Source of the DNA: Roseobacter ponti
GTDB lineage: Bacteria; Pseudomonadota; Alphaproteobacteria; Rhodobacterales; Rhodobacteraceae
DNA length: 64,000 nucleotides
Direction of reading: 5' to 3'
Assembly (NCBI RefSeq): GCF_012932215.1
Contig: NZ_CP048788.1
Coordinates: 2,046,001 to 2,110,000, forward strand
The translations under genes were made by a program, and so were the position numbers. The notes below the pieces were generated by a model. It saw nothing but the letters and a program-made list of their open reading frames with translations. It was not told where the DNA came from and made no database searches. This document shows, piece by piece, positions 1 through 64,000 of this stretch; the first letter of the stretch is position 1; each line of letters starts with the position of its first letter.

Positions 1-284
1 TGGAAGTGAATGTCCGCGACGATCGGGACTGACACTTCGGGCACGATTTCACGCAAGGCTTTTGATGAGGCCTCATCCGGGACCGATACCCGAACGATAT
101 CAGCGCCGGCATCGGTGGCGGCCTGAATCTGTGCGATGGTCGCTTTAACGTCCGTGGTCAGTGTGTTCGTCATGGTCTGCACCGTGATCGCAGCATCACC
201 GCCAACAGGAACACTACCAACCATGATCTGACGCGATTTGCGCCGGTAGATATTGCGCCATGGACGGACGTGATTGAGCGACAT
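1..284 (-). CDS. ispG: 4-hydroxy-3-methylbut-2-enyl diphosphate synthase, N-terminal part (window edge)
   Basis: The reverse strand reads [20 protein letters not shown] and continues through a conserved VQTMTNT stretch and a [11 protein letters not shown] stretch, then a VPIVADIHF motif at the window end. These are signatures of the N-terminal TIM barrel of IspG (GcpE), which reductively converts methylerythritol cyclodiphosphate to HMBPP in the non-mevalonate isoprenoid pathway using a [4Fe-4S] cluster. Only about 94 codons are present, and the cluster-binding C-terminal part lies outside the window. The start at 284 follows the RodZ-like gene by about 90 bases on the same strand, an arrangement common in alphaproteobacteria. 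Confidence 0.95.
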
Positions 285-371
285 CTGACGCACCTCGGAA
301 CATTTCATCTGTCACGCAAAATAGACAGTCGCGCAGAAGGCCGCAATGGCCCCTGGCCGTTTCCTATCAGT

Positions 372-1622
372 TTATTGGTTTTCGGAAGCGACAGATGTCT
401 GCAGTTCTACGACAGTTGTCGCAAGTGCTTCGTCAGATGTAAGATCTGCGATGCTGTAGGACGATTTGAGCGATTCCACGTCAAGCGCAAGGTTGGAGGT
501 GATCACGCCGGTCTGCCCGACGGGGCCGTAATATTCACCGCTGAGCGCAAAATAGATCGCACCGCTCTCGCCGGTGCGCAGGGTCGGAGGCTCTTCTCCG
601 ACGGGCGCGTCCCAGGTGTCACCCGGTTCCATGATTGTCTCGAAGATGACAGTGCCGTCGGCCGCGCGCACGCGCACCCATGAGGGCCGCACTGCAACCA
701 TGCGCAGAGCCGGTCCCGGCTCTTCGGAAACTTTCGGAACCGGCAACTCTGACGGAGTTGCTTCGGGAAATGCCGCGATGCTTGATGCAATGGCCTCGTC
801 AAAGGAGCTGTAGGCACGTGCAGCAGCGGGGGGCGGGTTTTCGGGTGGCGTGAAATTACCGATGGTTCGCGGGTCGATGGTGGAGATCGGAGCATCGCGT
901 GCTACCAGAACCGGCACATCCAGCGCCTGGGGCCGGTACAGACGCTCAAGTGCTGCGGCGGTATCTGTGCTGCCCGGCAGATCTCCGGAAAACGTCGTCT
1001 CAGGCGCGCCGGACAGTATGCCGTCGAGCGGGTCGAGATCCGAGAGCACGACGGGTGTCTGATCGACAGGTGCGACCTGAACCTTCTGCACTTCCTGAAG
1101 CACGGTCCAGCCGCCGTAGCCAATGCCGGAAATCAGTGCCAGCAGAACAACCACAGAACCCACGGCTCCGGGTTCAATGCGTGACCAGATGCTGTCGCCT
1201 GTCGGCACAAAGGGCGTTCCGGGCCGGCTGAACATATCGGCCTCACGCGCGGCACGCGATGGTGTTGATTTGCCGGTCTTGCGCACAACGGAGGCCTCAG
1301 CAGACATCCCGTGCGCGACGGAGAAGCCGCTCTCCTCACAAAAGGTATCAAAGGCCTGATCGGGGTTCATGCCCAGATACCGCGCATATGACCGCACGTA
1401 GCCGGCAATAAAGCCGGGCGTGTCAAAAGCATCGGGGTCACAGTTTTCGATGGCGGCGATATAAGAGGCTTTGATGCGCAGTTCACGCTGCACATCGAGC
1501 AGGGATTTGCCCATGGTGGCGCGTTCGCCGCGCATGACATCACCCAGACGCAATTCAAAATCATCGAACGCTTTACGTTCGACTTTTTCTTCCACACTCT
1601 TTGAGTGCTTGCGCCCGATCAT
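372..1622 (-). CDS. RodZ-like helix-turn-helix protein with membrane segment and C-terminal DUF4115 domain
   Basis: The 416-residue protein has an N-terminal cytoplasmic HTH domain (about residues 25-95, with SLLDVQRELRIKASYIAAIE and the YVRSYARYLGMNPD stretch). A basic, low-complexity linker follows, then one transmembrane helix (about 169-190, VGSVVVLLALISGIGYGGW). The C-terminal domain at about 305-385 (PSWVRVRAADGTVIFE) is typical of the RodZ/YfgA DUF4115 fold. RodZ links MreB to the elongation machinery in rod-shaped cells, so a cell-shape role is inferred from family and architecture. It lies just upstream of ispG on the same strand, a frequent alphaproteobacterial pairing. Confidence 0.85.
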   Translation of the reverse strand: MIGRKHSKSVEEKVERKAFDDFELRLGDVMRGERATMGKSLLDVQRELRIKASYIAAIENCDPDAFDTPGFIAGYVRSYARYLGMNPDQAFDTFCEESGFSVAHGMSAEASVVRKTGKSTPSRAAREADMFSRPGTPFVPTGDSIWSRIEPGAVGSVVVLLALISGIGYGGWTVLQEVQKVQVAPVDQTPVVLSDLDPLDGILSGAPETTFSGDLPGSTDTAAALERLYRPQALDVPVLVARDAPISTIDPRTIGNFTPPENPPPAAARAYSSFDEAIASSIAAFPEATPSELPVPKVSEEPGPALRMVAVRPSWVRVRAADGTVIFETIMEPGDTWDAPVGEEPPTLRTGESGAIYFALSGEYYGPVGQTGVITSNLALDVESLKSSYSIADLTSDEALATTVVELQTSVASENQ

Positions 1623-1753
1623 ATGTCTGCCCTGTCTTCCCCGTGTCTGCCTGACCGCCCTGAGTCGGATTGAAATCGTCCCAACGATTCGTATCCGGCT
1701 TCTTGTTTAAGTCAGGTTAACACAAGACAATTCCAATTACATCAGGGCCTTGC

Positions 1754-2977
1754 TTAGCCTGCCTGTTCGGCACGATTTAGCGCACAATGTGACCAAAGTC
1801 CGTCCATTGCCCGCACCAGAGCATCCATTTCTCCGGGTCCGTGTACCGGAGAGGGCGTAAAACGCAAGCGCTCAGTGCCGCGTGGCACCGTCGGGAAGTT
1901 AATCGGCTGCACGTAAATGCCATGATCATCAAGCAGCATGTCGCTGAGCAGCTTGGTATGCACCGGATTACCCACCATCACGGGCACGATATGGCTCCCG
2001 TTATCGATAATCGGCAGGCCAAGGCTCTTTAGACGCAACTTCAGGATGCGGGCCTGGGTCTGGTGCGCCTCGCGCAACTCCGGCGAGCGCTTCAGAAAGG
2101 CGACAGAAGCCGCAGCACCGGCCGCAACAGCGGGCGGCAGTGACGTAGTGAAGATGAAGCCCGGCGCATAAGACCTTATGGCGTCACACATTTTCGCCGA
2201 CGCGGCGATATATCCGCCCATGACACCATAGGCTTTGGCGAGTGTGCCGTTAATGATATCGAGCCGATGCATCAGACGGTCGCGCTCGGCCACACCGGCG
2301 CCGCGCGGGCCGTACATCCCGACCGCATGCACCTCATCAATATAGGTCAGCGCGCCGAACTCGTCCGCGAGATCACAGAGCGCCTCAATCGGCCCGAAAT
2401 CACCGTCCATAGAGTAGATCGATTCGAAGGCAATCAGCTTCGGTGCGGCAGGATCATCAGCCTCCAGCAGTTCACGCAGATGGGCCACATCGTTGTGCCG
2501 GAAGATGCGCTTTGCGCCACCGTTTCGCCGCACTCCTTCGATCATTGATGCATGATTAAGCGCATCGGAATAAATAATCAGGCCCGGAAATAATTTGGGC
2601 AGCGTCGAGAGCGTTGCGTCATTGGCGATATAGGCTGAGGTAAAAAGGAGCGACGCTTCTTTGCCGTGCAGATCGGCCAGTTCAGCCTCCAGACGCTTAT
2701 GATACACTGTGGTGCCGGAGATATTACGGGTGCCACCCGAGCCTGCGCCGGTGGCCTCAAGCGCTTCATGCATGGCTTCAAGCACGACAGGGTGCTGGCC
2801 CATGCCCAGATAGTCATTGCCACACCAGACGGTAATGTTCTGCCTGCTGCCATCGGGTCGGGTGCGGACAGCATGCGGGAACTGCCCGTTACTGCGTTCA
2901 ATATCGATAAAGGTCCGGTACCGGCCCTCATCATGCAGACGCGCAATCGCCTGATCCAACTGATCGTTATAATCCAC
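1754..2977 (-). CDS. hemA: 5-aminolevulinate synthase
   Basis: This PLP enzyme condenses glycine and succinyl-CoA to 5-aminolevulinate, the first step of heme and bacteriochlorophyll synthesis by the C4 route. The sequence shows [39 protein letters not shown], the [13 protein letters not shown] stretch and the PLP lysine in [11 protein letters not shown]. The GTG at 2977 is chosen as start: AAGGAG lies 9 bases upstream, and the protein then begins [11 protein letters not shown] and is 407 residues, the usual length for this family. An ATG at 3028 would add 17 unsupported residues. An FNR-type palindrome lies about 110 bases upstream, consistent with oxygen control as known for Rhodobacter hemA. 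Confidence 0.95.
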
Positions 2978-3085
2978 CCGGGCAGTCTCCTTGATCCTGT
3001 GCGCAGCTTTCGCACCGGCCGTTAGCATTTAGTTACAGGTCAGAACGCTGTTGATCAACATCTCTAGACGGCGCAGCTTGTCGCA

Positions 3086-3105
3086 GCTTTGATTGAGATC
3101 AAAGC
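3086..3105. promoter_or_regulatory. FNR/FnrL-type box in the hemA upstream region
   Basis: GCTTTGATTGAGATCAAAGC is a perfect 20-bp palindrome containing TTGAT-N4-ATCAA, an exact match to the FNR consensus. It lies 109 bases upstream of the hemA GTG (minus strand) and 82 bases upstream of the peptidase ATG (plus strand). Control of hemA by FnrL is established in Rhodobacter sphaeroides. Its position here and an action on hemA are inferred, and it could also influence the divergent peptidase gene. Confidence 0.85.
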
Positions 3106-3187
3106 CCACGGCCCGACCGGGCCCCTCACTGGACACCCGTTGCCACGCTGATACGGTGCGAAAACCGCCATTAAAAGGATTTTTCCC

Positions 3188-4561
3188 ATGTCTTCGGATG
3201 CTGTTCTGTCCCGTATCGATGCCGACCTTCCGCAGGCCCTTGAGCGGCTCAAAGCGCTGCTGCGCATCCCGTCCATCTCGACCGATCCGGCCTATAAGGC
3301 GGATTGCGACGCTGCTGCTGACTGGCTTGTCCGGGATCTGCAAAGCATGGGGATTGAAGCCGTAAAGCGCCCGACGCCCGGGCATCCGATGGTTGTGGCC
3401 CATGTGGACGGGCCAGGTCCGCACCTGCTGTTTTACGGTCATTACGACGTTCAACCTGTTGATCCGATTGAACTCTGGCACAACGACCCTTTCGATCCGC
3501 AGATCGAAGATACACCCAAAGGCCGGGTGATCCGTGGCCGCGGAACGGCAGATGACAAGGGCCAGCTGATGACTTTCGTCGAAGCCTGTCGAGCCTGGAT
3601 TGCGGTTCACGGCAGCCTGCCCTGCAAAATGACGTTCTTTTTCGAGGGCGAAGAAGAAAGCGGCTCGCCCTCTCTGGTTCCGTTCATGAAAGAGAACGCA
3701 GAAGAGCTGCGGGCCGACCTGGCGCTGATCTGTGACACAGGCCTCTTTGAATCCCGGGTGCCTGGCATTGAGGTGATGCTGCGCGGCATGCTGCAGGAAG
3801 AGATCACCATCACAGGCCCGGACATCGATCTGCACTCAGGGCTGTTCGGCGGCGCCGCGATCAACCCGATCCGGGTGCTGAGCCGCTGTATTGCCGCGCT
3901 GCATGACGACACAGGCCGTATCACCATCCCCGGATTTTACGACGGTGTGCCCGAACTCAGCGACGAGGTGCGTGCACAGTGGCAGGCGCTTGACTTTGAT
4001 CATGCGGCGTTTCTGGGAGATGTCGGGCTGTCGCATCCTGCCGGCGAACAGGACCGCACTCCGCTGGAGATGCTCTGGGCCCGCCCGACCTGCGAAGTGA
4101 ACGGCATCACCGGCGGCTATACCGGCGAAGGGTTCAAGACGGTCCTGCCGTCCAGAGCATCGTGCAAAATCAGCTTCCGGCTTGTCGGCACGCAGGATCC
4201 GCTGGCAATCCGACAAAACCTGATTGCGATGATCGAGGGCATGCTGCCCCCGGACTGCAGCGTCAGCTTTGTCAATCATGGTGCGAGCCCCGCGTTTCAG
4301 ATCAGGCAAACCGACGCCCGGTTCGATACCGCCCTTGCCGCTCTGACCGAGGAATGGGGCGTTCCTGCCGCCTATACCGGCAGCGGCGGTTCCATCCCGA
4401 TCGCAGGTTACTTTCAGGACCTGCTGGACACACCGCCGATGCTTATCGGTTTCGGCAAAGACGATGACGGGCTGCATTCACCGAACGAAAAATATGACGT
4501 CGAAAGCTTTCACAAGGGTATGCGCAGCTGGGCACGCATCCTTGCTGCCTTCACCTCATGA
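3188..4561 (+). CDS. M20 family metallopeptidase (dipeptidase-like)
   Basis: The protein has 457 residues and the M20/ArgE-DapE-ACY1 layout. The first metal ligand is in LLFYGHYDVQPVD, the bridging aspartate in GRGTADDKGQ, the general base in FFEGEEESGSPS, a further ligand in ALICDTG, and the last histidine in DDGLHSPNE near the C terminus. The closest recognisable group is the CNDP/carnosinase-like dipeptidases, which cleave small peptides in the cytoplasm using two zinc ions. The dimerisation insert is seen around residues 195-330. AAAAGGA precedes the ATG. The stop overlaps the next gene by 4 bases (ATGA), so the two are probably cotranscribed and translationally coupled. The exact substrate is unknown. 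Confidence 0.9.
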   Translation: MSSDAVLSRIDADLPQALERLKALLRIPSISTDPAYKADCDAAADWLVRDLQSMGIEAVKRPTPGHPMVVAHVDGPGPHLLFYGHYDVQPVDPIELWHNDPFDPQIEDTPKGRVIRGRGTADDKGQLMTFVEACRAWIAVHGSLPCKMTFFFEGEEESGSPSLVPFMKENAEELRADLALICDTGLFESRVPGIEVMLRGMLQEEITITGPDIDLHSGLFGGAAINPIRVLSRCIAALHDDTGRITIPGFYDGVPELSDEVRAQWQALDFDHAAFLGDVGLSHPAGEQDRTPLEMLWARPTCEVNGITGGYTGEGFKTVLPSRASCKISFRLVGTQDPLAIRQNLIAMIEGMLPPDCSVSFVNHGASPAFQIRQTDARFDTALAALTEEWGVPAAYTGSGGSIPIAGYFQDLLDTPPMLIGFGKDDDGLHSPNEKYDVESFHKGMRSWARILAAFTS

Positions 4562-5442
4562 CCGGGCATATCAAAGGATTTGAGACCCGCAGCATCCTGT
4601 GCGGCCAGACTGAAATCTGCGTCGCTACGGGCGGCAGGACCGGGCCCCCTGTCCTTCTGTTGCACGGCTTTCCTCAGACCCATGCGATGTGGCATCAGGT
4701 GGCGCCCGCGCTGGCTGCGGATTATAAGGTGGTCGCGCCTGATCTGCGCGGGTATGGCGCCAGCGGCAAGCCGGGCGGAACAGAGCCTTACAGCTTTCGG
4801 CACATGGCGGCGGATCAGGTTGCTCTGATGGACGCCCTGGGGCACGGGCAGTTTCACGTCGTCGGACATGACCGTGGCGGGCGGGTAGCGCACCGGCTGG
4901 CGCTTGATGCACCTGAGCGGGTCGCGAGCCTGACGGTGATGGATATCGTGCCCACGCACCTGCTACTTAATCAGCTGACGCGCGAAGTGGCTACAGCCTA
5001 TTATCACTGGTTTTTCCTGGCGCAGCCGGCACCTTTTCCCGAAACTCTCATCGGCCATGACCCGGATGCCTATTTCGAGAGCTGTCTTCTGGGCTGGGGT
5101 GCCGCACAGCTGAGTGATTTCAATCCGGGCGCGCTCGCCGCATACCGGCACGCCTGGCGCAACCCGGAAACCATCCGCAGCATGTGTGCTGACTACCGTG
5201 CTGCCCTGCAGGTGGATTTTGACCTCGATGCGGCCGATCTCGACCGGCGGGTCACCTGCCCTTCCCTTGTGCTCTTCGGGGCGCAGGGCGCGATGGCGCA
5301 GGCTTATGATGTGGCGGCAACCTGGGCAGACCGGCTGTCGGATTTGAGCGCGCAACCGGTTCCGGGCGGACACTTTTTCATCGATCAGAACCCCGCAGAA
5401 ACCCTCGCAGCACTCAGACCTTTTCTCTCACGCGTCGGTTGA
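4558..5442 (+). CDS. alpha/beta hydrolase of the fluoroacetate dehalogenase type
   Basis: The 294-residue alpha/beta-hydrolase fold shows LLLHGFPQTHAMW (oxyanion loop), APDLRGYGASGKP, and the nucleophile elbow VGHDRGGRVAHR with Asp105 as nucleophile in place of Ser, followed by Arg106 and Arg109. The halide-site pair His150-Trp151 is in YYHWFFLAQPAP, and the catalytic His in PGGHFFIDQNP. This set matches haloacetate/fluoroacetate dehalogenases (D-R-x-x-R and H-W). The tyrosine expected after strand 6 is Phe here (SLVLFGAQG), so true fluoroacetate activity is uncertain. It overlaps the M20 peptidase by 4 bases. Alternatives are an epoxide hydrolase or another haloalkane-type hydrolase. Confidence 0.8.
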   Translation: MTGHIKGFETRSILCGQTEICVATGGRTGPPVLLLHGFPQTHAMWHQVAPALAADYKVVAPDLRGYGASGKPGGTEPYSFRHMAADQVALMDALGHGQFHVVGHDRGGRVAHRLALDAPERVASLTVMDIVPTHLLLNQLTREVATAYYHWFFLAQPAPFPETLIGHDPDAYFESCLLGWGAAQLSDFNPGALAAYRHAWRNPETIRSMCADYRAALQVDFDLDAADLDRRVTCPSLVLFGAQGAMAQAYDVAATWADRLSDLSAQPVPGGHFFIDQNPAETLAALRPFLSRVG

Positions 5443-5528
5443 ATCGCCCGGACACGGTACGAAATGCGGGCAGAACGGGCCTGAAATGTGATATTTCCCC
5501 TGTTACACAACAAAAGGAACAGGGACAG

Positions 5529-5813
5529 ATGTTTGCACGTATAACACATTACAAGATGAAACCGGGGTCCGTGGACGTGGCGAAATCCATGCTGGATCAG
5601 ATGAAGCCAAAGATCATGGCGCTGCCCGGAATGGTCCGTTTTATCAATACAATGAACGAGGATGGCAGCGGCTGCGTAATTTCTCTGGTGGACAGCCGCG
5701 AGACCTCGGAGGGCAATGCCGACAAGGTCGCGGCACTGTGGTCCGCATTTACAGAGCACCTTGAGGCGGCGCCCGAAGCGCACGGTTTTGACGTGATCGC
5801 TGACTGGTCCTGA
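5529..5813 (+). CDS. small antibiotic-biosynthesis-monooxygenase-like (ABM/dimeric alpha-beta barrel) protein
   Basis: The 94-residue protein starts MFARITHYKMKPG and contains MKPKIMALPGMVRFINTMNEDGSGCVISLVDS. This is the beta-alpha-beta pattern of small ferredoxin-like dimeric barrels annotated as ABM or stress-responsive A/B barrel proteins. The ATG at 5529 is chosen because AAAAGGAACAGGGACAG lies directly upstream. A longer frame starting at 5439 would overlap the hydrolase stop and has no homology-like sequence in its first 30 residues. No enzyme activity can be assigned. It is probably the last gene of the peptidase/hydrolase run, since a strong terminator follows. Confidence 0.75.
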   Translation: MFARITHYKMKPGSVDVAKSMLDQMKPKIMALPGMVRFINTMNEDGSGCVISLVDSRETSEGNADKVAALWSAFTEHLEAAPEAHGFDVIADWS

Positions 5814-5833
5814 CCTGGTTCCCAAACCGGAAA

Positions 5834-5867
5834 CAAAAAAGGCCTCCGCTTGCGCGAGGCCTTTTTA
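5834..5867. terminator. bidirectional rho-independent terminator
   Basis: The stem is GGCCTC (5841-5846) with GAGGCC (5856-5861), with an A-run on the left and TTTTT on the right. It can end transcription of the plus-strand ABM-like gene and of the minus-strand tRNA-Asp. Confidence 0.85.
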
Positions 5868-5875
5868 AGCAGCGG

Positions 5876-5952
5876 TGGCGCGGTTGACGGGGCTCGAACC
5901 CGCGACCCCCGGCGTGACAGGCCGGTACTCTAACCAACTGAGCTACAACCGC
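5876..5952 (-). tRNA. tRNA-Asp (GTC)
   Basis: On the minus strand the acceptor arm GCGGTTG pairs with CAACCGC. The anticodon stem CCGGC/GCCGG encloses the loop CTGTCAC (anticodon GTC), the T arm contains GGTTCGAGCCC, and the 3' CCA is genomically encoded. The D arm is AGCTCAGTTGGTTAGAGT. It is 77 nt including CCA. Confidence 0.97.
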
Positions 5953-6080
5953 CCACTGCAGCGCCACTCCCGCGGCGCGTCCCGTTCTACTATTGTGCAG
6001 TCTGCGGCGCGTCAAGCGGCCTTTGGTACAAAATCAGAAAATTCCCTGAAATCCTGCCGACGCGCGGATCCGGCCGGTCG

Positions 6081-7016
6081 TTATTCCGGCAGGGGAATGA
6101 ATTCCTGATCGTCGCCGGGCGGCAGCTGAAAGCGTCCATGGGCCCAGTCCCCCGCCCGCCACGCCTCTTTCGCAGCATCAATCCGGTCTTTTGAAGAGGC
6201 CACGAAATTCCACCAGATATGACGTGGCCCGTTCAGAGTAGCCCCACCCAGCAACATCAGCCGCGCCCCCTGATTGCCGGCGCGCAGAGAAATGCGGTCG
6301 CCTGGCCGGAACACCATCATCTGTCCGGCCTCAAAGGTGTCGCCCGAGACTGTGACCTGCCCGCCTGTCACATAGACACCCCGATCTTCGTGATTGTCAG
6401 GCAGCGGAATGGACACACCCGCTTCCAGTACGGCATCGGCATAGAACATCTCGGAAAAGGTCTTTACCGGCGCAGTTTCACCCCAGGCCGAACCGAGGAT
6501 CAGCCGGACTGTTTTGCCCTCCCCCTCCAGTTCCGGAAGATCATCCCTTCCCGCATGCTGGAAATCCGCCGGGTTATCTTCGGCCTCTTCCGGCAGGGCC
6601 ACCCAGGTCTGGATGCCAAAAAGATCATGCGGGCGTTTGCGGATCTCTCCGTCTGTGCGCTCCGAATGGGTGATGCCGTGGCCCGCGACCATCCAGTTCA
6701 CGGCACCGGGGTTGATCCACTGATCGGTGCCGAGACTGTCACGGTGGTGTATCCGGCCTTTGTAAAGATAGGTGACAGTGGCCAGACCGATGTGGGGATG
6801 CGGACGCACGTCGATGCCTTTGCCGGTGACGAATTCCGCGGGGCCCATCTGGTCGAAAAAGATGAAAGGGCCCACCATCTGGCGCTTGGGTGCGGGAAGC
6901 GCGCGGCGCACCTCAAAACCTCCCAGATCGCGCGCGCGCGGCACGATGACGGTTTCGATGGCGTCCACTGCATCACCGGTGGGACAGTCGGGATCAAGGG
7001 CGGGGTTCCAGCTCAC
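6081..7016 (-). CDS. pirin family protein
   Basis: The 311-residue bicupin shows the pirin signature: GPFIFFDQMGPAEF, RPHPHIGLATVTYL with the first metal histidines, then NWMVAGHGITHSER with the other His and Glu metal ligands. The C-terminal cupin is at about residues 180-290 (FYADAVLEAGVSIPLPDN). Bacterial pirins are Fe-dependent proteins; some have quercetinase activity and others act on partner enzymes such as pyruvate dehydrogenase. The specific role here is unknown. It is flanked by tRNA-Asp and a small-protein gene, with no clear operon partner. Confidence 0.93.
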   Translation of the reverse strand: MSWNPALDPDCPTGDAVDAIETVIVPRARDLGGFEVRRALPAPKRQMVGPFIFFDQMGPAEFVTGKGIDVRPHPHIGLATVTYLYKGRIHHRDSLGTDQWINPGAVNWMVAGHGITHSERTDGEIRKRPHDLFGIQTWVALPEEAEDNPADFQHAGRDDLPELEGEGKTVRLILGSAWGETAPVKTFSEMFYADAVLEAGVSIPLPDNHEDRGVYVTGGQVTVSGDTFEAGQMMVFRPGDRISLRAGNQGARLMLLGGATLNGPRHIWWNFVASSKDRIDAAKEAWRAGDWAHGRFQLPPGDDQEFIPLPE

Positions 7017-7085
7017 GGGCGGTTCTCCTGAATAACTTCAGGATTAAGATAACAGGATAAAGGTGTGCGGCAACACCGCAAAGCC

Positions 7086-7361
7086 TTACCGTTCGCGGAG
7101 CATCTGTGCGCTGATGTCGGATAGCGCGTCGTCAGCGCGGCGGCGCGCGGCCATGTCGAGGCGCGCGGCCATCAGGATGATTTCGGAGACCTCTTCGGCA
7201 TTCTGCGCCACGGCCATCTCATAGGCTGCATACTCCAGAAAGTGCGAGGCAATCAGCATCGCGAGCGGCGCCCGTTCAGACCCGGGCAGCCGATTGAGTG
7301 CCCTGAGTGATGCCTGAAGGTCAATTATACTGTTGTCACACTTCGCCTCTGGTTGTGCCAT
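7086..7361 (-). CDS. small helical protein, tandem paralog A
   Basis: The protein has 91 residues when started at MAQPEAKCDN. The core, about residues 15-70, reads LRALNRLPGSERAPLAMLIA and continues through FLEYAAYEMAVAQ. It is predicted to be all-helical and has no signal peptide. I do not recognise a named family. The same pattern recurs in the next gene upstream (7620-7901): ungapped by eye, 22 of 56 positions are identical. The start is not certain, because the nearest purine-rich stretch (GGAG) is about 16 bases upstream of the ATG and an in-frame ATG at 7433 exists. Confidence 0.6.
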   Translation of the reverse strand: MAQPEAKCDNSIIDLQASLRALNRLPGSERAPLAMLIASHFLEYAAYEMAVAQNAEEVSEIILMAARLDMAARRRADDALSDISAQMLRER

Positions 7362-7619
7362 ATTGTGCCTGTCTCTGCTCCGGATCTGCCTCGCTGCAGA
7401 TATCTGCGGCCATCTGATCGCCTGTTCGCACATTTCACTGCGCGCGAACGGCGGCCGTTTTGCGCCGGTACCGGTTGAGAATTCCGGGTCTGAACCGTCA
7501 GCGCGGCATGCTCCGCGTCAGGCAGACGGTTACCTACTTTAAGGCGCCTGTCAACCCTGAGGAGAGTGATGCTCCGGTTCATACAACAATAGGGGTATCC
7601 GGGCGACAGGTCCCCGGGT

Positions 7620-7901
7620 TCAGCAGCCCCCCTGCCGGACGCCTGTCCGGCGGTTCAAAGGATCATATTGCTGCAACGCTGCCGCCAGATTGATCAGCTC
7701 TCCTGTCTCGCGACTTTTAAGCCTCTCGGCGAGTTCAAACGCTCCGTACTCAATCAGAGCCGCCGCAATCCGGATGGCCGCGGCGCCTCGCTCTGCGGAT
7801 GGCAGTCTGTCAAGATCGTGCATGAGCGCGCTCAGCGTTTTGTCTTCGCTGCTGACCCTGGCCTCCGGCGCGCGTGCGCCCGTCCGATTTCCGCGCATCA
7901 T
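7620..7901 (-). CDS. small helical protein, tandem paralog B
   Basis: The protein has 93 residues when started at MMRGNRTGARAPE. The start at 7901 is preceded by AGAGGAAAGG at 7-base spacing. The core LMHDLDRLPSAERGAAAIRI followed by ALIEYGAFELAERL matches the downstream gene at 7086-7361. The N terminus is basic (RGNRTGARAPEAR). No family is recognised. The two genes point the same way with about 260 bases between them and lie between tRNA-Asp and tRNA-Val. They look like an old tandem duplication whose function is unknown. Confidence 0.6.
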   Translation of the reverse strand: MMRGNRTGARAPEARVSSEDKTLSALMHDLDRLPSAERGAAAIRIAAALIEYGAFELAERLKSRETGELINLAAALQQYDPLNRRTGVRQGGC

Positions 7902-8151
7902 TGCGGTACCTTTCCTCTGATCAAAGTCACTGACCGGGCTGACCGTGACACAGCAGCACCTGACTGAAAAGACGCAAACCCCTGCAGGAATGGTTTCTGC
8001 AAATTTCCGCGAATGCACGCTTCCTGTATGTCTTTCAGTCAGGGGAAGACTGGTACTAACCTTTGTCAAACCCACGCGATCCGAAAGTGCACAGGGACGC
8101 GCTTAACCCGCCAGCTGTCTCCTATGTGCCTGATAGATCATGCAGATTTCA

Positions 8152-8227
<76 letters not shown>

Positions 8228-8430
8228 GATAAAATGCGGTTTAGACAATGTGCGCGCAGGGTTCAAGCCCCTGTTGCATACCGGATTGATTATCCCACAG
8301 ACCGCAGGTCAGGACCTGCTTTGCGTGCAGGGCTGTGTTGCGGGACTGCCGACCGGTCCGGGGGTTTCCCGGCGCATACAACGGTGATCCGCGCCGCGAA
8401 ACTTAGTAACCTGCGCCGGCTGACACAACC

Positions 8431-10740
8431 TCACTCCTGACCCGACGCTGAGGTGTCACCCGGCTCCTCCGGCCTTTTGATGCGCACGGGCTGCGTGGTG
8501 CCGTCTTTGGCTTCGCCGAACCAGATGGTCTGTTGCGGGAACGGAATCTCGATGCCACGCGCGTCGAAGATCTCTTTGAGGTGGCCGTTATAAGCGCGCC
8601 CGGTGCCCCACTGCTTGCCAGGCACGGTTTTGATACGGGCCCGCAGGACGACGGCGCTGTCGCCGAAGCTGTTGACGCCGAACCATTCAAGCGGCCCCAG
8701 AATATCCCGGGCGATTTCCTTGTCCTCAATCAGCAGATCAAAGGCTTCGTGCATGGCTTCTTTGGCCTCCTGCACGTTCTCACGATAAGCAATGCCCATA
8801 TCGCAGACGAAATATGAAAAACCACGCATGAAATTGGACACCATATCCACCGAGGAAAACGGAATGATGTGGAACACACCATGCACATCGCGCAGGGATA
8901 CCGACCGGACAGACAGCTTTTCAACCGCACCGGTGATGCCGCCCACAGTGATCACATCGCCGACGTTGATGGCATTTTCGAACTGGATGAAAATACCGGT
9001 TATAATGTCCTGGACCATTTTCTGGGCACCGAAACCGATGGCCAGACCAAGCACACCGGCAGATGCCAGCAACGGGCCAATGTCGAGACCGATCTCTGAG
9101 AGACAGAACATCGCCGTCAGCACCACCAGTGCGATGGTGGCCGCATTGCGCAGCAGGGTCAGAAGCGTTGTTTCCCGTGCGGTCGGGACGGCCCCGTATT
9201 CAGGATTGAGCTTGTAATCCACAAAGGAGGTCAGCGCGAGCCAGAGCATGAAGGCGACCAGGAAAATCAGGCCCACCGAGATGATTTTCGCCGTCACGAA
9301 GATCCCCACCTGGCTCTCCATCCAGCCGCGCACATCGGCCAGGCCGATCACGTCGAGGCTGAAAAACAACACCAGAAAGAGGAGCGCGAGGCGCACAAGA
9401 CCAAAGGCGCGGGGCACAAAGCGGTTGATCCGTGTCTCAAGTAGCGGCAGCTTGGCTGTGAGATCCTCGGGCAGGCTGATACCGCGACCGATGGCGCGGG
9501 CCAGCACGCCTGAGAGCAGCGTGGCGAGAATGATAGCAAACACGATCTTTGCCGAGCCCGATATGGCGGCGATCGTGCGCTCTGCGGGTTGTGTCATTAC
9601 AATCAGGAACATTACCGACAGATAGGCCAGTGCAAACCAGTGCCAGATGCCCGCGACCCCGCGCAGCAAACGCACAAGAAAACCCTGGCGCGTGGTCTTT
9701 TCAGGAACGATCCCGAGCTCTTCGGCTTCGACATCCGGCAGGTCATAAGTGCGGGTCCGGCGTTCGAGCCACTGGGCGACCTCGCGCCGGCGCCGCAACA
9801 CGATATAGACCAGATAGACCAGGACAAACACCGAAAGCATTGCTGAAATTCCATTGCCTGCGGCCATTGAGGCGCTCTGGTTCACGATCGGAACGATCAG
9901 AAGCTGGCCATAGCCGAGAACGCTTACAACCATGCTGAGGTACCGGGTCAGCGCCCGTGCGGCCCCGTCACTGAACGGAACAAGACGCAGACCGGGTGCG
10001 GCCGGAGAGAGCACGGCGCGGATCACCACGCGCGCGAGCTCCACAATCAGAAAGGCGTTCAGATACATCGACTGCCGGATGCCGATCTGGCCGAACTGAC
10101 CAACCAGGGTGATGGTGACCAGATACCCCAGAGCCCATGCGAAGATAACAATAAATACATCGGTCAGATTGGATTCCAGAAAAAGAACAACCGAGCGCAG
10201 CGGCCCTGAGTTTTCTGCACGTTTGCCCATCCGCGCATAAAGCCGCCGCGCGAACCGCCGCAAAACCAGAAAGGTCGCGACAGTAATCACGATCACAACC
10301 AGCAGACCCGGCAGAGCAGACACCAGAATGCTCAGTTCATCGCCCTTCAGCCCGTCAAAAACTGTCCCGCCGGACCGGATAGCGGTCCAGACCGTGCTGA
10401 CCACACGGGCCCCCTCTTCGCCGGCCTCCTGTGTGATCTGCGCGATCCGGCGCCCGAGCGACTGCGGGGGTTCGGCGCTGGCCGGTTCTTCAGACGCCTG
10501 CATCTCTGAAGCCTGCATGGAGCTTTCCAGCTCAGCAATCAGCGCGGCCCGCGCAGCATCGTCTCTGAGCACTTCGAGAAGAGCGTCGAGGGCCTCGGGC
10601 GCCGACGTTTCTGCCTGAGCGTCCTCCTGCCCGCCCGCCACACCCGGCACCGCCTGAGCGGTTGCTGTCTGAACACTGCCAAGGATGAAGAAAACAGAAA
10701 CGATCGCACAGAATGCGCGAAGAAGTGAATTAATGTTCAT
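8431..10740 (-). CDS. large MscS-family mechanosensitive channel
   Basis: The 769-residue protein has a signal peptide (about 1-29, ending QTATAQA), an Ala/Glu-rich periplasmic helical part (about 35-140) and about ten transmembrane helices. The MscS core follows at about residues 540-740 (LLASAGVLGLAIGFGAQKMV for the pore helix and GDVITVGGITGAVEKLSVRS for the beta domain). Such channels open under membrane tension and release solutes during osmotic downshock. The size and extra helices place it with YbiO/MscK-like large members rather than the 280-residue MscS. It stands alone between two tRNA-Val genes and probably has its own promoter in the 386 bases upstream. Confidence 0.92.
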   Translation of the reverse strand: MNINSLLRAFCAIVSVFFILGSVQTATAQAVPGVAGGQEDAQAETSAPEALDALLEVLRDDAARAALIAELESSMQASEMQASEEPASAEPPQSLGRRIAQITQEAGEEGARVVSTVWTAIRSGGTVFDGLKGDELSILVSALPGLLVVIVITVATFLVLRRFARRLYARMGKRAENSGPLRSVVLFLESNLTDVFIVIFAWALGYLVTITLVGQFGQIGIRQSMYLNAFLIVELARVVIRAVLSPAAPGLRLVPFSDGAARALTRYLSMVVSVLGYGQLLIVPIVNQSASMAAGNGISAMLSVFVLVYLVYIVLRRRREVAQWLERRTRTYDLPDVEAEELGIVPEKTTRQGFLVRLLRGVAGIWHWFALAYLSVMFLIVMTQPAERTIAAISGSAKIVFAIILATLLSGVLARAIGRGISLPEDLTAKLPLLETRINRFVPRAFGLVRLALLFLVLFFSLDVIGLADVRGWMESQVGIFVTAKIISVGLIFLVAFMLWLALTSFVDYKLNPEYGAVPTARETTLLTLLRNAATIALVVLTAMFCLSEIGLDIGPLLASAGVLGLAIGFGAQKMVQDIITGIFIQFENAINVGDVITVGGITGAVEKLSVRSVSLRDVHGVFHIIPFSSVDMVSNFMRGFSYFVCDMGIAYRENVQEAKEAMHEAFDLLIEDKEIARDILGPLEWFGVNSFGDSAVVLRARIKTVPGKQWGTGRAYNGHLKEIFDARGIEIPFPQQTIWFGEAKDGTTQPVRIKRPEEPGDTSASGQE

Positions 10741-11126
10741 AACCCTACCTGCCTTAGCCGCTCGGAACCGGCGGCCTTTTTTCGCAGGCGTTTATGAAGG
10801 CTTGAAGCGGAAATGGAAAGCCGACTGTGGTTAGCGGTGTTTTTGCGCACTCTGCCACCGGCCCCCTGTGAAAACAGTCAGGAATTCCGGCCCCTTATGC
10901 TTTTACGTCTTCGGGCACCACAGTGTTGCGTCTGAGCATGACGGGTTTTTAACGGTCCCCGATCCGCAGTCATTCAGGCGGTAAAACCGGTTTAAAACAA
11001 TATTTGCGGCGTGCAGGAGCCGCGGCAAGTGGCCGGCCTGATGGTAAAACGGATGCGTATGAATACGAGGTCTGCATCACCCGATCAGCGAAAAAGCTGT
11101 CTTTTTTAACATCCAGCGGGGCACAA
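10741..11126. other. intergenic stretch without a supported gene
   Basis: These 386 bases lie between the MscS start and tRNA-Val(CAC). No reading frame with a ribosome-binding site or recognisable protein is seen. The stretch contains a 10-bp palindrome AAACCGGTTT (10984-10993) inside an A/T-rich patch that could carry the MscS promoter, and short A- and T-runs at 11091-11107 next to the tRNA 3' end that may terminate it. Neither is strong evidence. Confidence 0.5.
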
Positions 11127-11201
11127 TGGTGGGTGATAAGAGATTTGAACTCCTGACATCTTCGATGTGAACGAAGCGCTCTACCACTGAGCTAATCACC
11201 C
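11127..11201 (-). tRNA. tRNA-Val (CAC)
   Basis: On the minus strand GGGTGAT pairs with ATCACCC. The anticodon stem CTTCG/CGAAG encloses TTCACAT (anticodon CAC), and the D arm AGCTCAGTGGTAGAGC is one base shorter than in the Val-TAC gene. The T arm has GTTCAAATC and CCA is encoded. It is 75 nt including CCA. Confidence 0.97.
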
Positions 11202-11261
11202 ATGCGCGGCGACATAGCCAATTGCCGGCCGCCCCGCAAGTGGTCAGAGGCAAAATACGCC

Positions 11262-11648
11262 TCAGTCGCTTACAGGCTCGGGCAGCCCGACCACCACCGG
11301 CGCCTTTCGGCGCGCACGGATTACGGTGACCTGTCCATTGGCCGTATCTTTTTGCCGGATAATTTTCAGTCGACCCATTGGCGGCAACACAAGCCCGCGC
11401 CCTTCACCTACGGCCATGCCAAGTTCTTCCAGCATCGCCTCAATCACCGGTTTTGCATCGCGTTTCCGTATGCCTGAGCGCAGAACCACCTTTTCGATCA
11501 GTTCTTTTTTGCGCAGTTCCGGCGCCACCTTTATGTCGTCTGCGGTGGTTTCGACCGTCGCGACTGCCTTTGGTTTGCTGGTTGTGGTGGGTTTGGTCAC
11601 TGTTTTGCGCGGTGTGCGCTTTTTTGTCGTTTTGCCTGCGAGTGCCAT
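11262..11648 (-). CDS. HU family DNA-binding protein with N-terminal Lys/Thr-rich tail
   Basis: The protein has 128 residues. The HU/IHF fold covers about residues 45-120 (RKKELIEKVVLRSGIRKRDA, VIEAMLEELG, LPPMGRLKI, the VTVIRARRK arm), ahead of a short C-terminal tail. Before it lies a 40-residue low-complexity tail rich in Lys, Thr and Pro (KTTKKRTPRKTVTKPTTTSK), so it is longer than the usual 90-residue HU. It should be a nucleoid protein that bends DNA. It lies directly downstream of lon on the same strand, the same order as lon-hupB in enterobacteria. A terminator between them suggests partly separate transcription. Confidence 0.88.
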   Translation of the reverse strand: MALAGKTTKKRTPRKTVTKPTTTSKPKAVATVETTADDIKVAPELRKKELIEKVVLRSGIRKRDAKPVIEAMLEELGMAVGEGRGLVLPPMGRLKIIRQKDTANGQVTVIRARRKAPVVVGLPEPVSD

Positions 11649-11805
11649 GATTGCCCTTCCTCTGTCACGGGATCCGGATGAGTCCGACCCGCGGGGTATC
11701 TCAAGCTTACAGGGCCTCTCGCGTCCGATCCAGTCCGGTGTAAGAGCCGCGAGCTGTAAAATCCAATAACATAAACTTCTTCAGGTAACACCATATGTAT
11801 AAACG

Positions 11806-11834
11806 AAAAAGGGGCGGTCCCTGAGGGCCGCCCC
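11806..11834 (-). terminator. rho-independent terminator of lon
   Basis: On the minus strand GGGGCGG (right edge at 11834) pairs with CCGCCCC (11811-11817), followed by TTTTT at 11806-11810. It starts about 20 bases after the lon stop. Confidence 0.9.
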
Positions 11835-11854
11835 ATCGTTTGGGTTCTTGTCGA

Positions 11855-14266
11855 TCAATGCGCTGTGGCAGAATCTCCTGAGCCTGACGACTTGCTCATC
11901 GCTGCTGCCGCGGCCTCTTCCTCTGCGGCCTGGTCCCATTCAATGGGTTCCGGTTTGCGCACCAGAGCGTGCTCGAGAACTTCGGACACATGCGAAACCG
12001 GGATAATCTCCAGCCCCTCTTTCACGTTGTCCGGGATCTCCGGAAGATCCTTGGCGTTCTCCTGAGGAATGAGAACGGTCGTTATGCCGCCTCTGAGCGC
12101 TGCCAGAAGCTTTTCCTTCAGCCCACCGATTGCCAGTGCATTCCCGCGCAGCGTGACCTCGCCCGTCATGGCGATGTCTTTGCGGACGGGAATCTGCGTC
12201 AGCACAGAGACAATCGATGTCACCATAGCAAGACCGGCGGAAGGGCCATCCTTGGGCGTGGCCCCTTCGGGCACGTGCACGTGGATGTCGAGCCGGTCGA
12301 AGAGCGGTGGTTTGACACCGATCGTCGGGCTGATTGAACGCACATAGCTGGACGCCGCATCGATCGATTCCTTCATCACATCACCAAGCTTACCGGTCGT
12401 TTTCATCCGGCCCTTGCCCGGCAGACGCAGCGCCTCAATGCTCAGAAGCTCACCGCCCACGGACGTATAGGCGAGGCCGGTTACGACACCGATCTGGTCT
12501 TCCTTTTCTGCAAGACCGTAGCGGAACTTTTTCACGCCAAGGAAATCATCGATGTTGTCGCCGTTGACCGTGACGGTCTCGGCTTCTTTCCGAATGATTT
12601 TTGTCAGCGATTTCCGGGCAACCTTGGCGATTTCACGTTCGAGATTCCGCACCCCCGCTTCTCGGGTGTATGTGCGGATCATCTCGGTCAGCGCAGAATC
12701 CTCGATGGCGAACTCTTTTGCTTTCAGACCGTGATTTTTGATCTGTTTCGGCACGAGGTGCTGTTTTGCGATTTCGCGTTTTTCGTCCTCCGTATAGCCA
12801 GCCAGCGGGATGATCTCCATCCGGTCGAGCAACGGACCCGGCATGTTATAGCTGTTGGATGTGGTCAGGAACATCACGTTCGACAGGTCGTATTCGACCT
12901 CAAGATAGTGATCCACAAAGGTGGAGTTCTGTTCCGGATCAAGCACTTCGAGCATGGCGGACGCCGGGTCGCCCCTGAAATCCTGCCCCATTTTGTCAAT
13001 CTCATCGAGCAGGATCAGCGGGTTGGTGGTCTTTGCCTTTTTCAGCGCCTGGATAATCTTACCCGGCATCGAGCCGATGTACGTCCGGCGGTGGCCGCGG
13101 ATCTCGGATTCGTCGCGCACGCCGCCGAGGCTGATGCGGATAAATTCACGACCCGTCGCCCGAGCAACCGATTTGCCCAGCGACGTTTTACCGACACCCG
13201 GCGGGCCGACAAGGCACATGATCGGACCCTTGAGCTTGCTGGAGCGTTGCTGCACCGCAAGATATTCAACGATCCGTTCCTTAACCTTTTCGAGGCCATA
13301 GTGGTCGTCATCGAGGACTTTCTGCGCCCGGCTGAGGTCTTTTTTGGTGCGCGATTTCACTCCCCACGGAATGGCGAGCATCCAGTCGAGATAATTGCGA
13401 ACCACCGTCGCCTCAGCAGACATCGGGCTCATGTTGCGAAGCTTTTTCAGCTCCGCATCAGCTTTCTCACGGGCTTCCTTGCTGAGCTTTGTCTCTGCAA
13501 TTCTGGCTTCGAGTTCGGCAACTTCGTTTTTGCCGTCCTCACCATCGCCCAGCTCCTGCTGGATCGCCTTCATCTGTTCGTTCAGATAGTACTCACGCTG
13601 GGTGCGCTCCATCTGGCTTTTGACGCGGGTTTTGATCTTTTTCTCGACCTGCAACACAGACATCTCGCCCTGCATCAGACCGTAGACCTTTTCAAGACGT
13701 TCCGACACGCTCAGCGTTTCCAGCAGATCCTGTTTCTGGTGCACTTCAATGCCAAGGTGGCCGGCAACGAGGTCTGCCAGTTTGGCCGGCTCGGTGGAGT
13801 CACCGACGGCTGCAAGTGCCTCTTCAGGCACGTTTTTCTTAACTTTGGCGTAGCGATCAAACTCATCCGCCACCGTGCGCAGGAGCGCCTCGGTCGTGGC
13901 AAGATCGCCTGGCATCTCAGTGAGATACTCCGCACGCGCCTCAAAAAAGCTTTCATTTTCAAGGTATTCAGTGATGCGCACACGCGCCTGGCCCTCGACC
14001 AGCACCTTGACGGTTCCGTCGGGCAGCTTGAGAAGCTGCAGCACATTGGCCAGCACACCGGCTTTGTAGATGCCGTCGCTGTCGGGATCATCGACGCCGG
14101 GGTCAATCTGGCTCGACAGGAGGATCTGTTTGTCGTCCGCCATCACCTCTTCGAGGGCGCGGACCGATTTTTCGCGCCCGACGAAGAGCGGCACGATCAT
14201 ATGCGGGAAAACCACAATGTCGCGCAGCGGCAGGACGGGATAGGAGGCGTTAAGCGGCTCTTGCAT
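11855..14266 (-). CDS. lon: ATP-dependent protease Lon
   Basis: The 803-residue protein has all Lon parts. The N-terminal substrate domain (about 1-210) starts [20 protein letters not shown]. The AAA+ module has Walker [14 protein letters not shown] and Walker [12 protein letters not shown], and the protease domain has the catalytic serine in [13 protein letters not shown] and the lysine in [10 protein letters not shown]. Lon degrades misfolded and short-lived regulatory proteins in the cytoplasm, in alphaproteobacteria including cell-cycle and stress regulators. The C terminus is an Ala/Glu/Ser-rich tail. A heat-shock-like promoter can be suggested upstream. The HU gene follows. Confidence 0.98.
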
Positions 14267-14345
14267 GCTCTTTCCTTATTCTTGGCAAGACGGCACCGGC
14301 CCCGCATCTGCAGCAGCCACGACCATCTCCGGTTCAGGAAGTCTA

Positions 14346-14374
14346 AGGTGGGGCGTGCCCGACCTGAAATCAAC
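14346..14374 (-). promoter_or_regulatory. possible sigma-32-type promoter of lon
   Basis: On the minus strand GTTGATTT (14367-14374) is followed after 13 bases by CCCCACCT (14346-14353). This resembles the heat-shock consensus CTTGAAA with CCCCATNT, about 80 bases before the lon ATG. It was read by eye and the -35 match is imperfect. Confidence 0.3.
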
Positions 14375-14465
14375 CTTGCCTGTGTTATTAGCTGCGCTCA
14401 GCATGGCCAGAGGCAGGCGGAAGCACAAGCATACAAATGCCGTCCGCAACACCTTTCTTCCGAGG

Positions 14466-15155
14466 TCAGTTCACACTGAGGCGGTCAGTCAGCGACACCG
14501 AGAGCGAAGAGACACGCGAAGACAGAACCTTGACCTCATCTGCGATCACCGTGAAGCCCTTTCCGGCATCCCCTGCCCGCGCGGCCTCAATTGAGGCGTT
14601 GGTGGCAACCATATTGATCACGCGCCCGATTTTACCGATTTCCATAGCAATCGTGCTGGTTTTACTGAGGGCGTCGGCCTTGCCCTTTTCTGTCATCTCG
14701 AGAAATGCCGCACTGATTCCATCCGAAAAGGCGGCCACGCCCTGCGCGACTTCCTCACAGCAGAGCTGGTACATATTGTGGCCAGGTCTGAACCCGCGCA
14801 CACCCTCTTCTTCGCTGCAGGACAGATGCTCAACCGTGCGCAGCAGTTCCGCGAGTGATTTAGCGACGCGCACCTGAAGCGCGGCCAGATCAGGCTGCAG
14901 CGTGATCTGAAGCGGCTCAAGGCGACGGGCAACCAGTGTCGCCGCTGCATCGGAGGCGCGGCGCAGCGCATCCCGCGCGTCGATCAGATCCTGAGGGGAG
15001 ACATGGCCTGTCACCTTACCTTCGCTTTCAATATGATAGACGAGCAGCTGCATTGCCGCATTCCGTGCAGGCGCAAAATCCTGCAGGATCGCATGCAGTG
15101 TCTGGTCCGGCGACAGTCCCTTTTCCCGGGACGGTCTGACATGCGAATCTTTCAT
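14466..15155 (-). CDS. short soluble methyl-accepting-chemotaxis-like protein
   Basis: The protein has 229 residues when started at MKDSHVRPSREK; GGAG lies 7 bases before this ATG, while the ORF could extend 9 residues further. The N-terminal 140 residues are helical without transmembrane segments. The C-terminal part carries the chemoreceptor signalling tip (INMVATNASIEAARAGDAGK, then GFTVIADEVKVLSSR) but ends about 20 residues later, so the second half of the usual long signalling hairpin is nearly absent. It may couple to a CheA/CheW array as a small cytosolic receptor or be a degenerate receptor. No sensor domain is recognised. It is flanked by lon and tgt on the same strand. Confidence 0.75.
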   Translation of the reverse strand: MKDSHVRPSREKGLSPDQTLHAILQDFAPARNAAMQLLVYHIESEGKVTGHVSPQDLIDARDALRRASDAAATLVARRLEPLQITLQPDLAALQVRVAKSLAELLRTVEHLSCSEEEGVRGFRPGHNMYQLCCEEVAQGVAAFSDGISAAFLEMTEKGKADALSKTSTIAMEIGKIGRVINMVATNASIEAARAGDAGKGFTVIADEVKVLSSRVSSLSVSLTDRLSVN

Positions 15156-15253
15156 GGTGCGGCTCCGTGCTGATGTCCGCACAGGTGTAGCGCTGCGCAG
15201 GTTAAGCCCCGGTTAAAGCCGGCGGGCGCGACCGCTCGCGAGGCAACCCGGGA

Positions 15254-16381
15254 TCACAGCGGCTCAATGTCACCTTCTGCCCGGGCTGCATGAAAGTCCG
15301 CCTCAAAAGCCGCGAAGCGGTTTGCTGAGATCGCATCGCGCATCCCGGCCATCAGGTCCTGATAATAATGCAGGTTATGCCATGTCATCAGCATCGAGGC
15401 GATAATTTCCTGGCTGCGGAACACGTGGTGCAGATAGGCCCGCGAATACTGCCGGCAGGCCGGGCAGCCGCATCGTTCATCAAGCGGGCGCGGATCATCC
15501 GCATGGCGGGCGTTTTTGATATTGAGCACGCCGCGGCGGGTAAAGGCCTGACCCGTGCGCCCGGAGCGGCTCGGCAGAACGCAGTCCATCATATCAATCC
15601 CGCGGGCGACCGTGCCCACGATATCATCCGGTTTGCCCACGCCCATCAGATAGCGCGGCCTGTCTTCGGGCAACTGACCGGCCGCGAAGTCAAGACACCC
15701 GAACATCGCCTCCTGCCCCTCACCGACGGCAAGACCGCCGACCGCATAGCCGTCAAAGCCGATCTCGCGCAGGGCCGCGGCACTTTCGGCGCGCAGGTCC
15801 TCTTCCAGACCCCCCTGCTGAATGCCGAAGAGGGCATGCCCCGGACGGTCGCCAAAGGCCTCTTTCGAACGCGCAGCCCATCGCATCGACAGCTGCATAC
15901 TTTCGCTGATGCGTGCGCGGCTCGCAGGCAGCGCGGGGCATTCGTCAAAACACATCACGATGTCGGAGCCGAGCATGCGCTGGATTTCCATCGAACGCTC
16001 CGGAGTTATTTCATGCTTTGAGCCGTCGATGTGGCTTTTGAATGTAACGCCCTTTTCGGTGAGTTTGCGCAGGGCCGCGAGGCTCATCACCTGAAAGCCG
16101 CCTGAATCCGTCAGGACGGGCCTTTCCCAGTTCATAAATTTATGCAGCCCGCCCAGCCGCTCAATCCGCTCTGCCGTCGGGCGCAGCATCAGGTGATAAG
16201 TATTGCCCAGAAGTATATCCGCACCGGTTTCGCGCACCGATCCGGGCAGCATCGCCTTGACGGTCGCAGCCGTACCCACAGGCATAAAGGCGGGTGTGCG
16301 GATCGCACCACGCGCCGTTTCGATCACACCGGTCCGCGCACGGCCATCCTGCGCCGTCCTGGTAAAACTGAACTTTGTCAT
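15254..16381 (-). CDS. tgt: tRNA-guanine(34) transglycosylase
   Basis: The 375-residue TIM barrel exchanges guanine-34 of GUN-anticodon tRNAs (Asp, Asn, His, Tyr) for preQ1 in queuosine synthesis. Visible motifs are [13 protein letters not shown] (substrate pocket with Asp), the [13 protein letters not shown] loop, the nucleophile Asp in [17 protein letters not shown], and the zinc site [16 protein letters not shown]. The length is normal. queA, which acts on the next intermediate, is at the far end of this window rather than adjacent. The divergent SPFH gene starts 109 bases upstream. Confidence 0.97.
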
Positions 16382-16490
16382 CTGAGCGCCCTGCTAATGT
16401 CACAGGCGCGATATAGCGAGCGGGCTGAACTTGCAATAATCCCGCACAAGCGCCACCTTCATAGCAGGCGGGACAATGAGGAAATGACGC

Positions 16491-17384
16491 GTGGACATCG
16501 AGAATTTCATTCTGGGACTGCTTGAAAACAATCTCATCTATCTGCTGCTGGCTGCCCTGCTGATCATCATCGTCGTCAAAGGCGTCAAGATTGTTCCGCA
16601 GTCCGAGAAGTATGTCATTGAACGGTTTGGCCGGCTGCGGGCCGTTCTGGGCCCGGGGATCAATCTGATCGTGCCTTTCATTGACCGTGTGGCGCATGAG
16701 ATTTCAATTCTGGAGCGCCAGCTGCCCAACGCCAGCCAGGATGCGATCACCCGCGACAACGTGCTGGTGCAGGTCGAGACATCCGTTTTCTACCGCATCA
16801 CCGAGCCGGAGCGCACCGTTTACCGGATCCGCGACGTGGACCCTGCAATTGCCACCACCGTGGCCGGTATTGTGCGCGCGGAGATCGGCAAGATGGATCT
16901 TGACGACGTTCAGGCCAACCGGTCGCAGCTGATCACCACGATCAAAGCCTCGGTCGAGGATGCCGTGGATGACTGGGGGATCGAAGTAACGCGCGCGGAA
17001 ATCCTCGATGTGAACCTTGATCAGGCCACCCGCGAAGCGATGCTTCAGCAGCTTAACGCCGAACGTGCCCGCCGCGCCCAGGTGACCGAAGCCGAAGGCT
17101 CCAAACGCGCCGTCGAACTGGCGGCCGACGCCGAGCTTTACGCCTCCGAGCAGACCGCCAAGGCGCGCCGGATCCTTGCAGATGCCGAAGCCTATGCCAC
17201 GCAGATGGTCGCCACCGCGATCAATGAAAACGGTCTTGAGGCCGCACAGTACCAGATCGCGCTGAAACAGGTCGAAGCCCTCAATAAGCTGGGTGCCGGT
17301 GAAGGCAAACAGACGATTGTGTTGCCCGCCCAGGCCATCGAAGCCTTCGGAGACGCGTTCAAACTTCTAAGAGGACGCAGCTGA
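16491..17384 (+). CDS. SPFH/Band 7 domain membrane protein (paraslipin, QmcA-like)
   Basis: The 297-residue protein has an N-terminal membrane helix (about 13-30, NLIYLLLAALLIIIVVKG) and an SPFH domain (VPQSEKYVIERFGRLRAVLG, RVAHEISILERQ, ITRDNVLVQVETSVFYRI). A long Ala/Glu-rich coiled-coil (about 190-260) follows. Such proteins oligomerise in membrane microdomains and partner with NfeD proteins. The GTG at 16491 is used as start, with GAGGAA 8 bases upstream. The ATG at 16484 is out of frame. The next gene, an NfeD protein, overlaps the stop by one base, the usual qmcA-ybbK-type pair. The client proteins are unknown. Confidence 0.92.
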   Translation: MDIENFILGLLENNLIYLLLAALLIIIVVKGVKIVPQSEKYVIERFGRLRAVLGPGINLIVPFIDRVAHEISILERQLPNASQDAITRDNVLVQVETSVFYRITEPERTVYRIRDVDPAIATTVAGIVRAEIGKMDLDDVQANRSQLITTIKASVEDAVDDWGIEVTRAEILDVNLDQATREAMLQQLNAERARRAQVTEAEGSKRAVELAADAELYASEQTAKARRILADAEAYATQMVATAINENGLEAAQYQIALKQVEALNKLGAGEGKQTIVLPAQAIEAFGDAFKLLRGRS

Positions 17385-17662
17385 TGGTTGATGCACTCCT
17401 GAGCCTGTGGTGGATCTGGGTCGCGATTGCTCTTGTGCTGGGCATCATCGAGGTACTCGCGCCGGGTTTCATCTTTCTGGGGTTCGCGCTCGGCGCGCTG
17501 GTCACTGCGGCGCTGGTGGCTTTTGGTTATGTCCCGTCAGCGGCGGTGCTTTTTGCCGTCTTTGGCGGTGTCTCGCTCCTTGCATGGGTCGGGTTGCGCT
17601 TTGTATTCCGTGGCCAGACGTCCGGCGCACGGATCGTCACCCGTGACATAAACGACAACTGA
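17384..17662 (+). CDS. NfeD family protein (short, membrane type)
   Basis: The 92-residue protein has two to three hydrophobic helices (WWIWVAIALVLGIIEVLAPG, FIFLGFALGALVTAALVAFG, ALLFAV-type third segment) and only a very short C-terminal region, so the OB-fold tail of longer NfeD proteins is mostly missing. It starts in the stop codon of the SPFH gene (TGATG type overlap), strongly suggesting joint translation. NfeD proteins bind the SPFH partner and are thought to shape its membrane assembly. Confidence 0.9.
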   Translation: MVDALLSLWWIWVAIALVLGIIEVLAPGFIFLGFALGALVTAALVAFGYVPSAAVLFAVFGGVSLLAWVGLRFVFRGQTSGARIVTRDINDN

Positions 17663-17778
17663 AATTCTCCCGGTGCGGCTTCGGCCTGCCACCTGCCCGG
17701 CACAATTCCTTTTTCATACTCTGCCGGTGATGGCAGACTGTGGGCGCGACAGCATCACACAGCGAAAGGGCGTGCGAC

Positions 17779-18174
17779 ATGGCACAGGGCAGAACACTGG
17801 TATCAAACGGCAATCCGATGGAGGCCGTGGTCGGGTTCAGTCGCGCCGTCCGGGTCGGCAACTTTATCGCGGTGGGAGGCACTGCGCCGGTTGACGCCGA
17901 TGGCAGAACCGTCGGCCCGGGAGATGTTTATGCGCAGACAAAGCAGTGTTTTGAGATCATAAAAGATGCCCTGGAACAGGCCGGATCCGGGGTGCAGGAC
18001 ATTGTGCGCACCCGCGTCATTCTGACAGATATCGACAGCTGGAAAGAAGCAATTGATGCGCGCAGGCTTTATTGCCTCGATGCACGGCCAGTGGACACGA
18101 TTATGGCGGTGACGCGCTTTGTTAATCCTGAATGGCTTGTCGAGATCGAAGTCGATGCGGTCGTGCCGGAGTGA
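17779..18174 (+). CDS. RidA (YjgF/YER057c/UK114) family protein
   Basis: The protein has 131 residues when started at MAQGRTLVSNGNPME, with GAAAGGG 8 bases upstream. A longer frame from 17740 has no homology. The family pattern is visible: FSRAVRVGNFIAVGGTAPVD, GDVYAQTKQCFEIIKDALEQ, DIVRTRVILTDI, and the C-terminal arginine region TIMAVTRFVNPEWLVEIEV. RidA proteins hydrolyse reactive enamine/imine intermediates from PLP enzymes. This member belongs to the wider family, and whether it is the archetypal RidA or a paralog is not clear. It probably has its own promoter. Confidence 0.9.
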   Translation: MAQGRTLVSNGNPMEAVVGFSRAVRVGNFIAVGGTAPVDADGRTVGPGDVYAQTKQCFEIIKDALEQAGSGVQDIVRTRVILTDIDSWKEAIDARRLYCLDARPVDTIMAVTRFVNPEWLVEIEVDAVVPE

Positions 18175-18274
18175 CATGAACCGGCCCGGCCTGCCCCTGT
18201 GACAGGACTTCCGGTTGTGGTCCCCAATCCGTGCTGATACCCGGTGCGCAGACGCTGATATCCGGGAGACGCAC

Positions 18275-19654
18275 GTGGAAAAACTGACCTTTGGCTGGGA
18301 AGAATGGGTCTCGCTGCCCGATCTCGGACTGCCGGCAATGAAGGCCAAGGTGGACACGGGCGCGCGCACATCGGCGCTGCATGCGCATGATATCGAGGTC
18401 TTTGGGTCCGCAAAAAATCCCAAGGTGCGCTTTAACGTGCACCCGATCGCGGGCCGCGAGGATATGGCCATCACCTGCTCTGCCCCGCTGGTTGATCGAC
18501 GCGAAGTGACATCCTCAAACGGTGAGGCTGAACAGCGCTATGTCATTTCGTCAACGCTGGCGGTGAACGGCCAGAGCTGGCCGATTGAGATCACGCTCAC
18601 GAACCGCGCGGGCATGTCATCGCGCATGCTGCTCGGACGACAGGCGCTCTCGGATCATATCTCGATCAGCCCGACGGAAAGGCATCTGCAGCCGGAACTG
18701 AGCTATGATGATTATCATTCCTCCGCACTCAAACGCCGCGCGCCCAAACGCGCTCTGCGCATTGCGGTGCTGAGCCGCGAAGACAATTACTCCACCCGCC
18801 GGCTGACCGAAGTCGGTGAGGCCCGCGGCCACGTGGTCGAGGTCATCGACACCACGCGCTGTTATATGGCGATCAACAACCTGGCACCCGAAGTGCATTA
18901 TGACGGAAAACGTCTGCCCCGCTATGACGCGGTGATCCCGCGGATCGGCGCGTCGATCACGCCCTACGGCACCGCCGTGATCCGCCAGTTCGAGGCAATC
19001 GGCACCTATTGCGTGAATGGCTCGGCGGGCATCACTGCGAGCCGTGACAAGCTGCACGCCCACCAGGTGCTGGCCACACGCCGGATCGGCATGCCCTCGA
19101 CGGCCTTTGCCGCCTCGCCAAAGGACACGTCCAACCTGATGGCGCTGGTCGGCACCGCGCCGCTTATCGTGAAGCTGCTGGAAAGCACCCAGGGTAAGGG
19201 CGTGGTCCTGGCCGAGACCAAGAAGGCCGCGGAATCGGTGATTGACGCCTTTCGCGGGCTGCGTGCCAACTTCCTGGTGCAGGACTTCGTCAAAGAGGCC
19301 GCCGGCGAAGACATCCGCTGTCTGGTGATTGCCGGCAAGGTCGTCGCAGCGATGAAACGCACCGGGGCTGAGGGCGATTTCCGCTCGAACCTCCATCGGG
19401 GTGGCTCTGCTAAAGTGGTTCGCATTACCCGCGAGGAACGTGAGACGGCCGTGAAAGCCGCGCGGGCGTTCAATCTGGGCAAGGCGGGCGTGGACCTTTT
19501 GCGCTCTTCAACGGGGCCGAAAGTGCTGGAGGTCAACTCCTCGCCCGGTTTCGAAGGTATCGAAAAGGCCAGCGGCAAGGATATCGTCGGCAAGCTGTAT
19601 GACGAGATCGAAACCCGCGTGAGACCACAGCCGGTGCGCAAGCGAAAAAGCTGA
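18275..19654 (+). CDS. RimB-type retropepsin-like protease fused to RimK-type glutamate ligase
   Basis: The 459-residue protein has two domains. Residues about 1-140 match the RimB/DUF785 aspartic-peptidase-like family, with [13 protein letters not shown] (Asp27) and the MLLGRQAL stretch. Residues about 160-455 are a RimK ATP-grasp ligase: [40 protein letters not shown], a conserved [14 protein letters not shown], and a metal-binding [14 protein letters not shown]. RimK adds glutamates to the C terminus of ribosomal protein S6, and RimB is a separate protease in pseudomonads, so a write/erase pair in one chain is inferred. The GTG at 18275 has GGGAG just upstream. The TTG at 18215 would add 20 residues without support. 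Confidence 0.85.
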
Positions 19655-19836
19655 AGCTCGCCTTCGCTGTCGGGATTATGCTGTTATCCCGAAAAGAACC
19701 GCGCGGCCCGAAACGTAGCCGGCCCGCTCCGGACACAGACAGGAATTCCATCCGCTCAGCGGATGGCCTGCTGCCCCGGTCCCGTCCGGAACGCCCCTCC
19801 CGGCCACGAAAAGTTCAGGCCGCGCGGTCTGCTGCC

Positions 19837-20076
19837 TCAGCCTTTTGCAAGGCGGGCGGCAATCTGGTCTTTCAGATGCATGCGCTGTTTGCGCATTTCT
19901 GTCAGATGTTCATCCGAAACCGGCGCCACGTCTGTTTCGGCGCGATGCACCTCGCGGTTGATCTCGTGATAGGCATCCGCAAGCCGGGCAAAATGGCTGT
20001 CGCTCTGACGCAAAGATGAAATCAGACCGGCCTTGTCGGGAAAGTCCGCTGCGAGTTCGTGTGGTACGTGGGACAT
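19837..20076 (-). CDS. YdcH family protein (DUF465)
   Basis: The 79-residue helical protein MSHVPHELAADFPDKAGLIS continues with a HFARLADAYHEINREVHRAE stretch and a LRKQRMHLKDQI-like end (EMRKQRMHLKDQIAARL), the DUF465 hairpin. Function is unknown for the family. Its ATG overlaps the stop of the PPK2 gene by one base (20076), so it is translated from the same transcript as a polyphosphate kinase. Confidence 0.85.
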   Translation of the reverse strand: MSHVPHELAADFPDKAGLISSLRQSDSHFARLADAYHEINREVHRAETDVAPVSDEHLTEMRKQRMHLKDQIAARLAKG

Positions 20077-20990
20077 CAGACCCCCTCCTTTGACCGGCGG
20101 CTGCGCGGGTGCAGCGAACTTGCCAGTATGTGATCCGCCGCGTGCACGACCCGCCCGGCATTGTGAACGATGTCCGGATCAGGCGGCACAGCCACCTCCG
20201 GGTTTTTGTCAGGATAATCCAGACAGGACAGAAAGTGCCGCATGCAGTTGATGCGCGCGCGTTTCTTGTCGTCTGAGCGGACCACCGTCCAGGGCGCGTC
20301 CGCGGTGTCTGTGTAAAAGAACATCGCCTCCTTGGCTTCGGTGTAGTCATCCCATTTATCGAGGCTTGCGCGGTCGATCGGCGACAGCTTCCACCGTTTC
20401 AGCGGGTCTGTTTCGCGGGACGCAAAACGCAGGCGCTGCTCGCGCTGCGTCACAGAAAACCAGTATTTAAAAAGCCTGATGCCAGAGCGTACCAGCATCC
20501 GTTCAAACTCCGGCGTCTGGCGCATGAACTCCAGGTATTCGCCCGGTTTGCAGAATTCCATCACCCGCTCCACCCCGGCGCGGTTATACCAGGACCGGTC
20601 ATAAAGCACGATTTCGCCGTTTGTGGGCAGGTGTTTGATGTAGCGCTGGAAAAACCACTGGCCGCGTTCTTCGTCGGTGGGTTTGTTCAGCGCCACAACG
20701 CGTGCGGCACGCGGATTGAGGTGTTCCATATACCGCTTGATCGTGCCGCCCTTGCCCGCAGCGTCCCGACCCTCAAAGAGCATCACGAACTTCTGATCGG
20801 TTTCCTGCACCCAGTGCTGCACTTTGAGAAGCTCAACCTGAAGCTCTGCCTTGGCCGCTTCATACTCGCGACGCCCCATGCGCCCGCGCGCAACAGAAGC
20901 GCGATGCACCTGGCGAACGAGTGCCTTTGTCTCTTCCGGGGCAGCCGCTTTCGCTGCGGCGACGGGGGCTGTCTTTACCTGCTCCGTCAT
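20076..20990 (-). CDS. ppk2: polyphosphate kinase 2
   Basis: The 304-residue PPK2 transfers phosphate between polyphosphate and nucleotides. Visible are Walker A MLFEGRDAAGKGGTIKRY, the lid-type region NKPTDEERGQWFFQRYIKHL, Walker B VLYDRSWYNRAGVERVMEFC, and FKYWFSVTQREQRLRF. The first 50 residues are an Ala/Lys-rich extension. The start MTEQVKT at 20990 is preferred over the ATG at 21011 because AAAGGAG sits 6 bases before it. The single-domain form is typical of class I, which makes nucleoside triphosphates from diphosphates, but this cannot be proven here. It is coupled to the DUF465 gene. Confidence 0.93.
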   Translation of the reverse strand: MTEQVKTAPVAAAKAAAPEETKALVRQVHRASVARGRMGRREYEAAKAELQVELLKVQHWVQETDQKFVMLFEGRDAAGKGGTIKRYMEHLNPRAARVVALNKPTDEERGQWFFQRYIKHLPTNGEIVLYDRSWYNRAGVERVMEFCKPGEYLEFMRQTPEFERMLVRSGIRLFKYWFSVTQREQRLRFASRETDPLKRWKLSPIDRASLDKWDDYTEAKEAMFFYTDTADAPWTVVRSDDKKRARINCMRHFLSCLDYPDKNPEVAVPPDPDIVHNAGRVVHAADHILASSLHPRSRRSKEGV

Positions 20991-21236
20991 TCTGGTCTCC
21001 TTTGTTGTCATCGGGATAAAACCAGCGCGGGGTGCGGCTGTCTTTGATCCTGGTCAAAGAGGGGCTCATGTGGGCAAAATACAGGAAACCGCATGCCAGA
21101 TTGCATCGCGTAAACGGTTGGGATCGCTGTGATTGCCTGACTTTGCGGGGCGGGGCGGGCTAATCACCGCCGTCCCCCTTTACCCCTGCCGCGATAATTC
21201 CTATATAAATGCTCAGGAAAACAGCCGGGGTCCCCG

Positions 21237-21599
21237 ATGAACAACGCACCAGAACCACTTGAAGGCGCACCGCTGATCGCACCATCCTCAACTGATCATC
21301 CGCTTTATGAGCAGATCGTTGACGCCTGCCGGACGGTTTATGACCCGGAAATTCCGGTGAATATCTATGAACTGGGCCTGATCTACACGATCGACATCAA
21401 CCAGGAAAATGAAGTGCAGATTAAAATGTCGCTGACAGCACCCGGCTGCCCGGTTGCCGGAGAGATGCCCGGATGGGTCGCTGATGCGGTCGAACCTGTG
21501 GCAGGCGTGAAACAGGTAGATGTCGATCTCGTATGGGAGCCACCCTGGGGCATGGACATGATGTCTGATGAGGCGCGGCTCGAACTGGGCTTTATGTAA
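21237..21599 (+). CDS. SUF-associated DUF59 protein (SufT-like)
   Basis: The 120-residue MIP18/DUF59 protein has IVDACRTVYDPEIPVNIYEL, the LIYTIDI strand, and the conserved MSLTAPGCPVAGEMP cysteine motif. Members of this family help in iron-sulfur protein maturation, and SufT is the name used next to suf operons. Two genes downstream on the same strand is a SufA-type carrier, supporting an Fe-S role. The sufBCDS genes are not in the window and would be expected just upstream or elsewhere. Confidence 0.85.
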   Translation: MNNAPEPLEGAPLIAPSSTDHPLYEQIVDACRTVYDPEIPVNIYELGLIYTIDINQENEVQIKMSLTAPGCPVAGEMPGWVADAVEPVAGVKQVDVDLVWEPPWGMDMMSDEARLELGFM

Positions 21600-21634
21600 G
21601 CCCGGCGGGAGCATCAGGCGAAAGATCCCACCCC

Positions 21635-22201
21635 GTGCGCAGTGAAAAATCGAAAATGATTGCCGGCGAACTGTACCGGCCCGGCGATGCGGAACTTGTG
21701 ACCGCCCGGGCGCGCAGCCAGGCGCTGCAACGCGACTACAATGCCACGACGGTCGCTGAAACCGATAACAGAAAAGCCATTCTGGATCAGTGGCTTGGGC
21801 GCTACGGTTCAGGCTGCGCACTGCGTTCACCCTTTTACACCGATTACGGCAGTAACATTTATCTCGGCGATGATGTTTTCTTCAACTACGGCTGTGTACT
21901 GCTGGATGTCTGCCCCATCCGCGTCGGCGATATGACGCAGATCGGACCGATGGTGCAGATCCTGACGGCGGATCATCCTCGTGATGCGGCAACCCGTGAT
22001 GCCGGTCTTGAGTTTGGCCGTGCGATCACCATCGGGCGGAATGTCTGGATTGGCGGCGGTGCCATCATCCTGCCCGGTATCAGCATCGGCGATGACGCGG
22101 TGATCGGCGCCGGGGCCGTGGTGACGCGGGATGTGCCCGCCGGCATCACAGTTGCGGGAAATCCCGCCCGCCCGCTTGTAGCAAAGCCTGCAACTGATTA
22201 A
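21635..22201 (+). CDS. sugar O-acetyltransferase (Maa/NodL type)
   Basis: The 188-residue left-handed beta-helix acetyltransferase begins at GTG (21635) with SEKSKMIAGELYRPGD, which matches the EKEKM-AGELY opening of maltose acetyltransferases and so decides the start. Hexapeptide repeats are seen (IYLGDDVFFNYGCVLLD, AITIGRNVWIGGGAIILPG, IGDDAVIGAGAVVTRDVPAG), with the acetyl-CoA histidine in LTADHPRDA. It should acetylate a sugar hydroxyl; the substrate is unknown. It sits between SufT and SufA genes, an odd functional neighbour. Confidence 0.9.
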   Translation: MRSEKSKMIAGELYRPGDAELVTARARSQALQRDYNATTVAETDNRKAILDQWLGRYGSGCALRSPFYTDYGSNIYLGDDVFFNYGCVLLDVCPIRVGDMTQIGPMVQILTADHPRDAATRDAGLEFGRAITIGRNVWIGGGAIILPGISIGDDAVIGAGAVVTRDVPAGITVAGNPARPLVAKPATD

Positions 22202-22224
22202 CTTGTCCTCAAAGGAGTTTTGTC

Positions 22225-22569
22225 ATGTTTGGTATTCCGGGCAAGCAGGCCGTTACACTGACCCCCAAAGCCGCCGCACAGGTTGCAAAGCTGATGCAGT
22301 CCGCCGGCCACGCCGGTCTGCGCATCGGCGTGAAAAAGGGTGGGTGTGCAGGCATGGAATACACCATGGAGTACGTCGAGGCGACGGACCCCAATGACGA
22401 AGTCGTCGAACAGGACGGCGCGCGGGTGATGATTGCCCCGATGGCGCAGATGTTTCTTTTCGGCACCGAGATTGATTACGAGACGACGCTGCTCGAATCC
22501 GGTTTCAAATTCCGCAATCCCAATGTGACCGAAGCCTGCGGTTGCGGTGAATCGATCAAATTCGGTTGA
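22225..22569 (+). CDS. sufA: A-type Fe-S cluster carrier (IscA/SufA)
   Basis: The 114-residue HesB/IscA family protein has the three cluster-binding cysteines in GVKKGGCAGMEYTM and in EACGCGESIKFG at the C terminus. AAAGGAG precedes the ATG. A-type carriers take clusters from the SUF scaffold to target apoproteins. A SufT-like gene lies 600 bases upstream on the same strand, so it belongs with SUF rather than ISC. Confidence 0.92.
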   Translation: MFGIPGKQAVTLTPKAAAQVAKLMQSAGHAGLRIGVKKGGCAGMEYTMEYVEATDPNDEVVEQDGARVMIAPMAQMFLFGTEIDYETTLLESGFKFRNPNVTEACGCGESIKFG

Positions 22570-22578
22570 CCCGGCAGG

Positions 22579-23484
22579 TCACTTCTTTTGCAGGTGCACG
22601 TAAGTCTCGGCAAAGCGCGCCTGCAGATGATCGCCTGCGAGCAGTACCTCACCCGATCCGATCGGAGCCACATTGGTGTCTGAGGACGGGTTAAAAAAGA
22701 GCGGCACTGAAATGCGCTCGTGATCGCCGCCGACTACACGGTGTGGCGTGGCGCGTACGACGCCATTGCTCCAGGTCTCCATCATATCACCGAAATTGAT
22801 GATAAAGGCGCCGGGCGCTGCGCTGACCGGCAGCCAGCCACCACCGCGCCTGCGGACTTCAAGCCCGGGTGAGCCATCGGTTGCCAGAAGCGTCAGGCAG
22901 CCGTAATCCGTATGCGTGGCGATGCCGAAATCTTTCTCGGTGGCCCAGGCCGGGCGTTCCGGATAGTAATTGCCACGCAGGAGCGCCATCGGCACGTCAA
23001 ACGCGCCATCGAAATAATCGCGCGGAGCGTCAATGGCCTGCGCCAGACCGCGCAGCACCCCCATAGCGACACCACATGCGTCAGTGTAATACCGCTGAAT
23101 AACCTCTCTGAACCCGTCGGGTGCCTGCGGCCAGCGACTGGGCGCATAAACCGCAAGGCCCGCGCGCGGATCATCGAAAGGCAGATCGAAACCACTGTCG
23201 AAAAACTGTTTGTAATCCGGGTTCGCGGATGCATCCACCTGCTCTGAGCCGGGAGCACCCCAGCCGCGGTTCGCGCCTGTGCGCGCCATATCAATGCGCG
23301 CCTTCTCCTCCGCCGGCAGTCGGAAAAATGCGCGGTATGTGTCAATTACCTCGTTTACCCGCTCCGCACTCAGTGCAGTGTTCCGCACCACGGCAAACCC
23401 GGTCTGTGTGGCCGCTACCCGCAGGTCACTGACTGCGGTTTTATCGCCTGCCGTCAGGTCTGCGGCATCAATCATCGGTATCAT
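22579..23484 (-). CDS. 2-oxoglutarate/Fe(II) oxygenase of the isopenicillin N synthase family
   Basis: The protein has 301 residues from MIPMIDAADLTAGD; GAAAGG is 8 bases upstream and the longer ORF adds an unsupported 22 residues. The N-terminal DIOX_N part (ATQTGFAVVRNTALSAERVN) is followed by the double-stranded beta helix. Its Fe ligands are HTDYGCLTLL (His, Asp) and the His in VVRATPHRVVGGDHERISV, and the 2OG arginine is in the same RISVPLFF stretch. Such enzymes hydroxylate or desaturate small molecules. Related bacterial genes are annotated in ethylene, flavonoid-like or nucleobase oxidation; no substrate is indicated. A P450 gene is divergent, 239 bases away. Confidence 0.88.
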   Translation of the reverse strand: MIPMIDAADLTAGDKTAVSDLRVAATQTGFAVVRNTALSAERVNEVIDTYRAFFRLPAEEKARIDMARTGANRGWGAPGSEQVDASANPDYKQFFDSGFDLPFDDPRAGLAVYAPSRWPQAPDGFREVIQRYYTDACGVAMGVLRGLAQAIDAPRDYFDGAFDVPMALLRGNYYPERPAWATEKDFGIATHTDYGCLTLLATDGSPGLEVRRRGGGWLPVSAAPGAFIINFGDMMETWSNGVVRATPHRVVGGDHERISVPLFFNPSSDTNVAPIGSGEVLLAGDHLQARFAETYVHLQKK

Positions 23485-23723
23485 ATCAGCACCTTTCGCG
23501 GCCCGTCTGAGGGCCGGGGCATGCCAGAAAGCACCGCCCGCTGCAACCATTGCGGTATTCCGTCAGGGACGCACCACGAAAACGGCCAGCCGGTGTGCTC
23601 AGCGTTTTGTCCTCACCTGTCCGGCCGCTGACGATCCGGCTTGCGGATTTAGCCGGGTTAAGGGCTGGCCTTACCGTCACACCCCTCTTGCCCTTATCGG
23701 GTCACACCGGCTTTAACACCGGC

Positions 23724-24923
23724 ATGGAACTTCTGCAGCAATCCCCGCATGACCCTGCCTTTGTGCAGAACCCTTATGCTCTTTACGCCCGTGTGCTTGC
23801 AGGTGATCCGGTGCGGTTCTGGGAAGATTTCGGGATGATGGCCGTCTTCGACGCCGCGACCATTCAGGCTCTGCTGCGCGACAGGCGTCTGGGCCGCGCT
23901 CTGCCGCCCGGACAGAACCGCCCTGCCCCTGACCATCTGCGGGCCTTTGATGCCCTGGAGCAGCACTCAATGCTGGATCTGGAACCACCGCGCCACACCC
24001 GGCTGCGTGGCCTTGTGCTGCGAGCCTTTACCTCGCGCCGGATCAGGGGGCTTGAACCTGACATCCGCGAGATTTCGGCGGATCTTCTGAGCGCTTTGCC
24101 TGATGATCCTTTTGATCTGCTCCCCGCCTTCTGCACCGGCCTGCCTGTGCGCGTTATTGCCCGCCTGCTTGGTGTCCCTGAAGAGATGGCGCCGGAGCTG
24201 CTCGCCTGGTCAAACCGGATGGTTGCCATGTATCAGGCGGGTCGGACGCGCGACACCGAAGAGGCGGCCAATACGGCAGCGGCGGAGTTCACCGCCTTTC
24301 TGTCCGCGCATATCGAAGAGCGGCGCCACACGCCCGGCAACGACCTGATCACCGAACTGATCGCAGCGGAAGACGATGGTGCGAAGCTTTCGCGCGATGA
24401 GATGATCTCTACCTGTATCCTGTTGCTGAATGCCGGTCACGAAGCGACCGTGCATACCCTCGGAAACGCTGTGAAAACGCTGCTGGAAAACAAGACCCCG
24501 CGCGCGGCCCTGACAGACAGCCACATTGCAGCGACAGTTGAGGAAATCCTGCGCTACGACCCGCCCCTGCACATATTTACGCGCTACGCTTATGAAGATG
24601 TCTGTGTGGGCGGTCACACCCTGCGCGCCGGCGAAGAGGTTGCACTGGTTCTGGGCAGCGCCGGCAGAGATCCCGCCCGGGCGGCCCGGCCGGATCTGTT
24701 CGACCCGTTCCGCGCACCAGGCCCACATGCGGCTTTCGGAGGTGGTCTGCATTTCTGTGTGGGCGCACCGCTCGCGCGTCTTGAGCTGCAGACCGGGCTC
24801 AGGATGCTCTTTGAGGCCTGTCCGCAGCTTTCCCTTGCAGCACAGCCGCACTACGCAGACACCTACCATTTTCACGGCCTGTCCAGCCTCATGGTGACAT
24901 GCGGGTCGCGTGCGGGCCTGTAG
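23724..24923 (+). CDS. cytochrome P450
   Basis: The 399-residue bacterial class I-like P450 is soluble. Motifs are the I-helix LLNAGHEATVHTLGN, with His-Glu in the usual acid-alcohol region, the K-helix EEILRYDPP (E-x-x-R), and the heme loop AFGGGLHFCVGAPLARLEL with the thiolate cysteine. The AGHEAT I-helix resembles CYP enzymes of the CYP107/CYP102-like bacterial group; CYP assignment cannot be made by eye. The start at 23724 (MELLQQSPHDPAF) fits the usual length, and the 58 residues upstream look untranslated. No ferredoxin or ferredoxin reductase lies next to it, so the partner must be encoded elsewhere (fpr is 5 kb away). Confidence 0.93.
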   Translation: MELLQQSPHDPAFVQNPYALYARVLAGDPVRFWEDFGMMAVFDAATIQALLRDRRLGRALPPGQNRPAPDHLRAFDALEQHSMLDLEPPRHTRLRGLVLRAFTSRRIRGLEPDIREISADLLSALPDDPFDLLPAFCTGLPVRVIARLLGVPEEMAPELLAWSNRMVAMYQAGRTRDTEEAANTAAAEFTAFLSAHIEERRHTPGNDLITELIAAEDDGAKLSRDEMISTCILLLNAGHEATVHTLGNAVKTLLENKTPRAALTDSHIAATVEEILRYDPPLHIFTRYAYEDVCVGGHTLRAGEEVALVLGSAGRDPARAARPDLFDPFRAPGPHAAFGGGLHFCVGAPLARLELQTGLRMLFEACPQLSLAAQPHYADTYHFHGLSSLMVTCGSRAGL

Positions 24924-24991
24924 CAGGGCGCGACAGGATCGATGGCGCGGGCAGCACTAAAAATCGAATGCGGCGCAGCCGCTCCGCCGGA

Positions 24992-25459
24992 TCAGGTCCC
25001 GAGGGGCAGCATGGTGGTGGATTTAATCTCTTCCATCGACAAAAGCGCCGTTACGTTATGCACTTTCACCTCTGAGATCAGTGCCTGGTAGAACACGTCA
25101 TAGGCGCGCGCATTCTTAACCCGGACTTTCAGGATATAGTCGATATCTCCTGCCAGCCGGTGCGCTTCCTGGACCTCCGGCCTGTCCCGCAACGCCTGGA
25201 GGAACCGCGCCTGCCACTCTGCATCATGCTCCGATGTCCGGATCAGTACAAAGAAACAGGCCTCAAAGCCAAGCGCCTCCGCGTCCAGTACTACGGTCTG
25301 CGGCCCCATGATCCCCGCCTCGCGCATCTTCCTGATCCGATTCCAGACCGGGGTCTTGGAAGAGCCCACGCGTGCCGCAATTTCATCAAGTGACTGGCTG
25401 GCGTCGCGCTGCAGCTCTCCGAGGATTTTCCGGTCTGTGTCATCAATACGGACCGCCAT
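24992..25459 (-). CDS. Lrp/AsnC family transcriptional regulator
   Basis: The 155-residue protein starts MAVRIDDTDRKILGELQRDA (AGGAGA 7 bases upstream, better than the ATG at 25486). It has the AsnC winged HTH (LDEIAARVGSSKTPVWNRIR) and a C-terminal RAM ligand-binding domain (AGDIDYILKVRVKNARAYDV). It is divergent from the sulfite/APS reduction operon, and two similar motifs lie in the shared 139-base gap, so it probably senses a sulfur amino acid such as cysteine (as DecR/YbaO does) and controls that operon. The ligand is inferred, not shown. Confidence 0.88.
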   Translation of the reverse strand: MAVRIDDTDRKILGELQRDASQSLDEIAARVGSSKTPVWNRIRKMREAGIMGPQTVVLDAEALGFEACFFVLIRTSEHDAEWQARFLQALRDRPEVQEAHRLAGDIDYILKVRVKNARAYDVFYQALISEVKVHNVTALLSMEEIKSTTMLPLGT

Positions 25460-25479
25460 TCTGTCTTCTCCTATCAACC

Positions 25480-25571
25480 GGAACAAATGTTTCTAATGTC
25501 TTCATATTCAGAACACTCATCCTTATCAACCCACCCCCATAGCCAATAACCGGGAATGTTTCCTATATTAA
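25480..25571. promoter_or_regulatory. divergent control region with two related motifs
   Basis: The motif AATGTTTC(C)TA(A/T)T occurs twice in the gap. The first copy overlaps GGAACA-AA-TGTTTC (25480-25493, near-palindrome). The second is GGAATGTTTCCTATATTAA (25553-25571, with GGAA-N3-TTCC). The first is about 20 bases from the regulator start and the second about 28 bases from the cysG start. They look like operator sites, probably for the Lrp-type protein. Confidence 0.4.
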
Positions 25572-25598
25572 GCTCAGAAAAGCGAAACGGATGACACT

Positions 25599-27020
25599 AT
25601 GGATCACTTTCCGATATTTCTGCGCGTTGAGGGCCGGCGCATCGTTCTCTCAGGCGGTGGCGAGGCGGCTCTGGCGAAACTGCGCCTTCTGCTGAAATCC
25701 ACCGGCCATATTACGGTTTTCAGCGCGACACCTGCTGATGAGATCGTGACATGGGCCCGTGAGGGCAAACTGCGCCTCGAGCGCCGCGCCATGGCGCCCG
25801 GTGACACGCTCTGCGCCGCCCTTTTCTATGCAGCCGACGAAGATGACGCGGAAGACGCGCGCACAGCCGCGATTGCCCGCGCCGATGGTGCTCTCGTCAA
25901 TGTCGTGGATAATCTGGAGGACAGTGCCTTCATCACGCCGGCCATCGTCGACCGCGACCCGGTGACCATCGCCATCGGCACCGAAGGCGCGGCACCTGTT
26001 CTGGCCCGCGCGATAAAGGCTGATCTTGAGGCCCGCCTGCCCGCAGCGCTCGGTCCGCTCGCCCGGATCGGCAAAACCTTCCGCAAGGCCGCAAATGCCC
26101 TGCCCTTTGGCCGCGCACGCCGGGATTTCTGGCGCGAATACTATTTCGACACCGGTCCCGCGGATATTGCAGGCGGTGAGGACAGGGTTCGCGCAGGTCT
26201 CGACGCCCTGCTGGCAGGCCATCTTCAGCGCCGTGCCCGCGACGGCCACATCCATTTCGTTGGTGCAGGTCCGGGCGATCCTGATCTGCTGACGATGAAA
26301 GCCCGCCGCGTGCTCGATGAGGCCGATGTCGTGGTCTATGACCGGCTGATCAGCAAGCCCGTGCTGGAGCTTGCCCGCCGCGAAGCTGTGATGATCGACG
26401 CCGGCAAGGAAGGCTTCGGCCCCTCGATGAAGCAGGAGGACATCAACGCACTGATCGTAGAACACGCGGCCACCGGAGCGCAGGTCGTGCGTCTCAAATC
26501 CGGCGATGCGACAGTCTTCGGCCGGCTTGACGAAGAGATCGACGCGGCCGACGCTGAAGGTATCGCCTGGAGCATCGTGCCGGGGATTACCTCTGCTTCT
26601 GCCGCTGTTGCCGAGATCGGGCAAAGCCTCACGAAACGGGGCCGGAATTCCTCTGTGCGTTTCCTGACAGGTCACGACATGAAAGGCTTTGCCGATCATG
26701 ACTGGGCCACCCTCGCGCGCCCGGGTGAGGTCGCCGCGATCTATATGGGCAAGAAATCCGCGCGCTTCATCCAGGGACGGCTGATCATGCATGGCGCAGA
26801 CCGCCACACACCGGTTACCGTGATCGAGAACGCCTCGCGCCCGGAACAGCGTATCCTCGAGACAACGCTTGATGCGCTGCCCGCGGCACTTGCATCGGCG
26901 GATATGTCCGGGCCGGCGCTGACATTCTACGGTCTCGCCCCGCGGGCGGCCGCTGCCGCACAGCGCCACGTCACCAACAGCTATGCCAGCACCATCACCC
27001 CGATACAGGAGGCCTTGTAA
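25599..27020 (+). CDS. cysG: siroheme synthase (CysG)
   Basis: The 473-residue fusion has an N-terminal precorrin-2 dehydrogenase/sirohydrochlorin ferrochelatase (about 1-205, MDHFPIFLRVEGRRIVLSGG and the ITPAIVDRDPVTIAIGTEG stretch). The C-terminal uroporphyrinogen-III C-methyltransferase (about 210-460) has GAGPGDPDLLTMKARRVL, VVYDRLISKPVLEL, and PGITSASAAVAEIG. It makes siroheme, the cofactor of the reductase encoded two genes downstream. The next gene starts inside its stop codon (TAATG), so the operon is translationally coupled. Confidence 0.96.
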   Translation: MDHFPIFLRVEGRRIVLSGGGEAALAKLRLLLKSTGHITVFSATPADEIVTWAREGKLRLERRAMAPGDTLCAALFYAADEDDAEDARTAAIARADGALVNVVDNLEDSAFITPAIVDRDPVTIAIGTEGAAPVLARAIKADLEARLPAALGPLARIGKTFRKAANALPFGRARRDFWREYYFDTGPADIAGGEDRVRAGLDALLAGHLQRRARDGHIHFVGAGPGDPDLLTMKARRVLDEADVVVYDRLISKPVLELARREAVMIDAGKEGFGPSMKQEDINALIVEHAATGAQVVRLKSGDATVFGRLDEEIDAADAEGIAWSIVPGITSASAAVAEIGQSLTKRGRNSSVRFLTGHDMKGFADHDWATLARPGEVAAIYMGKKSARFIQGRLIMHGADRHTPVTVIENASRPEQRILETTLDALPAALASADMSGPALTFYGLAPRAAAAAQRHVTNSYASTITPIQEAL

Positions 27021-27325
27021 TGCCCCGCGAGTTTACCCCCAAAGTTGTCACCGCCAATGACCTGCTGAGAGGCGATGTGATCTATCAGACAGCCACCGGC
27101 TGGTCGCGCTCACTCGCAGACGCAGAGGTCCTGACCGACGAAGCGGTTGCGGGCCTGCGCGAGATTGATGCAAGTCAGCAGACCGACCACGTGGTCGGTG
27201 TCTATCTGGCGGATGTAAAACTGGTCGATGGCACACCTGAGCCCGATCACTTCCGCGAGGATTTCCGGGCCCGCGGTCCCTCAAACTATGCACACGGCAA
27301 ACAGGAGGCCGGGACCCATGTATAA
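27020..27325 (+). CDS. DUF2849 domain protein
   Basis: The 101-residue protein MPREFTPKVVTANDLLRGDV is a compact alpha/beta protein with no cysteines for metal binding and no membrane segment. It lies between cysG and cysI with a 1-base overlap before and an 8-base overlap after. This position is characteristic of DUF2849 in alphaproteobacterial sulfite-reduction operons. The function is unknown. A role in assembly or electron delivery to the reductase is only inferred from this fixed position. Confidence 0.85.
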   Translation: MPREFTPKVVTANDLLRGDVIYQTATGWSRSLADAEVLTDEAVAGLREIDASQQTDHVVGVYLADVKLVDGTPEPDHFREDFRARGPSNYAHGKQEAGTHV

Positions 27326-28982
27326 TTACACCGATTTCGACGCCGCATTTGTGGCTGAACGCAACCGACAGTTCCGCGGCCAGGTCGAACGCCGCATCGA
27401 CGGCTCGCTGACCGAGGACGAGTTCAAGCCGCTGCGCCTGATGAACGGTCTCTATCTGCAGCTGCATGCCTATATGCTGCGGGTGGCCATTCCCTATGGC
27501 ACGCTTTCAAGCCGCCAGATGCACAAGCTGGCTGATATCGCCGACAGGTGGGACAAGGGCTACGGCCACTTCACCACGCGTCAGAACATCCAGTTCAACT
27601 GGCCCGAGCTGCGCGACGTGCCCGATATGCTTGATGCGCTGGCGGAGGTTGACATGCACGCCATCCAGACATCCGGCAACACGATCCGTAATGTGACGGC
27701 CGATCATTTCGCCGGTGCCGCCGCAGATGAAATCGCCGATCCGCGCCCGGTGGCCGAGCTCATTCGCCAGTGGTCCACCGATCATCCCGAATTTCAGTTT
27801 CTGCCGCGTAAATTCAAGGTCGCCGTGACCGGCAGCCCCAATGACCGCGCGGTCACCAAAGCGCATGACATCGGTTTGCGCATGCTGGAACGCGACGGCG
27901 AGCAGGGGTTTGAGGTCATCGTGGGTGGCGGTCTTGGCCGCACGCCGATGATCGGCAAGGTGCTGCGTGATTTCCTGCCGCGTGCGGATCTGCTGCCCTA
28001 TCTGGAGGCCATCGTCAGCGTCTATAACCTGCTGGGCCGACGGGATAATAAATACAAAGCGCGGATCAAGATCACGGTGCACGAGAACGGTCTGGAAGAC
28101 TTCGGCGCCCGCGTCGAGGAACGCTTTGCGCAGATCCGGGAGCAGTTCACAGGCGTGGACCAGCAGATGCTGGCCGGCATCGAAGCGGATTTCGCGCAGC
28201 CGGACTTCCGCGAGGCACCGGAAACCGGTTATCTGGATGCGCGTCAGCACTATCCGGCGTTCCGCAGCTGGGCCGATACCAACCTTGCGCCGCATCGCGT
28301 CCCCGGCTATGCGATCGTTACCATCAGCCTCAAGGCACACGGTGCCACGCCGGGGGATGCGACCTCCGCGCAGATGCGCCTGATGGCCGATCTCGCCAGG
28401 CGCTACGGCCATGATGAGCTGCGCATCAGCCATGAGCAGAACGTCATCCTGCCTCATGTGCACAAAGACGATCTTGCCTCCATCTACTCCGCTCTGCGTG
28501 CCGCAGGTCTCGGCACGGCCAACATCGGTCTGATTTCGGATATCATCGCCTGCCCGGGCATGGATTATTGCGCGCTGGCCACGGCCCGCTCAATCCCCGT
28601 CGCACAGGAGATCGCGACCCGCTTTGACGAGCTGAAGCTTGAGCATGACGTGGGACCGCTGAAGATCAAGATCTCCGGCTGCATTAATGCCTGCGGGCAT
28701 CACCACGTGGGCCATATCGGCATTCTCGGCCTCGACCGGGCGGGGGTGGAAAACTACCAGATCACGCTGGGCGGCGATCATACGCAGACCGCCCATATCG
28801 GCGAGCGCGCGGGTCCGGGCTTTTCGGCAGAGGAGATTGTTCCGGCCATCGAACGTCTGGTGCTTGCCTATCTTGATCTGCGCACAGAGCCTTCCGAGAC
28901 CTTTCTGGAGACCTACCGCCGGCTGGGGCTCACGCCCTTCAAAGCGGCACTTTATCCGGAGGCGCAGGCTGATGCCGCTTGA
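27318..28982 (+). CDS. cysI: nitrite/sulfite reductase hemoprotein
   Basis: The 554-residue siroheme/[4Fe-4S] reductase starts MYNYTDFDAAFVAERNRQFR. Two ferredoxin-like half domains (FTTRQNIQFNWPEL and AHGATPGDATSAQMRLMADL) flank the SiR domains. The cluster-siroheme cysteines are in CPGMDYCALATARS and SGCINACGHHHVGHIG. It reduces sulfite to sulfide in assimilation. A role as a nitrite reductase is possible for this superfamily, but the APS/PAPS reductase next door favours sulfite. An ORF starting at 27228 is rejected because it runs through the DUF2849 frame. It overlaps the cysH start by 11 bases. Confidence 0.93.
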   Translation: MYNYTDFDAAFVAERNRQFRGQVERRIDGSLTEDEFKPLRLMNGLYLQLHAYMLRVAIPYGTLSSRQMHKLADIADRWDKGYGHFTTRQNIQFNWPELRDVPDMLDALAEVDMHAIQTSGNTIRNVTADHFAGAAADEIADPRPVAELIRQWSTDHPEFQFLPRKFKVAVTGSPNDRAVTKAHDIGLRMLERDGEQGFEVIVGGGLGRTPMIGKVLRDFLPRADLLPYLEAIVSVYNLLGRRDNKYKARIKITVHENGLEDFGARVEERFAQIREQFTGVDQQMLAGIEADFAQPDFREAPETGYLDARQHYPAFRSWADTNLAPHRVPGYAIVTISLKAHGATPGDATSAQMRLMADLARRYGHDELRISHEQNVILPHVHKDDLASIYSALRAAGLGTANIGLISDIIACPGMDYCALATARSIPVAQEIATRFDELKLEHDVGPLKIKISGCINACGHHHVGHIGILGLDRAGVENYQITLGGDHTQTAHIGERAGPGFSAEEIVPAIERLVLAYLDLRTEPSETFLETYRRLGLTPFKAALYPEAQADAA

Positions 28983-29742
28983 CCAGCCGCACGGCCTGCC
29001 GGCGGAAAACGCCGCCTCAGAGGCATCCACCGGCCTGCATGCGCTCACGGATGAGCTGAACGCAAAACTCAGCCACCGCGCCGCAAGCGACGTCATTGAA
29101 ACAGCGCTTCAGGAGATCAGCCCGCTGCGTCTGGTCTCCAGCTTCGGTGCCGAATCGGTGGCACTGCTGCATCTGGCGGCGATGGTGGATCGCGATATCC
29201 CGGTGATCTTTATCGACACCGAACTGCTTTTCACTGAGACGCTGGTTTACCAGCAGGAACTGGCGGAACGTCTGGGTCTGCGCAATCTGCGAATTATCCG
29301 CAGTGCCGGTATTTCCGCACGTGATCCGCAGAACCTGCTGCACAAGACCGACCCTGACGCCTGCTGTGCGCTGCGCAAAACCGTGCCCCTGCGCGAAGCA
29401 CTCAATGGCAGCAACGGGTGGATCACCGGACGTAAACGGTTTCAGTCGAAGAAACGCGCGGCCCTGCCCTTTTTCGAGGTGGAACCGGAAACGTTCCGGA
29501 TCAAGGTCAACCCGCTCGCACACTGGACGCGCGACAACGTCGAGGAATACATCACCGAAAACCGCCTGCCCCGGCATCCGCTGGTGGCGCGTGGCTATCC
29601 GTCCATCGGCTGCGCGCCCTGCACCTCTGCGGTACGTGCGGGTGAAGATCTGCGCGCGGGCCGCTGGCGCAACACATCCAAAGATGAATGCGGGATCCAT
29701 TTTGCCGGGGGCAGAATGATCCGCGAAGGAGCAGAAACATGA
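28972..29742 (+). CDS. cysH: adenylyl-sulfate (APS) reductase, PAPS reductase family
   Basis: The protein has 256 residues from MPLDQPHGLPAENAASEAST. The PP-loop is in LRLVSSFGAESVALLHLAAM, followed by IFIDTELLF. It carries the [4Fe-4S] cysteine pairs ACCALRK and GCAPCTSAV and the catalytic cysteine in KDECGIHF. The two Cys pairs are the mark of the iron-sulfur APS-type enzyme rather than the cluster-free PAPS type. It reduces APS to sulfite using a thiol reductant. The ORF that begins at 28687 includes cysI sequence in another frame and is not used. It overlaps the next gene by 4 bases. Confidence 0.92.
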   Translation: MPLDQPHGLPAENAASEASTGLHALTDELNAKLSHRAASDVIETALQEISPLRLVSSFGAESVALLHLAAMVDRDIPVIFIDTELLFTETLVYQQELAERLGLRNLRIIRSAGISARDPQNLLHKTDPDACCALRKTVPLREALNGSNGWITGRKRFQSKKRAALPFFEVEPETFRIKVNPLAHWTRDNVEEYITENRLPRHPLVARGYPSIGCAPCTSAVRAGEDLRAGRWRNTSKDECGIHFAGGRMIREGAET

Positions 29743-30140
29743 CCGTTATCGTCACCGACACCGGCTTTGCCGAAGACACCTGGACCGCAGGTTTTACCGC
29801 ACCGGGAGGGGCCAATGATACGGATGCACTCGACATTCCGTCGGACGCCGACCCCGCGGAAATCCCGTTATGTGCCGGCCTGCGCATGATCCGGGTCGGG
29901 TTTCCGTCCTCTGCCGATGGTCGTGGTTTCACCATTGCCCGCGTCCTGCGCCTGCGAGGCTATCAGGGGCGTCTGCGGGCCCAGGGGCACGTTCTGGCAG
30001 ACCAGTACGCCATGGCGCGCCGCGCAGGCTTTGACGAGGTGGAAATCTCCGACGCCCTCGCCGCCCGGCAGCCGGAAGCCCAATGGCGCGCGCGGGCCAA
30101 CTGGCAGGCGCATGACTACCAGGCCCGCCTGCGCGGCTGA
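29739..30140 (+). CDS. DUF934 domain protein
   Basis: The 133-residue protein MTVIVTDTGFAEDTWTAGFT has the LRMIRVGFPSSADGRGFTIA and VLADQYAMARRAGFDEVEIS stretches typical of DUF934, ending with an AHDYQARLRG-like tail (QAHDYQARLRG). It has no cysteine cluster or membrane helix. Its ATG overlaps the cysH stop. DUF934 is regularly found with cysH/cysI in proteobacteria, so a role in the sulfite-reducing complex is likely but unproven. Confidence 0.85.
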   Translation: MTVIVTDTGFAEDTWTAGFTAPGGANDTDALDIPSDADPAEIPLCAGLRMIRVGFPSSADGRGFTIARVLRLRGYQGRLRAQGHVLADQYAMARRAGFDEVEISDALAARQPEAQWRARANWQAHDYQARLRG

Positions 30141-30211
30141 ACGCCGCCTTTCCCTGAGCAAAACAACTTTCTAATAAGGACACGCGGGTGTAAGCCTGCG
30201 CTGACATATTC

Positions 30212-31060
30212 ATGACCGAGCAAACACCTGTGACCGACGCCACCGCCGTAAAAGTACCGACCCTGCCCGACGCCCAGACCGTCACATCCGTTCAGCACTG
30301 GACAGACCGGCTGTTTTCCTTCCGTGTGACCCGACCTGCCTCGCTGCGGTTTCGCTCGGGCGAATTCGTGATGATCGGCCTGATGGGTGATCCCGATCCC
30401 GAGACAGGACGTCAGAAGCCGCTCCTGCGCGCCTATTCCATCGCCTCGCCCTCCTGGGACGACGAACTGGAGTTTTATTCCATCAAGGTACAGGACGGGC
30501 CGCTGACCTCTAAACTTCAGCACATTAAACCCGGCGACGAGATCATTCTGCGTCCGAAACCGGTCGGAACACTCGTGCATGACGCACTGCTGCCCGGTAA
30601 GCGCCTGTGGTTTTTTGCGACCGGCACAGGGTTTGCCCCCTTTGCCTCACTACTGCGCGACCCTCAGACCTATGAGGATTACGACCAGGTTATCGTGACC
30701 CATACCTGCCGCGATGTGGCCGAGCTGAATTATGGCAGCACGCTGATCGAAAATCTGCATGAAGATGAGATGATGCAGGAGCTGCTGGGCGCTGAAAACC
30801 TCGCCAAACTCACATATTATCCGACGACGACGCGCGAAGAGAGCCCGAAAATGGGGCGCATTACCACGCTTTTGAAAGACGGTACCGTGTTCCGTGATCT
30901 GGGGCTGGAGGGCATCTCACCTGAAACCGACCGCGCGATGGTCTGCGGTTCGCTGGGCCTTAATACAGATCTCAAAGAGATCCTCGAAGGCTACGGCCTG
31001 AAGGAAGGCGCCAATTCCGATCCTCAGCATTATGTGGTCGAAAAGGCCTTTGTCGGCTGA
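30212..31060 (+). CDS. fpr: ferredoxin--NADP reductase
   Basis: The 282-residue FAD protein has RAYSIASPSWDDELEFYSIK (FAD binding), KPVGTLVHDALLPGK, and the NADP-binding FFATGTGFAPFASLLRDP and MVCGSLGLNTDLKEILEGYG, with the C-terminal VEKAFVG. It transfers electrons from NADPH to ferredoxin or flavodoxin. It follows the sulfite-reduction genes by 71 bases on the same strand, so it probably supplies electrons to the CysI-type reductase, and possibly to the P450. The first 20 residues (TEQTPVTDATAVKVPTL) look like a disordered extension. Confidence 0.93.
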   Translation: MTEQTPVTDATAVKVPTLPDAQTVTSVQHWTDRLFSFRVTRPASLRFRSGEFVMIGLMGDPDPETGRQKPLLRAYSIASPSWDDELEFYSIKVQDGPLTSKLQHIKPGDEIILRPKPVGTLVHDALLPGKRLWFFATGTGFAPFASLLRDPQTYEDYDQVIVTHTCRDVAELNYGSTLIENLHEDEMMQELLGAENLAKLTYYPTTTREESPKMGRITTLLKDGTVFRDLGLEGISPETDRAMVCGSLGLNTDLKEILEGYGLKEGANSDPQHYVVEKAFVG

Positions 31061-31063
31061 TCT

Positions 31064-31097
31064 GAAAAAAAGGGCGCGGCGTTGCAGCGCCGCACCC
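31064..31097 (-). terminator. rho-independent terminator of the alanine-rich gene
   Basis: On the minus strand GGGTGCGGCG pairs with CGCCGCGCCC (one G-T pair), followed by TTTTTTT at 31065-31071. It lies right after the stop at 31121 and also faces the fpr stop. Confidence 0.9.
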
Positions 31098-31120
31098 TCG
31101 AATTACGCTGCAGCGTTGCT

Positions 31121-31825
31121 TTACTGGTCCAGAGCGGTGCGGATCTGCTCCAGCGCTGCCTCAAGCAACTCCGGATTGTCTTCCGCCTGCTGAACGGCTG
31201 TGGTCAGCAGCGTCTTCTGCGTTGCACTCATCTGCGAGCCGTCAATCATCTCTTTGACTGCCTCGAAATCGTATCCTTCCACAGTCAGCGGGCCAGCCTC
31301 TGACGCATCCGTCGTGACATCAGCCGTAACATCCGAGACCGCACCGGCTGTTTCCGCGGTCAGTTCATCCGCAGCTTCGGTCGTGTCAGTCACGGCCTCT
31401 TCAGTGGCTTCGGCTGCCTGCGTCGCCGCCTCACCGGTTGTGTCCGTCACTGCATCCACTGCATCGCTTACGGCTTCCGCCGCTTCATCACCGGCCACTT
31501 CCAGTGTGCTGCCGGCGGCTTCAAGCGCTTCACCGGCGGCTCCGACGGCGGCAGTGCCGGCATCCTGAATTGCTTCTGCTGCGGTTTCGGCAGCCTCGGC
31601 CACGGTCTCAACCGCCTCGCCTGCGGCGTCTGACACGGCCTCGGCAGCGTCTTCGACGACCGGCTGCGCATCTTCTGCAGCTTCCGTTACAGTTTCCACG
31701 GCCTCGGGCGCATTGATGGCATCGGCGGCATCGGATGCGGCCTCTTCAACTGACTTTCCCGACCACAGAAGATACCCTCCGACAAGCAGGAAGGCGGCTA
31801 CCACTATCCAGATAAGATTTTTCAT
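31121..31825 (-). CDS. membrane-anchored alanine/threonine/acid-rich repeat protein
   Basis: The 234-residue protein has an N-terminal anchor (MKNLIWIVVAAFLLVGGYLL). About 150 residues of repetitive A/E/T/D/V sequence follow (repeating units such as EAVETVTEAAEDA, EAVSDAVDAVTDTT), likely helical. A more normal C-terminal domain then covers about 165-234 (GYDFEAVKEMIDGSQMSATQ, LTTAVQQAEDNPELLEAALE). No family is recognised in the repeat. The charge and lack of aromatic residues resemble LEA-like or envelope stalk proteins. Calling it a periplasmic spacer or stress protein is a guess. Confidence 0.65.
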   Translation of the reverse strand: MKNLIWIVVAAFLLVGGYLLWSGKSVEEAASDAADAINAPEAVETVTEAAEDAQPVVEDAAEAVSDAAGEAVETVAEAAETAAEAIQDAGTAAVGAAGEALEAAGSTLEVAGDEAAEAVSDAVDAVTDTTGEAATQAAEATEEAVTDTTEAADELTAETAGAVSDVTADVTTDASEAGPLTVEGYDFEAVKEMIDGSQMSATQKTLLTTAVQQAEDNPELLEAALEQIRTALDQ

Positions 31826-32025
31826 TCCAGAGTTCTCCTTTTACCGGCCACAACAGACGCGTTGTGTAAATGTTCCGTCACAACCGGGGTGACGCACCCG
31901 GGGACGCTTCACAAGGGGAAAAACCTGCTCTGTGACGCCCTTCGCACCGATTTGCAGCTTGAAGTGCGGTGATGCGCCGTTTATTTTGGCCTCGCAGAAA
32001 CGAGAACTATCAAAGGAAATACATC

Positions 32026-32571
32026 ATCGCTCGCAGACCCCATAACGCGCCGCCACAACGGGAAACCGGCCCGCGCGTAAACGAGAAAATCCGCAGCTCC
32101 GAAATCCGCCTGATCGGCGCAGATGGCGAAAATGCCGGCGTCGTGACGCCCGAACGCGCCATGGAAATGGCGGAAGAAGCCGGACTGGACCTCGTTGAGA
32201 TTTCTCCGAATGCCAATCCGCCTGTCTGTAAGATCATGGACTTCGGTAAGTTCAAATACGAACAGCAGAAACGCGAGAGCGAAGCCCGTAAAAAGCAGAA
32301 AATTATTGAGATCAAAGAGGTCAAGTTCCGTCCGAATACTGACACGAACGACTATGATGTCAAAATGCGCAATGTCTTTAAATTTCTTGAAAACGGCGAC
32401 AAGGTAAAGATCACCCTGCGCTTTCGGGGCCGGGAAATGGCACACCAGAACCTGGGCCGTGAGTTGCTCGAACGGGTTGCCGAAGACACCAAAGATGCCG
32501 GCCGCGTGGAGAACTTCCCCAAAATGGAAGGCCGCCAGATGGTCATGCTGATCGGACCCCTGCCAAAATAA
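32026..32571 (+). CDS. infC: translation initiation factor IF-3
   Basis: The protein has about 181 residues. The sequence [20 protein letters not shown] is the usual start of alphaproteobacterial IF-3, followed by [20 protein letters not shown] and [20 protein letters not shown]. It prevents premature subunit joining and checks the start codon. There is no ATG or GTG near this point. AAAGGA at 32012-32017 is followed by ATC ATC at 32023 and 32026, so the start is probably an AUC codon, in line with the known AUU start of infC in Escherichia coli. The ORF can be extended to an ATG at 31969, but that would add about 19 residues without family support. Confidence 0.93.
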
Positions 32572-32599
32572 TCACAGCACGCGCACCGGAACTGTGCTA

Positions 32600-32631
32600 A
32601 ACGCCCTGCCAGACGGTCAGGGCGTTTTACT
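32600..32631 (+). terminator. rho-independent terminator of infC
   Basis: AACGCCCTG (32600-32608) pairs with CAGGGCGTT (32618-32626), followed by TT and ACTTT. It lies about 30 bases after the infC stop. Confidence 0.85.
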
Positions 32632-32755
32632 TTGCCGTCACCGGTCGACGCTGTTACAGGGTGGAGGATGGATCCGGAGCAGACCTGGCGCCCCGGCCGG
32701 CACTGAGATAACCGTGCGATGCATCTGACCCGGACGGGCGAAACGGAGACCCGCC

Positions 32756-33184
32756 ATGATCTTTAAGGCACAGTGTTCCTGTGGTGCTGTCCGGCTTGAG
32801 GCCAGCGGCGAACCGGTCGTGCAATGCTATTGCCACTGCAATTCCTGCCGCAGTTATACCGGTGCTCCCGTGAGCGCCCCTGTGCTCTGGCCGCGTGCCA
32901 GTGTTCGTTTCACCGCGGGTGAAGATCACGTGGATCGCTATGCGCGAAGCGGTGCGGAAACCGGTGGCATTCTGACCTGTCAAACCTGTCACGGACTGGT
33001 GGGCATTCACCTGGCAGGACCGGATCTTTTCGACATCTATGCCGGACTGCTGAGCGATTTTGAGTTCCGCCCTACGGTCCACCTCAACTACGAAAACGCG
33101 GTGCTGAAGGTCCGCGACGGATTACCAAAGCTGAAAGACATGCCGGAGGACTGGGGCGGCAGCGGCGAGATCCTGCCAGAGTAA
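32756..33184 (+). CDS. GFA/CENP-V family zinc protein
   Basis: The 142-residue protein has zinc cysteine motifs AQCSCGAVRLE, VQCYCHCNSCRSYTG and ILTCQTCHGL. This family was named from glutathione-dependent formaldehyde-activating enzyme (Gfa), but most members are of unknown function. No formaldehyde dehydrogenase gene lies nearby. The ATG has no strong GGAGG-type site, though GGAGACCCGCC precedes it. Confidence 0.88.
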   Translation: MIFKAQCSCGAVRLEASGEPVVQCYCHCNSCRSYTGAPVSAPVLWPRASVRFTAGEDHVDRYARSGAETGGILTCQTCHGLVGIHLAGPDLFDIYAGLLSDFEFRPTVHLNYENAVLKVRDGLPKLKDMPEDWGGSGEILPE

Positions 33185-33221
33185 GCGGGCATCACGTGCC
33201 GGCAAATCCCTTGAGCAACAG

Positions 33222-33250
33222 AAAAGCCCGACCGGTTTCCCGCCCGGGCT
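33222..33250 (-). terminator. terminator of the cox-like operon
   Basis: On the minus strand AGCCCG (33245-33250) pairs with CGGGCT (33225-33230), followed by TTTT. It lies about 20 bases after the medium-subunit stop. Confidence 0.8.
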
Positions 33251-33271
33251 CAGCAATATTCTGGTCATGGA

Positions 33272-34063
33272 TCAGGCGGCGCTTGTCACCGCACGGCCCG
33301 TCATCACACCAACGAGATGCGCGCGGTAAGCCCCTGTACCGTGGAGGTCGCTGATCATGTCGTCCCCCGACAGCGACAGCCCTTTGACAGCATCCGCCGA
33401 GAAATCCGATGAGAGTGCCGCTTCGGCTTCCGACCAGCGGAAAACACCGTCATTGGACGCACCAGTGACGGCAACGCGCACGCCGGCCGCGTATTTCGCA
33501 ACAAATACCCCAACGAGCGCAAAGCGGGACGCAGGCTGCACAAACTTCTGATAATCCGATACTTCCGGCACCGGAAAACGCACTTCCGTGATGATCTCAC
33601 TCTCTTCCAGAGCGGTTGTGAACATACCCTGAAAATAGTCGTCCGCAGCGATGGAACGCTTGTTCGTGATGATCGTCGCTCCTGAACCGAGTGCCGCCGC
33701 CGGATAACAGGCAGACGGGTCATTGTTCGCCAGTGAACCACCTATGGTGCCGCGGTTGCGCACCGCCGGATCACCAATATGGCTGGCAAGGCCCGCGAGC
33801 CCCGGATAAAGCGCCGCGGCGTCACGTGCCACAGCGCCATGGGTGGTCGCACCTCCGATGGCCACCTGACCATCATCGGTTGTGCATACGCCCGCCATCT
33901 CGGAGATCCCGGTCAGAGATACCAGAACCGACGGGCTCGCAAGGCGCTGCTTCAGGGTCGGGATCAGGGTCTGACCGCCTCCCAGAGCCTGCGCGTCTTC
34001 GCGTCCCATTGCCGCTGCTGCGTCTGCAACCGTTCCGGGCCGTTCCACATCAAAATTATACAT
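33272..34063 (-). CDS. coxM: FAD-binding medium subunit, xanthine/CO dehydrogenase family
   Basis: The 263-residue protein starts MYNFDVERPGTVADAAAAMG. The FAD-binding signatures are ALGGGQTLIPTLKQRL and NRGTIGGSLANNDP, with the CODH flavoprotein C-terminal domain at about 165-260. It passes electrons between the 2Fe-2S subunit and FAD. Third in the S-L-M order on the minus strand, it is the last gene before the operon terminator. Confidence 0.88.
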   Translation of the reverse strand: MYNFDVERPGTVADAAAAMGREDAQALGGGQTLIPTLKQRLASPSVLVSLTGISEMAGVCTTDDGQVAIGGATTHGAVARDAAALYPGLAGLASHIGDPAVRNRGTIGGSLANNDPSACYPAAALGSGATIITNKRSIAADDYFQGMFTTALEESEIITEVRFPVPEVSDYQKFVQPASRFALVGVFVAKYAAGVRVAVTGASNDGVFRWSEAEAALSSDFSADAVKGLSLSGDDMISDLHGTGAYRAHLVGVMTGRAVTSAA

Positions 34064-34157
34064 TTTTCTTTCCTCTCATCCGACAGAAGGCCTGCGCCTC
34101 TCTGGCTCGAAAATTTCCCGGGGGTCCGGGGGCAGGCCCCCGAACCGCCCTCTCAGA

Positions 34158-36518
34158 TCATTGCATCGCGGCCCAGACGCGCGCGGGCGTCAGCGGCATG
34201 TCAATATGCGTGACGTCCCTGCCGGCTGACTGCAGCGCATCCACCACCGCATTCACCACCGAGGGCGGCGAGCCGATCGCACCGGCCTCACCACAGCCTT
34301 TCACGCCAAGCGGGTTGTGCGTGCAGGGCGTCTGACAGGAGTGGTCCACCTGATAAAATGGCAGATCATCAGCCCGCGGCATCGCATAATCCATATAGGA
34401 CGCGCTCAGCAGCTGGCCGTTCTCGTCGTAGGCACAGTTTTCCAGCAGCGCCTGCCCGATCCCCTGGGCCAGACCACCATGCACCTGACCGGTCACGATC
34501 ATCGGGTTCACGACATTGCCGAAGTCATCCACTGCTGTGAAAGCCTCGATGGTGACCTTGCCGGTCTCCGGGTCCACCTCAACCTCACAGGCATAGGCGC
34601 CCGCAGGATAGGTGAAGTTGGACGGATCATAAAACGCCGTCTCCTCCAGCCCCGGCTCAAGATCCTCAAGCGGATAGTTATGCGGCACATAAGCTGCCAG
34701 CGTCACATCCCCCCAGGCCAGAGACTTATCGGTGCCTGCGACTGAGAAAGTCCCGTCTTTCAGTTCAATGTCCTCATCAGAGGCCTCAAGGATATGGCCC
34801 GCGATCTTTTTCGCCTTGGCGATGATCTTCTCGGTTGCCCGCACCATGGCAGAGCCACCGACCGCCAGCGAGCGTGAGCCGTAGGTGCCCATGCCCATCG
34901 GTGTGTTGGCCGTATCCCCGTGCACCACTTCGATCATGCTTTCATCGATGCCGATCATCTCGGCGATCACCTGGGGAAAGGCGGTCTCATGCCCCTGCCC
35001 GTGGCTGTGGCTGCCGGTCATCACGACCAGACCACCGGTGGCATTCACGCGCACTGTGGCACTTTCATAAAGCCCCGCGCGCGCACCCAGTTGTCCAACG
35101 AGGTTCGACGGCGCGATCCCGCAGGCCTCGATATAGCAGTTCACGCCCAGACCGCGCAGTTTGCCTCCGGCTTCAGACGCTTTGCGCCGTGCCGCAAACC
35201 CGCTGAGATCAGCCAGCTCCTCCAGCTTATCCATCGTGGCCACATAATCACCGGTATCGTATTCGACGGCGACCGGCGTGGCATAAGGGAATTCCGTCAC
35301 GAAATTCTGCCGGCGCAGCGCGATCGGATCAACCTTCAGTTCGCGCGCGGCCTTGTCGATCACCCGCTCCAGCTGGAAGGTTGCCTCGGGCCGTCCGGCA
35401 CCACGATAGGCATCCACGGGTACGGTGTTGGTAAAGACCGCTTTCACGTTCACATAAATCAGCGGCGTTTTGTAATTGCCGGCCATCAGCGTGCCATGCA
35501 GCCACGTGGGTACTGAGGGCGCAAAGGTGCTCAGATAAGCCCCCATATTGGCATAGGTCTCGGTGCGAAGTGCTGTGAAATTGTTCTCCGCATCGAGCGC
35601 CAGTTCAATCTTTGTGACGTGGTCGCGACCATGCGCGTCCGACATGAAGGCTTCCGTCCGGCTGGAAGTCCACTTCACCGGGCGGTTGCAGGCCTTGGCA
35701 GCAAAGGTGCAGAAGGCTTCTTCCTGGTAATGAAAGATCTTCGTGCCGAAACCACCGCCCACATCGGGCGCCACAACACGCAGCTTGTGCTCAGGGATGC
35801 CCAGCACGAACGCCCCCATCAGAAGCCGGATCACATGCGGGTTCTGGCTGGTGGTGTAAAGCGTGTGATCACCGGTGCCGCGGGCATAATCACCCACCGC
35901 CACGCGCGGCTCCATCGGGTTGGCCACCAGGCGGTTATTGACCAGCTCCAGCGTCGTCACATGGGCTGCCGCCTCAAAAGCCTCATCGGTCGCGGCTTTG
36001 TTTTCTTCAACAAATCCCCAGTCATAGCAAAGGTTTGACGTCAGATCGTCATGTACTTTGGTCGCCCCGTCAGAGACGGCGGCCTTCATATCAATAACGG
36101 CCGGCAGATCGGAGATATCGACCACGATCGATTCGGCGGCATCACGCGCCTGCTCCAGCGTATCGGCTACAACGGCTGCGATCGGCTCGCCGACATGGCG
36201 CACCTTGCCATGGGCCAGAACCGGGTGTTTGGGCTCCTGCATCGGGTCGCCGTGCCTGTCTGTCACCTGCCAGCCGCAGGGCATGCCACCCACCGCCTCG
36301 AAATCCGCACCGGTAAAGATCTTCACGACCCCCGGCATGCCTTCTGCTGCAGATGTATCGACATTGTCGAGCGTGCCATGGGCCACATCAGAGCGCAGAA
36401 AGAAAACATGCGCCTGTCCGCGGATGTTGATGTCGTCGGTGTAATTGCCGGCTCCGGTCAGAAACCGGACGTCCTCGCGGCGCTTTGTGCTTGCGCCAAT
36501 GCCACTGTCTTTCGGCAT
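34158..36518 (-). CDS. coxL: molybdopterin large subunit, form II CO-dehydrogenase-like
   Basis: The protein has 786 residues from MPKDSGIGASTKRREDVRF; GGGAGG is 5 bases upstream of 36518, so the ORF extension to 36599 is not used. It has the aldehyde oxidase/xanthine dehydrogenase folds: VVAPDVGGGFGTKI, the active-site loop AYRGAGRPEATFQ, and KGCGEAGAIGSPPSVVNAV. The loop is the form II AYRGAGR, not the form I AYXCSFR of proven CO oxidisers, so the substrate may be CO or another small molecule. It needs the S and M subunits encoded on either side. Confidence 0.9.
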   Translation of the reverse strand: MPKDSGIGASTKRREDVRFLTGAGNYTDDINIRGQAHVFFLRSDVAHGTLDNVDTSAAEGMPGVVKIFTGADFEAVGGMPCGWQVTDRHGDPMQEPKHPVLAHGKVRHVGEPIAAVVADTLEQARDAAESIVVDISDLPAVIDMKAAVSDGATKVHDDLTSNLCYDWGFVEENKAATDEAFEAAAHVTTLELVNNRLVANPMEPRVAVGDYARGTGDHTLYTTSQNPHVIRLLMGAFVLGIPEHKLRVVAPDVGGGFGTKIFHYQEEAFCTFAAKACNRPVKWTSSRTEAFMSDAHGRDHVTKIELALDAENNFTALRTETYANMGAYLSTFAPSVPTWLHGTLMAGNYKTPLIYVNVKAVFTNTVPVDAYRGAGRPEATFQLERVIDKAARELKVDPIALRRQNFVTEFPYATPVAVEYDTGDYVATMDKLEELADLSGFAARRKASEAGGKLRGLGVNCYIEACGIAPSNLVGQLGARAGLYESATVRVNATGGLVVMTGSHSHGQGHETAFPQVIAEMIGIDESMIEVVHGDTANTPMGMGTYGSRSLAVGGSAMVRATEKIIAKAKKIAGHILEASDEDIELKDGTFSVAGTDKSLAWGDVTLAAYVPHNYPLEDLEPGLEETAFYDPSNFTYPAGAYACEVEVDPETGKVTIEAFTAVDDFGNVVNPMIVTGQVHGGLAQGIGQALLENCAYDENGQLLSASYMDYAMPRADDLPFYQVDHSCQTPCTHNPLGVKGCGEAGAIGSPPSVVNAVVDALQSAGRDVTHIDMPLTPARVWAAMQ

Positions 36519-36618
36519 GGTAGTCCTCCCTTTAAAACAGGGGCGCCTCGCGGGCCGCTCCCCCGTGCGCGGCAGCATCAGAACCTCCGGGTCCTGCACT
36601 CCGCGCGTTTAAGTGAAT

Positions 36619-37104
36619 TTATTCTGCGGCGATGCTGCTGACGTCCTGTCCGGACGCCGCCATGATCGCTTTGACAATGTTATGATAGCCGGTGCAGCGG
36701 CACAGATTGCCCTCGAGATAGTCACGGACCTCTGCTTCGGAGGGCTTGGGATTTTCCTTCAGCAGGGCTGCGGCCGACATCACCATGCCCGGCGTGCAGA
36801 ATCCGCACTGCAGTCCGTGATGATCCTGAAACGCCTGCTGGATGACGTTGAGCGATCCGTCGGCATTGGCCATGCCCTCAATGGTGGTCACCTCGGCGCC
36901 ATCGGCCTCGGCGGCCAGCATCGTGCAGGCCTTGATCGCCTCACCGTTTACATGAACCACACAGGCGCCACACTGGCTGGTATCGCAGCCCACATGTGTG
37001 CCTGTCAGCGACAGATCATCGCGCAGAAAAGACGACAGCAACGTGCGTCCCTCGACCTCTCCCGACGATGCGCGACCATTTACAGTCATTGAGACCTGAA
37101 CCAT
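36619..37104 (-). CDS. coxS: 2Fe-2S small subunit, CO-dehydrogenase-like
   Basis: The 161-residue protein has a plant-type ferredoxin domain ([20 protein letters not shown]) and a C-terminal 2Fe-2S domain ([20 protein letters not shown], and the [10 protein letters not shown] motif). It passes electrons from the molybdopterin site. It is the first of the three structural genes, about 100 bases upstream of coxL on the same strand. Confidence 0.93.
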
Positions 37105-37224
37105 GGCTTCCTCCCTGAAAGCGTTTGTAATTGCCGCGATTTAAGCACGGCAGCGGGAACATGAGAACCGCTAAAATTCGGGAAAATACAAAGGCTGCGG
37201 CGACCTTCCGGTTTGACAGCTGCC

Positions 37225-38229
37225 TCAGCCTGTGTTGCGTCCGGCGCGCGGCTGCGGTCGGGTCGGGATTTCTTTCAGCAGTCCGCCCACACCCATGGCG
37301 GCGATATCGGCATCGCGCACCGGTATGCCGCAGATCACCCGCGCCATGACCCAGTCCGCACCGTTGAGCGCCGGCGCGCGTGCACATCCCGGCAGGCCGA
37401 TTACCGGTCGCTGATCCAGCGTGCCGGTAAAGAGCAGATTGCCCGGATCAACCGGCATACCGAAACGCTCCACATGTCCGCCGGCGGCGCGCAGCGCCTG
37501 CGGCCCCACATCATCCGGGTCGGAGGTGGCAGACCCCGTAAGGATCAGGGTGAGATCTGTGGTCATATCCCGCAGAGCCGCTGCCAGCGCGTCAGCGCGG
37601 TGCGGAATTCGCAGCACCGGGTCAAGCGTCAGACCAAAGGCCGCGACGCGGCCGGCAATGGCTGACAGGCCCCTGTCACCGGCACCCCCGGGGATCTCGG
37701 TAATGATGAGACCCGCCGAGGCCACATGCGGCGGCGCCAGACGGATGGCTTTTGCAGCCAGCGTGCAGGCGGTATTCAGCGCCGCCTCAGGCACTGCGTA
37801 GGAGATGATTTTGATGGTCGCGAGCATGCCCCCGTCCTGCATCTGGTGAAAGGGTGGCACGGTGGCAAGCGTGATCATCGGGTGTACCTGATTGACCGCC
37901 TCAAGCGCGGCCACATCCAGTACCGCCACGCCGGCTCCGGCCGCCAGAAGGTTGACGCGCCCGGTGAAGGGCTCCATCAGTTTCAGATGCTGGCCCGCAG
38001 GCTCCGGCACCAGGGCCTGTGCAAGCCTCTGCGCTGCGGTGTTCTCACCTATGTCCTCAGGTCCGGGGACCGCCACGATCACTTCGTCAATGCCCGCGCC
38101 GGCAAGGGCCGTGATGTCCGCGGGCTTTAGCACACGCCCCTTGCGCAGCCGTGCACCCTTGCCGGGTGTGACCGAATGGGCGAGCACTGCCCCTGTGGCC
38201 TCTGATGTGGGAACCGGGCCGAACTTCAT
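37225..38229 (-). CDS. molybdopterin-binding protein (MoeA/CinA-like domain)
   Basis: The 334-residue protein has MKFGPVPTSEATGAVLAHSV and an LRKGRVLKPADITALAGAGI stretch like MoeA-type beginnings. The C-terminal molybdopterin-binding fold follows (DLTLILTGSATSDPDDVGPQ) with LLFTGTLDQRPVIGLPGCAR. It probably carries or inserts molybdenum cofactor for the CODH-like enzyme. Its ATG overlaps the stop of the XdhC-like gene by 4 bases. It is not a full MoeA (shorter and differing in the middle). Confidence 0.78.
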   Translation of the reverse strand: MKFGPVPTSEATGAVLAHSVTPGKGARLRKGRVLKPADITALAGAGIDEVIVAVPGPEDIGENTAAQRLAQALVPEPAGQHLKLMEPFTGRVNLLAAGAGVAVLDVAALEAVNQVHPMITLATVPPFHQMQDGGMLATIKIISYAVPEAALNTACTLAAKAIRLAPPHVASAGLIITEIPGGAGDRGLSAIAGRVAAFGLTLDPVLRIPHRADALAAALRDMTTDLTLILTGSATSDPDDVGPQALRAAGGHVERFGMPVDPGNLLFTGTLDQRPVIGLPGCARAPALNGADWVMARVICGIPVRDADIAAMGVGGLLKEIPTRPQPRAGRNTG

Positions 38230-39194
38230 GCGCCGCGCCGCAGGACGCGGGTCATTTCGGCCAGCACGGAGACCGCAATCTCCGGCGGCCCGGAAGCTCC
38301 GATATCAAGCCCGACGGGGCCGTGGATTCGGGCAATATCGGCGTCAGAAAAACCGGCCTCCTGCAACCGGGCGACCCGGGCGGCATGGGTGCGCTTTGAG
38401 CCGAGCGCGCCGATGTAAAAGCAATCAGACCGCAGGGCGATATGCAGGGCAGGATCGTCCAGTTTCGGGTCGTGGGTCAGCAAAACGACTGCAGTGCGGC
38501 TGTGCAGCCCTGCGGCCTCCATCGCCTCATCGGGCCAGTCAGCGACCTGCGTCTCTCCAGGAAAGCGCGCCTCTGATCCGAAAGCCCCGCGCGGGTCAAT
38601 GATCACAGGGTCATAACCGGCAATCCGCGCCATCGGCACAAGTGCCTGGGCGATATGGACCGCGCCCACCACGATCAGTTTCAGGGGCGGGTTGTGAATG
38701 GCCACAAAAACGTCCTCGTCCTGCTCGAACCCCGAGCGGTCCATCGCGAACCGCTCCGGATATCCGTCACGCAGCAGACGCCGGGTGTGGCCGCTCAGTC
38801 CTACCTCATAGGCCACCGGTTCGCGGGCCGCCCGCGCCGTCACCAGCTCAGCCAGCAGGTCTTCGGAGAGCACATCACCCACCGGCTCCACCAGAATGCG
38901 GATTGTGCCGCCACAGGCCAGTCCTACGGCAAAGGCATCGCCGTCACTGACACCATATTCGAGGAGCTTTTGTTCGCCTTTCCCGAGCGCCTCGATGGCC
39001 TCCAGAGCCACCGCGCCCTCGACGCAGCCGCCGGAGACGGACCCCTGCATCTCCCCGTCGCCCGCAATCACCAGCTGCGCACCGGTCCGCCGCGGCGCCG
39101 ACCCCCAGGTCGCGACCACCGTGGCCAGCACCGCACCACGTCCGGCCCGGTGCCAGTCCAGCGCCAGCTCGGGCGCGTTTTCAAATACTTCCAT
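38226..39194 (-). CDS. XdhC/CoxI family maturation protein
   Basis: The protein has 322 residues from MEVFENAPELALDWHRAGRG; GGGAGG lies 6 bases upstream, and the longer ORF to 39488 is not supported. It has GAVLATVVATWGSAPRRTGA, a conserved SVSGGCVEGAV cysteine motif, and the Rossmann region LIVVGAVHIAQALVPMARIA. XdhC-type proteins sulfurate or insert molybdenum cofactor into xanthine-dehydrogenase-like enzymes. It is the first gene of the minus-strand operon. Confidence 0.88.
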   Translation of the reverse strand: MEVFENAPELALDWHRAGRGAVLATVVATWGSAPRRTGAQLVIAGDGEMQGSVSGGCVEGAVALEAIEALGKGEQKLLEYGVSDGDAFAVGLACGGTIRILVEPVGDVLSEDLLAELVTARAAREPVAYEVGLSGHTRRLLRDGYPERFAMDRSGFEQDEDVFVAIHNPPLKLIVVGAVHIAQALVPMARIAGYDPVIIDPRGAFGSEARFPGETQVADWPDEAMEAAGLHSRTAVVLLTHDPKLDDPALHIALRSDCFYIGALGSKRTHAARVARLQEAGFSDADIARIHGPVGLDIGASGPPEIAVSVLAEMTRVLRRGA

Positions 39195-39360
39195 GGCGGA
39201 CCTCCCGTTTCTGATTATGCCTGCTGCACCGGCAGATGTCTGCCCGAAAATGCTCTGCGCAATTGCCACAGAGCGCTGCGCGCCCCTGCACAAATTCGCA
39301 CCTTGTCCCCCGGCAGCAGGCCCATTACATCTTGGGCAGAACTGAGACCGGAGCGCTATT

Positions 39361-39597
39361 ATGCCCATGCAGGCCCAGGAAATTGAAGATCTGCTGCGCC
39401 AGACCTTTCCCGATGCGGAAATCCGTGTGGAGGGAGATGACGGTGTCCATATGTCAGCCCTGGTCGTGGATGAGAGTTTCCGCGGCAAAAACCGGGTTCA
39501 GCAACAGCGTGCGGTCTATGCCGCGCTGAAAGGCAAAATGGACGGCGCGCAGGGAGAACTGCATGCGCTGGCACTGACCACCAGGGCGCCGGAGTGA
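39361..39597 (+). CDS. BolA family protein
   Basis: The 78-residue BolA-type protein MPMQAQEIEDLLRQTFPDAE has the conserved RVQQQRAVYAALKGKM helix with a histidine in ALVVDESF..ELHAL (ELHALAL). It forms a complex with the monothiol glutaredoxin encoded 60 bases downstream, and such BolA-Grx4 pairs carry [2Fe-2S] clusters and report iron status. GGAG is 8 bases before the ATG. Confidence 0.92.
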   Translation: MPMQAQEIEDLLRQTFPDAEIRVEGDDGVHMSALVVDESFRGKNRVQQQRAVYAALKGKMDGAQGELHALALTTRAPE

Positions 39598-39657
39598 ACG
39601 CCTGAACGATATACCTGCGCCCGCCGACCGGCGCGGCCGAACCACGAGGATCCCGAT

Positions 39658-40020
39658 ATGACCGATGCAACGAGCCAGATCAAAGAGACGATTTCCGCCA
39701 GCGATGTGGTGCTTTTTATGAAAGGCACCAAAGAGATGCCGCAGTGCGGATTTTCCAGCCGTGTGGCCGGCGTGCTCAATTATATGGGTGTGCCCTACTC
39801 CGACGTGAATGTGCTGGCTGATGAAACCATCCGTCAGGGGATCAAGGATTTCTCAGACTGGCCGACAATCCCGCAGCTCTATGTCAAAGGGGAGTTCGTG
39901 GGCGGCTGTGACATCATCACTGAGATGACGCTGTCGGGCGAGCTCGACACGCTTTTTGAAGAAAACGGTGTGACCTTTGACAAGGACGCCGCCGACAAGA
40001 TCCGCGAAGCCAACGGCTGA
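39658..40020 (+). CDS. grxD: monothiol glutaredoxin Grx4 family
   Basis: The 120-residue CGFS glutaredoxin has [20 protein letters not shown], the cis-proline [15 protein letters not shown], and [15 protein letters not shown]. It binds a [2Fe-2S] cluster with glutathione and delivers it to apoproteins. It probably shares a transcript with the BolA gene and is ended by the hairpin at 40045-40067. Confidence 0.96.
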
Positions 40021-40044
40021 TCTTTCCGGTTCATGTGAAACTAG

Positions 40045-40070
40045 GGCCTGAGCTGCCGGCTCAGGCCTTT
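40045..40070. terminator. hairpin terminator between grxD and zapA
   Basis: GGCCTGAGC (40045-40053) pairs with GCTCAGGCC (40059-40067), then TTTGTCTTTT. It overlaps the zapA stop (40061), so it may serve both converging genes. Confidence 0.8.
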
Positions 40071-40453
40071 GTCTTTTCCTCAACCGACGCGGCAAGGGCT
40101 TCGGCCCGCGCGGCAAGCTCGGCCAGCGTGTCGGTGACACTCTGCGGCACGACCGGCACTTCGACGCGTTCCGGTTCGGCCGCGGCGCGGCGCAGATCAG
40201 CAATCTCAGCTTCGCGTTCGTTCAGCTGGGCCTGAACTTCGGCCACGCGGTCCTCGACGCTCGCCGTTTTATCCGCCAGCATCAGTCCGGCCATAAGAAG
40301 CATCCGCGCTTCGGGCATCCGCCCCACCTGATCGGAAAGCACCTGGGCTTCGTCATCAAGCATGCGTGCGGCGGTCTGCAGGTAGTGCTCTTCACCTTCC
40401 TGACAGGCGACCTCGAACGTGCGCCCGCCAATGGCAATTGAAACCTCGGGCAT
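40061..40453 (-). CDS. zapA: cell division protein ZapA
   Basis: The 130-residue protein starts [20 protein letters not shown]. The ZapA domain has QTAARMLDDEAQVLSDQVGR and MPEARMLLMAGLMLADKTAS, then a coiled-coil tail (VAEVQAQLNEREAEIADLRR). ZapA cross-links FtsZ filaments at the division site. Its ATG overlaps the stop of the upstream coiled-coil gene by one base. Confidence 0.93.
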   Translation of the reverse strand: MPEVSIAIGGRTFEVACQEGEEHYLQTAARMLDDEAQVLSDQVGRMPEARMLLMAGLMLADKTASVEDRVAEVQAQLNEREAEIADLRRAAAEPERVEVPVVPQSVTDTLAELAARAEALAASVEEKTKA

Positions 40454-40932
40454 CAGGCTGTTCCTTCCATGTCAGAGCCCGCGACGCTTTCCAGCAGCGG
40501 CGTCAGGGCGGCGATGATTTCATCAGCCTCGGCCATCTCCGCGTTTCGCATGGCTTTGATCGCCTCAAGCTCGGCCATCATTGATTTGTTGATCAGATGC
40601 GGCTCGCCCACGCCTTCGGCATTGGCACGGCGCAGCGCGTCACAGGCCTCGGTCAGCTGGGCGTTGGCGCGGCGCAGCTTTTGCAGCTGTGTGTCGAGTG
40701 ATGCGACCTTCCCGCTGACCTGCGCTGCGACGGCGTCCTCATTCTCCTGCTGCTGACGGGTCAGGGTTTCCACCTGTTCGCTCAGCGCCGCATTGCGGGC
40801 TTTTTCGTCCTCCAGCGTCTTGCGCAGATCGTCGGTCTGCGATGTGTCCGGCGCGGCCAGTGCATCAACGCCCTGAGCCACCCGGTCCATGGCCGCGAGA
40901 ATCCGGCTTTGCAGTTCATCTATTTCGCTCAT
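40453..40932 (-). CDS. coiled-coil protein coupled to zapA
   Basis: The protein has 159 residues from [24 protein letters not shown] is just upstream, and the GTG two codons earlier is less likely. It is almost entirely coiled-coil ([40 protein letters not shown]). It resembles the DUF4164/ZapB-like helix often found ahead of zapA in alphaproteobacteria, so a division role is inferred. It shares a transcript with zapA and is divergent from tkt. Confidence 0.75.
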
Positions 40933-41222
40933 GCCCACCTCAAAATGCCGTGACGTCCCCCCGTGGCTGCCAGTTGCGCCACCGAATCGCCCTACATAGG
41001 TCCGAGCGTAACTCTATCCGTGCGTCACAACAAACACGCCATGCAATACGATCAGTGCCTTGCGCGGACTTCTTCACGTTCTGCAACCGCTGCGCGTGTT
41101 ACCGCCACTTGAACCTTGCGGGCAGACTGCTATGCATCTGCCTGCGTCAGGCCGGAAGCCCGGCGTGGAAACCGAATGTGGCCCCCTTTCGGGCCAACCA
41201 GCCGACAAAGGAAAACTGCTCC
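40933..41222 (+). other. long structured leader of tkt and divergent promoter region
   Basis: These 290 bases lie between the minus-strand coiled-coil gene and tkt. On the plus strand they hold a hairpin GCGGGCAGA/TCTGCCTGC (41119-41146, one G-T pair), GCCGG/CCGGC (41151-41164) and TGGCCC/GGGCCA (41179-41196), the last just before the tkt ribosome-binding site. No ORF with a ribosome-binding site is seen. It could be a 5' regulatory leader. The 6S RNA gene that neighbours zapA in some relatives is not evident here. Confidence 0.5.
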
Positions 41223-43268
41223 GTGGATGTCAAAGCACTCGCCGCCGCCAATCCAGAACACTGGTCCCGCGCCACTGCCATCCGGGCGCTCGCGCTTGAT
41301 GCGGTTGCAGAGGCAAACTCCGGCCACTCCGGCATGCCGATCGGCATGGCAGATGCCGCCACAGTGCTGTTTGAAAAGCACCTGAAATTTGACGCCTCGG
41401 CACCCGACTGGCCGGATCGCGACCGCTTTATTCTGTCGGCAGGTCACGGCTCGATGCTGCTTTATGCGCTGCTGCATCTTACGGGCTATGAAGACATGAC
41501 CCTTGAGCAGATTAAAAACTTCCGCCAGTGGGGCGCGATCACGGCAGGTCATCCCGAGTACGGACATGCCAGCGGCATCGAGACCACGACCGGCCCCCTG
41601 GGTCAGGGCATCGCCAATTCGGTGGGTTTTGCCATGGCTGAGGAAATCCAGCGCGCCACCTACGGCAATAAGGTCGTGGATCACTATACCTATGTGATCG
41701 CCGGCGACGGCTGTCTGATGGAAGGCGTGAGCCAGGAGGCAATCACACTCGCCGGGCGGCACCAGCTCAGCCGTCTGATTGTGCTCTGGGACAATAACAA
41801 TATCACCATCGACGGGCCGGTGACGCTCTCGGACCGCACCGATCAGGTCGGCCGCTTTCAGTCCGCGGGCTGGGAAGTGATCGAAGTTGACGGGCATAAC
41901 CCTGATGAGATCGACGCGGCCCTGACGGCGGCGAAGAAAAGCGATCAGCCGACGATGATCGCCTGTAAAACGCATATCGCTCTGGGGCACGCCGCCCAGG
42001 ATACTTCCAAAGGGCACGGCGCGCTGACCAATGCCGAACAGAACGTCGAGGCCAAAGCACTCTGGGGCTGGACCGCCGGCCCGTTTGAGGTGCCCGCCGA
42101 TATCAAGAGCCACTGGGAAGCCACCGGGGCCCGCGGCGCAGACGCGCGCCGCGCCTGGGAAGAGCGTTTCGATAAGATGTCGCGCACCAAACGTGAGACT
42201 TTCAACCGCGCCTACGCGCTGGACGCCCCGAAGCGTCTCAGCGCCACCATCAAAGCGTTCAAAAAGCAGATGTCGGAATCCGCGCCGAAACTTGCCACGC
42301 GGGCCAGCTCGGAGAAGGTACTTGAGGTCGTGAACCCTGTGATGCCGGAAACCGTCGGCGGCTCGGCGGATCTGACCGGTTCGAACAATACCAAAACCGG
42401 CGATCTGGGCGTGTTCGACACTGATAACCGAGCGGGGCGCTATGTCTACTGGGGTATCCGCGAACACGGTATGGCCTCCGCAATGAACGGCATGGCGCTG
42501 CATGGTGGTGTACGCCCTTATGGTGGCACGTTCATGTGTTTCACCGATTATGCCCGTCCGGCGATGCGGCTTGCGGCCCTGATGAAGATCCCCACGGTCT
42601 TTGTGATGACGCATGACAGTATCGGTCTGGGCGAGGATGGCCCGACGCACCAGCCTGTTGAGCATCTGGCAATCAGCCGGGCGACGCCGAACACCTACGT
42701 TTTCCGCCCGGCGGATACGATTGAGACTGCCGAGGCCTGGGAGCTGGCGCTGACGAGCAAAAAGACGCCCTCGGTGCTGTCGCTGACACGCCAGGGGCTG
42801 AAAACCGTGCGGACCGAGCACAGGAACAAGAACCTCACGGCCCAGGGCGCTTACGTGCTGGCTGATGCTGAAGGCCGGCGCCGCGCGATCCTGATCGCCA
42901 CCGGCTCGGAGGTCGAGATCGCCATGGCGGCCCGTGACATCCTGCAGGCCGAAGGCATCGGCACCCGGGTTGTCTCGATGCCCTGCTGGGAACTGTTTGA
43001 GGAACAGGACGAAGCCTACCGCAAGCGGGTGTTGCCGGGTGGCCCGGTGCGGGTGGCCCTTGAGGCCGGCATGCGCTTTGGCTGGGACCGCTGGCTCTTT
43101 GGCGAGCGTGGCAGGCGGGAAAAATCAGGCTTCATCGGCATGCATGACTTCGGTGCCTCGGCGCCGGCGGGCACGCTCTATGAGGAGTTCGGGATCACCG
43201 CAGAAGCCGCTGCACAGAAGGTCCGCGCCCTGCTGGACGGCAAGTGGCAGCCTGATCCGCGTACCTGA
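41223..43268 (+). CDS. tkt: transketolase
   Basis: The protein has 681 residues from the GTG at 41223 ([20 protein letters not shown]); AAAGGA lies 10 bases upstream, and the frame runs on upstream without a stop but has no family sequence. The thiamine diphosphate site is [13 protein letters not shown] with the metal ligands, and the second half has [20 protein letters not shown] and [14 protein letters not shown]. It moves two-carbon units in the pentose phosphate and carbon fixation pathways. A large antisense ORF over it is a shadow. Confidence 0.97.
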
Positions 43269-43288
43269 ACATACCTACAGCTATGACG

Positions 43289-43317
43289 AAGGGGCGTGAC
43301 AGGTGTCGCGCCCCTTT
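43289..43317. terminator. hairpin terminator between tkt and the DUF808 gene
   Basis: AAGGGGCG pairs with CGCCCCTT with an inner GACA/TGTC stem. A short T-run follows on the plus strand and an A/T-rich arm on the minus strand, so it may serve both converging genes. Confidence 0.7.
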
Positions 43318-43342
43318 GTCATTGTAGTGACCGGCCGGCGTA

Positions 43343-44314
43343 TCAGTGATCAGCAGCTTTCTGACCTGTGACTTTCTCTGAAAGCGGTCCGATCACCCGG
43401 GTCACAACCGGGATCAGCAGCATCCCCAGCACAATCCCGAAGATCCCGTCGAGCAGTGCCGTGACACTCCATTCGATTGTGCCTGCGGCCTCGCCCGCAC
43501 CACCGGCCACGGCCACAGCGATGTCATGGATGGTGTCATAGAGCCAGGGGAAGCCCAGCACGTCCAGCCCGTGGATGATAATGGAGCCACCGACCCAGAG
43601 CATGGCCGCCGTACCGATAACCGTGAGCAGTTTTAGAAGCACCGGCATGCCTTTGACGAGGCCGGTGCCTACCGACCGGGTGATCCCTGTCATCCCGTTT
43701 GCCGCCAGCCAGACACCGATGTCATCCATTTTCACGATGAGCGCGACCGTACCGTAAACGAGGATCGTCACCGCGACACCGGCAAAGGCCAGGGTTGCTG
43801 CTTCAAACCAGAAATTCGGGGCTTCGATATTGGACAGAATGATTGTCATGATCTCGGCAGACAGAATGAAATCGGTTTTGATTGCACCCTTTACACGCGT
43901 TTCTTCCAGATGCAGCGGGTCGCCCACCGACATATCTTTTTCGACGTGTTTATCTCCGTGCGGAAAAAGCCAGTGAAAGACCTTCTCCGCCCCCTCAAAA
44001 CATAAATAAGCCCCGCCCAGCATCAGGAGTGGCGTGATGATCCAGGGCGCAAACGCATTGAGCAGCAGCAGCGCCGGCAGCAGCACGATCATTTTGTTAA
44101 AAAGCGATCCGCGGGTGATTTTCCAGATGATCGGCAGTTCGCGTTTCGGCTCGAAGCCGGTGACGTATTTCGGTGTGACGGCAGCGTCGTCAATCACAAC
44201 ACCTGCCACTTTTGATCCGGCCTTGGCGGCCTGGCCGACCACATCATCCACGGATGCCGCAGCGATTTTGGCGATGGCCGCCACGTCATCAAGAAGTGCC
44301 AGAAGACCGCTCAT
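43343..44314 (-). CDS. DUF808 (YedI-type) membrane protein
   Basis: The protein has 323 residues from MSGLLALLDDVAAIAKIAAA; GAAGGGAA is about 10 bases upstream, and the ORF extension to 44473 lacks support. It has the DUF808 start with KVAGVVIDDAAVTPKYVTGF, several membrane helices (NKMIVLLPALLLLNAFAPWI, IVLGMLLIPVVTRVIGPL) and the signature EAATLAFAGVAVTILVYGTV. No function is known for the family. It is convergent with tkt. Confidence 0.88.
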   Translation of the reverse strand: MSGLLALLDDVAAIAKIAAASVDDVVGQAAKAGSKVAGVVIDDAAVTPKYVTGFEPKRELPIIWKITRGSLFNKMIVLLPALLLLNAFAPWIITPLLMLGGAYLCFEGAEKVFHWLFPHGDKHVEKDMSVGDPLHLEETRVKGAIKTDFILSAEIMTIILSNIEAPNFWFEAATLAFAGVAVTILVYGTVALIVKMDDIGVWLAANGMTGITRSVGTGLVKGMPVLLKLLTVIGTAAMLWVGGSIIIHGLDVLGFPWLYDTIHDIAVAVAGGAGEAAGTIEWSVTALLDGIFGIVLGMLLIPVVTRVIGPLSEKVTGQKAADH

Positions 44315-44530
44315 TACACCGATTCCCTTCGCGTTTGCACGAATGCATATGCCACAGCCCTGCGCGCCGTGCACGGGGACAGTTAACGATAACAACACCG
44401 AACCAGCGCCGCAGGTTCCCTGCCCGGCCACTGGTTTAACGCTAACATACAGATTCCATGCCGTTTTTGCCATTTCGCTGCAGCGACCGCCCCCCTATAT
44501 CGTCCCCAGGGGTATTACGGAGTACGGATT

Positions 44531-45535
44531 ATGACGGTCAGAGTGGGTATCAATGGTTTCGGGCGGATCGGGCGGTGCACGCTGGGTCATATCATCGGCT
44601 CGGGGCGCAACGACATCAGTGTTGTCGCCGTGAATGCCACCGGACCGCTTGAGACCGCAGCACATCTGATGCGTTACGACTCCGTTCACGGGCGCTTTCC
44701 CGGCGAGATCGTCACCGGCGCCAACACGATGGATCTGGGGCGCGGACCGATCCGGATGATGTCGAGCTATGACCTCAATGAACTGGACTGGGAAGGCGTG
44801 GACGTCGTTCTGGAATGCACAGGGCAGTTCAACGACGGGGACGCGGCCAGAACTCACGTTGCGCATGGCGCCCGCCGGGTACTGATCTCAGCACCGGCAA
44901 AGAATGTGGACCGCACCGTGGTCTTCGGTGTGAACCACCGCGACCTGCTCACCTCGGACACAACGATTTCAAACGGATCCTGCACCACCAACTGTCTCGC
45001 CCCGATGGCGATGGTCATGGATGATGCGATCGGCATCGAACGCGGCATTATGACGACCATCCACTCCTATACAGGTGATCAGCCGACGCTGGACCGTCGC
45101 CATGACGATCTCTATCGTGCGCGCGCTGCGGCCATGGCGATCATCCCCACATCGACAGGTGCAGCCAAAGCTCTGGGTGAAGTGCTGCCGCGTCTGGCAG
45201 GCAGGCTTGACGGCACTGCGATGCGGGTGCCCACCCCGAATGTATCGGCCGTGGATCTGACATTCGAAGCGCCACGCGATGTCACGGTCGATGAGGTCAA
45301 TGCAGCCTTTGAGGCCGCTGCGTCCGGGACGATGTCACGGGTCATGTCCTATGACCCCGCGCCCAAGGTTTCGGTGGATTTCAATCACACCGAACAAAGC
45401 TGCATTATCGCGCCTGAGCAGACCAAAGTGGTCGGCGGACGCACTGTCCGGGTGCTGGCCTGGTATGACAACGAATGGGGCTTTTCCGCACGCATGGCGG
45501 ATGTTGCGGCAACGATGGGCCGCCTCGACGACTGA
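44531..45535 (+). CDS. gap: glyceraldehyde-3-phosphate dehydrogenase, GapB-like (Ala at the cofactor position)
   Basis: The 334-residue type I GAPDH has the Rossmann start INGFGRIGR, the catalytic cysteine in ISNGSCTTNCLAPM, the base histidine in TTIHSYTGDQ and NEWGFSARM at the end. The residue at the NAD-selective position is Ala36 (AVNATGPLET) where NAD enzymes have Asp. Bacillus GapB has the same Asn-Ala pair and prefers NADP in the gluconeogenic direction, so a similar preference is inferred. A second gap gene with Asp36 follows at 45802. The catalytic triad and substrate loop (STGAAKALG) are intact. Confidence 0.93.
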   Translation: MTVRVGINGFGRIGRCTLGHIIGSGRNDISVVAVNATGPLETAAHLMRYDSVHGRFPGEIVTGANTMDLGRGPIRMMSSYDLNELDWEGVDVVLECTGQFNDGDAARTHVAHGARRVLISAPAKNVDRTVVFGVNHRDLLTSDTTISNGSCTTNCLAPMAMVMDDAIGIERGIMTTIHSYTGDQPTLDRRHDDLYRARAAAMAIIPTSTGAAKALGEVLPRLAGRLDGTAMRVPTPNVSAVDLTFEAPRDVTVDEVNAAFEAAASGTMSRVMSYDPAPKVSVDFNHTEQSCIIAPEQTKVVGGRTVRVLAWYDNEWGFSARMADVAATMGRLDD

Positions 45536-45621
45536 GGCTTGCCCCGGTGCAGCCGGGCTGGCATATCACCGCAAAGAGGCTGCCAGGCTGTGGTGGCCTG
45601 TGTAATGCGGAGAGACCGTCA

Positions 45622-45765
45622 GTGACAAACAGGATCGCCATCGTTCTGGGCGCCGTGCTTATCGCGCTGATCCTTGTGGATGTGCTTTTTTTCTCGGCCG
45701 GTGGCATCGTTTTTCTGGGGCGCCGGTTGCTGGATCTGATCGACTGGCTCGCCTTCTGGCGGTAA
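45622..45765 (+). CDS. very small single-helix membrane protein between the two gap genes
   Basis: The 47-residue protein from the GTG at 45622 has GGAGAG 8 bases upstream. It has one hydrophobic helix (RIAIVLGAVLIALILVDVLF), then FSAGGIVFLGRRLLDLIDWL and a Trp-rich end. It could be a single-pass membrane peptide. It sits between the two gap genes with 36 bases to the second, suggesting cotranscription. I recognise no named family. Confidence 0.6.
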   Translation: MTNRIAIVLGAVLIALILVDVLFFSAGGIVFLGRRLLDLIDWLAFWR

Positions 45766-45801
45766 CGGCGCGGGGGCGCGGGCCCGCGCAGAAAGAACAT
45801 C

Positions 45802-46803
45802 ATGGGCATCAGGATCGGTATTAACGGGTTTGGCCGCATCGGGCGGACGCTGCTGCGCGTTCTGGCTGAACCCGGCACCGATGACATTGAGGTCGTGGCG
45901 ATCAATGATCCCGCACCGGCAGAAGCGCTGGCGCATCTGCTGGCCTTTGATTCCATCCACGGGCGCTTTCCCTGTCCCGTGCGTCTTGACGGTGAGCATA
46001 TTGATTTCGGACGCGGGCCGGTAAGGCTCACGGCGCTGAGCGACCCGGCGGACCTGTCCTGGGATGACGTGGATGTGGCGCTGGAGTGCAGCGGTCATTT
46101 CACCCGAAGGGCAGATGCGGAACGTCACTTCCGGAACGGCTCGGGCCGCGTGCTCCTCTCGGCACCGGCCAAAGGCGACGGTCCCACAGTGGTTTACGGC
46201 GTAAATCACAGCCGCATCAGTAAACAGGACCGGTTGATTTCAAACGGCTCCTGCACAACCAACTGCCTGGCGCCGGTCGCCCATGTCCTGCATGAGGCGA
46301 TCGGGATCCGTCGTGGCATGATGACCACGGTTCATTGCTATACGACCTCACAGGGGGTGCATGACGGCCCGCACGATGATCTTTATCGCGCGCGCGGGGC
46401 GGCACTGTCGATGGTGCCCACCTCGACGGGGGCTGCGGAAACACTCGGGCTCGTGCTGCCGGAGCTTGCCGGGCTGATCACCGGTCAGGCGATCCGGGTG
46501 CCGGTGGCGGATGTTTCCTGTATCGATCTGACGGTCGAGGTGGCGCGGCCTGTGTCGGCGGATGAGGTTAACGATTTGTTCACGGAGGCTGCCGCCGGGT
46601 CGATGCGCGGGATCATCGGTGTGACAGCCGATAAACTGGTCTCGCGTGATCTGCTGCGCGACCCGCACAGCGCGATCGTTGTGACCGATCAGACCCGGGT
46701 TCAGAGTGGCACTCTGGTGCGCATCCTGGCCTGGTATGACAACGAATGGGGCTTTTCGTGCCGGTTGCGCGATATGGTGCGGGTGGTGGCAGCGAGCAGC
46801 TGA
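45802..46803 (+). CDS. gap: glyceraldehyde-3-phosphate dehydrogenase, NAD-type
   Basis: The 333-residue type I GAPDH has INGFGRIGRTLL, the NAD-type Asp36 in AINDPAPAE, the catalytic cysteine in SNGSCTTNCLAPV, His in TTVHCYTTSQG, and NEWGFSCRLRD at the end. Some usually conserved places differ: the strand that normally reads RVPTPNVS is RVPVADVSCID here, and STGAAKAVG is STGAAETLG, so it is more diverged than its neighbour. It remains a probable GAPDH, and erythrose-4-phosphate dehydrogenase is less likely because STG is kept. Confidence 0.9.
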   Translation: MGIRIGINGFGRIGRTLLRVLAEPGTDDIEVVAINDPAPAEALAHLLAFDSIHGRFPCPVRLDGEHIDFGRGPVRLTALSDPADLSWDDVDVALECSGHFTRRADAERHFRNGSGRVLLSAPAKGDGPTVVYGVNHSRISKQDRLISNGSCTTNCLAPVAHVLHEAIGIRRGMMTTVHCYTTSQGVHDGPHDDLYRARGAALSMVPTSTGAAETLGLVLPELAGLITGQAIRVPVADVSCIDLTVEVARPVSADEVNDLFTEAAAGSMRGIIGVTADKLVSRDLLRDPHSAIVVTDQTRVQSGTLVRILAWYDNEWGFSCRLRDMVRVVAASS

Positions 46804-46812
46804 GCCGCGGCG

Positions 46813-47310
46813 TCAGCGTTCTTCAATCCGCGCCAGCAGCTTTTCACGCACCAGCGGGGTCACGAACTTGCTGACGTCCCCGCCCAGACGCGCGATTTCT
46901 TTGACGAGCTTGCTGGCAATTGCCTGGTGCTGTGCCTCGGCCATCAGAAACACCGTTTCAATGCCGTCATCAAGCTGCCGGTTCATGCCAACCATCTGAT
47001 ATTCGTATTCAAAATCCGCCACAGCACGCAGCCCGCGCACGATAACCTGCGCGCCCACATCGCGTGCGCAATCGATGAGCAGGTTCTCAAACGGGTGCAC
47101 GACGATTTCCATGCCGGTCTGTTCTGAAAGTTTAGCACCTTCGGCCTCGACCATCGCCACGCGTTCCTCAAGATCGAAAAGCGGGCCCTTGTCACGGTTG
47201 ATCGCAACACCGATCACCAGCCGGTCAAGCAGCACAGACGTGCGCCGGATGATGTCCATATGCCCGAGCGTCACGGGGTCAAAGGTTCCGGGGTAAAGGC
47301 CGACACGCAT
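46813..47310 (-). CDS. coaD: phosphopantetheine adenylyltransferase
   Basis: The protein has 165 residues from MRVGLYPGTFDPVTLGHMDI; GGAG lies 7 bases upstream, and a GTG two codons earlier is possible. It has the nucleotidyltransferase T/HxGH (TLGHMDI), VRGLRAVADFEYEYQMVGMN and SKLVKEIARLGGDVSKFVTP. It catalyses the penultimate step of coenzyme A synthesis. It converges with the second gap gene after 9 bases. Confidence 0.97.
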   Translation of the reverse strand: MRVGLYPGTFDPVTLGHMDIIRRTSVLLDRLVIGVAINRDKGPLFDLEERVAMVEAEGAKLSEQTGMEIVVHPFENLLIDCARDVGAQVIVRGLRAVADFEYEYQMVGMNRQLDDGIETVFLMAEAQHQAIASKLVKEIARLGGDVSKFVTPLVREKLLARIEER

Positions 47311-47413
47311 GGCCACGCTCCTGTCTTCTTCTGCGGGCTTAACCGATCATTTCAGAACGCAGATTGCAAGCGCCTCACGCGGGCGGCGGACGGGGTGCAA
47401 GACACCGGCGGGC

Positions 47414-47848
47414 TCAGTGGCCCATGATCATGCCTTCAAGGGCGTCTTTTTCCATGGCCAGTTCCATCAGACGCGCCTTAACAACGTCGCCGAGGGAAAT
47501 GAGGCCTTTCAGTTCGCCGTTCTCAATGACCGGCATGTGGCGGAAACGTCCCTCGGTCATCTTTTTCAGGATCACATCAGCAACGTCATCACCCGAACAG
47601 GTCACCAGCTTGGAGGTCATCAGCGTATCGACAGTATTGGTCAGGCACCCTGCGCCCCGCGCCCCTATTTCGCGCACGATGTCCCGCTCTGACAGGATGC
47701 CATCCAGCGATTTGCCATCCCGCGAGACGATCACCGTGCCGATGCGTTTTTCCGACAGCATTTTGGCGGCCTCGGAGACCAGCGTTGTCGGTGGTACAGT
47801 GACAACACCTTCTGAAGACTTGGTTTTCAGGATCTGGGAAACAAGCAT
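47414..47848 (-). CDS. CBS domain-pair protein
   Basis: The protein has 144 residues from MLVSQILKTKSSEGVVTVPP (GAGGTG just upstream). It holds two CBS motifs, VSEAAKMLSEKRIGTVIVSR and DVILKKMTEGRFRHMPVIEN, and a short C-terminal helix (KARLMELAMEKDALEGMIMG). CBS pairs bind adenosine nucleotides and regulate partner proteins; as a stand-alone pair its partner is unknown. The start is preferred over the ATG at 47935, which would overlap the LysR gene. Confidence 0.88.
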   Translation of the reverse strand: MLVSQILKTKSSEGVVTVPPTTLVSEAAKMLSEKRIGTVIVSRDGKSLDGILSERDIVREIGARGAGCLTNTVDTLMTSKLVTCSGDDVADVILKKMTEGRFRHMPVIENGELKGLISLGDVVKARLMELAMEKDALEGMIMGH

Positions 47849-47909
47849 GCCACACCTCGTTCTGACGCATCTGTGATCTTCTTCAGCGTCACCGCAAACC
47901 GGCTTTCTG

Positions 47910-48806
47910 TCAAGCCTGGGCTTCCAGACGGGCAACCTCTGCGCGCAGACCCGCGCTCAGGCTTTCCGCAAAACGGGTCAGTCGCGCGTTGCGCTGATCG
48001 TCCGCGTGGCGGATCAGCCAGAAAGACCGCGTCAGGCTCACGATGTCTGTGAGCACCCGGCGCACTCCGGGCGTGGCGGGCAGCGAAAAGTCATGCGCCA
48101 CGCCGATCCCGCCGCCCTGCCGGATCAGATTTACCTGAACGGAGGCCGAATTGGACGCCAGCGGCACCCGGGCCATGCCGATGTCAGCAAGGTAATCCAG
48201 TTCGCGGTCAAAGATCATATCAGGGATGTAGCCGACCAGCCTCAGCCCCTGCAGATCATCCAGCGTCTCCACTGGTCCGTATTCTGCAAGATAGCCCTCC
48301 CCTGCGGCAAGATGCAGCCGGTAATCGGTGATCTTCTGCACCACCAGCCGCCCGGCTCCCGGCGCGCTTACCGCGATGGCCATGTCCGCTTCACGCCGTG
48401 AAAGGTTAAAGACGCGCGGAAGTGCCACGATCTGGATATCGAGCTCAGGGTTATCGTCGGAAATGGCAGCACAGACCTGGGGCAGCAGATAATTGGCACA
48501 TCCGTCCGGCGCACCGATGCGGATCTGTCCGCGCAGCTGTTCGCCCTGCGCCGGCAGGCCTGCGACCGCCACGCGCATGGCCTGTTCTGCAGCTTCGGAG
48601 CGCGCCAGCAGAGCCACACCTGCGTCAGTCAGCGTGTAGCCCTGGGGGGATTTGACAAACAGTGCCGCCTGCAGCGCCGTTTCCAGCCGCGCCATACGCC
48701 GCCCCACGGTCGCGGGATCCAGCCGCAGGCGTTTGCCCGCTCCCGACAGGCTCTCTTCGCGCGCCACGGCCAGAAAAAGCCGCAGATCGTCCCAGTTGGT
48801 CTGCAC
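47910..48806 (-). CDS. LysR family transcriptional regulator
   Basis: The protein has 298 residues from the GTG at 48806 (VQTNWDDLRLFLAVAREESL); GGGGAGG is 4 bases upstream and decides the start over an ATG at 48878. It has the HTH (LSGAGKRLRLDPATVGRRMA) and the substrate-binding domain (RIGAPDGCANYLLPQVCAAI, the RREADMAIAVSAPGAG stretch). It is divergent from the valine-degradation operon (mmsA start 156 bases away), so it likely controls that operon. The ligand is not known. Confidence 0.9.
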   Translation of the reverse strand: MQTNWDDLRLFLAVAREESLSGAGKRLRLDPATVGRRMARLETALQAALFVKSPQGYTLTDAGVALLARSEAAEQAMRVAVAGLPAQGEQLRGQIRIGAPDGCANYLLPQVCAAISDDNPELDIQIVALPRVFNLSRREADMAIAVSAPGAGRLVVQKITDYRLHLAAGEGYLAEYGPVETLDDLQGLRLVGYIPDMIFDRELDYLADIGMARVPLASNSASVQVNLIRQGGGIGVAHDFSLPATPGVRRVLTDIVSLTRSFWLIRHADDQRNARLTRFAESLSAGLRAEVARLEAQA

Positions 48807-48961
48807 AGCACCTCCCCGGGTCATGCAAAAATGCAAGGCTGATTTGCTATCTTTCCTCTTTAAGGCCCGTTTTTGCAAGACTATACCCGTAGCTGACCAC
48901 GAACCAATCCATGTCGTTTGCCGGGCGGGAGCCCTGGCAGCGCAGCATCAGGGAGGCTGTC

Positions 48962-50461
48962 ATGCAGGAACTCACACACTATATCAACGGCGCACACGTT
49001 AAGGGGACGTCCGGGCGGTTTGCCGATGTGATGAACCCCGCCACCGGCGAGGTGCAGGCGAAAGTCCCGCTCGCCTCGACCGAAGAGATGGGCCAGGCGG
49101 TCGACTATGCCACCGCCGCACAACCGGCCTGGGCCGCCACCAACCCGCAGCGTCGCGCGCGCGTTCTGATGAAATTCGTCGATCTGCTGAACCGCGATAT
49201 GGATAAGCTCGCGGAGGCGCTGAGCCGCGAGCATGGCAAAACGCTGCCCGATGCCGCCGGCGACGTGCAGCGCGGTCTTGAGGTGGTGGAATACTGCATC
49301 GGTGCGCCGCATCTGCTGAAAGGGGAATACACCGACAGCGCCGGACGCGGCATTGATATGTATTCGATGCGCCAGGCTCTCGGCGTGACAGCGGGCATTA
49401 CGCCCTTCAACTTCCCTGCGATGATCCCGATGTGGATGTTCGCGCCGGCAATTGCCTGTGGCAACGCCTTTATCCTCAAACCCTCTGAGCGCGACCCTTC
49501 CGTGCCGCTGATGCTGGCCGAACTGATGGAAGAAGCGGGCCTGCCCAAAGGCATTCTGCAGGTGGTGAACGGCGACAAAGAAGCCGTCGACGCGATCCTG
49601 CACCACGATGTGATCCAGTCCGTGGGCTTTGTCGGCTCCACACCGATCGCCGAGTACATCTATGGCACCGGCTGCGCCAACGGCAAACGGGTTCAGTGTT
49701 TCGGCGGTGCGAAAAACCACATGATTATTATGCCCGACGCCGATATGGATCAGGCCGCGGATGCGCTGATCGGTGCGGGATATGGTGCTGCAGGCGAGCG
49801 CTGCATGGCGATCTCGGTTGCCGTGCCGGTAGGCGATGAGACCGCCGACCGCCTGATCGAAAAGCTGGTGCCTCGCATAGAAAAGCTGAAAGTCGGCCCC
49901 TATACCGCCGGAAATGACGTCGACTACGGCCCGGTGGTAACGGCTGCGGCCAAGGCCAATATCGAACGCCTCGTGCAGACCGGTATCGACCAGGGCGCGA
50001 ACCTTGTGGTCGACGGTCGCGATTTCAAACTGCAGGGCTATGAGGATGGCTTCTTTGTGGGCCCGCACCTCTTCGACAACGTGACAAGGGACATGGACAT
50101 CTATAAATACGAGATCTTCGGCCCGGTTCTGTCGACCGTCCGCGCACAGTCCTATGAGGAAGCGCTGGGGCTCGCGATGGACCATGAATACGGCAACGGG
50201 ACTGCGATCTTTACCCGCGACGGCGATGCGGCGCGTGATTTCGCCAACCGGGTGAATGTGGGCATGATCGGTGTCAACGTGCCGATCCCGGTGCCGCTGG
50301 CCTATCACACATTCGGCGGCTGGAAGAAATCGGTCTTTGGCGATCTCAATCAGCACGGGCCGGATGCGTTCAAATTCTACACCCGCACCAAAACCGTAAC
50401 CGCGCGCTGGCCGTCCGGCATCAAAGAAGGCGGCGAATTCTCGATCCCCGTGATGGAATAA
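48962..50461 (+). CDS. mmsA: methylmalonate-semialdehyde dehydrogenase (CoA-acylating)
   Basis: The protein has 499 residues from MQELTHYINGAHVKGTSGRF (GGGAGG upstream). Motifs are ITPFNFPAMIPMWMFAPAIA, the NAD-binding GFVGSTPIAEYIYGTG, and the active-site cysteine in GAAGERCMAISVAVPVG. It turns methylmalonate semialdehyde into propionyl-CoA in valine degradation. The gene directly downstream makes the preceding intermediates. It is followed by a hairpin at 50467-50492 that is weak as a terminator, so cotranscription is still likely. Confidence 0.95.
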   Translation: MQELTHYINGAHVKGTSGRFADVMNPATGEVQAKVPLASTEEMGQAVDYATAAQPAWAATNPQRRARVLMKFVDLLNRDMDKLAEALSREHGKTLPDAAGDVQRGLEVVEYCIGAPHLLKGEYTDSAGRGIDMYSMRQALGVTAGITPFNFPAMIPMWMFAPAIACGNAFILKPSERDPSVPLMLAELMEEAGLPKGILQVVNGDKEAVDAILHHDVIQSVGFVGSTPIAEYIYGTGCANGKRVQCFGGAKNHMIIMPDADMDQAADALIGAGYGAAGERCMAISVAVPVGDETADRLIEKLVPRIEKLKVGPYTAGNDVDYGPVVTAAAKANIERLVQTGIDQGANLVVDGRDFKLQGYEDGFFVGPHLFDNVTRDMDIYKYEIFGPVLSTVRAQSYEEALGLAMDHEYGNGTAIFTRDGDAARDFANRVNVGMIGVNVPIPVPLAYHTFGGWKKSVFGDLNQHGPDAFKFYTRTKTVTARWPSGIKEGGEFSIPVME

Positions 50462-50466
50462 AAATA

Positions 50467-50492
50467 AAGGGTCGCACTTCGATGCGGCCCTT
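50467..50492 (+). terminator. hairpin after mmsA
   Basis: AAGGGTCGCA pairs with TGCGGCCCTT (one T-G pair) around the loop CTTCGA, a UUCG-type tetraloop. The downstream T-run is poor (ttataatat), so it may be only a partial terminator or an RNA-stabilising hairpin. Confidence 0.6.
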
Positions 50493-50529
50493 ATAATATG
50501 GGCGGAGGCAGCAGGGGAATTCCGTCATT

Positions 50530-52455
50530 ATGAGCGATATCAGCATCCGTCAGACCGGGGTCGCCGGGCGCATCACACTCATGCGTCCTGACGCTCTGAA
50601 CGCCCTGGCCTATGACATGTGTCTGGCGATTGAAGCAGCGCTCGACCGCTGGCGCGATGACGACAGTATCGCGCATATCGTGATCGACGCAGAGGGCGAA
50701 CGGGCCTTCTGCGCAGGCGGCGATATCGCGGAACTCTACGCAAAAGGCATCGCGGGCGATTTTGACTATGGCCGGCGCTTCTGGGCCGATGAATACCGGA
50801 TGAATGCGAAAATCTTCAGCTACCCCAAACCGGTCATTTCGTTTCTGCAGGGCTTCACCATGGGGGGCGGTGTCGGCATCGGCTGTCACGGCTCTCACCG
50901 CATCGTCGGGCAAAGCAGCCGGATCGCCATGCCTGAATGCGGCATCGGGCTCATACCGGATGTGGGCGGCACGCTGATGCTGGCGCTGGCACCAGGGCGT
51001 CTGGGCGAATACCTCGGCACAACGGCCACCCGCATGACCGCCGCTGATGCGATCCTCGCCGGGTTCGCGGATCTGATGATTGACGAGGCCGCCTGGCCCG
51101 GCCTGATTGAGGCGCTGGAGACCGGCGGAGATGCGGCGGGCCTTGAGGCGGCAGCCACCGACCCCGGTGCTGCACCGCTGCAGACACATATGGCGCAGAT
51201 CGACCGGCATTTCGGCGGTGAGACCGTGAGGGATATTATGACATCCCTTTCGCATGATGACAGCGACTTCGCCCGCGACACCCTCAGGTCGCTCTCGCGC
51301 ATGAGCCCGCTGTCGATGGCCTGCACCATTGAGGTTATTCACCGCCTGCGAGGGCCTTCGCTGACGCTGGCCAGGGCGCTCGATCTTGAGTACCGCTTTA
51401 CCAGCCGGGCGCTGGAACACGGTGACCTTCTGGAAGGTATACGGGCGGCGATCATCGATAAAGACCGCAAGCCTGTCTGGCAGCATGCGGGCCGTTCTGT
51501 GCCGCCCGCTGAGATCAGTAAAATGCTGATGCCGGTCAGGGACAATCCCCTGCAGCTGGAGGGGACAGTAATGAAAAGGGCAAAAATCGGCTTTATCGGG
51601 CTCGGAAACATGGGCGCACCGATGGCCGCCAATCTCGCGCGGGCCGGGCATGAGGTGACCGGGTTTGACACCGCCGGCACCACCGCAGAGGGCGTCAGCA
51701 CGACGCAGACCGCCGCCGCAGTTGCGACAGACGCCGATGTGGTGATCTGCATGCTGCCCAACGGTGCCATTCTGCGCAATGTCGCGGAAGAGGTTCTGCG
51801 GGCAATGAAGAAAGGCGCTTTGTTACTGGATTGTTCGACCGTTGATGTGGAGGCCGCGCGCGCGGTCGCGGCTGCTGCGGAAGACGCCGGTCTCCTGTTT
51901 GCCGATGCCCCGGTGTCGGGCGGGATCGGCGGCGCTTCGGCGGGTACTCTGACCTTTATGGCCGGCGGCACCGAGGCCGCGTTTCAGGCTGCCAGCCCGC
52001 TTTTCGACGTGATGGGCCAGAAGGCGGTGCATTGTGGTGAGGCCGGTGCGGGCCAGGCGGCAAAAATCTGCAATAATATGATTCTCGGTGCGACGATGAT
52101 CGCAACCTGCGAAGCTTTCGCACTTGCGGACAAACTCGGACTGGACCGCGCCAGGATGTTTGACGTTGTCAGCACCTCATCAGGTTACAGCTGGAGCATG
52201 AACGCCTATTGTCCGGCACCCGGCATCGGGCCGAAAAGCCCGGCTGACAACGGCTATACGCCCGGGTTTGCGTCAGAACTGATGGTCAAGGATCTGGGGC
52301 TTTCTCAGCAGGCCGCCGAGGCCGTTGATGCCGACACGCCAATGGGCGCTCTGGCGCTGGCACTTTATCGTCAGTTCGTCGAAAAAGAAGACGGGAAGGG
52401 CAAAGATTTCTCTGCCATGCTGCCGCGATTTGAGGCGCGTGGCCGGTCCTCCTGA
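50530..52455 (+). CDS. mmsB: fusion of 3-hydroxyisobutyryl-CoA hydrolase and 3-hydroxyisobutyrate dehydrogenase
   Basis: One open frame of 641 codons holds two complete enzymes. Residues 1 to about 345 are an enoyl-CoA hydratase-type 3-hydroxyisobutyryl-CoA hydrolase: RAFCAGGDIAELY, LQGFTMGGGVGIGCHGSHR, and the catalytic glutamate region AMPECGIGLIPDVGG. Residues about 349-641 are MmsB: KIGFIGLGNMGAPMAANLAR, DAPVSGGIGGASAGTLTFMA, and the catalytic lysine in GQAAKICNNMILGATM. They catalyse consecutive steps of valine breakdown ahead of mmsA. In relatives these are separate genes. A GGAGGGG and ATG for the second part sit inside the frame (51558-51573), so separate translation of MmsB is also possible. 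A sequencing error at the joint cannot be ruled out. Confidence 0.85.
   Translation: MSDISIRQTGVAGRITLMRPDALNALAYDMCLAIEAALDRWRDDDSIAHIVIDAEGERAFCAGGDIAELYAKGIAGDFDYGRRFWADEYRMNAKIFSYPKPVISFLQGFTMGGGVGIGCHGSHRIVGQSSRIAMPECGIGLIPDVGGTLMLALAPGRLGEYLGTTATRMTAADAILAGFADLMIDEAAWPGLIEALETGGDAAGLEAAATDPGAAPLQTHMAQIDRHFGGETVRDIMTSLSHDDSDFARDTLRSLSRMSPLSMACTIEVIHRLRGPSLTLARALDLEYRFTSRALEHGDLLEGIRAAIIDKDRKPVWQHAGRSVPPAEISKMLMPVRDNPLQLEGTVMKRAKIGFIGLGNMGAPMAANLARAGHEVTGFDTAGTTAEGVSTTQTAAAVATDADVVICMLPNGAILRNVAEEVLRAMKKGALLLDCSTVDVEAARAVAAAAEDAGLLFADAPVSGGIGGASAGTLTFMAGGTEAAFQAASPLFDVMGQKAVHCGEAGAGQAAKICNNMILGATMIATCEAFALADKLGLDRARMFDVVSTSSGYSWSMNAYCPAPGIGPKSPADNGYTPGFASELMVKDLGLSQQAAEAVDADTPMGALALALYRQFVEKEDGKGKDFSAMLPRFEARGRSS
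51558..51573 (+). promoter_or_regulatory. internal ribosome-binding site and ATG of the dehydrogenase part
   Basis: GGAGGGG (51558-51564), a 6-base spacer and ATG (51571) lie in frame inside the fused gene. They begin the MKRAKIGFIGLG sequence that matches the natural start of a separate MmsB. This supports a second product of 294 residues alongside, or instead of, the fused protein. Confidence 0.7.
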
Positions 52456-52525
52456 GGTCGCATCTGAACGGTCTGCGCGCCGCCGCGCGGAGTATTCTGA
52501 GGAAAGTCGCATCAAGGAGCCCTGC

Positions 52526-53884
52526 ATGCCGCGTCCTTTTCATGAATTCGCCGCCGGTCTGAGCTATGACGATCTGCCCGCCGATGTGCTGCGCGTGCTG
52601 CGGCGCTCATTTCTGGACACGATGGGGGTGGCCGCGGTGGCCTCGCGGTCAGACATGGCAGGCATTGCGCGGACCGCGGCTCTGGCCCTCTTCGGTCCGG
52701 GTGCGGCAGGCGGGTCGCGCATTCTGATGCATGGCGACCGGGTGAGCCCTGCGGGTGCTGCCATGGCCGGCGCAATGACAATCGACAGTGTTGACGCCCA
52801 CGACGGAACATCCCCGTGCAAGGGGCACGCGGGCTCTGCCGTCTTTCCCGCGCTGCTCGCCGTTGCGGACATCAGGAACGACCTGCAGGGATCTGATTTC
52901 GCTGTCCTACTGGCCATTGCCTATGAGGTCAGCTACCGCGCCGGCCTTGCGCAGCATGCCACCTGCGCCGACTACCACACGTCGGGTGCATGGACGGCCA
53001 CCGGTGTCGCTACGGCCTGCGCGCGCGCTCTCGGGGGCACGGCCGGTCAGATCAGGCATGCAGCAGGTATCGGCGAGTATCATGGCCCCCGCAGCCAGAT
53101 GATGCGCTGCATTGACCACCCAACAATGTTGCGTGATGGCGTGGGCTGGGGGGCACCATCCGGCGTTACGGCAGCCTGGCTGGCACTTGCCGGTTTCACC
53201 GGTGCCCCGGCGCTGACCTGCGAGGAAGCGCCGGCCTTCTGGGACGATCTCGGGTCCGCCTGGCGCCTCGTCGAGGACACGCATTACAAACCCTACCCCT
53301 GTTGTCGCTGGGCGCATCCGGCCATTGACGCGGCCGCCGACATCATGCGCGGGAACGGGCTGCACCACAGTGATGTGGCCTCGGTGGAAATCCGCACCTT
53401 TCACAACGCCACCCGGCTTGCCGGGCACACCCCCGCCAGCCCGGATGAATTTGCTTATTCAATCGCCTTTCCGGTGGCCACAATGATTGTGCGCGGTCAG
53501 GTCGGTGTCGCTGAACTGGCGGCTGAAACGCTGGAAGATCCGGATATTCTGCGCATCAGCCGCGCCACGGAACTGGTTGATGATGAACACTTTACGGCGA
53601 TCAGTATCGGCAAACGCTGGGCAGGTGTTTCGATCCGCACCAAGGACGGTCGGGAGCTGAGCACAGACGCACGTACGCCGCGCGGCGATACGGATATTCC
53701 CCTGAGCGATGACGAGATTTCAGACAAGTTTCATCTTTTTGCCGATCCGGTCATGGGACGGGCGCGTGCAGATGAGCTTGAGGCGCTGTGTGGCAGATTT
53801 GATCAGCTCAACGCGTCGGATTTCTCACGGCTCAGAGATCTGTGTCTGACAGGTGCTGATGCGCCGGTTTCCGCCGTTTCGTAA
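52526..53884 (+). CDS. MmgE/PrpD family protein
   Basis: The protein has 452 residues from MPRPFHEFAAGLSYDDLPAD (AAGGAG 6 bases upstream). Visible are FLDTMGVAAVASRSDMAGIA, SVDAHDGTSPCKGHAGSAVF and the YKPYPCCRWAHPAIDAAADI stretch. PrpD is 2-methylcitrate dehydratase of propionate catabolism, and relatives of this fold act on other acids. As it follows the valine genes that yield propionyl-CoA, a downstream role is plausible, but no prpB or prpC lies in the window. Confidence 0.88.
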   Translation: MPRPFHEFAAGLSYDDLPADVLRVLRRSFLDTMGVAAVASRSDMAGIARTAALALFGPGAAGGSRILMHGDRVSPAGAAMAGAMTIDSVDAHDGTSPCKGHAGSAVFPALLAVADIRNDLQGSDFAVLLAIAYEVSYRAGLAQHATCADYHTSGAWTATGVATACARALGGTAGQIRHAAGIGEYHGPRSQMMRCIDHPTMLRDGVGWGAPSGVTAAWLALAGFTGAPALTCEEAPAFWDDLGSAWRLVEDTHYKPYPCCRWAHPAIDAAADIMRGNGLHHSDVASVEIRTFHNATRLAGHTPASPDEFAYSIAFPVATMIVRGQVGVAELAAETLEDPDILRISRATELVDDEHFTAISIGKRWAGVSIRTKDGRELSTDARTPRGDTDIPLSDDEISDKFHLFADPVMGRARADELEALCGRFDQLNASDFSRLRDLCLTGADAPVSAVS

Positions 53885-53944
53885 ACCCGGTGCAACTTTC
53901 GCCATATTCCGGCGTTATACCGGCAAAGTAACCGGAGTATTAAA

Positions 53945-54280
53945 ATGCGATTCATGATCCCTGCCCTGATGGCTGCCGCGGCACTCATCACCCCTGTTCC
54001 TTCCAGTGCAGCGCCCAAAGGGTGCCCGCCGGGACTTGCCAAGAAATCACCGTCCTGCGTGCCGCCGGGTCAGGCGAAAAAGGGTAACTACAAAAATACC
54101 GCGCCTTATCGCCGGGGTGACGTGATCAGTGGCGACTACATCGTGATCCGCAATCCGGACCGCTACGGGCTGGACCGCTCAGGCACCTACTACAACAGCG
54201 ACGGCTACGTTTTTCGGGTGGACCAGGAGACACGTGAGGTGCTGGATTTCATTGGTGCTGCCGCTGCCCTGCTCAACTGA
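53945..54280 (+). CDS. small secreted protein (RcnB-like region)
   Basis: The 111-residue protein has a cleavable signal peptide (MRFMIPALMAAAALITPVPS, likely cut after SSAA) and a Pro/Gly/Lys-rich linker (CPPGLAKKSPSCVPPGQAKK). The compact end is rich in Tyr (DVISGDYIVIRNPDRYGLDR, GTYYNSDGYVFRVD). The C-terminal pattern resembles RcnB/periplasmic Tyr-rich domains. Periplasmic location is likely and function is unknown. It ends at a strong bidirectional terminator. Confidence 0.7.
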   Translation: MRFMIPALMAAAALITPVPSSAAPKGCPPGLAKKSPSCVPPGQAKKGNYKNTAPYRRGDVISGDYIVIRNPDRYGLDRSGTYYNSDGYVFRVDQETREVLDFIGAAAALLN

Positions 54281-54289
54281 GCGAAAAGG

Positions 54290-54331
54290 CAAAACCCGCC
54301 AGGTTTCTGAGCAAACCATGGCGGGTTTTTA
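54290..54331. terminator. strong bidirectional rho-independent terminator
   Basis: AAACCCGCCA (54292-54301) pairs with TGGCGGGTTT (54319-54328), with a nested GGTTT/AAACC stem, T-run on the right and A-run on the left. It ends the secreted-protein gene on the plus strand and could also serve uvrA on the minus strand. Confidence 0.9.
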
Positions 54332-54360
54332 TTTGGAGAGCTACCACACACCTTCTAGAC

Positions 54361-54380
54361 CCCGCCCCCTTAAGGGCGGG
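54361..54380. other. second hairpin downstream of uvrA
   Basis: CCCGCCC pairs with GGGCGGG around the palindromic centre CTTAAG. It lacks a T-run on either side, so it is a stable hairpin of unknown use just after the uvrA stop. Confidence 0.6.
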
Positions 54381-54393
54381 TTAACGTGCAGGC

Positions 54394-57279
54394 TTATTCC
54401 GCCGCAACCCGACGCTGTGCGGTGAGCATCGGCTTGAGGTACTTGCCGGTGTAACTTGCGGCAACCTCAGAGACCTCTTCAGGCGTACCAGTCGCCACGA
54501 TCTCGCCGCCGCCATCGCCGCCCTCAGGACCGATATCAATGATGTGATCCGCGGTCTTCACCACATCGAGGTTATGCTCGATCACGATTACTGAATTGCC
54601 CTGATCGACCAGTTCATGCAGTACTTCCAGCAGCTTGCGCACATCCTCAAAATGCAGACCCGTCGTCGGCTCATCAAGAATATAGAGCGTGCGCCCGGTT
54701 GAGCGTTTGCTGAGCTCTTTTGAGAGCTTCACCCGCTGCGCCTCGCCGCCCGAAAGCGTCGTCGCCTGCTGTCCGACCTTGATGTAACCAAGGCCCACGC
54801 GCATCAGCGCATCCATCTTTTCACGGATCGACGGCACGGCCTGGAAAAATGCCTGCGCATCTTCAACTGTCATATCAAGAACGTCTGCTATGCTCTTGCC
54901 TTTAAACTTAATTTCCAGCGTCTCGCGGTTGTAACGCTTGCCTTTGCAGGTCTCACATTCGACGTAAACATCCGGCAGGAAATGCATCTCAATCTTGATC
55001 ACACCGTCGCCCTGGCAGGCCTCACAGCGCCCGCCTTTGACGTTGAATGAGAACCGCCCGGGTTTGTAGCCACGCGCCTTGGCCTCCGGCAGGCCGGCGA
55101 ACCAGTCACGGATGGGTGTGAAAGCCCCTGTATAGGTCGCGGGGTTGGAACGTGGCGTGCGTCCGATCGGGCGCTGGTCAATGTCGATAACCTTGTCGAG
55201 GTGCTCCAGACCCTTAATCGTCTCACAGGGTGCAGGCGTCTGGCGCGCGCCGTTAAGCTGCATCGAAGCGGTTTTGAAAAGCGTCTCGATGGTCAGCGTG
55301 GATTTGCCGCCGCCTGACACGCCCGTCACGCAGACGAATTTACCCAGCGGGTAGTCGGCCGTCACATTCTTGAGATTGTTGCCGGTGGCTTTTACCACCT
55401 GCACTTTTTTCCGGTTTCCCTTGCGGCGCTCTGCCGGCACAGGGATTTCACGTGCGCCGGTAAGATACTGCCCGGTGATGGAGTTCTTATCGGCGGCGAT
55501 GACAGCCGGGGTGCCGTGACTGACGACCTGACCACCGTGCACGCCGGCGCCCGGGCCGATATCAAAGACATAATCCGCCTCGCGGATGGCTTCTTCATCG
55601 TGCTCGACCACGATCACCGTGTTGCCCTGATCGCGCAGGTTTTTCAGCGTGAGCAGCAAGCGGTCATTATCACGCTGGTGCAGGCCGATGGAGGGCTCAT
55701 CAAGCACATAGAGCACGCCTGTCAGGCCCGAGCCGATCTGGCTCGCCAGCCGGATCCGCTGGCTTTCCCCGCCCGACAGCGTGCCGGCGTTGCGGCTCAG
55801 CGTCAGGTATTCGAGACCCACATTATTGAGAAACCCCAGCCGTTCGCGGATCTCTTTCAAAATCGCCCGGGCAATCTCATTTTTCTGCACCGTCAGGTTT
55901 TCCGGTACCGTCTCACACCAGTCGAAAGCCTCCCGGATGGACATCTGTACCACCTGTCCTACGTGCAGGCGCTGGTCTTTGGGGCCCTTCACCGGTCCGA
56001 TTTTCACGGCCAGCGCTTCTTCGCGCAGACGGTATCCGCCACAGGTGCCGCAGGGGCGGTTGTTCTGGTAACGCTCGAATTCCTCGCGGATCCAGTTACT
56101 GTCGGTCTCGCGGTAGCGGCGTTCCATGTTGGGGATCACACCCTCAAAGACCCGGGTCACCTGGTAAACGCGCCCGCCTTCATCATAGCGGAACGCGATT
56201 TCTTCCCTGCCGGAGCCATAAAGAAATACCTGCTGTACCTTCTCAGGCAGATCCTTCCATTTCGTCGACTGTTTGAATTTGTAGTGCTTCGCAATGGCTT
56301 CGATGGTTTGCAGAAAATAGGGGGATTTCCCCTTGCGCCAGGGGGCCAGCGCGCCATCGGCAATCTTCAGGTTCTGATCAGGCACAACGAGGCGCTCGTC
56401 GAAAAAGAGCTCCACACCCAGACCGTCACAATCAGGACAGGCGCCAAAAGGCGCGTTGAATGAAAAGAGCCTCGGCTCGATCTCCGGGATCGTGAACCCG
56501 CTGACCGGACAGGCAAATTTTTCCGAAAAAGTGCTGCGCTCGGGGTCGCCCTCAGCCGGCGCTGTCTCAAGGATCGCGATGCCGTCGGCCAGATCAAGTG
56601 CGGTGCGAAGGCTGTCGGCGAGACGCGTCTCCAGCCCCTCGCGCACGACGATCCGGTCGACCACAACGTCGATGTCATGGCGGAACTTCTTGTCGAGCGT
56701 TGGCGGTTCATCAAGCTCGTAGAACTCGCCATCCACCTTGACCCGCTGAAATCCCTGTTTGCGCAGCTCCAGAAATTCCTTGCGGTACTCGCCCTTGCGG
56801 TCGCGGATGATCGGGGCGAGCAGATAAGCACGCGTCCCCTCCTCCATTGTCATGATCCGGTCGACCATATCCTGCACCTGCTGGGCCTCAATAGGCTTGC
56901 CTGTGGCAGGCGAATAGGGCGTGCCGACGCGGGCAAAGAGCAGTCGCATGTAGTCGTAGATTTCAGTCACCGTGCCGACGGTGGAGCGCGGGTTTTTCGA
57001 TGTCGTCTTCTGCTCAATCGAAATCGCCGGGCTCAGACCGGAAATGTGATCCACATCCGGTTTCTGCATCATATCGAGGAACTGCCGCGCATAGGCTGAC
57101 AGCGATTCCACATAGCGGCGCTGGCCTTCGGCATAGATCGTATCGAACGCGAGGCTCGACTTGCCGGACCCGGAAAGCCCTGTAATCACAACAAGCTGGT
57201 CGCGCGGGATATCCACGTCGATGTTCTTGAGATTATGCTCGCGCGCGCCGCGCACTTCGATGTTTTTCAGCTCAGCCAT
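54394..57279 (-). CDS. uvrA: excinuclease ABC subunit A
   Basis: The protein has 961 residues from [20 protein letters not shown]; the ORF to 57399 adds 40 residues without family support. It has two ABC ATPase modules: [20 protein letters not shown] and a C-terminal [16 protein letters not shown], each with an LSGGE signature ([24 protein letters not shown]). Zinc-binding clusters are [14 protein letters not shown] and [17 protein letters not shown]. UvrA finds bulky DNA lesions with UvrB. A LexA-type box is at 57345-57359, about 66 bases before the start, so SOS control is likely. Confidence 0.98.
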
Positions 57280-57344
57280 CCGGCACCCCCTGGTGTACCT
57301 GTCAGACATAGGCGCATGGCCGGGATTCTCCAACGAAAAAAAGT

Positions 57345-57359
57345 GAACATACCATGAAC
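57345..57359 (-). promoter_or_regulatory. LexA/SOS box upstream of uvrA
   Basis: GAACATACCATGAAC on the plus strand is GAAC-N7-GAAC, or GTTCATGGTATGTTC in the gene's orientation. This direct repeat (GTTC-N7-GTTC) is the alphaproteobacterial LexA site described in Rhodobacter and Rhizobium. It lies 66-80 bases before the uvrA ATG, at the expected promoter distance. Confidence 0.85.
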
Positions 57360-57430
57360 AGGCGCTTTGTAGCAGCCGTGTCGCAGCGGGCTGCATCAAA
57401 GCCGGTCAGTTCTGCGTCACGATGTGTCGT

Positions 57431-58600
57431 TCAGGCAGGACCTGCGACGGTTCTGCGCCGCAGGCTCAGCAGCAGATGCACGCAGGCGCCAAGAAGGAAC
57501 GCCGCACCTGCCAGCACCGGCAGGCCCGCGTAGCCCATGGCGCCTGCGGTGATCGCCATCACAGGTGTGCCGAGCGTATTGCCGACATTCCCCATCTGCG
57601 CCATGGCGCCGTTTGCCTGGGCCTGGGTTTCAGGCTGGTGATTTAGCTGCGGCACGGCGGCAAAGCTCGCGCCCTGAATGAGGCCCATGAAGCCCGCCAG
57701 CACCAGAGCCGGCACCGAGCCACCGGGATCAGCCCAGAGCCAGAGCATCGCGAGCGCGCTGCCCGTAAACCCCGTGATGATCACCCCGACCGCCGCCATG
57801 ACCCGCAGCAACATCACACCCAGCGTCATGGACACACCGATGCTGACCAGAGGCATGGCCCCCATCACAAAGGCGCGGGTTTCCTCGGGGATATAGGGCG
57901 GCAGCACGGTCAGGATCGAGACAAAACAGAAGGTATAGAACAGCCATCCGAGTGCTGGTGCCGAAATCGCCGGAGAGGAGTAGATTGCCACATGTTCGCG
58001 CAGGATACGGCCCGGCGAGAGCGCCACAGGCGGGCTGTCGATGTCCAGCGCCCGCAGCCGCCGCCCGAGATAAAGCGCAAAAACCGACAGATAGAGCGCA
58101 TGAGCAACAAGCAGCGCCGGAAGCCCGCCGATTGCCACCAGCGGCAGCCCGGCCCAGGCGAGGATCGCAAAGGCGACGCCGAAAAACGTGCCCCAGAGCG
58201 TCATCGCCAGACCCCGGTCACCGGGTGCACAAAGCTGCGCGATGAGTGTGGGGGCCGCGACAACAAGGGCCAGATGCGACAGACCTTCGAGCGCGCGACT
58301 TGCCAGCATCCAGGGCAGCGGCGGCAGCAGCGCCTGAAAGGCCGAGAGCGCGGCGCCCGTCCACAGACCCCAGAGGAGCGCCCGCCGGTACCGCACCCGC
58401 GCCACAAGCAACCCGGCGATGACACCACAGAAAATACCCAGGATACCGACGCAGGAGACAATCAGCCCGAGCGCATTGCCGGCCTGCGGATAAATCGCCG
58501 GCAGCTGATCAAAGGTGGCGCTGAACTTTCCGTATTGCGCGGCTGCTCCCAGCCCTGCCCCCCAGAGCGCAAAGACCAGCCCCCAGTTTGTTTTCTGCAT
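57431..58600 (-). CDS. MFS transporter
   Basis: The protein has 389 residues from MQKTNWGLVFALWGAGLGAA (GGGAGG upstream; the ORF extends 17 residues further). About 12 hydrophobic helices are seen (ALGLIVSCVGILGIFCGVIA, LPALLVAHALYLSVFALYLG, PVMAITAGAMGYAGLPVLAG), with the A-loop-like ARVRYRRALLWGLW between helices 2 and 3. It is a secondary transporter of unknown substrate, possibly drug or sugar. It is not linked to a clear operon partner. Confidence 0.85.
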   Translation of the reverse strand: MQKTNWGLVFALWGAGLGAAAQYGKFSATFDQLPAIYPQAGNALGLIVSCVGILGIFCGVIAGLLVARVRYRRALLWGLWTGAALSAFQALLPPLPWMLASRALEGLSHLALVVAAPTLIAQLCAPGDRGLAMTLWGTFFGVAFAILAWAGLPLVAIGGLPALLVAHALYLSVFALYLGRRLRALDIDSPPVALSPGRILREHVAIYSSPAISAPALGWLFYTFCFVSILTVLPPYIPEETRAFVMGAMPLVSIGVSMTLGVMLLRVMAAVGVIITGFTGSALAMLWLWADPGGSVPALVLAGFMGLIQGASFAAVPQLNHQPETQAQANGAMAQMGNVGNTLGTPVMAITAGAMGYAGLPVLAGAAFLLGACVHLLLSLRRRTVAGPA

Positions 58601-58660
58601 GGCCTGAGCCTCCCTCAGGCGCTTAGTGACAGAGCACGCGGGCGCGGGCAATCACAAGGA

Positions 58661-59353
58661 TCAGGTGTGCCCGGAGGCCTGCGCCGGGTCCTGCACAGGG
58701 AACGGGGCGCTTTCCTGTGTGACAGGCTGCGGTTGCGCTGTGCCGGCGCCGCCATTCTCCATCAGACGCCGGGTGATCACGCGCATCACGGACATGCCAA
58801 AGCTCGGATCTTCGAACTGCAGCCGCATAAAACGCCTTTCATCAATTTCGTAAAGTTCGGAGTCCTCGGTGCAGCGTACGGTCGCCGTCCGTACGGCATC
58901 GTCTGTGAAAAACGCAATTTCACCAAAGATTTCACCGGCAGCGAGTTCGACCCCCACCTCTTCGATCAGCACCCGTCCGGAGCCCAGGAAATAAAGCGCA
59001 TCCACCGGATCCCCGCGGCGGAACACAATGGTACCGGCGCGGGTTCTGCGTGCCTTGCCATAGCGTTTGATGACTGAGAAATCCGGCAGTTCGCTGAGCG
59101 CGCCTTTTTTGAGCCTGCCGCGCAGGGACAGAATCTGCCAGAACCGCCATAAATTGATCGGCAGGAGTAAAAGTTCCATCGCAAGCAGCGGCCAGAGCTG
59201 CAGAATGGCCGCGTAAATGGCGAAACAAACAGATGAGGCGATGGCGAGTATGCGCAGCGGCATCATCGTGTTCATCGCATATGTCGCAACTGTCAGCGCT
59301 GATGCAAGCCAGCCGATGGCCTCGATCCCGTGCAGCGACATCAGTTCAGTCAT
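58661..59353 (-). CDS. membrane-anchored cyclic-nucleotide-binding-domain protein
   Basis: The 230-residue protein has three hydrophobic helices in the first 75 residues (IEAIGWLASALTVATYAMNT, LRILAIASSVCFAIYAAILQ, LLAMELLLLPINLWRFWQIL), then a CNB domain. The CNB phosphate cassette is visible (VFRRGDPVDALYFLGSGRVL, AAGEIFGEIAFFTDDAVRTA). It could be a cAMP/cGMP-gated regulator or a Crp-like membrane sensor. No DNA-binding part is seen. The C terminus is Ala/Gln/Pro-rich and disordered. Confidence 0.8.
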   Translation of the reverse strand: MTELMSLHGIEAIGWLASALTVATYAMNTMMPLRILAIASSVCFAIYAAILQLWPLLAMELLLLPINLWRFWQILSLRGRLKKGALSELPDFSVIKRYGKARRTRAGTIVFRRGDPVDALYFLGSGRVLIEEVGVELAAGEIFGEIAFFTDDAVRTATVRCTEDSELYEIDERRFMRLQFEDPSFGMSVMRVITRRLMENGGAGTAQPQPVTQESAPFPVQDPAQASGHT

Positions 59354-59655
59354 GCGTCAGTTTCCACCCCTTGCACCTCGTTAACACGGCTCAATCCGCA
59401 GATAACGCACCTCCCGGGGCGATGCAAAGGGAGATCCGGCTCAGGGCGTGAGGAACCCGGGTGGCGTTCAGACCCGCACCGTCACGCTGCAGTTTCCGTC
59501 GGCCGGGACTGGTAGCTACGGTATAGGCGAACGGTGGTAGCGCGGCCGCACCGTCGTCAAATTAGCCAGCGCCGCAATCCAGAGCCCCGACAGCAGAATG
59601 CCGCGGCGGGCAGCCACGGCATCTGTCAGTTCCGGTGCTGCCACCGGCTTCGTGC
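59354..59655 (-). other. intergenic stretch with a possible short ORF (59516-59644)
   Basis: These 302 bases lie between the CNB protein and lpdA. On the minus strand a 42-codon frame from a GTG at 59644 to 59516 reads with a short hydrophobic part (RGILLSGLWIAALANL), but it has no Shine-Dalgarno sequence and no recognisable homology. I see no other gene, repeat or terminator there. Confidence 0.3.
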
Positions 59656-61050
59656 CTACATGTGAATGACCCGGTCGTAGGCGTCGAGCACGCTTTCGTG
59701 CATCATTTCGCTCAGCGTCGGATGCGGGAAGACGGTATTCATCAGGTCCTCTTCAGTGGTCTCAAGCTGTCGCCCGACCACATAGCCCTGGATCAGTTCC
59801 GTGACTTCGGCACCCACCATGTGCGCACCCAGCAGTTCGCCGGTTTTCGCGTCAAAGATGGTTTTGATCATGCCTTCCTGTTCGCCCAGAGCGATGGCTT
59901 TGCCATTGCCGATGAACGGAAAGCGTCCGACCCTGATCTCATAACCCAGCTCTTTGGCTTTCGCTTCGGTATAGCCTACGGAGGCAACCTGCGGATGGCA
60001 GTAGGTGCAGCCCGCGATGGTCTCGGGCTTGACGGGATGCGCATGTCTGCCGGCAATCAGATCAGCGACCATGACGCCTTCGTGGCTGGCTTTATGGGCC
60101 AGCCAGGGCGCACCGGCGATGTCACCGATGGCGTACAGCCCCTCGACGCCGGTGCGGCAGAATTCATCCGTCACGACATGCGTCCGGTCAACTTTAACGC
60201 CGAGTTCTTCAAGCCCCAGACCTTCGGTATTCCCGACGATGCCCACCGCGGAGATCACGGTGTCAAACTCGTGTTTCTCGACCTTGCCGCCAACTTCGAT
60301 ATGCGCGGTCACTTTGCCTTTGGCGCGATCAAGCTGTTTCACCATCGCCTTCTGCATGATCTTCATACCCTGCTTCTCAAACGACTTTTTCGCAAAGGCG
60401 GAGATCTCGGCATCTTCGACTGGTAGTACGCGGTCCATCACCTCTACAACAGTCGTGTCGGCTCCGAGTGTGTTGTAAAAGCTCGCAAATTCGATGCCGA
60501 TGGCGCCGGAACCGATCACCAGCAGCTTTTTGGGCATGTGTTTGGGTTGCAGCGCGTGTTTGTAGGTCCACACCAGGTCACCGTCAGCTTCAAGCCCCGG
60601 CAGTTCGCGCGCCCGGGCCCCGGTAGCAAGCACAATATTTTTTGCTGTCAGCTCTTCGGTGGCCTTGTCAGTTTTCACCGAGACCTTGCCTTTGGCGGGG
60701 ATGGTCGCCTCGCCCATAAAGACGGTGACTTTGTTCTTTTTCATCAGATGTCCGATACCGCCCGAAAGCTGCCCTGCGACCTGGCGGGACCGTTTGACCA
60801 CAGCGTCGAGATCATAGCCCACGTTGTCAGCTTTCAGGCCGAATTCCTTTGCCCGGTGCATCAGATGGAAGACCTCGGAGGAGCGCAGCATAGCCTTTGT
60901 CGGGATACAGCCCCAGTTGAGGCAGATGCCACCCAGATGCTCACGCTCGATGATGGCAACCGACATGCCCAGCTGCGCGCCTCGGATGGCCGCAACATAG
61001 CCTCCCGGCCCTGCACCGATCACGATAAGATCAAAGGATTTTGCCGCCAT
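59656..61050 (-). CDS. lpdA: dihydrolipoyl dehydrogenase
   Basis: The 464-residue flavoprotein is the E3 component of 2-oxoacid dehydrogenase complexes. FAD binding is in LIVIGAGPGGYVAAIRGAQL, the redox disulfide in GGICLNWGCIPTKAM, NAD binding in LLVIGSGAIGIEFASFYNTL, the second FAD motif in EGLYAIGDIAGAPW, and the base His in FPHPTLSEMMHE. It re-oxidises lipoamide with NAD. No sucA/sucB or pdh genes are in the window. An inverted repeat lies 23-58 bases upstream of the ATG and may control it. Confidence 0.97.
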   Translation of the reverse strand: MAAKSFDLIVIGAGPGGYVAAIRGAQLGMSVAIIEREHLGGICLNWGCIPTKAMLRSSEVFHLMHRAKEFGLKADNVGYDLDAVVKRSRQVAGQLSGGIGHLMKKNKVTVFMGEATIPAKGKVSVKTDKATEELTAKNIVLATGARARELPGLEADGDLVWTYKHALQPKHMPKKLLVIGSGAIGIEFASFYNTLGADTTVVEVMDRVLPVEDAEISAFAKKSFEKQGMKIMQKAMVKQLDRAKGKVTAHIEVGGKVEKHEFDTVISAVGIVGNTEGLGLEELGVKVDRTHVVTDEFCRTGVEGLYAIGDIAGAPWLAHKASHEGVMVADLIAGRHAHPVKPETIAGCTYCHPQVASVGYTEAKAKELGYEIRVGRFPFIGNGKAIALGEQEGMIKTIFDAKTGELLGAHMVGAEVTELIQGYVVGRQLETTEEDLMNTVFPHPTLSEMMHESVLDAYDRVIHM

Positions 61051-61072
61051 GAGTTGTCCTCGCCTGTTGACT

Positions 61073-61108
61073 TCCGGAGTATAGTTTACCGTTAAACTAT
61101 AATCCGGA
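61073..61108. promoter_or_regulatory. near-perfect long palindrome in front of lpdA
   Basis: CCGGAGTATAGTTTA (61074-61088) and TAAACTATAATCCGG (61093-61107) are inverted copies with one mismatch around a 4-base spacer. One further pair at the outer edge makes 16-base arms. There is no T-run, so it is not a usual terminator. It may be an operator or a 5' UTR hairpin. The regulator is not known. Confidence 0.6.
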
Positions 61109-61174
61109 GAGCTTCAACAGAGGGACGAGCGCGAGATTGCCGCACCCGTTGCCGCCCGAAGTACCGGCCCGTTT

Positions 61175-61756
61175 TCAGGCCGCCTGCGAGGTCTGTAAAG
61201 ACCGCACTGTCGCACCGTAACCACCGCCCGCGGTAAAGGCCGCTTCCGGAGCCGTATCAGACCGGCTGAGAGCGGCATTGCGGAACGGGAAGCGCCCGAA
61301 CAGCCGGATCACCGCGCGGTGTGCGCGTGCGTGCAGCAGGGTTGCGTTACCTGCATCCGACAGCCGTTCACAGACGAGCCGGACACAGCGGTCCTGATCG
61401 CAGAGGTTTTCGGAATGCATCAGCGGCATGTAGAACATCTTGCGTGCGGGTTCGTCGATGCGCATGTCCCAGTTCCGCTCGATGGCCGATTTCGCTGCAG
61501 CCAGTGCTGCGCCGTCCGTCGAATAGGACTTTGCCGTACCACGGAACATATTGCGCGGAAACTGATCGGTCAGAATGATATAAGCCAGCGCGCCGGTGGG
61601 ATAAGTCAGCCAGAGCGAATAGGCCCCTTCCCGCGCACTTTGCCACGCCTGCTCAAAGCGGTCGCGGATTTCTGCGTCAAACGCGTCTGATTTCCTGAAC
61701 CAGCCCTCCGGGCCAACCTCGTCCAGCCAGAAGCGCAGTATTTCATCGGGGCTCAT
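61175..61756 (-). CDS. DUF924 family protein
   Basis: The protein has 193 residues from MSPDEILRFWLDEVGPEGWF; GGGAGG is 7 bases upstream of 61756, and an ATG one codon earlier is possible. The DUF924 pattern is ILTDQFPRNMFRGTAKSYST, MRIDEPARKMFYMPLMHSEN and LLHARAHRAVIRLFGRFPFR. Family function is unknown, and the fold is TPR-like with no membrane segment. It is separated from lpdA by the palindrome. Confidence 0.88.
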   Translation of the reverse strand: MSPDEILRFWLDEVGPEGWFRKSDAFDAEIRDRFEQAWQSAREGAYSLWLTYPTGALAYIILTDQFPRNMFRGTAKSYSTDGAALAAAKSAIERNWDMRIDEPARKMFYMPLMHSENLCDQDRCVRLVCERLSDAGNATLLHARAHRAVIRLFGRFPFRNAALSRSDTAPEAAFTAGGGYGATVRSLQTSQAA

Positions 61757-61849
61757 CATCAATCCTCCCTCGTTCACCACATCCCCGTGGTGAGTGTATG
61801 CCTGTTTCACTTTTCCAGCCTATTCACGATTTGCGTCAGTGCGACATAT

Positions 61850-63115
61850 TCAGGTGTCATTTTCTGTCTTTTCATCCTCAAGTTCTGTTTCGATGATGTA
61901 TTCCTGTGCATATTCATGCGCCAGGGAACTGTAGGTGGGCGAAACGGCAACATACGCACCCGTTTCTTCCGACGGGATCGGCCGGGCCACTGTCGAGCGG
62001 TAAGCGGCATAGGCCACGAGCGCGGCAAAGAGGCAGCCTGTAAAAAGATAAAATCCCGGCGGGCCCACCGCTTCGATCATATAGCCGGTGATCAGCGGAC
62101 CGGAGATCGCGCCGAGGCCGTTGATGAAAATCAGACCGCCGGATGCCGCCGCCATATCCTCGTGTTCCAGAAAATCATTGGTATGGGCAATCAGCAGTGA
62201 ATAGAGCGGGTTTGAAACGCCCCCCACAACAAAGGCCGAGAGCAGCAGCAGCCGGAAGTCTTCCCCCAGCGTCATGCCAAGTGCAGAGCCGGCCACGCCG
62301 ACTGCTGCGGTGATGACCACCAGAAAGCGACGGTCCATACGGTCGGAGATCCACCCGATCGGGTATTGCAGCAGCATGGACCCGACAAAAAACATTGCCA
62401 CAAAGGTCGAGATCTGCCCGACGCTGAGGCCTGCTTTGGCACCGTAAACCGGTGCCATGCCGAACTGGGCCGAAAAGATACCGCCAAGAATGAACATGCC
62501 CACCATGCCCAGGGGCGAAAACCCGTAGAGCGTACGCAGGCTCATCGGCTTGGTGGTGTCGAAGGCGGGCGTGGGGCTGATCGACAAAAGAATAGGCGTG
62601 ATCGCCACCGATACCAGAACCGAAGGAATGACAAAAAGCACGTAGCCAGACGGGTCCGCGGTCACCAGCAGGGCCTGACTGACCACAATGCCGGCCGTCT
62701 GCACGATCATATAGAGCGAAAGCGCTTGGCCGCGGTTGGCGTTCGTCGCCGCGTTGTTGAGCCAGCTTTCCGCCGTCACATAGACAGCCGAAAAACAGAA
62801 CCCGATCAGCACGCGGCCCAGCGTCCAGACCCAGACATCCGTCAGCGTCGGGTAGATGATCATCACCGCAGAAATGAGCGATGCGAGCGCGGCAAAGACC
62901 CGCACGTGCCCGACCCGCCGGATCATGCCCGGCGCCATGCGCGAACCTCCGAGAAATCCTGCGAAGTAGGCCGACATGACGATCGACATCTCAAGGGTGG
63001 AAAAGCCTTCGATCTCACCCCGGATGCCGAGCAGTGTGCCCTGCATTCCGTTGCCGACCATCAGAAGGCACATCCCGAGGAGAAGCGCCCAAGCGCTGGA
63101 TAAAACCTGTAGCAT
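61850..63115 (-). CDS. MFS transporter
   Basis: The 421-residue protein has 12 predicted membrane helices (LLLGMCLLMVGNGMQGTLLG and MSAYFAGFLGGSRM at the N terminus) and a long acidic C-terminal tail (TELEDEKTENDT). The motif A region is GGSRMAPGMIRRVGHVRVFA. The second half has SGGLIFINGLGAISGPLITG. It resembles the YcaD/UMF2 branch. Its substrate is unknown. Confidence 0.87.
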   Translation of the reverse strand: MLQVLSSAWALLLGMCLLMVGNGMQGTLLGIRGEIEGFSTLEMSIVMSAYFAGFLGGSRMAPGMIRRVGHVRVFAALASLISAVMIIYPTLTDVWVWTLGRVLIGFCFSAVYVTAESWLNNAATNANRGQALSLYMIVQTAGIVVSQALLVTADPSGYVLFVIPSVLVSVAITPILLSISPTPAFDTTKPMSLRTLYGFSPLGMVGMFILGGIFSAQFGMAPVYGAKAGLSVGQISTFVAMFFVGSMLLQYPIGWISDRMDRRFLVVITAAVGVAGSALGMTLGEDFRLLLLSAFVVGGVSNPLYSLLIAHTNDFLEHEDMAAASGGLIFINGLGAISGPLITGYMIEAVGPPGFYLFTGCLFAALVAYAAYRSTVARPIPSEETGAYVAVSPTYSSLAHEYAQEYIIETELEDEKTENDT

Positions 63116-63220
63116 CCGCGGTCTCCGCCGTCAGTCGTGGGAGGTACGACTCAGCGCACCCTGCCTCATGGCCCGCCGTAGATCAGGCCCGTGTGCGACG
63201 CAACAGGTCGTATTGGGCCG

Positions 63221-64000
63221 TCAGCGTTTTTGCGGGATCAGCAGCGAGGAATCGCCGTAGGAGAAGAAACGATACCTGCGGTTGATGGCGTGGGCATAGA
63301 TGTCGCGCACCGTTTGCGGCCCCATCAGCGCCGAGACAAGCATCATCAGCGTTGATTTCGGCAGGTGAAAATTGGTCATCAGTGCATCGGTCACGCGGAA
63401 CTCAAAGCCGGGATAGATGAAGATGTCCGTATCGCCTTCCCAGGCGCCGATTTCTCCGTCCTGTGCTGCGGTTTCGATCAGGCGCAGCGCGGTCGTACCC
63501 ACCGGAATGATACGGCCGCCGCGGGCTTTGGTCTGCCTGATTTCTGCGGCGGCCTCAGCGCTGACCCGGCCGCGTTCAGCGTGCATCCTGTGGGTGGTCA
63601 CGTCGTCGACCTTGACCGGCAGAAAGGTCCCTGCCCCGACGTGCAGTGTCACATGGGTAAAGGCGACCCCGCGCGCCGCAATCCGTGCCAGCAGAACCTC
63701 ATCAAAATGCAGCGAGGCCGTGGGGGCCGCGACTGCCCCTTTGTTACGGGCAAAGACTGTCTGGTAATCCGTGTGGTCCCGCGCGTCGGCGGGCCGTCTG
63801 GCGGCTATATAGGGCGGCAGCGGCATTGCACCGGCAGCATTCAGCGCAGCATCGAAATCATCGCCCGCGAGATTAAAGCGCAGATGGCCCTGCCCCTCAT
63901 CAGTACCTTCAAGCACCGCATCAAGGTCGGCACCAAAGCGCACACTCTCCCCCACACGCAGTTTTTTCAGGGGCCGGATCAGAGCCGACCAGGTTCCGTC
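63221..64000 (-). CDS. queA: tRNA preQ1(34) S-adenosylmethionine ribosyltransferase-isomerase, C-terminal part (window edge)
   Basis: The 259 codons visible run from the edge ([20 protein letters not shown]) to the stop, including [78 protein letters not shown] and [13 protein letters not shown] at the end. QueA adds the ribosyl part of AdoMet to preQ1 in tRNA, the step after Tgt (encoded at 15254-16381). The N terminus lies outside the window, so length and start cannot be given. Confidence 0.97.

Follow-up and report, generated by a model that had tools for sequence, protein, structure and literature searches.

An open reading frame in Roseobacter ponti joins two enzymes of valine breakdown, and we propose that it is an old fused gene which probably uses two translation starts, yielding a 67-kDa bifunctional protein and a free 30-kDa dehydrogenase. 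The gene lies on the forward strand at positions 50530 to 52455 of the window, the whole 64,000-nucleotide stretch of DNA that we analysed. Ribosomes starting at 50530 would read both enzymes and make the bifunctional protein (computed mass, 67.2 kDa), because there is no stop between the domains. Other ribosomes would bind a Shine-Dalgarno sequence buried in the linker and start at the ATG at 51571; their product would be the 3-hydroxyisobutyrate dehydrogenase by itself, at about 30 kDa (computed mass, 29.8 kDa).

The preliminary description of this DNA had read positions 50530 to 52455 as a 3-hydroxyisobutyryl-CoA hydrolase joined to a 3-hydroxyisobutyrate dehydrogenase. That reading is borne out: the frame stays open for 641 codons, followed by a stop, and curated models for both enzymes score above their cut-offs. 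NF004127, the model for 3-hydroxyisobutyryl-CoA hydrolase, gives 366.4 bits against a cut-off of 274 and is covered from position 10 to 354 of its 356, while the HIBADH equivalog TIGR01692 gives 362.3 bits within the fusion and 365.2 for the dehydrogenase alone (cut-off, 291.6). The Pfam matches on the fused protein are ECH_2 (PF16113) at residues 13 to 331, NAD_binding_2 at 352 to 503 and NAD_binding_11 at 506 to 631. From these profiles and the alignment, the hydrolase domain takes up approximately residues 1 to 333 (50530 to 51528, forward strand), and the dehydrogenase, 294 amino acids if made on its own, is encoded at 51571 to 52452 on the same strand. The hydrolase and the dehydrogenase catalyze consecutive steps in valine breakdown.

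Both domains look intact. Across an alignment of 59 fused proteins, hydrolase residues E136 and D144 are invariant; these are the acidic residues of the MPE...PDVGG motif, which we take to be catalytic in 3-hydroxyisobutyryl-CoA hydrolase. Also invariant in the 59 are G357 to G362 of the dehydrogenase GLGNMG motif, presumably the nucleotide-binding motif, and K512, N515 and N516 (fusion numbering) of GAGQAAKICNN, which we assume to be a functional motif of the dehydrogenase part. By sequence, the best solved relatives are 4j2u for the hydrolase part and 5y8g for the dehydrogenase part. An AlphaFold monomer model of the fusion (mean pLDDT, 85.5; pTM, 0.67) has two folded domains connected by a short coil linker at about residues 334 to 351 (51529 to 51582, forward strand); pLDDT falls below 50 at residues 345 to 348 within the linker and at residues 112 to 115 and 549 to 579. 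Since no other place in its own genome passes the NF004127 or the TIGR01692 cut-off, the fused gene is probably the sole source of both enzymes there. The broader ECH_2 model, with its low cut-off, matches 15 times in that genome, and only the match in the fused gene spans the profile (2 to 333 of 335).

The joint reads CAG CTG GAG GGG ACA GTA ATG. It holds the GGAGGGG-N6-ATG arrangement that the preliminary description had pointed out, at 51558 to 51573: a Shine-Dalgarno sequence, GGAGGGG, at 51558 to 51564 is read as codons in the fused frame, and the start codon of the dehydrogenase, ATG, follows at 51571 to 51573, both on the forward strand. The dehydrogenase had been placed from about residue 349; the internal ATG is residue 348. 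We set the internal start at the first ATG, GTG or TTG met on going upstream from an anchor residue, and in the 60 fused genes that we compiled it falls 1 or 4 codons before that anchor. The start codon is kept across them, as ATG in 58, GTG in one and TTG in one. A Shine-Dalgarno match of at least 4 nt precedes the internal start in 59 of the 60, compared to 206 of 1378 other in-frame ATGs in the same open reading frames, a control that includes one mis-set start (L067, taken as GGC). The L067 joint reads AAGGA-N6-ATG. Matches of at least 5 nt were found in 50 of the 60 fused genes and in 92 of 121 separate genes; by this measure, the buried Shine-Dalgarno sequence looks comparable in strength to an ordinary one. 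The persistence of both elements across fused genes supports the earlier suggestion of a retained internal start that would fit a free dehydrogenase.

Two fused genes differ at the joint. In an uncultured Marivita sp. (L086), no Shine-Dalgarno match precedes the internal ATG, the sole such case among the 60, and this gene is a candidate for one that makes only the fusion. In L043 (genome G192) the linker is longer, with 90 nt between the anchor residues versus 51 to 54 in the genus, and AAGGA-N7-ATG is kept; L043 is sister to the genus clade with a support of 89 in the tree of 178 pairs described below. In the window, the internal signal lies within a modest predicted RNA fold (z-score, -1.50).

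How widespread is the fusion? Comparing the joint with that of close relatives had been proposed in the preliminary description, and in the genus it is open in every case: all 19 genomes, the window's included, carry one open frame across both domains, at 72 to 100% identity. Among 295 family genomes from 294 genera, at least 33 are open across the joint (31 full-length rows and 2 partial); G120, G199 and G180, three genomes of the family in which frames are long or matches partial, all have separate genes. Culturable relatives with a fused gene include Sulfitobacter brevis DSM 11443 (L067) and Pelagimonas phthalicica DSM 26923 (L087). A sample of 385 genomes drawn from the class gave 55 matches at E 1e-90 or better, a cut-off at which a fused gene with a weak match would escape detection, and two of these are fused: the window's genome and G073, both Rhodobacteraceae. 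Many of the remaining matches in the class sample have both genes in one frame with at least one stop between. On plasmids, 2269 of 72,556 records matched, and among the matches listed (15) all are in two pieces, the 4 annotated ones being separate genes. The two enzymes had been described as separate genes in related bacteria; separate genes are indeed the rule, but fusion is common in Rhodobacteraceae.

We assembled 182 distinct gene pairs, leaving out ten duplicates and three loci in which one domain was found (L143, L144 and L200). A script sorted them into 60 fused genes, 121 separate pairs (87 sharing a frame and 34 in different frames) and 1 pair called far apart; the 60 of 182 is no frequency, because the loci were chosen largely as best matches to the fused query. 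The pair called far apart (L163, in G137) has both domains in one open reading frame with the ATG and a Shine-Dalgarno sequence present, and is thus fused; its hydrolase match is broken in two, and it stands outside the 60-gene counts.

The loss of the stop had been thought recent. This is contradicted by the fused state of all the genus genomes and of at least 33 in the family, and also by synonymous turnover: of 293 invariant amino-acid columns in the genus (Met and Trp excluded), only 3 use a single codon throughout the 19 genomes. Judged by these comparisons, the fusion is old, not recent. The same distribution disposes of the idea that a stop is hidden by a mistake in sequencing or assembly. 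Single-base mistakes are possible in any single assembly, but agreement among all 19 genus genomes, together with the open family genomes, refutes this reading, to which we give practically no credence.

The fused state has also changed repeatedly. A tree of 178 pairs, with the linker and three short loci (L108, L111 and L162) left out, requires at least 16 changes between fused and separate, 11 of them forced by well-supported branches; this was a quick search in which 50 of 175 inner branches have support below 80 and the named outgroup is split into more than one clade. Shuffling the state labels on the same tree gave approximately 50 changes on average. With the tree rooted as separate, 21 changes are needed if only gains are allowed, and a single gain would require 23 losses. 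All 19 genes of the genus fall in a single fused clade (SH-aLRT, 99). A second clade, which we picked after inspecting the tree and analysed through its fused members only, contains 20 fused genes, and two separate genes (L105 and L179) lie inside it. The nesting of these two separate genes suggests that the stop can return. On the evidence of this tree, stop loss is a repeated event within the family and has probably been undone at times.

The separate relatives point to a route by which fusion could arise. In the 87 same-frame pairs the stop most commonly lies 3 nt before the ATG (31 pairs), and it lies 0 or 3 nt before in 34. The spacing in 28 of the 34 other-frame pairs ranges between a 4-nt overlap and a stop 5 nt ahead of the start, with an ATGA overlap (-4 nt) in 17, and in the remaining separate pairs the stop-to-start distance reaches up to 63 nt. 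In Ruegeria L073 the junction reads GAG GAG TAA GGC ATG, placing the Shine-Dalgarno sequence inside the final hydrolase codons. Such close spacing supports the earlier proposal of stop loss between adjacent genes. The ancestor would have been a closely spaced pair with the dehydrogenase Shine-Dalgarno sequence already inside the last codons of the hydrolase; a substitution that removed the stop, or an indel that shifted the frame, would then have joined the proteins with the start intact.

Which codon was the stop? The preliminary description had favored the GAG of the joint, a choice that is probably wrong. This GAG is part of the Shine-Dalgarno sequence, and a stop at its position (9 nt before the ATG) is found in 2 of the 87 same-frame pairs, as against the 31 with a stop at the position occupied in the window by ACA. 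ACA is the likelier candidate for the former stop, with the caveats that several near separate relatives (L126, L131, L186 and L187) overlap in another frame (-4 nt) and that the genus internal start lies three codons further upstream than most others.

The sequences show the internal start to be conserved beyond the needs of the protein. In the genus, residue 348 is encoded by ATG in 18 genomes and GTG in 1, and the annotated start of the whole open reading frame shows a like pattern, with ATG in 17, TTG in 1 and GTG in 1. Conservation of Met348 is by itself unremarkable, because 17 of 29 Met columns in the genus are wholly Met; what makes it distinct is its variable neighbors, with at least 12 changes at the preceding residue and at least 11 at the following one. 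Met columns 18, 183, 221, 237 and 258 change to unrelated residues. Codon choice upstream of the start is skewed as well: within the five codons before it, Glu is encoded by 74 GAG to 7 GAA, compared to 764 to 849 elsewhere in the same open reading frames (the mis-set L067 start is included in this count).

We then held the amino acids fixed and redrew codons from each gene in 500 shuffles. Shuffled sequences had a Shine-Dalgarno match of at least 4 nt in a mean of 37.4 of the 60 fused genes (59 observed) and in a mean of 12.8 of the 19 genus genes (19 observed), and in neither set was a shuffle as high as the observed count (0 of 500). At thresholds of 4 or 5 nt, 0 of 500 shuffles reached the observed value for any of three sets, namely all fused genes, the genus and the second clade; at 6 nt or more, the numbers were 0 of 500, 15 of 500 and 3 of 500, respectively.

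Substitutions tell a similar story. Within the genus, bases -13 to -9 show 0, 0, 1, 3 and 1 changes and the ATG shows 1, 0 and 0, against 4 to 9 changes per site at -8 to -1 and +3 to +11 and a mean of 5.93 at third codon positions. Sites -29, -20, -14, +12 and +16 are also low in changes. The dip in the genus speaks for the RNA only partly, because the protein is conserved there too, with 1 amino-acid change at each of codons -5 and -4. The 20 fused genes of the second clade have 0 changes at the ATG and 1, 1, 1 and 3 at -10 to -7, and at codon -4 the amino acid changed 11 times with a third base of G in 19 of 20. From the scarcity of changes at the Shine-Dalgarno sequence and ATG, the shuffles and the third base of codon -4, selection appears to guard the internal start, acting at least partly on the RNA signal, with the caveat that the rows are related, the counts are not independent and the signal is inherited from the separate state, points to which the shuffles and the genus clade's age are a partial answer. 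We infer that the internal start is functional, that both products are made and that the free dehydrogenase is what selection protects.

Could the gene instead be a plain bifunctional fusion? Only the 67-kDa protein would then be made, retained in the interest of co-regulation or channelling, with the buried Shine-Dalgarno sequence and ATG as relics. Such a gene fits the missing stop, the intactness of both domains and their invariant motif residues, the two-domain AlphaFold model with its short linker and the loss of the Shine-Dalgarno sequence in L086. However, relics should decay where synonymous turnover is as high as it is in the genus; the codon of Met348, set among variable linker residues, is replaced only by another start codon, and the Shine-Dalgarno sequence is kept beyond the need of the amino acids. 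We consider a plain fusion improbable. Still less credible, to our minds, is that a promoter within the hydrolase part drives its own transcript for the free dehydrogenase. A scan of 50400 to 52550 for sigma-70-like sites found none on the forward strand and one on the reverse (shuffle mean, 0.5), and a transcript of this kind would still require the internal ribosome site.

A more serious contender is a special case of the two-product reading, in which what matters is the free dehydrogenase, and a lengthened hydrolase is tolerated without benefit, the stop having been lost neutrally. The frequent changes of state on the tree and the separate L105 and L179 inside a fused clade are in keeping with it. 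So is the genus linker, where 0 regained stops, versus 1.8 to 2.2 expected, is compatible with neutrality (P(0), 0.12 to 0.16); in the second clade, 0.6 to 2.5 stop-creating changes are expected, depending on the span and the mutation model, and that clade has two separate genes nested within it. Against neutrality, none of the 19 genus genomes has given up the fusion in a clade whose tree length is 3.59, and translation alone yields no free hydrolase from a fused gene. Because this gene is also the only NF004127 place in its own genome, the fused form must itself work. Neutral loss strikes us as plausible, though we do not favor it.

Within the two-product reading, further possibilities can be drawn. 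Dehydrogenases of the HIBADH family are generally oligomers. Long and short forms may assemble together, and 3-hydroxyisobutyrate may be channelled. More speculatively, the fusion may be recurrent and reversible, with the stop expendable and the second start not; the Shine-Dalgarno sequence would set the ratio of bifunctional to free enzyme, and mixed oligomers of the dehydrogenase domain would juxtapose the CoA hydrolase with the enzyme that uses its product. We regard this elaboration as doubtful.

Upstream of the fused gene on the forward strand, at 48911 to 50461, lies an mmsA-like gene for a CoA-acylating methylmalonate-semialdehyde dehydrogenase (TIGR01722, 649.4 bits; cut-off, 448.5). 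A 10-pair RNA hairpin (50467 to 50492, forward strand; fold z-score, -4.36) separates it from the fused gene, and a terminator scan flagged the hairpin on the reverse strand only (50486 to 50473); the predicted structure might terminate or dampen transcription on the way from mmsA to the fused gene. Divergent from mmsA, at 47910 to 48878 on the reverse strand, is a gene that by eye resembles a LysR regulator. In Pseudomonas denitrificans, the LysR-type MmsR activates mmsA, according to the accessible part of one report (PMC6441110). Downstream, an open reading frame at 52325 to 53884 on the forward strand, with a likely start near 52525, looks by eye like a member of the MmgE/PrpD family. The accessible text on Ruegeria pomeroyi describes an acyl-CoA dehydrogenase gene sharing an operon with the two valine genes (PMC3305630); by eye, we saw no acyl-CoA dehydrogenase gene beside the fused gene in the window. 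Further upstream, two adjacent forward-strand open reading frames of 334 and 333 amino acids (44531 to 45535 and 45802 to 46803) look by eye like tandem glyceraldehyde-3-phosphate dehydrogenase paralogues.

Internal translation in Cas8b/Cas11b is reportedly the subject of work by McBride et al. in 2020. The Haloferax small subunit Cas11b is produced by internal in-frame translation within cas8b, as demonstrated experimentally in the part of the article available (PMC11899642). There, one open frame has an internal Met start and its C-terminal part is also a free protein, as we propose for the gene in the window. However, Cas8b and Cas11b are parts of one complex and the case is experimental, whereas ours concerns two catabolic enzymes and is read from sequence; these enzymes are separate genes in most relatives and were joined by repeated stop loss. 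Salmonella, in the available portion of another study, makes N-terminal proteoform pairs from alternative in-frame starts (PMC11005335). These pairs likewise yield two proteins per open reading frame through the choice of in-frame start, but the downstream product in the window would be a whole separate enzyme for a neighboring pathway step.

Translationally coupled gene pairs are most efficient at spacings of -4 to +3 nt, as stated in the accessible part of a third paper (PMC12548453), and the separate relatives are often so spaced: 31 of the 87 same-frame pairs are at +3 nt, and 17 of the 34 others are at -4 nt. Fused genes differ in having no termination event at the joint, and hence re-initiation cannot drive the second start in them. 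In R. pomeroyi, the hydrolase and dehydrogenase are separate genes within SPO_2211-2213, as far as the accessible text of PMC3305630 goes, whereas in the window they are fused. Among the matches listed in our search of the open literature, with subscription journals mostly outside its scope, no title or abstract opening dealt with this fusion, and the accessible parts of PMC6308992 and PMC3711429 contain nothing on it. Internal in-frame starts are thus already known; what appears new is that the stop between two metabolic genes has been lost time and again while the start of the second stays guarded.

We conclude that the two-product reading, if correct, has consequences beyond this gene. It offers a replicated case of gene fusion in which an intermediate state is preserved, the downstream gene probably still being translated alone, and it suggests a path by which operon genes may fuse while the dose of the second product stays controlled. 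Annotation that assigns one protein to each open reading frame may overlook a free enzyme here. If true, the repeated loss and regain of the stop in one family would amount to a natural experiment on the benefit of fusion. Fused and unfused relatives make it possible to test directly whether joining two consecutive enzymes brings a benefit or is simply tolerated.
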